From the IMG/VR virus record IMGVR_UViG_3300025326_000200, positions 1 to 24,119 of that record: a stretch of DNA of 24,119 nt. One strand, given 5' to 3'. Under the pieces are notes generated by a model. The model did not search any database, was not told the origin of the DNA, and saw only the letters and a list, made by a program, of their open reading frames with translations. This DNA comes from a virus. The first letter of the stretch is position 1. The number at the start of each line of letters is the position of its first letter. A program made the position numbers and the translations under genes. Shown piece by piece: positions 1-24,119 of this stretch.

Positions 1-527
1 GTGCCCTTACCGGGCACCCTCAGACAACCCAGCTTTTCGGTCAGCCGGATCTCGTTCCGACGTGCGACGATCGCGCCAGCAAAGCCGGTCGGCACGAGCG
101 ATCCACCATCGGCGGCCGTGGTGATGTTCATCGTGCTGTCTACTGCGCGCAGCTCCCGCCTGCTGGGGAGATTGATGACGACGGCCGGGCCCTGCGATTC
201 ACTGTCGGGCTCCGAGAGTTCCCGCACGCCGCCGATGTCGCCGGTGCGCACGTAGTGCGCCATCGCCCGAATCTCCGAGTCGCCTCGGGGGATCCGGTTC
301 AACGCCGGCGCCTGGCGTGAGCCCAGGCTGCCCTCGAGACCGGTAAGGGACTCGATCCGCTCAGCCCGCTGCAGCAGGCCCTCGGCCTGGCTGAGCAAGC
401 CGTCGTACTGCGTCTGCTCTTCCTGCGTGAAGTCGCGGGTCTCCCCCTCCGCGGCGTTCACCATCTCGCCCGCCTGGATGATCAATTGTTCGCGTTGGGA
501 GCGAAGCTCCCGAGCATTCTTCTTCAT
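1..527 (-). CDS. HK97-type major capsid protein, N-terminal part
   Basis: Only the first 175 codons are present; the gene runs off the left edge. The visible protein begins MKKNARELRSQRE. Its first ~75 residues are charged and heptad-like, as in the delta/scaffolding domain of HK97-fold capsid proteins. A variable linker follows, then the segment around residues 138-175 (DGGSLVPTGF, RRNEIRLTEKLG) that resembles the start of the mature capsid fold. The start is fixed by an ATGA overlap with the stop codon of the prohead protease gene immediately upstream. By analogy with HK97, the protein would assemble into the icosahedral shell and lose its N-terminal region to that protease. The cleavage site cannot be placed from sequence alone. 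Family assignment is supported by both the sequence pattern and the gene order. Confidence 0.88.
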   Translation of the reverse strand, partial: MKKNARELRSQREQLIIQAGEMVNAAEGETRDFTQEEQTQYDGLLSQAEGLLQRAERIESLTGLEGSLGSRQAPALNRIPRGDSEIRAMAHYVRTGDIGGVRELSEPDSESQGPAVVINLPSRRELRAVDSTMNITTAADGGSLVPTGFAGAIVARRNEIRLTEKLGCLRVPGKG

Positions 528-1639
528 GACTTTGGTCCTTTCCTCAAGAGTTGGAGTTCCAAGACACGCCTGCGAAGGGCATGGCGCGCACGCGCAACCT
601 TACCTTCCGCATCTTCATCCGCCGGGTGGCTCCCCTGAGCCGGCGCAGCGGGAATTTCCTTCTGAACACGATCCGTCATAGCGCGCAACATCCGCAGATC
701 GTCCCGAGTGGCCATTCCCTTCTCGATCCGCTCGAGCGATCTGACGAACTCCGGCAATTCGCTAACCGGAACACCGAAGGTCCGCAGATCCCCCCGAAGT
801 TGAACGGTTGTCTGCGGATAGGCCGGGAACGTGACGGGGGAGACGTCGTACAGAGCGACCTCTTCCAGCGTCCGGACGAGCTTGTCCTCGATTGTCTCCC
901 AGCGGTCGCGCATCACCTGAAACGCGAAGCTCATCTGGTCGACGTCGCCGCGGTCGATCGTCACCATGAGATCCCGAGCCCATTGCGTATCGGGCGGCAG
1001 GATCTCGATCCCTAATCCGATCGGGTCCTCTCTGAGCGCCAGCGTCCCGCTCTTCGTCCGCCCCAGGACATAGTTCGAGTCGTGGTTCCAAAGGCCTCTG
1101 ACGTCGGCCTCCTGGATCGTCTTCGTAAAGGCGCCCGGCGCGATCTTCTCCCAGAAACCCCAGAGCTCGACGCTGAGCTGATCGAATACCGCGGCATAGC
1201 CAACGATCTTCCGCTCGCCGTTATCACTAATGACCCGCATCTCCCGCAGCGGGAAGGATCTCTCTTCCCTTACCGGCACGGGCCCGGCCCGGAGATCCGG
1301 GGGCTCAACATCGGCGTCTTTCAAGTGGGCTGCCAGGTGGTTGTAGACACCCTGACGATCGGCGTCGGGGATCTTCGCCCCGCCCATGCCCCCATTGAGC
1401 ACGCCGCAGCCCGTCTGGCAGGCCTTCACATTGGCGGCGCCGACGTTGCCCTCTTCGTCGATGAGATGGTGCGGAAACTTGTATGCTGCCTTAGTCTCCG
1501 GATCCCCGTCCGGATCCTGCCAGGCGAAGGCCGACTTGTAGTAAGCCTCGCCGGCGTCGGCCTTCAAACGCGCTTCATTCGCCGGCCCGTCCCAGGCGCC
1601 GTCGTCTGTCTCTGTGTGATGAACTGCGATCGCACTCAT
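524..1639 (-). CDS. HK97-family prohead protease (peptidase S78) with N-terminal extension
   Basis: This 371-residue protein should process the capsid delta domain and itself during prohead maturation. The S78-like core spans about residues 125-285. It contains the expected catalytic pair: His186 in LWNHDSNYVLGRT and Ser237 in GDVDQMSFAF. The conserved closing motif DVSPVTFPAYPQT follows. Residues 1-115 form an extension (KSAFAWQDPDGDP, AYKFPHHLID, NGGMGGAKIP) that I recognise from some phage proteases but cannot name. The C-terminal ~75 residues are charged. An upstream extension is possible, but the ATG at 1639 has a strong AGGAGG site seven bases ahead and avoids overlapping the portal gene. 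The stop overlaps the capsid start by four bases. Confidence 0.92.
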   Translation of the reverse strand: MSAIAVHHTETDDGAWDGPANEARLKADAGEAYYKSAFAWQDPDGDPETKAAYKFPHHLIDEEGNVGAANVKACQTGCGVLNGGMGGAKIPDADRQGVYNHLAAHLKDADVEPPDLRAGPVPVREERSFPLREMRVISDNGERKIVGYAAVFDQLSVELWGFWEKIAPGAFTKTIQEADVRGLWNHDSNYVLGRTKSGTLALREDPIGLGIEILPPDTQWARDLMVTIDRGDVDQMSFAFQVMRDRWETIEDKLVRTLEEVALYDVSPVTFPAYPQTTVQLRGDLRTFGVPVSELPEFVRSLERIEKGMATRDDLRMLRAMTDRVQKEIPAAPAQGSHPADEDAEGKVARARHALRRRVLELQLLRKGPKS

Positions 1640-1670
1640 TCCCAACCTCCTAAAACGCCGCCGGCGATCC

Positions 1671-3722
1671 TCAGCCAATCTCCGCGGTGACCATGCAATC
1701 ACATCCGTTGTGGAGTGGCGGATGCCTGACGTCGAATTCCGCTGCCATCGGCCGGTCAGCCCCATCAGGCATGAATTCGGACCCCGCACCAAGGAACGCC
1801 TGCTGGATCCCAACAACCCGACCGTCCATGCTCGAGCAATAAAGGCAACTCTTCCCGAAAGCATGCCACCGCAGCAGTGTTACGCCAGCCGCCGCGAAGA
1901 GCGACACCGCCATCGAGTTGCCCGATCGCACTGTCTCGATATCGGCGATCTCGTTCGGCCGCACCTCTTCCCACTCACCGAACCGCGCCTCGAGCGCGGC
2001 CACCGGATCCTCGCCAGCCGTGACCGCCTCCTGGAGCACGGATCGAACCTGTGCCAGGCTGATCCCGATGTGGTGGGCCGCGAAGTCTTCCACGTAGGCC
2101 TTGGCCAGCACATCGAGCTGCTCATCGGAGAGCGGATCCACCCCGATCTCGTCGGCCGCATCGGCGACAACCAGCTCGCCATAGGACCGAAGGACGGGCT
2201 GCATCTGCCGATGAATGAAGTCGCGGTGTTCCTCGTAGAACTGATCCAGCCATAGGCTCAGCGCCGGCACATCCCGTTTCCGTAGAAGCGCTTTGGCCTT
2301 CTGCAGGATCTCGTTGGCCTCACGCCGAACGATCTTGCCGGCCGTCTCGGCGAAGAGATCGTGATAGGCCCTGGCCAAGCGCCGGCGCCCTTCCGGTGAC
2401 CGCTGCTCCAGTGTCACTCCTCGGGCGGGCAGTGGGTCGGGCTCAGCTGTTAGTTCAGCTGCTACGGGCTGATACCCTCGCATTGCTGCCAGAACCCGAT
2501 CTGAGCCGGCCGACCTGGCCGGGATCAAATTGAGCGGCACCAGATAGACGTCCCCACCATCAACCGGATTCATGTTCTCCAGCTCGCGGATATCGTTCGC
2601 GCTCAGCCACCCATTCTGGCGACCCTGGGCGTAAGCCGCGTAGCGAGCCACAATGTCGCCGCGCAGCAACCCGTCGACCAGAAACTCGGGGAAGAACCGC
2701 GACCGATCGCGCTCGATCATGAGACTCTGCTTGATGGACTGTTCCCAACGCACGAGCCAGGGCCGGATCGAGTGCACGACGAACTCGATCGACTGATGCT
2801 CAATGTTGGAGAACGTCGCCCGATCAAGATCCGCCAGCATATGCGGCGGGATCCGATACATTCGGGCAATTTCCTGCAGTTGAAACTTGCGGGTCTCGAT
2901 GAACTGCGAGTCTTCTGGCGGGATCCCAACCGCGGCCCATTTGGTACCTTCTTCGAGGATCGCAACCTTATGCGACTTGCTTACTCCTGAGTGCTTCGCC
3001 TCCCAGTCCTCCCGCATTCTCGTGTGCGCTTCGGGGCTCAGCGTCCCAGGATGCTCGAGTACACCGCCCGGGCGAGCATCATTTCCGAAGAAACGCGCGC
3101 CGTACTTTTCCGCAGCCAGACCCAAACCGATGGCCTGACGCATGAGCTGGATAGGGCTGTAGCCAATCCGCCCGTCTGAGCCGAGCCCATGCAGATGCCA
3201 GATAAATCCTTCATCGAACCACTTCATCTCGCCGGTAGGCATCTGATACTGGTAGGACCAGCGGCCCTGGTTGTTGACGATCTGCAGCATTCGGTCAGGC
3301 CGCAGCGGAAGGATTTCCTTCACATGGCCGGCGCCGTTGTAGTCGATGAGCGAGTACGCGTTGCCCCAGAGCCCGAGATGGCCCTGCAAGGTCTCCCGGC
3401 ACTCGAAGGAGGTCATGTCTCCGTTGGGGCGTTCCTTGAGAAGCTCGTAGAGTGGATACTCGTCTGCGCGCCTCTTACCGCGAGGCATTCGCTCATACAT
3501 GATCAGCGGCAGGCTCGCGATGGTTTCCGCCAGGATGCGGACGCACGCGAAGACTGCCGAGTGCGCCAGCGCCTTCTCGTGGTTTACCGACACACCGGAA
3601 TCAGTCGGCGCCGTAAGCCCGAGCTCGACCCACTGGTCGTGATCCGTCAAGGACAGGTTCGTCCGCCTCTCCGCAACCTTCAGCGATCGGTTCGGCCAGA
3701 GCATGTTCTCGAGGATGCTCAT
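1671..3722 (-). CDS. Portal protein fused to a MuF-like minor head domain
   Basis: At 683 residues this is much longer than a typical HK97-type portal of about 400. Residues 1 to ~410 match the HK97 portal pattern (NHEKALAHSAVFACVRILAETIASLPL near 48-74, then GNAYSLI, IWHLHG and the IARMYRIPPHMLADL region). These form the dodecameric DNA-entry channel and head-tail vertex. Residues ~430-683 resemble phage Mu gpF/SPP1 gp7 minor head proteins: a helical part, then a terminal metal-binding-like segment with Cys626 and Cys629, and HPPLHNGCDC carrying His667, His671, Cys674 and Cys676. No separate MuF gene is visible nearby. The ATG start is fixed by an ATGA overlap with the small membrane-protein gene upstream. 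The reading frame is open throughout, so the fusion is not a frameshift artefact at this sequence. Confidence 0.9.
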   Translation of the reverse strand: MSILENMLWPNRSLKVAERRTNLSLTDHDQWVELGLTAPTDSGVSVNHEKALAHSAVFACVRILAETIASLPLIMYERMPRGKRRADEYPLYELLKERPNGDMTSFECRETLQGHLGLWGNAYSLIDYNGAGHVKEILPLRPDRMLQIVNNQGRWSYQYQMPTGEMKWFDEGFIWHLHGLGSDGRIGYSPIQLMRQAIGLGLAAEKYGARFFGNDARPGGVLEHPGTLSPEAHTRMREDWEAKHSGVSKSHKVAILEEGTKWAAVGIPPEDSQFIETRKFQLQEIARMYRIPPHMLADLDRATFSNIEHQSIEFVVHSIRPWLVRWEQSIKQSLMIERDRSRFFPEFLVDGLLRGDIVARYAAYAQGRQNGWLSANDIRELENMNPVDGGDVYLVPLNLIPARSAGSDRVLAAMRGYQPVAAELTAEPDPLPARGVTLEQRSPEGRRRLARAYHDLFAETAGKIVRREANEILQKAKALLRKRDVPALSLWLDQFYEEHRDFIHRQMQPVLRSYGELVVADAADEIGVDPLSDEQLDVLAKAYVEDFAAHHIGISLAQVRSVLQEAVTAGEDPVAALEARFGEWEEVRPNEIADIETVRSGNSMAVSLFAAAGVTLLRWHAFGKSCLYCSSMDGRVVGIQQAFLGAGSEFMPDGADRPMAAEFDVRHPPLHNGCDCMVTAEIG

Positions 3723-3877
3723 GCGCTATGCCGCCTCCAGGCGATCACGATCCCGGTCGAGAGCAGAACTGCACCCCCGATGACGAGGCCCCATCCGACG
3801 CCGGCGATCGTCACAATACCAGCCATCAGCACGATGAAACCCGCGCCCGCGAGAAGATCCGGAAGCGCAGTACTCAT
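3719..3877 (-). CDS. 52-residue membrane protein between terminase and portal
   Basis: This short ORF encodes MSTALPDLLAG... and ends ...AWRRHSA. It overlaps both neighbours by exactly four bases: its ATG overlaps the TerL stop and its TGA overlaps the portal ATG. That double ATGA coupling is the main evidence that it is real. The protein is almost entirely hydrophobic, with two predicted membrane segments at about residues 9-26 and 29-47, a Gly-Trp-Gly turn between them, and a basic end (WRRH). It has no recognisable domain. Its position in the packaging/head operon suggests expression with late genes. A membrane anchor for head assembly or a small holin-like protein are possibilities, but neither is shown. 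Confidence 0.75.
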   Translation of the reverse strand: MSTALPDLLAGAGFIVLMAGIVTIAGVGWGLVIGGAVLLSTGIVIAWRRHSA

Positions 3878-5478
3878 AGGTCAAGAAAGCCCCGCTGCTC
3901 GTACACTGACTTCCCGCTCCCGTGCCGTACGGCTCGATCAAGAGCCATGATCCCTGCGACAACGCCGTCGATCCTTTCCCGGCTCTTCTTCTTGTCCGGC
4001 TTCACGTTGCCGGCCGGATCCTGTGAGACTTCCATGTTGTCGGCCATCCACCGCATCACCTTGTGCCCGCCGTGAGCCAGCTTGCCGTCGAGTGTGAGTC
4101 GGAGAACTTCCTTCGTCGGTGCGCTCATACTCACAAAGCCCTGGCCAAAAGCCACCATCGTGAAGCCTGCCCCCACGAGCTGCTGGCTGATCTGGAAGGC
4201 GCCCCAGCGATCGAAGGCGATCTCGCGGATGTTGTATCGTTTGCCCAGTTCGGTAATATCCTTCACAATGAGACCGTAGTCGATCACGTTGCCGGGCGTC
4301 GCCTTCATCAGTCCGTCTCGCACCCACGCGTCGTAGGGGACCCGGTCCTTGCGCGCCCGCTCGATCATGTGCTCCTCGGGGATCCAGAAGAACGGCAGCC
4401 AGATGTGGAGTTCTGGAGCTTCCGGATCCGGCGGGAAGTCGAGAACGAAAGACGCGATGTCGATCGTGCTCGCCAGGTCCAGCCCCCCATAACATTCGAG
4501 CGTTTCGAGATCGTGCGGCACGGCCTGGCCGTCGCACGCATCCCAGGCCTCCATCGGCAACCAGCGGACCTTCTGCTGCGTCCACTGATCCAGGAGCAAC
4601 CTGCGAAATGTGTTCTCGTACGCCGGCGTGAGCTGAGCCCGCCGGCATTCCGCCGCCAGGAAGCTCTCCTGAACAGACACGCCTAGATTCGGGTTTGCCT
4701 TGCGCCATGTCTTAGGATCCGTCCAGTCATCTTTCTCGTCGGCCGAGCGAATGTAGGCGAAGTACTCGTCGTCCTCGATGATCCCCTCAAGGATCTGGCG
4801 GGCATGCTCGTGCTGCTCCCAACAGATCGACTCCCGGTCGTAGCCAGCCGTCGTGATCGCAACAACCAGCGGCTGCCGTCGGGCCCCGGTCGCGGTGACA
4901 AGGACATCCCAGAGATTGCGATTGGGCTGTGCATGCAGTTCGTCGAAGATGACGCCGTGTGCGTTGAGCCCGTGCTTCGTCGGGACATCTGCGCTGAGCA
5001 CTCGGTAGACACTGCTAGTCGCCGGCACCACAATCGAGCGTTTGAAGCGCTCGCACCGCGCAGCCAGCGCCTGCGACTCGCCGGCCATTTGACTGGCCAG
5101 ATCAAAAACAATCGCCGCTTGCTCTCGGTCGGCGGCTGCACCAAACACCTCCGCCCCGGGCTCGTCATCCATGAACAAGAGACAGAGCGCGATGCCGGCC
5201 GCCAGAGTGCTCTTGCCATTCTTCCTGGGGATCTCGATATAGGCGATCCGGTACTTCCGCGTGCCATCGGCTCGCTTCCATCCGAATAACGGGCGGATGA
5301 TCTCATCCTTCTGCCACTCCTCGAGAACGAACGGCTCTCCTGCCCATTCACCCTTGCAGTGAACAAGCAGAAGCTCGAAGAAACGGACGGCGAGCTCTGC
5401 AGCGTGGTCATCGAAGTAATACCCCTTCGCCGCGGCCTTCTCGCCTTTCCCATTCTTCCGACCATTGCGGCCACTCAT
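3874..5478 (-). CDS. terL: Terminase large subunit (TerL)
   Basis: This 534-residue motor protein packages DNA into proheads. The N-terminal ATPase domain has a Walker A-like PRKNGKST at residues 84-91, a Walker B VIFDE at 176-180 with catalytic Glu180, and a coupling motif ITTAG at 208-212. The C-terminal RNase H-like nuclease domain shows the expected spaced acidic residues: Asp334 in GGLDLAS, Asp423 in AFDRWG, and Asp504 in RIDGVVAGIMALDRA. Length and motif order match the Terminase_1 family, which is typical of HK97-like cos or pac phages. TerS lies 22 bases upstream, and the stop overlaps the next gene by four bases. The ribosome-binding site ahead of the ATG is only moderate (GGGAAGG, about 11 bases upstream). 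Confidence 0.96.
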   Translation of the reverse strand: MSGRNGRKNGKGEKAAAKGYYFDDHAAELAVRFFELLLVHCKGEWAGEPFVLEEWQKDEIIRPLFGWKRADGTRKYRIAYIEIPRKNGKSTLAAGIALCLLFMDDEPGAEVFGAAADREQAAIVFDLASQMAGESQALAARCERFKRSIVVPATSSVYRVLSADVPTKHGLNAHGVIFDELHAQPNRNLWDVLVTATGARRQPLVVAITTAGYDRESICWEQHEHARQILEGIIEDDEYFAYIRSADEKDDWTDPKTWRKANPNLGVSVQESFLAAECRRAQLTPAYENTFRRLLLDQWTQQKVRWLPMEAWDACDGQAVPHDLETLECYGGLDLASTIDIASFVLDFPPDPEAPELHIWLPFFWIPEEHMIERARKDRVPYDAWVRDGLMKATPGNVIDYGLIVKDITELGKRYNIREIAFDRWGAFQISQQLVGAGFTMVAFGQGFVSMSAPTKEVLRLTLDGKLAHGGHKVMRWMADNMEVSQDPAGNVKPDKKKSRERIDGVVAGIMALDRAVRHGSGKSVYEQRGFLDL

Positions 5479-5500
5479 TCAATCGGAGCCTTCCCATTGG

Positions 5501-5965
5501 TCACCGCGATGCCGCCTTCTTGAAGAGCAGATCCGCAAGCGTCATCTGTTCCATGTCTGTAGCGCTTACCTTAGATCTGCTTGATGGTGTCATCCCAAAC
5601 TCGACGGCGAATTTGCGCACTTCCTCCATCGCGTTCTTCGCCACAACAACGTACGGGCTCTGCTTCAATGTCCCGTGAATCGTGTGTGTCACCATTCCGT
5701 GCTTGCTCAATTCCTGCTCAGCCTTCACCCATCGCCCCCAAGCCACACAATAGGCAGCCAGTGCGGCCCGGTCGATCTGGCTTAGGAGCCCGGCATCGAA
5801 CAACAAGCTCGAGAGCCTCTTCCATTCTCGCCGCGCCTCGCCTAGAAGATGCTTCGGACAATCGGGGATTGAGCGCGCAACGCGCGCCTCGTGCGCGTTG
5901 ATCTTGCGCTTCCCTGGATTCCCCGCGAGCTTCTTCAGTTTCGTTGGCTTAGGTCGAGGTGCCAC
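5501..5965 (-). CDS. terS: Terminase small subunit, P27-like (TerS)
   Basis: This 154-residue protein should recognise phage DNA and recruit TerL to start packaging. The N-terminus PRPKPTKLKKLAGNPGKRK is a hallmark of the P27/Terminase_4 family, where a basic arm precedes a helical region. The middle (LLSQIDRAALAAYCVAWGRW) and the SPYVVVAKNAMEEVRKFAVEFGMTPSSRSK stretch also follow that family. The start is GTG at 5965; no in-frame ATG would keep the conserved N-terminus, and the Shine-Dalgarno signal is weak. It sits between the HNH gene and TerL, the usual order in HNH-terS-terL phages. Confidence 0.92.
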   Translation of the reverse strand: MAPRPKPTKLKKLAGNPGKRKINAHEARVARSIPDCPKHLLGEARREWKRLSSLLFDAGLLSQIDRAALAAYCVAWGRWVKAEQELSKHGMVTHTIHGTLKQSPYVVVAKNAMEEVRKFAVEFGMTPSSRSKVSATDMEQMTLADLLFKKAASR

Positions 5966-6056
5966 GATTCCGTCTCACTTTGTTTCTCGATGCGCGGGCG
6001 CGTGCGCGGTGCCCACCCCCGTTACGCGATTTGAACCTGGCAGATATTTACCCCGC

Positions 6057-6416
6057 CTATCCCCAGCTCCCTCGCCGATTCCGCTCATGAGCTGTCTTCC
6101 TCGAGTGACAGGAGATGCACAGGCTCTGGCAGTTGGCCCTGTCGAGGCGTGCTCCCCCTTCGACGATTGGCACGACGTGATCGACATGGCTCGCGCGTTG
6201 TGGACTGGGATGTATCTTGTCTGGATCAGCGCACCACGGATGAGCTCGGATGAATGCCTTGCGTAGTTGGCGCCATGCCCGGTCGTACCCCTTATCGGAC
6301 GGCGCACCCCGCGCCCGCTCAGACTCGCTCCTGTGCTGGATGCACTTGGAATAGTTGCCCTCCACCAGCTCGGGGCAACCAGGCATGGAGCAGCCGCGGG
6401 GTGAACGCCGAGGCAT
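6057..6416 (-). CDS. HNH endonuclease
   Basis: This 119-residue protein has an N-terminal zinc-knuckle-like pattern (Cys9, Cys14, Cys25, His28). A helical linker follows, with the family-typical KGYDRAWRQLRKAFIRAHPWC. The HNH core is HVDHVVPI at residues 77-84 (first His/Asp-His), Asn95 in RANCQSLC, and His104 in CISCHSRKT; Cys62, Cys100 and Cys103 are probable structural zinc ligands. In HK97-like phages such a protein next to the terminases is known to assist terminase cleavage of concatemers at cos sites, so that role is likely here. It lies 91 bases upstream of terS and six bases after the membrane-protein gene. Confidence 0.93.
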   Translation of the reverse strand: MPRRSPRGCSMPGCPELVEGNYSKCIQHRSESERARGAPSDKGYDRAWRQLRKAFIRAHPWCADPDKIHPSPQRASHVDHVVPIVEGGARLDRANCQSLCISCHSRKTAHERNRRGSWG

Positions 6417-6422
6417 CGTTCT

Positions 6423-6890
6423 CTACTTCTTCGCGGCAGCCCGTGCTTTCAATGCACGAAGCGTGGCGAAGCCTGCTTTCTCCAAGACGGCCCTGTAGAT
6501 CACATCGTACAGCTTCGAGACTGCAGCCCATGCCAGGCAAAGGGCAGCCGCTGCAACATTCACGAAAGTGAACAGCGCAGTCAGATAGGCTGCTGTGTCC
6601 CCGCCCCATGCAGGCAACGTTGGGATCACGATCGCTGCAAAGCCTCCAGCCAGGAAGACAAAGGCCGCGCTCAGCACGAGTGACACGATCTCAATGGCCA
6701 GTCGGGGCGGTTCCTTGCCGGTCTTGGCCCGGTAGACCTTGATGGCCTGAACGATCAACGGGACGATCACGAGGAAGAGGATCGTCCCGAGGGGCTCCGG
6801 TAAGGTCACATCGAACAGGGGACGGAAGGCCATGAGCATGACCGACATGGCCACGAGGACGAGCAAGTAGATCTTAAGCTTGGTTCTCAT
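6423..6890 (-). CDS. Multi-pass membrane protein, holin candidate
   Basis: I place the start at the ATG at 6890, preceded by GAGGAG; this gives 155 residues beginning MRTKLKIYLL. A longer reading is open upstream to 6992, but it would pass through the terminator hairpin and adds an unlikely hydrophilic leader. Four hydrophobic stretches are visible: about residues 6-24, 33-53, 65-93 (long, with a Gly-Gly kink) and 101-124. The tail is basic and Ala-rich (RALKARAAAKK). That topology and charge would fit a holin or another inner-membrane protein, but no family motif was recognised. It is the first gene after an intrinsic terminator and heads the packaging/head cluster. Confidence 0.78.
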   Translation of the reverse strand: MRTKLKIYLLVLVAMSVMLMAFRPLFDVTLPEPLGTILFLVIVPLIVQAIKVYRAKTGKEPPRLAIEIVSLVLSAAFVFLAGGFAAIVIPTLPAWGGDTAAYLTALFTFVNVAAAALCLAWAAVSKLYDVIYRAVLEKAGFATLRALKARAAAKK

Positions 6891-6900
6891 CTGGCATCTC

Positions 6901-6950
6901 CTCAAAACGAAAGGCCCGGCACCGACTCCCTGAGAGAGTTGATGCCGGGC
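6901..6950 (-). terminator. Intrinsic terminator ahead of the late head cluster
   Basis: Read on the minus strand, an 8-bp perfect stem (GCCCGGCA/TGCCGGGC, at 6943-6950 and 6913-6920) encloses a smaller ACTC/GAGT stem. The tract CTTTCGTTTT follows immediately. The GAGGAG ribosome-binding site of the 6890 gene comes directly after the T-rich tract. This should separate the early operon from the head genes unless it is read through or antiterminated. Confidence 0.65.
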
Positions 6951-7016
6951 GCAAGCCGACTGTGCGATAGCCCGGGCCGGATGCCCGTTCACCGCCGCTA
7001 ATTTGTTGCCGACAGT

Positions 7017-7304
7017 CTATCCCAGATCACCTCCGTTCGCAAGCATAGAAAGCCCCAGCCGAACAGCCGACATCGGATCTGAGACGAACCTGCGTTCTGC
7101 ACCGCATCGGGGACAGACGAGCTCGGCCCGCCACACGAAGGCGTGGTCAAACCGAAGCACCGTCCGGCCCTTGTGCTCATACACTGGGGCCAGCGCCAGG
7201 CCGCAGGATAGGCAGGACAACGCAGCCATTGCCTGCCCGAGAAGAGCGGGGCTTGCCTTGGATCCCTCTGAGCCAGTGGCGTAGATCGCTGTCAATTCAC
7301 TCAT
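7017..7304 (-). CDS. Small zinc-ribbon-like protein
   Basis: The 95-residue product has two Cys pairs, C31-x2-C34 and C64-x2-C67, with a beta-like segment between them (HKGRTVLRFDHAFVWRAEL). This is the layout of a four-Cys zinc ribbon. I do not recognise a specific family. Its start overlaps the upstream gene by eight bases. It is the last gene before the terminator at 6901-6950. A nucleic-acid or protein-binding role is possible from the fold type only. Confidence 0.62.
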   Translation of the reverse strand: MSELTAIYATGSEGSKASPALLGQAMAALSCLSCGLALAPVYEHKGRTVLRFDHAFVWRAELVCPRCGAERRFVSDPMSAVRLGLSMLANGGDLG

Positions 7305-7686
7305 GGGCTACTTGCGCCTCCTCCCTGATCTCGATTAGCCGTTGCGGCGGAAACTCCGGCGGTGGTTCATCCCCGAGTACTCGGATCTGCTGGCACACGA
7401 CGGGCATCACAACTCGAACGCACCGACCATGACTGTTCCTACTCAGGTGCTCGAACACCATGCCCACTGGCCACGTCCCAGCCTTCAGGGTCTGCTGCAT
7501 ATCTTCCGAGCTGAACCACCCATTGAGCCAGAGCCTGTCCGGGGCATCGATGCAGATGTACCCCGTCGTCCTTCGCTTGTGAAGTCGAGCATGCTGAGCC
7601 GCGCACTCGTCGCAGAAGCGCTTACGGTGCGCATCCAGGACCACTCCACAGCTCGCGCAGAGACGTTCAGGCGGGCGCCTGGGCAT
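7297..7686 (-). CDS. Zinc-finger-like hypothetical protein
   Basis: This 129-residue protein starts with a basic/proline stretch and a four-Cys motif (C10-x2-C13, C25-x2-C28) separated by a short basic loop. That is typical of small phage zinc-binding proteins. The remainder (YICIDAPDRLWLNGWFSSEDMQQ and a charged C-terminal helix) matches no domain I know. The ATG lies one base after the RecU-like stop codon and its end overlaps the next gene by eight bases, so it is clearly in the operon. Function unknown. Confidence 0.68.
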   Translation of the reverse strand: MPRRPPERLCASCGVVLDAHRKRFCDECAAQHARLHKRRTTGYICIDAPDRLWLNGWFSSEDMQQTLKAGTWPVGMVFEHLSRNSHGRCVRVVMPVVCQQIRVLGDEPPPEFPPQRLIEIREEAQVAHE

Positions 7687-7687
7687 C

Positions 7688-8374
7688 CTAGAAGGCCTCC
7701 AGCTGAGCGCTTAGGCCACAGGTGCATCGGTTGCCCTTCGAGATCAGATGGACACCGCACAGGTCCGCGTGGCGCAGCCACTTCATCACGGTTGCTTTGA
7801 CGATGAAATCAGCAAGAGTGATGGCGACTTCGGCGTCGGCAGCCGCGCGGTCTGAGGTAAGCCAGTGGACCCTGATGACTGAGAGCCAGTCGTAGAAGCC
7901 TTCCTGGTAGGCGACACTGATCACATCGGGCGGCAGGACATCTCTGGTGAAGTCCAGCTTGGGCGCTCGTTGCATGAACGCCGTATCTGGGAACGGTGGC
8001 CGCACTCGCGCCAGATAGAGGATCTGCGATGGCCGATGTTCAACCGCGAACCAGCAAACACCGCCCGCGCGGGCGATCTCTAACAGATCGTGATACTGAT
8101 GGACTCGCCGCCCGTCGAGCATCCAGGTCTTCTTGTTGCCCGTCGATTTCGCATCGAAGGCGACCATCCGCCCGTCGACGCAGCCATAGTAGTCGGGCGC
8201 GCCCTTCGCCGGCGACGGCGTGAACTCCGCCTGGCCGCCACCTCTTGAGCGGAAGCGACCCCGGATCTCGTTGTGCCTCACCCAGACTTGCCCTCGGTTC
8301 GCATAAAGCGAATGGGCGAAGTTCAGCGCGTCCTCGAGCGATTGGCCAGAGATCTGGGAGAGCGCGGGAGTCAT
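7688..8374 (-). CDS. RecU-like Holliday junction resolvase
   Basis: The 228-residue protein resembles the RecU/PrfA resolvase family, which cuts four-way DNA junctions during recombination or before packaging. Supporting segments are an N-terminal LEDALNFAHSLYANRGQVWVRH, then PDYYGCVDGRMVAFDAKST (residues 60-78), and RRVHQYHDLLEIARAGGVCWFAVEH (89-113). The order matches the PD-(D/E)XK core and the following hQ-x(n)-G-F region of RecU. The likely catalytic residues are Asp61, Asp74 and Lys76; the second acidic position is Asp where RecU usually has Glu. The C-terminal ~60 residues, ending in a CTCG pair, are extra and unassigned. The start overlaps the upstream nuclease-like gene by ATGA. Confidence 0.75.
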   Translation of the reverse strand: MTPALSQISGQSLEDALNFAHSLYANRGQVWVRHNEIRGRFRSRGGGQAEFTPSPAKGAPDYYGCVDGRMVAFDAKSTGNKKTWMLDGRRVHQYHDLLEIARAGGVCWFAVEHRPSQILYLARVRPPFPDTAFMQRAPKLDFTRDVLPPDVISVAYQEGFYDWLSVIRVHWLTSDRAAADAEVAITLADFIVKATVMKWLRHADLCGVHLISKGNRCTCGLSAQLEAF

Positions 8375-9207
8375 GGATCGATCTCCCTAGCCTCGAGACG
8401 CATCTTTCCGGCCAGGAGATCGAGCTCGTCTCCCAATGCGATCAGCTTCTCGCCTAATTCGTGCAGATCATTGGTGTACACGAAGCGTAAATCCAGCTTG
8501 CCCGCCATGACGAACTTCACAGCCTCGCCCATTTTGCCCGCTCTCCAGCCGGAGAGCGCAATCCCGCTAGCTGCCTCGAATTCCATGACCGTGCGCTTCG
8601 CGGATTCTGCCTCCTTCTGAGCCTCATCCAGTTCATAGTCGAGAGTCTTCGTCGCCTCGGCTTTACCCTTCTCGTATGCTTCCCGTTGACCGTCATCGGA
8701 GAGCGATCGAGTGACTAGCGCCCGGGCAAAAGCCGCCGCGAAGGATCTGTCCACCGCGTTCCGTTTCCCCTCATCATGCAGCATCAGGGGCTTGCGCCTG
8801 GCTTTCAAGGTGCCCGATTGAGTAGGAGAGTAGAGCCCCCACTTAGCCGGCATGACATCCAAGTCCGCTACGCCGGGGGAAGCGACTATCGAGAATAGGT
8901 CGAGGTACTTCGCCCCTTCAGCGAACTTCGCTGTATCCTGCAGCTCACGCCTGAAGTCCCCCTTGGAGCACTTGATCTCGAGACCGTGCAGGTAGAGGCC
9001 AGAGGTCGGCCAGGTGTCGAACACGACCGCGTCGAGGGTTCGGTTGTATCTGAACCCGGCGCCGTTGTTCACCTGTACGGCCACGACGAATCGCGGAAGC
9101 CCTCGCTGATCCAGGCTCCACGTCTTTTGGATGGCCTTCGTCAGGGCAGCTTCGGTCCATTCAGTGTCGGTGGATACGCGGATGATCTGCGAGCGGGCGT
9201 GGGTCAT
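8371..9207 (-). CDS. PD-(D/E)XK nuclease-like protein with coiled-coil tail
   Basis: This 278-residue protein carries a restriction-nuclease-like core: Asp59 in TLDAVVFDTW, then LHGLEIKCSKGDFRREL with Glu77 and Lys79, followed by KYLDLFSIVASPGV. The signature E-I-K-x-S-x-x-D-F-x-x-E-L is shared with a group of phage and bacterial nucleases related to MmcB-type proteins. Residues ~180-225 are strongly charged and helical (DELDEAQKEAESAKRTV region), suggesting a coiled coil, and the C-terminus is also helical. DNA end processing or repair is the probable role. It is coupled to both neighbours by ATGA overlaps and stands just upstream of the RecU-like gene. The specific substrate is unknown. Confidence 0.7.
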   Translation of the reverse strand: MTHARSQIIRVSTDTEWTEAALTKAIQKTWSLDQRGLPRFVVAVQVNNGAGFRYNRTLDAVVFDTWPTSGLYLHGLEIKCSKGDFRRELQDTAKFAEGAKYLDLFSIVASPGVADLDVMPAKWGLYSPTQSGTLKARRKPLMLHDEGKRNAVDRSFAAAFARALVTRSLSDDGQREAYEKGKAEATKTLDYELDEAQKEAESAKRTVMEFEAASGIALSGWRAGKMGEAVKFVMAGKLDLRFVYTNDLHELGEKLIALGDELDLLAGKMRLEAREIDP

Positions 9208-9509
9208 TCCTGGTATCCCGGCGTGGTCGGCGCGGGCCAGTAATCATTTTGCGCCTGCGCTTTGACCGCCGCGTAGGCGGTATAGCCTTCCTCCCAACGT
9301 CTCCTAAGTTGCTCGACGTCGCCGGGCGACAACTGGCGCTCGATCACCAGCAGCCGCGCAGCAGGTACAGCGTGCCCGCATCCCGGACAGCAATCCCTTC
9401 CCTTGTGCGGTCGGCGACCGCAATACTCACAGGGCATCCGGACTGGGTACGTACCGGCTTCTGGCTCAAGACCACCTAACGGCGGAGGATGAGGACGTCT
9501 CCCCATCAT
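9204..9509 (-). CDS. Small Cys-rich (zinc-ribbon-like) protein
   Basis: The 101-residue protein has a Pro-rich N-terminus, then a C27-x2-C30 pair and a second cluster at Cys40, Cys41 and Cys44. This is consistent with one structural zinc. The C-terminal half is helical (SPGDVEQLRRRWEEGYTAYAAVKA). The ATG at 9509 is supported by an ATGA overlap with the lipoprotein stop. An internal ATG at residue 25, just before the Cys motif, is an alternative. No family is recognised. Confidence 0.62.
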   Translation of the reverse strand: MMGRRPHPPPLGGLEPEAGTYPVRMPCEYCGRRPHKGRDCCPGCGHAVPAARLLVIERQLSPGDVEQLRRRWEEGYTAYAAVKAQAQNDYWPAPTTPGYQE

Positions 9510-10111
9510 CCACCTCCCACGCGCTCATAGGTGATCGTGCAGCTCCACCAATCGCCGATCTCCCAGGAGAAGGGATAGATCAGATCTGCCCGGCCATTCT
9601 TGTTCGCGGCCGTGCTGTACTTCGGGCGCAAGACCCACTCACCGCCATCTTCCGGGACCTGCTCCCACCAGATGGATCCGCCCGTCAATCCCCGCTGCCG
9701 ATACCCGCGCTGGAATACACAGCTGCCCACCTCCACGGTAGGTGTAAAGGCAGGTCTGAAATCCGGCGAGGCCCAGATGTACCAGCCCCCGCCCGGTGAT
9801 CCTGTCGGCTGCTCCGTGAAGCGGCCCGTGAATGTCGCGGTCACCTGGCTGCCAACAACTGTGCCCTTCACCAGGAACGACACGCCTTCGAACCGCTCCG
9901 CCGGCTCAGCCAACCAGGCAAACTGGCTCGTCAGATTGCGATAAGCCAGCGGCGTTGCCGTGGGAGCTGGTGTCGCAGTCTCGGCCGGCGCTAGCGTCGC
10001 GGTCGGCGGCGCCGTCGAGGTTGGCTCCGGGACCACAGTCGGCGTGACTGGAGTGATCGTGCAGGCGGCGATGATCCAGAAGGCGATCAGACCCAGGGTA
10101 ATTTGTTTCAT
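9506..10111 (-). CDS. Phage-encoded lipoprotein with Thr/Pro-rich linker
   Basis: The 201-residue product has a classical lipoprotein signal: Lys2, a hydrophobic core (ITLGLIAFWI) and a lipobox IAAC with Cys17 as the predicted lipidated residue. Residues 18-56 are a low-complexity Thr/Pro/Ala linker of the kind common in surface proteins of Chloroflexota. The remaining ~145 residues look like a beta-rich globular domain with many Trp and aromatic residues (GGGWYIWASPDF, SIWWEQVPEDGGEW, EIGDWWSCTI) and two Cys (near 129 and 192) that could pair outside the membrane. The protein should sit on the outer face of the host membrane. A role in superinfection exclusion or surface modification is only inferred. 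RBS GGAG; ATGA overlaps at both ends. Confidence 0.85.
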   Translation of the reverse strand: MKQITLGLIAFWIIAACTITPVTPTVVPEPTSTAPPTATLAPAETATPAPTATPLAYRNLTSQFAWLAEPAERFEGVSFLVKGTVVGSQVTATFTGRFTEQPTGSPGGGWYIWASPDFRPAFTPTVEVGSCVFQRGYRQRGLTGGSIWWEQVPEDGGEWVLRPKYSTAANKNGRADLIYPFSWEIGDWWSCTITYERVGGG

Positions 10112-10308
10112 GGCTTAGTCTCCTCAGCGCGGTGATGGTTCCTGCCCTTGATCGTCAGTTGGTGCGTGCCACTCTTCGCCCAGATCTGCTCGGCGCTGAC
10201 ATAGCACGTGCCCTGACAGATGATGATGTAGTCGTTGAGGACCTCTCGGCTTTCGCTTTCACCAGTTTCGAGGTCCTCGATTGTCACCCGGATGCCCTTG
10301 TCACTCAT
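10108..10308 (-). CDS. Conserved small phage protein
   Basis: This 66-residue protein (MSDKGIRVTIEDLETGESESRE...) has the look of a widespread phage/prophage small protein in which an ITIED-E-TGE beta hairpin precedes YIIICQGTCYVSAEQIWAKSGTHQLTIKG. I recognise the pattern but know no function. It overlaps the upstream gene by eight bases and the lipoprotein gene by four, placing it firmly in the operon. Confidence 0.72.
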   Translation of the reverse strand: MSDKGIRVTIEDLETGESESREVLNDYIIICQGTCYVSAEQIWAKSGTHQLTIKGRNHHRAEETKP

Positions 10309-10585
10309 GGCTCGACCCCGTCCCGAATGTGCGCCCGAATGTCATTCTCGCCGCCGCAGGGCTCGGGGGCACGGCGATGAGTTTGCCAAAGCGCATGAGA
10401 ACCTCACCGAAAATGACATCGCTGTCCCTCTCGGCGTCAACCGGGATATGCATGATCCATTCCTTGCGCCGCTCACCGGGGACGTTTCCGCACAGCGCGT
10501 TCAGCTCGTGCCATGCCTTCTCAAGTAGTGCCCCATCGTCCAGGGCTTTCAACGCGTCAAGTTTCGCTTGCGCCTCCGCGCTCAT
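10301..10585 (-). CDS. Hypothetical phage protein
   Basis: The 94-residue product begins with a charged helical segment (MSAEAQAKLDALKAL...) followed by KAWHELNALCGNVP and a predicted beta region (WIMHIPVDAERDSDVIFGEVLMRFGKL). A similar Leu-Cys-Gly then IPVD-x(n)-D pattern occurs in many small phage proteins of unknown role. The ATG has a good GGGAGG site five bases ahead. The tail is Ser/Gly-rich. No function can be assigned. Confidence 0.68.
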   Translation of the reverse strand: MSAEAQAKLDALKALDDGALLEKAWHELNALCGNVPGERRKEWIMHIPVDAERDSDVIFGEVLMRFGKLIAVPPSPAAARMTFGRTFGTGSSHE

Positions 10586-10595
10586 CGGGCCTCCC

Positions 10596-10859
10596 TTACT
10601 CCAGATCCTGCCGGCGTTCCCAGCGATCGCGCTCAGCTCGGGGATCCGCCTCGAGCTCGCCCGGATGCGGCGGCTCGTCTGGCCCCGACATCACATGCGC
10701 GGCCGAAGCCGAGCGACGCACGGCGACCGGTTCAGTTGCGAGAGCGATCGTCTCCGCGTCCGCATCTGCTTCAAAGATCAGGCAGCTGCAGGTGCGATGC
10801 TCACAGCGGCCGGATTGAAAATGACAACGCTGATGGTGTCCACAGATGCAGATAGTCAC
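10596..10859 (-). CDS. Cys/His-rich zinc-binding small protein (GTG start)
   Basis: I choose the GTG at 10859, because its GTGA overlap with the upstream stop codon matches the other junctions; an upstream ATG at 10937 would overlap that gene by 82 bases. The 87-residue protein opens with a dense Cys/His cluster (CICGHHQRCHFQSGRCEHRTCSC, residues 4-26), which should bind at least one zinc. Such C-x-C-GH...C-x-C clusters occur in small phage proteins of unknown function. The rest is acidic and then strongly charged, ending WERRQDLE. Confidence 0.62.
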   Translation of the reverse strand: MTICICGHHQRCHFQSGRCEHRTCSCLIFEADADAETIALATEPVAVRRSASAAHVMSGPDEPPHPGELEADPRAERDRWERRQDLE

Positions 10860-11116
10860 GCTTCCACTCCGAGGTCCGGATAGCAATCCCGGATGATCTC
10901 CTGGGCCATATCGGCGCCTTCCAACGATCCTTCCCACATCGCGCGGAGCACTGTGAACGCGCCGAATTTCCTACCGTGGACCCATGCATAGATACGGTGC
11001 AAATCATTGTCGTCGTTGATGCCAATGAGCAGCCTGCCAGCTCGCACATAGGTGAGGCCGCGCCGCATGATCGCGGCCGCGACCGCGCCGGGGAAGCGAC
11101 TTGCTGGGCTGATCAC
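10856..11116 (-). CDS. Hypothetical protein (GTG start)
   Basis: The 86-residue protein begins at a GTG whose GTGA overlaps the ParB-like stop; an internal ATG at residue 17 is an alternative. It has an alpha/beta look: a basic N-terminal helix, then TYVRAGRLLIGINDDND and a C-terminal helix with MAQEIIRDCYPDLG. No domain is recognised. Conservation of the junction overlaps on both sides supports it as a real gene. Confidence 0.6.
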   Translation of the reverse strand: MISPASRFPGAVAAAIMRRGLTYVRAGRLLIGINDDNDLHRIYAWVHGRKFGAFTVLRAMWEGSLEGADMAQEIIRDCYPDLGVEA

Positions 11117-11601
11117 TGCCGCACGCCCAATCGTTTCTGGCCCTGCACCGCTGCCGGCAGCTCGAGCAGGCGGACCTTGTTACGCACGGCCGAAGCCGAC
11201 AAATGGAACAGCTCACCGATCTCCTCGGACGTCTTCCCGAATTGGTCCCGGTAGGTCGCCATCGCCCGGGCTTCCTCGATCGGCGTCAGATCCTTCCGCT
11301 CGAGGTTCTCCCGGATCGCCAGCTCGAACATCTCCTGATCCGAAAGCTCGCGGACGTCGACGGGCATCTGCTCAAAGTCGCGATGGCCATCTGTGACGAG
11401 CTTCCGATAAGCGGCCAGCCTCGTGTGGCCGAACGCCAGCTGCACTCCCTTGCCGTCCGTGCGCCGACCTACAGGCACCTGGAGCAGCCCGACCTTCAGA
11501 ATGGAGCCGGCGACTTCTGCGACTTGCTCCGAATCCTCCCGCTCCCGAGTCTGGTAGGGATTGGGTAACAGCTGATCGATCTTCAGGGTGGCGACGGTCA
11601 T
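11113..11601 (-). CDS. ParB-like nuclease/partition-family protein, short form
   Basis: From the ATG at 11601 (GGGAGG eight bases ahead, ATGA overlap with the upstream gene) the protein is 162 residues. Residues 1-105 match the ParB N-terminal domain: IDQLLPNPYQTRE, FGHTRLAAYR in place of the classical GERR-containing box, and IRENLERKDLTPIEEARA (97-113). Residues ~120-147 form the helix-turn-helix (KTSEEIGELFHLSASAVRNKVRLLEL). The protein stops soon after, so the C-terminal dimerisation domain of chromosomal ParB is missing. No ParA gene is visible. It may act as a transcription or replication regulator rather than in partition; that is inference. Confidence 0.82.
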   Translation of the reverse strand: MTVATLKIDQLLPNPYQTREREDSEQVAEVAGSILKVGLLQVPVGRRTDGKGVQLAFGHTRLAAYRKLVTDGHRDFEQMPVDVRELSDQEMFELAIRENLERKDLTPIEEARAMATYRDQFGKTSEEIGELFHLSASAVRNKVRLLELPAAVQGQKRLGVRQ

Positions 11602-12227
11602 TGCGAGCCTCCCGCGGGTATGCGTACAGAGTGTGCGCGGCAATCATCAGCCACTTTCGTGTCCCGGTTCCCTTCCGCAATCAGGCCGCCGCACTTACTG
11701 CAGCGGAAGTAGCCGTCGGGAATGACGACGTCGCCGATTCCTACGGGTCGGATTCGGGGTGGCGATTTCCGACCCGAACCGTTATTAACCGAGGACTCCA
11801 TCTCCTGTGAGGGAGTCTTAGGTTCCTTAAGGATCGGGTCGGATTCCGACCCGTCGGATTCCGACCCGTCGTGAATTCCGACTCCGCCAGATGTGGCCGG
11901 TCCAGATTGCCCCTTGTCAGCTGTTGGCGTTGGGGTCGGAGATTCCGACTCCCATCCCAAACGGCGGTAGTGATCGCCTAATCGGTATCGATTGGTCCCC
12001 CGCGGGCCGGCTCCGCGCTCCAGTTGGAGCTCGTGCTCGGTCTCCGCCTTCTTGAGGAGCTCGATGACGGTCGACCGGTCCGCCCGCGCTTTGCGAGCTA
12101 GCGTGTCAATCGAGGGCCACGCCTCACCGTAGTCGTTTATGAAGTCGGCGACAACAATCATCAGGACCAGGGCCGTCGCCCTTTGTTTTGAGTGCTCGAG
12201 GACAGTGACAATGGCCTTGATGCTCAT
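11598..12227 (-). CDS. Lambda O-like HTH replication-initiator candidate
   Basis: The ATG at 12227 is chosen because it forms an ATGA overlap with the preceding stop; the protein is then 209 residues. Residues ~5-95 are a winged-helix domain (KQRATALVLMIVVADFINDYGEAWPSIDTLARKARADRSTVIELLKKAE) like those at the N-termini of phage replication initiators. Residues 93-165 are low complexity, with a GSESDGSESD repeat. A C-terminal four-ligand zinc motif follows (Cys176, Cys179, Cys196, His199). The DNA encoding the linker holds an iteron-like repeat cluster (11745-11951), as the lambda origin lies inside gene O. It may therefore bind its own gene to start replication. No helicase gene is seen beside it. 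Confidence 0.68.
   Translation of the reverse strand: MSIKAIVTVLEHSKQRATALVLMIVVADFINDYGEAWPSIDTLARKARADRSTVIELLKKAETEHELQLERGAGPRGTNRYRLGDHYRRLGWESESPTPTPTADKGQSGPATSGGVGIHDGSESDGSESDPILKEPKTPSQEMESSVNNGSGRKSPPRIRPVGIGDVVIPDGYFRCSKCGGLIAEGNRDTKVADDCRAHSVRIPAGGSQ
11745..11951. repeat. Iteron-like cluster, candidate replication origin
   Basis: The 6-mer GTCGGA or its complement TCCGAC occurs nine times in about 205 bases, at 11747, 11768, 11838, 11845, 11853, 11860, 11877, 11935 and 11944. Two copies form a perfect 17-base inverted repeat, GGGTCGGATTCCGACCC, at 11836-11852. The 15-base unit GTCGGATTCCGACCC repeats in tandem at 11838-11852 and 11853-11867. An AT-richer stretch with GTTATTAACC and CCTTAAGG (11781-11832) lies between the groups. 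The motif is read in different codon frames in different copies, which points to selection on the DNA. Confidence 0.5.
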
Positions 12228-12448
12228 GCGTCGATGCAGCCTCCACATGGATATGCGCACCCGATCGCGGTGAAGCCTTCCCAGATCAGCCAGTCGAGAT
12301 CCTTCGCCAGGTCGGGCCGGATGACCAGAGAACGCGTGCCGCGCCGGATGCGGATGCGAAAGCCGTTCTCGTCCTCGAGGTACCTTGAGGGGATTTCCAT
12401 AATCCCGACGGCCTCGCTCACACTGAGGGGCTGAAAGCTCACAGCCAT
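12224..12448 (-). CDS. Small hypothetical protein
   Basis: The ATG at 12448 gives 74 residues; a reading extending upstream to 12595 is rejected because a distinct small membrane-protein gene occupies that stretch in another frame. The protein has a beta-hairpin-like region (YLEDENGFRIRIRRGTRSLVIRP) and a helical DLAKDLDWLIWEGF, then ends CAYPCGGCIDA with three closely spaced Cys. No family is recognised. It overlaps the upstream gene by ten bases and the HTH gene by four (ATGA). Confidence 0.55.
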   Translation of the reverse strand: MAVSFQPLSVSEAVGIMEIPSRYLEDENGFRIRIRRGTRSLVIRPDLAKDLDWLIWEGFTAIGCAYPCGGCIDA

Positions 12449-12573
12449 CCGAGGGCCCACAGAGCCAGAGCTGCGATGCAGGCCACGACGACGATCGTCG
12501 CCATGAGCATGACGAAGGCGCCGAACAGCCAGGACGGGTTGCCGAAGGCGCAGCGACGAGAGGGCTCGCTCAT
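12439..12573 (-). CDS. 44-residue single-span membrane protein
   Basis: This very short ORF (MSEPSRRCAFGNPSWLFG...ALGWL) begins at an ATGA overlap with the upstream ASCH-like ORF and ends ten bases inside the next gene. Residues 15-44 are one long hydrophobic stretch (LFGAFVMLMATIVVVACIA and on), preceded by a basic N-terminus. That predicts a single inner-membrane span. There is no homology I can name. The coupled junction and hydrophobicity support it, but its length makes it moderately certain only. Confidence 0.5.
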   Translation of the reverse strand: MSEPSRRCAFGNPSWLFGAFVMLMATIVVVACIAALALWALGWL

Positions 12574-12704
12574 GGCTGCTTCGCCATGAGTTCAAATCTC
12601 AGCACCCAGACTGGCGTCAGTACAGGATCCAAGTCCGGGTACATGGCATGCCAATAGCCGAGGAACTCGTCCCGAGAACGGAAGCCCTCTGCCTTGAATT
12701 GCAT
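12570..12704 (-). CDS. ASCH-domain-like 44-residue protein
   Basis: The ORF starts at an ATG preceded by AGGAGG at six bases spacing and ends in an ATGA overlap. The product (GFRSRDEFLGYWHAMYPDLDPVLTPVWVLRFEL) has the pattern of the C-terminal half of small ASCH-fold proteins, in which an F-x-x-W-x-x-x-Y/H-P helix precedes a V-W-V-I/L-x-F-E strand. ASCH proteins are thought to bind RNA or modified nucleosides. The first half of the domain is missing, so this may be a minimal or decayed form. Confidence 0.58.
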   Translation of the reverse strand: MQFKAEGFRSRDEFLGYWHAMYPDLDPVLTPVWVLRFELMAKQP

Positions 12705-12717
12705 CGACGCCTCCTGA

Positions 12718-13185
12718 TCAGAAATCGTGCGCACCGGTCCGCCGGCTTCCCGACATCGGGAACAACTGCCCCTGCTCGAGAGGCAGGGCTTTCAGCGCCT
12801 CGAGCCCCCGCTGTCTCTGGACTGAGCATGTCTGCAGCGCCGTCTTGGCCGCCCGCTCCCGCTGCACCAGCGATCGCTCCAGCTCCTCGGCCGTCCCCAC
12901 TATCCAGTAGCCGGCTGGACTGGCTACCGAAGCGATGAGCGCTCCCAGCCGGTCATTCCGCCTCAACCACTCCACCGCCCGCCGGCATCTCCGATCCATG
13001 CCGACAGAGGCCTCCGATCCAAGACCGAGCCGGCTGGACACCTCGTGCGCCAGCTCCTCGCGCCGGATCGGATTCGCTTCCCCGACGTGGCCGAGCAGGA
13101 CACGCTTGACCATCGACGAAAACTCGATAGGGAGTTCGTAGACCTTCTGGATGGCGTCTGTCTTGGCTTCCGGCGTCGGATTCAA
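12718..13185 (-). CDS. Predicted DNA-binding hypothetical protein (TTG start)
   Basis: The 155-residue product starts at TTG 13185 with AGGAAGG five bases ahead; the first in-frame ATG is residue 25. The middle (REELAHEVSSRLGLGSEASVGMDRRCRRAVEWLRRNDRLGALIASVASPAGYWIVG) reads like a winged helix in which a beta hairpin ends in GYW-I. This pattern is seen in phage proteins that decide whether DNA or nutrients are bound. The C-terminal part is a charged helix with two Cys. Function unknown; a regulatory or replication role is inferred from fold and position. The 13-base gap to the next gene contains that gene's ribosome-binding site. Confidence 0.6.
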   Translation of the reverse strand: MNPTPEAKTDAIQKVYELPIEFSSMVKRVLLGHVGEANPIRREELAHEVSSRLGLGSEASVGMDRRCRRAVEWLRRNDRLGALIASVASPAGYWIVGTAEELERSLVQRERAAKTALQTCSVQRQRGLEALKALPLEQGQLFPMSGSRRTGAHDF

Positions 13186-13199
13186 TCGGGCCTTCCTGA

Positions 13200-13541
13200 C
13201 TATGGATCGCGAGACCGTTCAGCGCGAGGATCAGGGTGACTGCTGGCGCGCCCGCGCCTGGGGGCGGCAGCTTGCTCCTGCTCGTAATCGCCCCTGCGAA
13301 TCTGACCGACCAGGCGGTGCTGGTCTTGAAGGCGTCCTTCGACGATCTTCAGCGCGTCCCGGATCCATAACAGGACGTCGGTATCGATCGCCGACAAGTC
13401 GTCGAGACCTCCACGCAGCCAATAGGGCACGCGGCTCTTCGGCTGGGCTGTGTCCGCAATCCATTGGCTTACGCGGCCGAGGACGTAGGCGATAAACATG
13501 GCGAGCACGGCGATGACGATCGTGATGGCTATGACGGGCAT
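13200..13541 (-). CDS. Small membrane-anchored protein
   Basis: The ATG at 13541 has GGGAGGA seven to eight bases ahead and gives 113 residues. Residues 3-23 form one membrane span (VIAITIVIAVLAMFIAYVL). A soluble helical region follows (DDLSAIDTDVLLWIRDALKIVEGRLQDQHRLVGQIRRG), then a basic, disordered-looking tail. A longer frame upstream to 13889 is open but has no start signal and crosses the integrase leader. It is the second gene of the leftward early operon. Function unknown. Confidence 0.6.
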   Translation of the reverse strand: MPVIAITIVIAVLAMFIAYVLGRVSQWIADTAQPKSRVPYWLRGGLDDLSAIDTDVLLWIRDALKIVEGRLQDQHRLVGQIRRGDYEQEQAAAPRRGRASSHPDPRAERSRDP

Positions 13542-13633
13542 CCCATTCCTCCCAGGAGAGCGATGGCAATAATGGCGTCCAGGATCAGAACAAGAAGAGT
13601 GGCGAACAGGGCGAGGCGAACGAGCTTTTCCAC
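13529..13633 (-). CDS. 34-residue hydrophobic peptide (GTG start)
   Basis: The GTG at 13633 follows a GGAGGA site at about eight bases spacing. The product (VEKLVRLALFATLLVLILDAIIAIALLGG...) is almost one continuous hydrophobic helix with a single acidic residue (Asp19) in the middle. It overlaps the next gene by 13 bases. It appears to be the first gene of the leftward operon. Being so short, it could also be a leader peptide for the downstream gene. Confidence 0.42.
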   Translation of the reverse strand: MEKLVRLALFATLLVLILDAIIAIALLGGMGCPS

Positions 13634-13653
13634 GGCGCAATCCTCCAAACTTT

Positions 13654-13682
13654 GTGACAGGCGACGGGTTCCCCCTTAGGAT
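13654..13682 (+). promoter_or_regulatory. Candidate promoter for the integrase transcript
   Basis: GTGACA at 13654-13659 matches five of six bases of a sigma-70-type -35 element. TAGGAT at 13677-13682 (four of six) follows after a 17-base spacer. The predicted start would fall near 13689, just ahead of the strong hairpin at 13693-13720, so that hairpin would lie at the extreme 5' end of the integrase mRNA. Confidence 0.4.
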
Positions 13683-13692
13683 CAGCATTGGA

Positions 13693-13720
13693 GGGAGACG
13701 GTTTCGCCAAGCCGTCTCCC
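13693..13720 (+). promoter_or_regulatory. Strong 5'-leader hairpin before the integrase leader ORF
   Basis: A perfect 9-bp stem GGGAGACGG/CCGTCTCCC (13693-13701 with 13712-13720) can be extended inward by three more pairs (one G-U) to a CGCC tetraloop. No T-tract follows on either strand, so it is unlikely to be an intrinsic terminator. The ribosome-binding site of the leader ORF begins nine bases after the stem. An mRNA-stability or attenuation role is possible. Confidence 0.5.
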
Positions 13721-13744
13721 CCCAAGCCAAAGGAGGAGCGAGAA

Positions 13745-13861
13745 ATGTCGCGATCATCTCTCGCGCTCCAGCCGCCAGGAGTGAGCCCGGCGAAAGCCGC
13801 AAGCTCATGGGGGGCCTGGTGGCTGGGGCGAGAGAGACGAACGACGAGGGGACAGCGATGA
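13745..13861 (+). CDS. 38-residue leader ORF coupled to integrase
   Basis: The ATG at 13745 has an almost ideal AAAGGAGG site eight bases ahead. The ORF stops exactly in an ATGA overlap with the integrase start at 13858. The product (MSRSSLALQPPGVSPAKAASSWGAWWLGRERR...) is basic and Trp-rich with no recognisable domain. The strong start signal and coupled end suggest translation of this peptide controls or feeds ribosomes to int. It may be a small regulator, for example an excisionase-like peptide, but it lacks a clear helix-turn-helix. Confidence 0.5.
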   Translation: MSRSSLALQPPGVSPAKAASSWGAWWLGRERRTTRGQR

Positions 13862-14730
13862 GATCAGAGATCGAACGACTCATGAGCACCCGGGATTGGT
13901 CCAGCGAGACCCAGAGGCTCTACCGATATCACCTGATCGATTTCGAGATCTGGCTGGAGAAGAAGGGCCTCACCTATCGCCAGGCGACCGCCGAGAGCAT
14001 TCGGGCCTGGCTTGCCGGCCACGAGAAGTGGTCTGCCTCGAGCAGCCATAATGCGATCTGCGCACTCAAGGCCTTCTACCACTTCACGGTCGGGGAGGCA
14101 GCGTCGCCATTACAGGGGATCCGAGTGCGGCGCAGACTTCCCCCGATGGGGCGCACGCTCAGCGAAGAAGAAGTCAAGCAGCTCCTCGCTGCGATAGACA
14201 CTTCAACCGCCGGCGGCGTCCGGGATCTAAGCATCTTGACACTGATGCTCGACACCGGCCTTCGCAGCAGCGAGGTCTGTCGCCTGCAGATGGATCGTCT
14301 CGAGAAGGAGAAGCGCGTGCTATCGGTGAGAGTGAAGGGAGGGGACTGGAGCTACCGGGTCTACGGGCAATACACCGCGGCCTGTCTCGAGGCCTGGCTC
14401 TCGTGCCGATACTGGATCGCCCCGGTGAGCTGCCAGGTAGTCTATGTAGGCTTGCGAGGGAAGGATGCTGGGTGGAGGTTCACCCGGGTGGGTCTAAGAA
14501 CGCTGTGCTATCGATGGAGCGAGCGGGCCGGCATCCGCCGGTTCTCGCCACACGCATTGCGGCGCACGTTCGCCACACTGGCCCTCAAGGGCGGAGCCCC
14601 GACCCGACTCGTGCAGGTCGCCGGCGCCTGGCGCGATCTCGACATGGTCGAGCGTTACTCCCGGGCGCTGGCTGCCGAGGATTTCCGGGCCTGGGCGCCA
14701 ACAGATCGCATTATGGGAATCCGGGGTTGA
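13858..14730 (+). CDS. int: Tyrosine recombinase / phage integrase
   Basis: I set the start at ATG 13858 (GAGGGG six to seven bases ahead); the open frame extends 68 codons further upstream without a start signal. The 290-residue protein has an N-terminal SAM-like DNA-binding domain (about residues 1-80, SSETQRLYRYHLIDFEIWLEKKGL) and a catalytic domain from ~95. Active-site residues are visible in order: Arg136 (TGLRSSEV), Lys160 (RVKGG), His232 and Arg235 (SPHALRRTFAT), Trp258 in the usual second His position (AGAWRD), and nucleophile Tyr267 (VERYSR). This is XerC/D-like in size. It should integrate and excise the phage at attP. It is the only gene of its region on the plus strand left of the repressor. 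Confidence 0.93.
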   Translation: MRSEIERLMSTRDWSSETQRLYRYHLIDFEIWLEKKGLTYRQATAESIRAWLAGHEKWSASSSHNAICALKAFYHFTVGEAASPLQGIRVRRRLPPMGRTLSEEEVKQLLAAIDTSTAGGVRDLSILTLMLDTGLRSSEVCRLQMDRLEKEKRVLSVRVKGGDWSYRVYGQYTAACLEAWLSCRYWIAPVSCQVVYVGLRGKDAGWRFTRVGLRTLCYRWSERAGIRRFSPHALRRTFATLALKGGAPTRLVQVAGAWRDLDMVERYSRALAAEDFRAWAPTDRIMGIRG

Positions 14731-14813
14731 ACGAAATAGCCACGACGTTGCCTAAGCCCGGGAGCTACTACCCCCAGCCTTGGATCTATTCGTCCGTCTG
14801 TTGTAAAGGTTCC

Positions 14814-14846
14814 CCGTCGCCTGCCCCTACCAGAGCTCGGCGACGG
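14814..14846. repeat. Inverted repeat downstream of int, possible attachment-site element
   Basis: CCGTCGCC (14814-14821) and GGCGACGG (14839-14846) form a perfect 8-bp inverted repeat around a 17-base spacer. It lies in the 186-base gap between int and the repressor, a common place for attP. Neither side carries a T-run. It could be an integrase arm/core site or a hairpin; nothing decides between them. Confidence 0.3.
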
Positions 14847-14878
14847 ATCCGCAGTCACAGTGTAGCGGCTCGACGATG

Positions 14879-14908
14879 CCCTCCGCAATCCTACCTGCGG
14901 GGGGTTTC
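14879..14908 (+). terminator. Weak candidate terminator after int
   Basis: CCTCCGCA (14880-14887 region) can pair with TGCGGGGG (14896-14903) around an 8-base loop, followed by GTTTCGTCG rather than a clean T-run. It sits between int and the converging repressor gene, where termination would be expected. Confidence 0.3.
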
Positions 14909-14916
14909 GTCGTCCC

Positions 14917-15186
14917 CTAGCCGCTCGCCTCCCATGTCCACAAATCCTCGACGGCGACGCCAAAGCCACGGCTCAGCTTCTCCAGGATCTCGAAGCTGAT
15001 CGCTTTCACCGGCTCGTCCTTGCGCGCCAATCGGTAGGCCATCGAGGGAGACAGGAGAAACTCGGGGCGCCGGACCAGGTCCAGCGCATCCCAACCCCGC
15101 TCCTCGAGCAGCTCGGGAACGCGCAACCGCCGCGCTCCGCGCATCTCTTGGGTACCTTCCTGGATGAGGGCTTCCCGGGGGGGCAT
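14917..15186 (-). CDS. Cro/CI-like HTH repressor
   Basis: The 89-residue protein is a single small helix-turn-helix domain of the XRE/Cro type: RVPELLEERGWDALDLVRRPEFLLSPSMAYRLARKD (residues 22-57), then VKAISFEILEKLSRGFGVAVEDLWTW (60-85). The latter matches the helix 4-5 consensus with the closing V-x-x-L. It lacks a C-terminal oligomerisation domain of lambda CI size. It is divergent from the plus-strand operon at 15285 and faces a shared promoter/operator region, so it is probably the lysogeny regulator. The ATG at 15186 would lie at the predicted +1 of its promoter (leaderless mRNA). An ATG at 15144 with GGAAGG upstream is the alternative start. Confidence 0.8.
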   Translation of the reverse strand: MPPREALIQEGTQEMRGARRLRVPELLEERGWDALDLVRRPEFLLSPSMAYRLARKDEPVKAISFEILEKLSRGFGVAVEDLWTWEASG

Positions 15187-15189
15187 ACC

Positions 15190-15221
15190 AGTAGGATAAA
15201 CCTACTATGCCGTATTGTCAA
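15190..15221 (-). promoter_or_regulatory. Repressor promoter with palindromic operator
   Basis: On the minus strand, TTGACA (15221-15216) is a perfect -35. After 17 bases comes TATCCT (15198-15193) as the -10. The perfect inverted repeat AGTAGG-ATAAA-CCTACT (15190-15206) covers the -10, as expected for autoregulation. The predicted start lies near 15186, the ATG itself. Confidence 0.62.
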
Positions 15222-15230
15222 GCCCCACTG

Positions 15231-15260
15231 TTGACTTTGATACTTGGCTATGCTACTATG
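15231..15260 (+). promoter_or_regulatory. Rightward early promoter with operator half-site
   Basis: TTGACT (15231-15236), a 17-base spacer and TACTAT (15254-15259) form a strong sigma-70-type promoter. The -10 lies within CTACTATG (15253-15260), an exact copy of the sequence at 15202-15209 that includes one arm of the palindromic operator. A repressor bound to the repeated site could block both divergent promoters. Confidence 0.68.
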
Positions 15261-15284
15261 GAGCCGTACCTAGAGGAGGCTAGA

Positions 15285-15539
15285 ATGAACCTGAATCCCA
15301 TCAGCCAAACAGCCGCCTTTGACAGCGTGACCCAGATTGGGCGCCAGATCGCCAAGCGGAAGTTTGAAGACGCCTTCTGGCGAAAGACGGCCATCGACGT
15401 GCTCGTGCAAGCCCTGGAGGTTCTTCCAGTCGGACCACAGTTCTCCAAGGCGAGGGAGTATCTCCACGCCATCCAGGAGTACGACGACGTCGCCAAGATG
15501 GTCGCCGAAACCAAGACAGCTCAGTTTGTAACGGCCTAG
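15285..15539 (+). CDS. First gene of the rightward early operon, unknown
   Basis: The ATG at 15285 has GAGGAGG about six bases ahead and lies 26 bases after the -10; the open frame extends further upstream without a start signal. The 84-residue protein (MNLNPISQTAAFDSVTQIGRQIAKRK...) is predominantly helical and mixed in charge, with a middle segment TAIDVLVQALEVLPVGPQFSKAREYLHAIQEYDDVAKM. I do not see a helix-turn-helix, so it is not an obvious Cro. Function unknown; it should be expressed when the repressor is absent. Confidence 0.65.
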   Translation: MNLNPISQTAAFDSVTQIGRQIAKRKFEDAFWRKTAIDVLVQALEVLPVGPQFSKAREYLHAIQEYDDVAKMVAETKTAQFVTA

Positions 15540-15551
15540 GCAGAGGGCTTC

Positions 15552-15728
15552 ATGGCGAACTGGGCGATCACTCGGATTGGCCAGCATCGGATCATCCGGG
15601 TCATGGACAAGCTCATCACACGCAAGACGCTGCATCCCGCCGGCGCCCGGGCGATCGTCCTGGCCCGAAATTGGCAAGGGGCACTAATCGTGCTACGATA
15701 TCTGAACCAACACCAGGGAGGATTGTGA
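15552..15728 (+). CDS. 58-residue basic protein, unknown
   Basis: The ATG is preceded by AGAGGG six bases away and begins 12 bases after the previous stop. The stop overlaps the next start by one base (TGATG). The product (MANWAITRIGQHRIIRVMDKLITRKTL...) is basic and helical, with an Arg/Lys-rich first half and a hydrophobic second half (ARAIVLARNWQGALIVLRYL). No family is recognised. Operon position and coupling support it. Confidence 0.58.
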   Translation: MANWAITRIGQHRIIRVMDKLITRKTLHPAGARAIVLARNWQGALIVLRYLNQHQGGL

Positions 15729-16171
15729 TGAACGAATCAACGCCACTCGATACGGTCGCGCAACGCTATGTCTCCAACGGATGGAAGATCACCACGATCG
15801 ACAGCCAGCGCTTCACCGCAACGAAGAAGAAGAGCCCCAACGGCCTGGCAGTCGTGTTGGGCATCATCGGGCTGCTCTTCTATATTGTCCCCGGACTGCT
15901 TATTCTGCTCTTGGCCTATGTCGCCCGAGGCGAGGAGACCGTAGTTTTCACCGCGGCCCAAGCAGAGGAGTTGATCGAGGAAGAGCGGAGAACCGGCGGC
16001 GTACGAGAAGCCGAGGCGGCCAAGCGCGAGGCGGATCGAGAAGACCACGATCGGGAATTGAAAGCGCAGGCCGAGAGGAACATCGCCGAGCAGGCGAGGC
16101 GCATTGCCCAGATAAAAGACGGTCTGCGCCGAACATGGGCGTTCATCCGTGGAAGATCCGGGCCGGTCTGA
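15728..16171 (+). CDS. Membrane protein with charged coiled-coil tail
   Basis: The 147-residue protein starts at 15728 with GGGAGG about seven bases ahead. Residues 1-38 are a soluble domain (YVSNGWKITTIDSQRFTATKKK). Residues 39-66 are strongly hydrophobic, either one long span or a re-entrant hairpin around Pro55-Gly56. Residues 78-135 are a highly charged Glu/Arg/Ala helix, probably a coiled coil. The N-terminal pattern resembles conserved small bacterial membrane proteins, but I cannot name the family. It is the last gene of the rightward operon, so an early membrane-associated function such as exclusion is possible. Confidence 0.7.
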   Translation: MNESTPLDTVAQRYVSNGWKITTIDSQRFTATKKKSPNGLAVVLGIIGLLFYIVPGLLILLLAYVARGEETVVFTAAQAEELIEEERRTGGVREAEAAKREADREDHDRELKAQAERNIAEQARRIAQIKDGLRRTWAFIRGRSGPV

Positions 16172-16315
16172 CCGCGGCCCATCTCGCCTACGGCTCCACC
16201 CTCACCGTCCCTGAGTGCGCGCCGGCACCAGTGCCAGTGGAAATCCATCTCCATCGCCACTCACCTATCGCCTCCGCCATGATATGGTCGCAGTGGTAGG
16301 CGCCTGTGCCGGGGC

Positions 16316-16612
16316 TTAGACATTCTTCTTGGCCACTTGGAATTTCTTTTCCTCGGCCGCGACGGCCGATCCAATCCCCTCCCAGCGATAGTACCAGTAG
16401 CCATTCCCGGCGCCGTCAATCGCGATGTCCGCATGATAATGCCCGACTTGATCTTTGACGACCTCATCATCCACGCCATAGACATAGGCGGTGGTCTCCG
16501 GGACGAGATCTTTCACCTTGAGGGTTATCGTTGTGGGATCCACCGGAATGCCATCTTCATCAAGGAAGACCGCTGATAGTCTGATTGAATCCCCAACGTC
16601 ATAAAGCGCCAT
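16316..16612 (-). CDS. Phage structural hypothetical protein
   Basis: The 98-residue protein (MALYDVGDSIRLSAVFLDEDGIPVDPTT...) looks like one immunoglobulin-like beta sandwich: the D-V-G-D-x-I-R-L start, PTTITLKVKDL and the closing WYYRWEG and KFQVAKKNV segments. A similar short protein is common next to phage tail-fibre genes and is thought to be structural. A strong GGAGGG lies five bases ahead of the ATG, one base after the preceding stop. It is the last gene of the right-hand leftward cluster. Confidence 0.65.
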   Translation of the reverse strand: MALYDVGDSIRLSAVFLDEDGIPVDPTTITLKVKDLVPETTAYVYGVDDEVVKDQVGHYHADIAIDGAGNGYWYYRWEGIGSAVAAEEKKFQVAKKNV

Positions 16613-16613
16613 C

Positions 16614-17525
16614 TCACCCTCCGAGCTCGTGATCGATCACCAGTTCCACAATAGCCTCATCCTCAATGCGCAATTCGCAGAGGATCCGGTCATCAACTTG
16701 CACGTCCGCCAGAAACACGATGGCCAGCACCGACATGCCGACGGCGGAGCCCATCCAGACAAAGTATCCCGCGGCGGCGGCCAAGACCTGGTCGTAAAGG
16801 AGCCCGGCCGCAGTCCCGGAAACAGCAAACGAGCCCGCTTGGCTCGCCAATACGTGATGGAATTCCAGGCTAACTACCCCGCCGGAGAATACAACGCTCC
16901 CTGGACCGACACCGAGCGTGAAACCCTTGAAGAGCTGGGCCTCGGTGCCAGCCAGCGCGTATGAGCCTGACTCTGAAGGGAGAATGATGCTGTGAAGCAG
17001 ACCTACGGCCGTCCCAGCAATGATGTACGCGCCATCATCCGCCGCCAGCCAGCGATCATGTAGAAACTCGGGCGCTGCCCCAGTGATCGCCCATGAACCA
17101 TTGGCGGCGCCGATCGTGATCTGGCGGGCCAAGACGGCGATCTGCCCGGTAATCGTGTAACTACCGGATTCCGAGCCCAGGACCCGATCGTAGATCAGCC
17201 CAGCCGCCGCGACGCTGATCGCCACGGAACCGGGCTGTGCATTGATCCGCAGCCCAAATTCCAGACCGGCATTGGACCCGACAATACTGTAGCCTCCTCC
17301 CGCAGCCACCATCCAGTAGTTGAACTCAAGATTGGCGAACGTGCCCGAGACCGCGAAGGAGGCGGCACCGGCCGCAAGGTTACGATGAAACTCAAGGTTG
17401 GCCGGACTACCTGTTATCGAGAAACTGCCCACCTCGGCGGTGACGCTATAAGATACCGCAGCCCCGGCGAGGCCCCAATGGGGCCGACTGATCAGCAACA
17501 GGAACGCGGCGTTGGTCCGGCTCAT
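16614..17525 (-). CDS. Repeat-rich tail/fibre structural protein
   Basis: The 303-residue protein consists mostly of about ten tandem 22-residue repeats (roughly residues 28-258) with the core Gly-Ser-Y/F/W-x-I/V-x-G-x(2)-A-x-L and a following aromatic/hydrophobic strand. Examples are GSYTITGQIAVLARQITIGA and GSWAITGAAPEFLHDRWLAA. The regular period implies a repeated beta structure, as in fibre or surface-display proteins of phages. A hydrophobic N-terminus and an acidic, non-repeat C-terminus (VQVDDRILCELRIEDEAIVEL) bracket it. The start overlaps the tail-spike stop by ATGA. Function inferred from position. Confidence 0.75.
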   Translation of the reverse strand: MSRTNAAFLLLISRPHWGLAGAAVSYSVTAEVGSFSITGSPANLEFHRNLAAGAASFAVSGTFANLEFNYWMVAAGGGYSIVGSNAGLEFGLRINAQPGSVAISVAAAGLIYDRVLGSESGSYTITGQIAVLARQITIGAANGSWAITGAAPEFLHDRWLAADDGAYIIAGTAVGLLHSIILPSESGSYALAGTEAQLFKGFTLGVGPGSVVFSGGVVSLEFHHVLASQAGSFAVSGTAAGLLYDQVLAAAAGYFVWMGSAVGMSVLAIVFLADVQVDDRILCELRIEDEAIVELVIDHELGG

Positions 17526-18979
17526 AGGCGCCGAGGACCGCCCTTCAAGGTCTCAAAGGCTCCGATTTCGGGATTGGTGCCGCGGCCGAGGGGGATGCCG
17601 TCGAGGTCCACTGTGTAATCTGAAATCTGAAACCCAGCTCCTATGGCAGGGCTGGCAGATCCCAAGTGAAAGTCGCTTCCTGGAGCAAGAAACTCTGGGT
17701 CATCCAAGATCTCAGTTCCGTCCGCCGTGAAGTTCAGTGCAGCCCCATTCAGAAGATGATAGAGATTATAGGTATGTTCGAATCCCGTGAATGCGTCACT
17801 TATGTCCCACTGGCCAGCAGCGTCTCCGTCAACGTAGAAGATGTTATTTTTGAGTTTTAGGACACTTGATGCAATATCCTCGGTTAGGATGATTATCGGT
17901 TCTAAGCGGGCATCATACATATTCGCGATCTGATAGACCGTGTTGTTCTCAACTCGGAAATTGCTGATGGCTGCAAAAAATGGGCCGCTCGTCAACCACT
18001 GTCCCAACCACCAATTCTCATAGGACAGGTTGTATGCCATCCTTGCATTCGACACAGATCCAGTCCCATCTCCGCCAACCTCAATAAAACCATTGCATCC
18101 AGTTGCGATGTTGTGATGGATATAGGCGTTGTCACAGACATTGCTACTGCCCTCGTAAATCTCAATGGCCGCCCCATCATAGTAATAGTCATAACTCGAT
18201 GCCTGGCAATTTATGAACTGACACCAAGATATTTCCGGCGTTGATCGAAAAATGGCAACACCAACAGCTCCAGTATCGTCGTTTGTAGGATTTGGAGTAT
18301 TTGTCACCATGATAAGGTCATGGATATTGCAGCGAGTGATAAGCGAATTGATTCCGAGGCTGCGCACTCCATAGCCTGAATTCTGTAGTTCGCAGTCGCT
18401 GACCGTACAGTTGTCGGATCCGATGCCAAGCCTGACAGCCGCTACGGGGGCACCCGATACGAAGACATTCTCTACCGAGATCCAGTCGCCATCCAGAACA
18501 ACTGCATTCTCCCCCGCCCCAGAGACAGAAAAATCTGGCATACTTCCTGTGCCGTATGCCCCAATCACAATCGGACTTCCTTCTGTACCATTTGCAGTGA
18601 TCGTGAGTGGGGCGGTTGTCCATAGACTACCCCGCTTGAATAGAATTTCATCTCCGGCCGTGTAGGAGCCTGCTGTAGCTTTTGCCGTCGTCGCCCAGGC
18701 ATTGGCATCAGAAAGACCATCCACTTCATCGTCTCCGCCATTTTTTACGTAGTAAGTATCGGGCGATCCACCCATAATTATTGGGAATGACCGTCTCCCG
18801 ATACCCTTCGCACCCATATAGAAAACTGCAATCGTTTTCTTGCGCGGAAATAGAAATGTGTAGTCATGACGGCTACGTCCCTCGAAGACATATCTCGGAC
18901 GGCTTTTGACTTTCAGGGAGTCGTAGAGGCAGTGCCGTCTCTTCGCGTATTCAAACTGAGCCAAAACATCTTGTAGCAT
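17522..18979 (-). CDS. Right-handed beta-helix tail spike
   Basis: From the ATG at 18979, two bases after the upstream TAA, the protein is 485 residues. After a ~75-residue virion-attachment-like N-terminus comes a long repetitive beta-helix (about 80-430) rich in N-x-V/I and C-x-F rungs, such as VSVENVFVSGAPV-like strands and SDCELQNSGYGVRS. It closes with LDGIPLGRGTNPEIGAFE, the D-x-D-G-x-P...IGAFE motif typical of pectate-lyase-like/right-handed helix proteins. Such spikes bind or degrade host surface polysaccharide. The coding DNA is visibly AT-richer than its neighbours, which fits exchange of host-range genes. Enzymatic activity cannot be confirmed. Confidence 0.8.
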   Translation of the reverse strand: MLQDVLAQFEYAKRRHCLYDSLKVKSRPRYVFEGRSRHDYTFLFPRKKTIAVFYMGAKGIGRRSFPIIMGGSPDTYYVKNGGDDEVDGLSDANAWATTAKATAGSYTAGDEILFKRGSLWTTAPLTITANGTEGSPIVIGAYGTGSMPDFSVSGAGENAVVLDGDWISVENVFVSGAPVAAVRLGIGSDNCTVSDCELQNSGYGVRSLGINSLITRCNIHDLIMVTNTPNPTNDDTGAVGVAIFRSTPEISWCQFINCQASSYDYYYDGAAIEIYEGSSNVCDNAYIHHNIATGCNGFIEVGGDGTGSVSNARMAYNLSYENWWLGQWLTSGPFFAAISNFRVENNTVYQIANMYDARLEPIIILTEDIASSVLKLKNNIFYVDGDAAGQWDISDAFTGFEHTYNLYHLLNGAALNFTADGTEILDDPEFLAPGSDFHLGSASPAIGAGFQISDYTVDLDGIPLGRGTNPEIGAFETLKGGPRRL

Positions 18980-18981
18980 TA

Positions 18982-19710
18982 TTAAGCCTTGAATGTCGCA
19001 ATTAGACCACCCGCGAATCGGGATGTCGTCCATGACATCGTGGTCTCTTGTGCACCAGGAGCCGACACGATTTTTGATGCCGCGAACACGACATCAGTAT
19101 TAAGACTATATTCGTCCACAAACGAATTACTGAAGGATTGAGCGCTCGTCACATTGCCCGTTACGAATCCGGCAAAACAAAGCTCATTCGCTGCTGTAGT
19201 TGTTGGGGTTGTACCGCTGGAGCGGGAAGTGACTCCGCTTCCTGTGCTACCCGTAAAGGCTACTTGATCGAGGGTATCCACTCCACCCCATTCCATAAGC
19301 AGCAATGTTGTCGAGTCCGAATTCGTCCAGTTCAATGTAACATCTCCCTCCGACGCTCCAGCAATCTTGTAGAATATCGCCATCCCTGCGGTTGTTCCCC
19401 ACAAACACCCTACTGCTTGGCTCCAGCCGGTGATAGATCCGCTTGTATAAGAACTAACCGTTCCTTTGCCCAGAGCGACGAGTAGATTTCCCTCTGTTGG
19501 TGTCACATCCCAGCTAACTGTAACGGCATTGGCGGCTGCTAAGCCAACTTTTGCACCTTGAACTTTTGCGATTAGGACAGGCGGCTTCGCCCCCACCAGC
19601 GTCCCCATGCTCGCGGGGTCGACTCTTTCGACCCCGCGCAGGTTGAGCCTGGGCACGGAGAGGCCTTCTTCGGGGGCGAGAAGCCCGCTCGGCTTGCGCT
19701 TGAATCTCAT
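18982..19710 (-). CDS. Tail fibre/adhesin-like beta-sandwich protein
   Basis: The ATG at 19710 is fixed by an ATGA overlap with the preceding gene, giving 242 residues. After a basic N-terminus (MRFKRKPSG) and a Pro/Leu linker, residues ~55-242 form a beta-sandwich-like domain with the pattern GNLLVALGKG, AMAIFYKIAGASEGDVTLNWTNS, LLLMEWGGVD and ending GGLIATFKA. This arrangement recurs in phage and bacterial surface proteins of unknown detailed function. High Ser/Thr content fits an exposed virion protein. It is between a baseplate-like gene and the tail spike. Confidence 0.68.
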   Translation of the reverse strand: MRFKRKPSGLLAPEEGLSVPRLNLRGVERVDPASMGTLVGAKPPVLIAKVQGAKVGLAAANAVTVSWDVTPTEGNLLVALGKGTVSSYTSGSITGWSQAVGCLWGTTAGMAIFYKIAGASEGDVTLNWTNSDSTTLLLMEWGGVDTLDQVAFTGSTGSGVTSRSSGTTPTTTAANELCFAGFVTGNVTSAQSFSNSFVDEYSLNTDVVFAASKIVSAPGAQETTMSWTTSRFAGGLIATFKA

Positions 19711-21149
19711 ACGCTGCTGTCCCTGCCGATCCATGTTGGCCAGGTGTGAGTCGCGCCACCGATAGTTGCCCGGCAGAGAATCAAATAGAGAGCGCCATCC
19801 ACGATACGATTAGTTGGCTCGTTGTATCGGAAATGGCCCAACGCGCCGATCTCGGTCATGGCAGTTAACGCGACCAAATCAGAAGCATCCGCCGCCTTGA
19901 TCACCTGGATGGTCGGAGACGTGATGCCCGAGGCAAGAAGCTCGCCGTTCCTTATCCAGGAATGGGCATAGCGATCATTGCCGCTGCCGTCGTCGTCCAG
20001 TAATTCTGTGCGGCCCTGGTAGGTATCCAGTTCAGTGTGCAATGTGCCGTTGTCGATCTGCCCGGTGACTTGGTTCAGAGATTCGATGAATAGCTCCAGC
20101 GTATCGGCCGCGGTCGCATCTCCGCTCACTGACCCTACATCGGAAGACATTCGCCCGCCTACGAGCGCAGCCGGCAAGCGTGTCTGGATGTCATTTGTGT
20201 CCGCCTGGACTGCGGCGACATCGGCGGCGAGGGATGCTCCGGCAGGTGCTCCGAGCCGGGCAAAACTATCTCCCGTTTGCTTGGTATTGCCGGTATAAGT
20301 GTCGATGGTCCCCACCACCCAATCAGCGAGTTTCTTGCCAATTGAGCCCGCAGTGACCATACCGCTCGTCAGGGCATTCCAGATCACTGCTGCGATTTCC
20401 GTCCCGAAGTCCGCAGCGGTAGCCGCGGCGGTGAGAACATCCGCCGCCATAGCACCGATTGAAGAATCCATCCGCCCCCCGACCAGCGCGGCTGGTAGTC
20501 GGCTTTGGATGTCGTTCGTGTCCGCGATGATCGCATCCGTCGCGGCGATGACAAGTGACTGATCGGCAGGATCGGATGGGAATGTTGCCGCCAAGAAACC
20601 CGTCGGCTGTGTGTAGGTTGCCATGCGACTGGTGATCGCGGCATCGAGACGGACATCGAGATCGAGCCCGCCCGCGTCGCTGATCGGAAGCCCGCCCGCG
20701 GCATCCGCGGCCGCAGCTGGAAGGGCAGTTCCCGCCAGGCCGCGGGTGGCACTATAGACAGCCTCGATCAGCGCATCGTTCAATCCGGCCGCCCGGAAGC
20801 CGATGAGCGGCCCCCTCATGGGCAGGATGCCAGTAGCTTTGAATTCAAACCAGCCGACGCCCTCGGTGTTGTTGTTGATCGAGGCACCGCCCGTTGCCGG
20901 CATCTCGATGGTGTACATGCCGTTTCCCTGGTTGACCCAGTCGTAGTTTCCGCCCGTGTCGGTCGGCGTCACCGCGGTCTGTGTGAAGGCCCCCGCCGGC
21001 GTCACGAAGTTCCACACGAGAACGAGACCAGCCTGGTTATAGACGATACCCGTCTCGATGCTCTTGAAGTCAGTATCGTCGATCAACGGGAATAGATTGA
21101 CCGGGACCTCGGCCAGGGCCGTGTCCACGTCCATCCATAGATCGGGCAT
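19707..21149 (-). CDS. Large phage structural (baseplate/fibre) protein with internal repeats
   Basis: The 480-residue protein starts with an excellent AGGAGG six bases ahead. The first ~130 residues resemble a beta-rich virion domain (LFPLIDDTDFKSIETGIVYNQAGL, MYTIEMPATGG). The middle is a long Ala/Asp-rich helical shaft with two near-identical segments, ADTNDIQSRLPAALVGGRM and ADTNDIQTRLPAALVGGRM; the encoding DNA is at 20473-20525 and 20152-20204. The C-terminus (HSWIRNGELLAS...) is another beta domain. I recognise this modular architecture from many temperate-phage tail proteins, but the exact role (fibre, baseplate wedge) is not fixed. Confidence 0.75.
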   Translation of the reverse strand: MPDLWMDVDTALAEVPVNLFPLIDDTDFKSIETGIVYNQAGLVLVWNFVTPAGAFTQTAVTPTDTGGNYDWVNQGNGMYTIEMPATGGASINNNTEGVGWFEFKATGILPMRGPLIGFRAAGLNDALIEAVYSATRGLAGTALPAAAADAAGGLPISDAGGLDLDVRLDAAITSRMATYTQPTGFLAATFPSDPADQSLVIAATDAIIADTNDIQSRLPAALVGGRMDSSIGAMAADVLTAAATAADFGTEIAAVIWNALTSGMVTAGSIGKKLADWVVGTIDTYTGNTKQTGDSFARLGAPAGASLAADVAAVQADTNDIQTRLPAALVGGRMSSDVGSVSGDATAADTLELFIESLNQVTGQIDNGTLHTELDTYQGRTELLDDDGSGNDRYAHSWIRNGELLASGITSPTIQVIKAADASDLVALTAMTEIGALGHFRYNEPTNRIVDGALYLILCRATIGGATHTWPTWIGRDSSV

Positions 21150-21161
21150 GGGAACCTCCTG

Positions 21162-21584
21162 CTAGGCGATCGTGAACAGACTCGCTCCGAAATCGATTGT
21201 GAAGCTCTCCCCGGCCTGCAGGGTGATGGCCGAGCCGTAGTCCCACCAGCCGATCAGAGGATCCGCCGGCGACGTCGGCGTGTCGTTATATAAAACGACA
21301 TAGCGGAATGGCCCCACGGTGCCGCCAGAGGCCGTGATGGTAACGTCGACGCCAGTGACGGTGAGCGTGCCAGACGCTTCGGAGCCCGAATTCTGGGTGT
21401 CCACCGGTCCGGTGTAGCCATTCTGATTGGTGATCTCGGCTAGATCGGCCTTCACGGCATCCAAGGCCGCGTCGGGAGTCGCATTGGCCAAATAGACCTT
21501 GAGCGTCTCATCGGTCCCGACCAAATCATGGACCTTGTTCCCCAAATCCTCGACGAATTGCTGGAACTTGTTGAAAGCAGCCAT
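21162..21584 (-). CDS. Conserved virion-associated protein
   Basis: The ATG at 21584 has GGAG at about eight bases; an ATG six bases earlier lies too close to that site. The 140-residue protein has an N-terminal helical segment with a recognisable phage pattern (MAAFNKFQQFVEDLGNKVHDLV, then KVYLANATPDAALDAVKADLAEI). A beta domain follows (SGTLTVTGVDVTITASGG, PFRYVVLYND, PLIGWWDYGSAITLQ). Proteins with this pattern recur near phage tail genes and are assumed structural. No specific function is known to me. Confidence 0.72.
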   Translation of the reverse strand: MAAFNKFQQFVEDLGNKVHDLVGTDETLKVYLANATPDAALDAVKADLAEITNQNGYTGPVDTQNSGSEASGTLTVTGVDVTITASGGTVGPFRYVVLYNDTPTSPADPLIGWWDYGSAITLQAGESFTIDFGASLFTIA

Positions 21585-21607
21585 TGTCATCTCCTCTCAG
21601 ATCGTGT

Positions 21608-21985
21608 TCATCCCCGCGGCTTCGAACAAGCGAAGCACCTCCGCCGGCGGGGATGGTTCGAGACGAACGGGGCGCCGCAACGGATGCATCTGCGGCTTGG
21701 TCCGAGCACCGAGCTCCCAGGAGCAACCCCCCCCGAGACGCTGAGCACCTCCACGAAAGCATCCGACCCCGGGAGACCGAGCTTCTCTCGCACCTGCGGC
21801 GATCGCCTCGGATCTCGGCCCCTGGCCACGGCCGAAAGCGTCGCCGGCGAAATGCCCTGGTAATCATCCAGTTGAGCGATACTGCGCCACGAAAGTCCGT
21901 CTGCCCCGTGAAGTGCATGCAACCGCTCCTGTACCGCGTACAGTTCGCTGTACACCCCTGCGGGAGCCTGTTCCTGGTAGCTCAC
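21608..21985 (-). CDS. HTH plus zinc-finger protein (GTG start)
   Basis: The GTG at 21985 makes a GTGA overlap with the preceding gene and yields 125 residues. Residues 32-65 read as a helix-turn-helix (SWRSIAQLDDYQGISPATLSAVARGRDP), followed by SPQVREKLGLP as in other small phage regulators. The C-terminal 30 residues carry a four-Cys zinc motif (C100-x2-C103, C117-x2-C120) in a basic context (HPRRRR). A DNA-binding regulator embedded in the lysis/tail cluster is the best guess; its target is unknown. Confidence 0.65.
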   Translation of the reverse strand: MSYQEQAPAGVYSELYAVQERLHALHGADGLSWRSIAQLDDYQGISPATLSAVARGRDPRRSPQVREKLGLPGSDAFVEVLSVSGGVAPGSSVLGPSRRCIRCGAPFVSNHPRRRRCFACSKPRG

Positions 21986-22317
21986 CCAGCCCTCTCCCGA
22001 CGAAGTTTCCCTACGGCCGAGATTTCCCCGCCGACCACCATCGCATAGACCTGGCGGTAGGTCCCCCCACGGTTTCTCGCAATCGACCTGTAGTCAGAGT
22101 AAGGGCGGCCGGCGATATCCCTCAGGAGCACCAGGCCCTCATAGCCGTCGTCGCTTTCGACCACGCCCATTGCCAAGTCTCCCGGCCTCCCGAGATCGAC
22201 ACGAACAATATGCTCTGGCCTGCCATGCTCCCAATCTCGCTGGATGGCAGCTTGCAGCTCTGGCCAAGGCGCCCCGATAGGCATCGCCCACACCAGAGAC
22301 ATGGCCGTATCAGTCAT
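21982..22317 (-). CDS. Hypothetical protein in the lysis cluster
   Basis: The ATG at 22317 is chosen because it overlaps the preceding stop (ATGA); the product has 111 residues. It looks like a small alpha/beta protein: PWPELQAAIQRDWEHG, MGVVESDDGYEGLVLLRDIAGRPYSDYRSIARNRGGTYRQVYAMVVG. No domain is recognised. It is coupled to both the holin-like gene and the HTH gene. Confidence 0.6.
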   Translation of the reverse strand: MTDTAMSLVWAMPIGAPWPELQAAIQRDWEHGRPEHIVRVDLGRPGDLAMGVVESDDGYEGLVLLRDIAGRPYSDYRSIARNRGGTYRQVYAMVVGGEISAVGKLRRERAG

Positions 22318-22634
22318 CGCGGTCGCCCTGTGATGACCATCAAGGCCCAAGACACCGCTACGCCGATGCCTCCCCCCAACGCCGTGGCGATCGCCATGAC
22401 CCCCCGATCTCGCTTGTTCAGGTCGTCGATTTCATCTGCGTGACGAACTAGCACCTCGGCATTGAGTCTCGTCGTCGTGTTCACCTCCCCCAGCTCTCGC
22501 GAGAGGGTGGCGACGTCGCTCTTGACTGCGTCGAGTTTCTCAACCACGTGGTCTAACCGACCACCGATCGTCTTCTCGATATCACGAATGGTCTCGAAAA
22601 ACATCTTCTGATCGATCGGCGGCATAGTGCTCAC
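22314..22634 (-). CDS. XhlA-like coiled-coil/transmembrane protein, holin candidate
   Basis: The 106-residue product (GTG start with GTGA overlap; ATG at 22625 is an alternative) has a long heptad-like helix at residues ~10-75 (IDQKMFFETIRDIEKT, DHVVEKLDAVKSDVATLSREL). One C-terminal membrane span follows (about 79-102, GVMAIATALGGGIGVAVSWALMVI) and then a short basic tail. This matches the hemolysin XhlA-type holin-associated architecture. Its position directly after the endolysin gene supports a role in lysis, possibly as holin or holin accessory. Confidence 0.7.
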   Translation of the reverse strand: MSTMPPIDQKMFFETIRDIEKTIGGRLDHVVEKLDAVKSDVATLSRELGEVNTTTRLNAEVLVRHADEIDDLNKRDRGVMAIATALGGGIGVAVSWALMVITGRPR

Positions 22635-23515
22635 ACCTCTACAGGGACGCCGGCGGCGTCCAGGATGCCTTGCTTCTTCAGTCCCCGCTCCACGAGTTCC
22701 CAGCGTTTCGCATCAGCGAGCCTCGAGAACGGCGCCGGCGCCGGCGGCCCCGGCGGCAGCCACGGATGCCCCGCAATCGCAGCCCACCAGTCCGGATGGT
22801 TGTCGAGCGCCTGCCACGACCACCAGGTGATCCCCGGGAGCTGGATATCTCGCGCGGTCTGATCGAAGACGTCTAGTTCCTGGATCGTCGGGGCCCAGCC
22901 GTGCTCCGCGTAGGCCGATCCCACCGGGATGAACGGCAGATCCTTCAGGGCCAGGAGTTGCCTTCGAGACTCGACGAGCTGCTCGCGCGGGTTGTGCGCA
23001 GCTTGCCAGTAGACCTGCGGCATGTGAAAGTCGCATGCCCCGAGGAAGGTGCTCCAGGGGATCTCGGGATGCAGCCGGGGGAAGCGGAATGAACAGAGGC
23101 CAAGGGAGAGATCAGGCATCGTCGATCGAACGCCGGCGATGTAGATCTTCGCCCACCCGTCGGCCCCTGGCCGTTTGTACTCGCTCTCGGCATCGATGAT
23201 GAAGCCGGCCAGGCCAAAGCGGCGCATGGTCTCCACAGTCGCCCGGGCCTCGTCCGCTGCGTTGCCCCAGGTCCGGAGCGACGGCGCCCCGCCGAGATAG
23301 CCCCACCCCCACACATCGACGCCGATCGCTCGGAAGGCATCCGCCGCCGACTGCACAAGAGCCTCCTGGAACAGCCGGCCGCCGTTCTGTGTCTTGATCG
23401 CCACCCAGGACAGGTCAGCCTCCTGCGCACGCGCAGCGAGCTCGATCGGACTGCCGTGCGAGGATGCAGCTACCTGCCAGATAAACATACCCTTCCCACG
23501 CGGTATTGCTCTCAT
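22631..23515 (-). CDS. Phage endolysin, glycoside-hydrolase-like TIM barrel
   Basis: Three near-consecutive starts exist (TTG, ATG, ATG). I choose ATG 23515, six bases after GAGGGAG, giving 294 residues. The main domain (residues 8-250) has alternating strands and helices of a TIM-barrel glycosidase: GMFIWQV, LSWVAIKTQNG, VDVWGWGYL, GFIIDAESEY (Asp108 and Glu110 as likely catalytic or binding residues), LGLCSFRFP, DFHMPQVYW and ITWWSWQALDNH. It resembles GH25-like phage lysozymes. A Pro-rich linker (254-262) joins a small C-terminal helical region that could bind the cell wall. No signal peptide is seen, so release needs a holin. It is upstream of the XhlA-like gene. Confidence 0.75.
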   Translation of the reverse strand: MRAIPRGKGMFIWQVAASSHGSPIELAARAQEADLSWVAIKTQNGGRLFQEALVQSAADAFRAIGVDVWGWGYLGGAPSLRTWGNAADEARATVETMRRFGLAGFIIDAESEYKRPGADGWAKIYIAGVRSTMPDLSLGLCSFRFPRLHPEIPWSTFLGACDFHMPQVYWQAAHNPREQLVESRRQLLALKDLPFIPVGSAYAEHGWAPTIQELDVFDQTARDIQLPGITWWSWQALDNHPDWWAAIAGHPWLPPGPPAPAPFSRLADAKRWELVERGLKKQGILDAAGVPVEV

Positions 23516-23565
23516 CATCAACTCCCTCGCGCCCGATGAATAGATAGAGTCTCACTCTCGCCACC

Positions 23566-23784
23566 TCATAAGCCTTTCGTCCGGATCAATGCATACATCT
23601 CGCCATTGTAGTCAGTAATGACCGGGCCTATTTTGGTTATCTCATCGTCGATGTCGTGATCGTCTTTCTTCCCCTGAGAACTCGGCCCGCCATCCCCATC
23701 TGAAAGCGTGGCGACAGTACCGATTTTTACAATGATCGCTCCATAGCCACCGACATCCACGCCAGTATCTGATGAAAGGCTCAT
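23566..23784 (-). CDS. Small acidic hypothetical protein
   Basis: The 72-residue product is acidic in its middle (DGDGGPSSQGKKDDHDIDDE) and has a Gly/Val-rich N-terminus (VDVGGYGAIIVKIGTVATL) and a beta-like end (MYALIRTKGL). Its ATG overlaps the upstream tail gene's stop by four bases. I do not recognise a family. A 50-base gap separates it from the endolysin start. Confidence 0.55.
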   Translation of the reverse strand: MSLSSDTGVDVGGYGAIIVKIGTVATLSDGDGGPSSQGKKDDHDIDDEITKIGPVITDYNGEMYALIRTKGL

Positions 23785-24119
23785 GTATTGCTCCCTTGGG
23801 ATGACCTGGCCAGGATGACCTCGGATAGCTCCCCCCGGTTCGTGGCGATTTCAACCTGGCCGCTGGTGTCGTCATAGCTTACGGCCTCGATATAAGCCAG
23901 CCTTGGGTCTTCGTTGAAACTCTCATAGGCGATCGCCGTAGGCAGTCCCCAGCCGGCGACCATGATCCACGCATCGGGCTTGACGTTCCACGGATCCACA
24001 GAAGCCCCGGCCGCGTCCAGGATCCTCTGCTGCGGATCCCAGACGTCGAAGAAATAGGAGACGGCCCGGCCCCGGATGATCCGGGCCGGAACCAGCGGGG
24101 CAGCGATGACGACACCAGC
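23781..24119 (-). CDS. C-terminal part of a probable tail protein
   Basis: The frame is open to the right edge, giving at least 112 residues of a gene whose start lies outside the window. The visible part (RGRAVSYFFDVWDPQQRI, DPWNVKPDAWIMVAGWGLPTAIAYESFNEDPRLAYIEAVSY) ends QGSNT. Such aromatic-rich beta sequence is compatible with a tail-tip or upper-collar protein, consistent with its place ahead of the lysis genes. Only a partial product is available, so the call is tentative. Confidence 0.55.
   Translation of the reverse strand, partial: AGVVIAAPLVPARIIRGRAVSYFFDVWDPQQRILDAAGASVDPWNVKPDAWIMVAGWGLPTAIAYESFNEDPRLAYIEAVSYDDTSGQVEIATNRGELSEVILARSSQGSNT

Follow-up and report, generated by a model that had tools for sequence, protein, structure and literature searches.

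The window, by which we mean the whole 24,119-nucleotide stretch of viral DNA analyzed here, contains on its minus strand a gene for an O-like replication initiator (11598-12227). The encoded protein has 209 amino acids when read from the ATG at 12227, and an alternative GTG start is possible at 12260. It matches the PHROGs family phrog_391, "replication initiation O-like" (E=1e-14), together with a PHROGs family named replication initiation protein, and it carries an HTH_36 DNA-binding domain encoded at 12042-12176 on the minus strand (Pfam E=4.5e-06, residues 29-73 of a 220-amino acid reading). The description given in a first-pass annotation of the sequence, that of an O-like initiator with a helix-turn-helix at its N terminus, is therefore borne out. 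Comparison with solved structures gave no convincing match, and a protein search of genome contigs returned no close relative. The C-terminal region (11598-11730, residues about 167-209) contains a Cys-x2-Cys motif, RCSKCGG, that resembles a small zinc ribbon; Cys-rich tails also end the initiators of the Arthrobacter phages Kels and Toulouse. No helicase or helicase-loader gene was recognized with Pfam and PHROGs among the proteins scanned near the initiator on this fragmentary record, and the phage may use the helicase of its host; a neighboring gene of this kind is usual in lambda, though an origin of this type need not have one.

The linker-coding part of this gene contains nine copies of the 6-mer GTCGGA/TCCGAC, beginning at 11747, 11768, 11838, 11845, 11853, 11860, 11877, 11935, and 11944. 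They are organized into dyads, only two of which are perfect within the window. The perfect 13-bp iteron GTCGGATTCCGAC occurs at 11838-11850 and 11853-11865, the first copy being nested in a palindrome that had been described as 17 bases long and does exist, at 11835-11853, with a length of 19. An imperfect dyad, GTCGTGAATTCCGAC, lies at 11868-11882, and a 15-bp dyad, GTCGGAGATTCCGAC, equivalent to the iteron with two extra central bases, lies at 11935-11949. The distal group is made up of two half-sites, at 11761-11773 (with TCCGAC at 11768-11773) and at 11747-11759 (with GTCGGA at 11747-11752). Two adjacent units encode GSESD-GSESD, giving the tandem 15-base repeat that had been reported, here placed at 11842-11856 and 11857-11871. 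Between the iteron groups is a moderately AT-richer stretch (11774-11834), a candidate unwinding element. The AT-richer patch of the first-pass annotation is weakly enriched in the window, with an AT content of 0.45-0.47 versus about 0.40 for the gene.

The concentration of the 6-mer in this region exceeds chance, as had been claimed. The whole 24 kb window contains 19 copies, compared with 20.7 expected from shuffles, and nine of these fall at 11747-11949 versus only 10 across the other 23.9 kb; that is, less than 1% of the window holds nearly half of its copies, and the motif is not equally dense elsewhere. Nine copies per 205 bases is the top density of any 6-mer in the window, and the highest count reached by any 6-mer over the same length in 60 dinucleotide-preserving shuffles was 5. 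As a further control, the gene was recoded for the same protein, either by shuffling its own codons synonymously or by redrawing them from genome codon usage, with 2000 trials each. Nine copies were obtained in none of the 4000 recoded genes, the maxima being 7 (own codons) and 6 (genome usage). The copies occupy all three codon phases and both strands, which, with the recoding result, excludes a purely protein-level repeat and upholds the earlier argument that protein constraint does not explain them. Cumulative GC skew, which had been suggested as a check, has no clear inflection at the array, a result that is uninformative because the record is just a 24 kb fragment.

A closely related contig, IMGVR_UViG_3300025326_000194 (L003), starts inside the same initiator gene and permits the conservation of the DNA itself to be assessed. 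Over the iteron block the two sequences agree at every one of its 19 codons, compared with 118 of the 143 codons for conserved residues in the neighboring ParB-like gene, a modest difference (Fisher P about 0.03). In its distal group, L003 has dyads in place of the half-sites of the window: a fuller dyad, GTCGGAAATCCCGAC, corresponds to the half-site at 11761-11773, and the half-site at 11747-11759 is kept beside a further dyad, GTCGGAATCGCCGAC. The DNA between the groups is more AT-rich in L003, reaching 0.62. The ParB-like gene lies directly downstream of the initiator gene, on the minus strand at 11113-11601, and encodes ParB_N and HTH_ParB domains with the C terminus missing. About 2 kb present in L003 is absent from the window at 11137-11150, which removes the C-terminal part of ParB; positions 1-784 and 2796-3571 of L003 match adjoining window DNA and overlap there by 14 bases. 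Either an assembly fault or a deletion at short direct repeats could account for the gap.

Arrays of the same dyad are also found outside this phage. GTDB species genomes were scanned for two copies of GTCGGAWTCCGAC within 30 nt, a search of DNA only with no protein criterion, and 21 loci were recovered. Six lie inside helix-turn-helix initiator-type genes, five in Streptomyces (L018, L019, L026, L029, and L031) and one in Gordonia (L035). The PHROGs replication-initiation families matched by the window protein are also hit by the proteins of L019 and L026; L018 and L031 are grouped with L019 by near-identity, the HTH_36 match of L029 is weak, and L035 has no family match, its helix-turn-helix being judged by eye. 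Exact copies of the dyad are confined to the initiator gene both in the 9.7 Mb genome of L019 (4 of 4) and in the 4.0 Mb genome of L035 (3 of 3). In L019, L039, L040, L041, L056, and L062, the next gene after the initiator encodes a DnaB-type helicase. The dyads in these Streptomyces and Gordonia genes fall in reading frames other than those used in the window, and from one plasmid to another the 13-mer encodes SDSD, RIPT, RNPT, or VGIRP. The first-pass annotation had asked whether relatives conserve the DNA or merely the protein linker; in L003 and in the Streptomyces plasmids it is the repeats that are kept, in the latter even where the amino acids they encode vary among SDSD, RIPT, and RNPT. 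The other 15 loci were set aside as unrelated: nine are from Azospirillum, and the rest are low-complexity genes (Frankia, Nonomuraea) and singletons. The Azospirillum genomes (L017, L020, L021, L022, L025, L027, L032, L033, and L034) contain an inverted pair, GGTCGGAATCCGACC...GGTCGGATTCCGACC, apparently at one chromosomal place and perhaps a transcription terminator.

Plasmids of Streptomyces, Kitasatospora, and Thermobifida encode homologues of the L019 protein, and these, with a few more from Streptomyces genomes, allow the recognition helix to be compared with the dyad in the same gene. Members with the helix KMTAAK, KITAAK, or KESAAK have four to six dyads of the GTCGGAWTCCGAC type, a few copies being one base off. 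Streptomyces relatives with altered recognition helices have different dyads, such as GGCGGATTCCGCC and TGCAGATTCTGCA. Within the family as a whole, the two members with KERTAR have GGCGGATTCCGCC or GGCAGATTCCGCC, LRAAQ or LRTAQS accompanies TGCAGAWTCTGCA, and LRSARD or LRTAQA accompanies TGC/GGC-GAAATCT forms. On a tree of the N-terminal domain built without the helix, dyad type requires five changes among these related sequences. This covariation supports recognition of the dyads by the initiator but falls short of proof, as helix and iterons lie within about 200 bases of each other in a single gene and cassette recombination could also hold the pair together. A rule tying the dyad to one helix residue was weighed and abandoned, since the proteins of the window, S. 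humidus, and Gordonia combine one and the same dyad with unlike helices; because the window helix differs from those of the Streptomyces proteins that share its dyad, no simple residue rule applies to the 13-mer.

Paired dyads of two other types were sought in 2.9 million viral contigs, and the genes containing them were compared with an O-like HMM trained on five other proteins. Pairs of TGCAGAWTCTGCA occur in 24 stretches, of which 19 lie in O-like genes: 16 are inside matches to the HMM, and three (L071, L077, and L089) match PHROGs initiation families. The remainder comprise L072, in a helix-turn-helix-looking gene without a match, and four stretches that are in tail-type genes or have no containing gene. 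Pairs of GTCAGAWTCTGAC, a composite of GTC arms and an AGAWTCT core, gave 40 stretches, and all but one are in O-like genes, 38 by HMM match and L118 as the same gene truncated where its contig stops. The same HMM matched none of 1009 ORFs elsewhere in those 40 loci. The DNA scan is itself blind to protein, including that of the phiNP-like group, but the HMM is not blind to that group, as phiNP, which is similar to several of the GTCAGAWTCTGAC matches, was among the five training proteins. One enterobacterial prophage type contributes many of the 39 as near-copies, and by eye at least five distinct gene types are present; the count therefore overstates independence. A scrambled dyad of equal composition gave no stretches in the viral contigs. 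Pairs of GGCGGAWTCCGCC, the pFP3 type, also gave no match there, a sign that some dyad types are uncommon in phages.

The arrangement has a precedent in phage lambda. Lambdoid origins, to which O dimers bind, lie in the middle of the O gene and comprise an AT-rich region as well as iterons; in related phages, O gains residues through additional iterons (PMC7466680). The lambda record has four annotated iterons at 39034-39118, mid-gene in O, followed by an A/T-rich stretch. Like lambda ori, the window locus is a helix-turn-helix initiator gene with repeated dyads in its own linker-coding part. It differs in iteron sequence, the lambda units being 18 bp (for example, ATCCCTCAAAACGAGGGA at 39034), and in its protein, which belongs to the HTH_36/phrog_391 branch, is shorter than O, has a Cys-containing tail, and has no identified P-like partner. 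The O-like genes of the enterobacterial phage phiNP and the Vibrio phage gene Va_PF430-3_p42 have an HTH domain 35-37% identical to that of the window protein and GTC-N7-GAC linker repeats (GTCAAAATCTGAC and GTCAAATTCCGAC) resembling the window dyads in form, whereas the dyad core and the C-terminal regions differ. The Streptomyces Rep genes likewise contain GTCGGAWTCCGAC arrays within a helix-turn-helix initiator gene, but they are of plasmid rather than phage origin, often have a DnaB-like helicase gene next to them, and encode an N-terminal domain only distantly similar to that of the window protein. Streptomyces linear-plasmid replication genes with a DnaB-like helicase, the pSLA2-type Rep1/Rep2, were reportedly described by Chang, Kim and Cohen in 1996, and the Rep and DnaB-like gene sets found here may be of this type.

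In light of these observations, we consider it highly probable that the repeats are an iteron array constituting the replication origin of the phage, located where its own O-like initiator gene encodes the linker. Origin function is inferred from homology to lambda. In the proposed course of initiation, the N-terminal helix-turn-helix of the initiator would bind each 13-bp dyad, probably as a dimer, and several bound dimers would assemble at 11747-11949. The assembled dimers would then melt the AT-richer stretch that separates the two iteron groups and recruit the helicase machinery.

Three other readings of the repeats merit consideration. The array could be a parS-like centromere for the downstream ParB-like protein, serving partition or regulation rather than initiation. 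The ParB_N and HTH_ParB domains of the neighbor would suit such a role, and KorB operators are also odd 13-bp palindromes. However, a 38 kb contig (L007/G001) with a ParB 67% identical to that of the window has no array, only a single match with two mismatches, which argues against ParB as the binder. Furthermore, the Streptomyces plasmid and Gordonia initiator genes hold arrays with no ParB recognized among the neighboring genes shown, and in the plasmid family it is with the initiator helix that the dyad covaries; a ParA partner was not seen among the window proteins scanned with Pfam and PHROGs. We regard the centromere reading as very unlikely.

Much the same low probability attaches to a regulatory role, in which the initiator or some other regulator would repress transcription of the operon by binding the repeats as operators and the origin would lie elsewhere. 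Iteron-binding initiators often regulate their own genes, but the array lies mid-gene, far from the start, and beside an AT-richer stretch, as in lambda ori. Operator use may coexist with an origin role. The least credible reading, to which we give almost no weight, is that the repeats are a by-product of a Ser/Glu/Asp low-complexity linker expanded by slippage and have no function as DNA. The adjacent GSESD-GSESD units are what slippage might leave behind, but it does not account for copies in three codon phases and on both strands, for the failure of recoding to yield nine, for the varied residues that plasmids read from the same 13-mer, or for L003 codons of the iteron block that are kept rather than freely varying.

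As an origin within an O-like initiator gene, the window locus belongs to a class that is already known. What may be new is that phages and Streptomyces plasmids have a dyad format in common and that this format can serve as a signature in searches; the motif was not found by name in the relevant literature searched, as open-access text. Tentatively, and with doubt slightly outweighing confidence, we propose that a single modular iteron format is common to the HTH_36/O-like initiators found in phages and on Streptomyces linear plasmids: two outer triplets flank a GAWTC-centered core, the resulting 13-bp dyad lies in the initiator's own linker in any reading frame, and the recognition helix sets the dyad type. 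If this is true, origins could be found by DNA pattern alone and a recognition code could be worked out. A likely origin and its initiator can now be assigned for an uncultured phage, and in unannotated sequence a pair of 13-bp dyads marks O-like initiator genes with high specificity. The natural helix/iteron variant pairs allow direct testing of the rules of DNA recognition in this initiator family.

Some related arrangements were also encountered. The viral contigs L013 and L014 each have five copies of the dyad outside any recognized initiator gene, in five 33-bp tandem units (L013:2072-2216 and L014:4079-4223), each with GGTCGGAWTCCGACC; in L014, a helix-turn-helix gene and a DnaB-like helicase gene lie downstream. 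These units may form an origin whose iterons lie outside the initiator gene. In another phage, whose ParB is 51% identical to that of the window, the linker of the upstream gene holds the palindromes TCCGATATTATCGGA and TCCGGAAAATCCGGA (L005:4300-4450), each followed by CCTAAT, and this gene may be a further case of the design, built on a different dyad.
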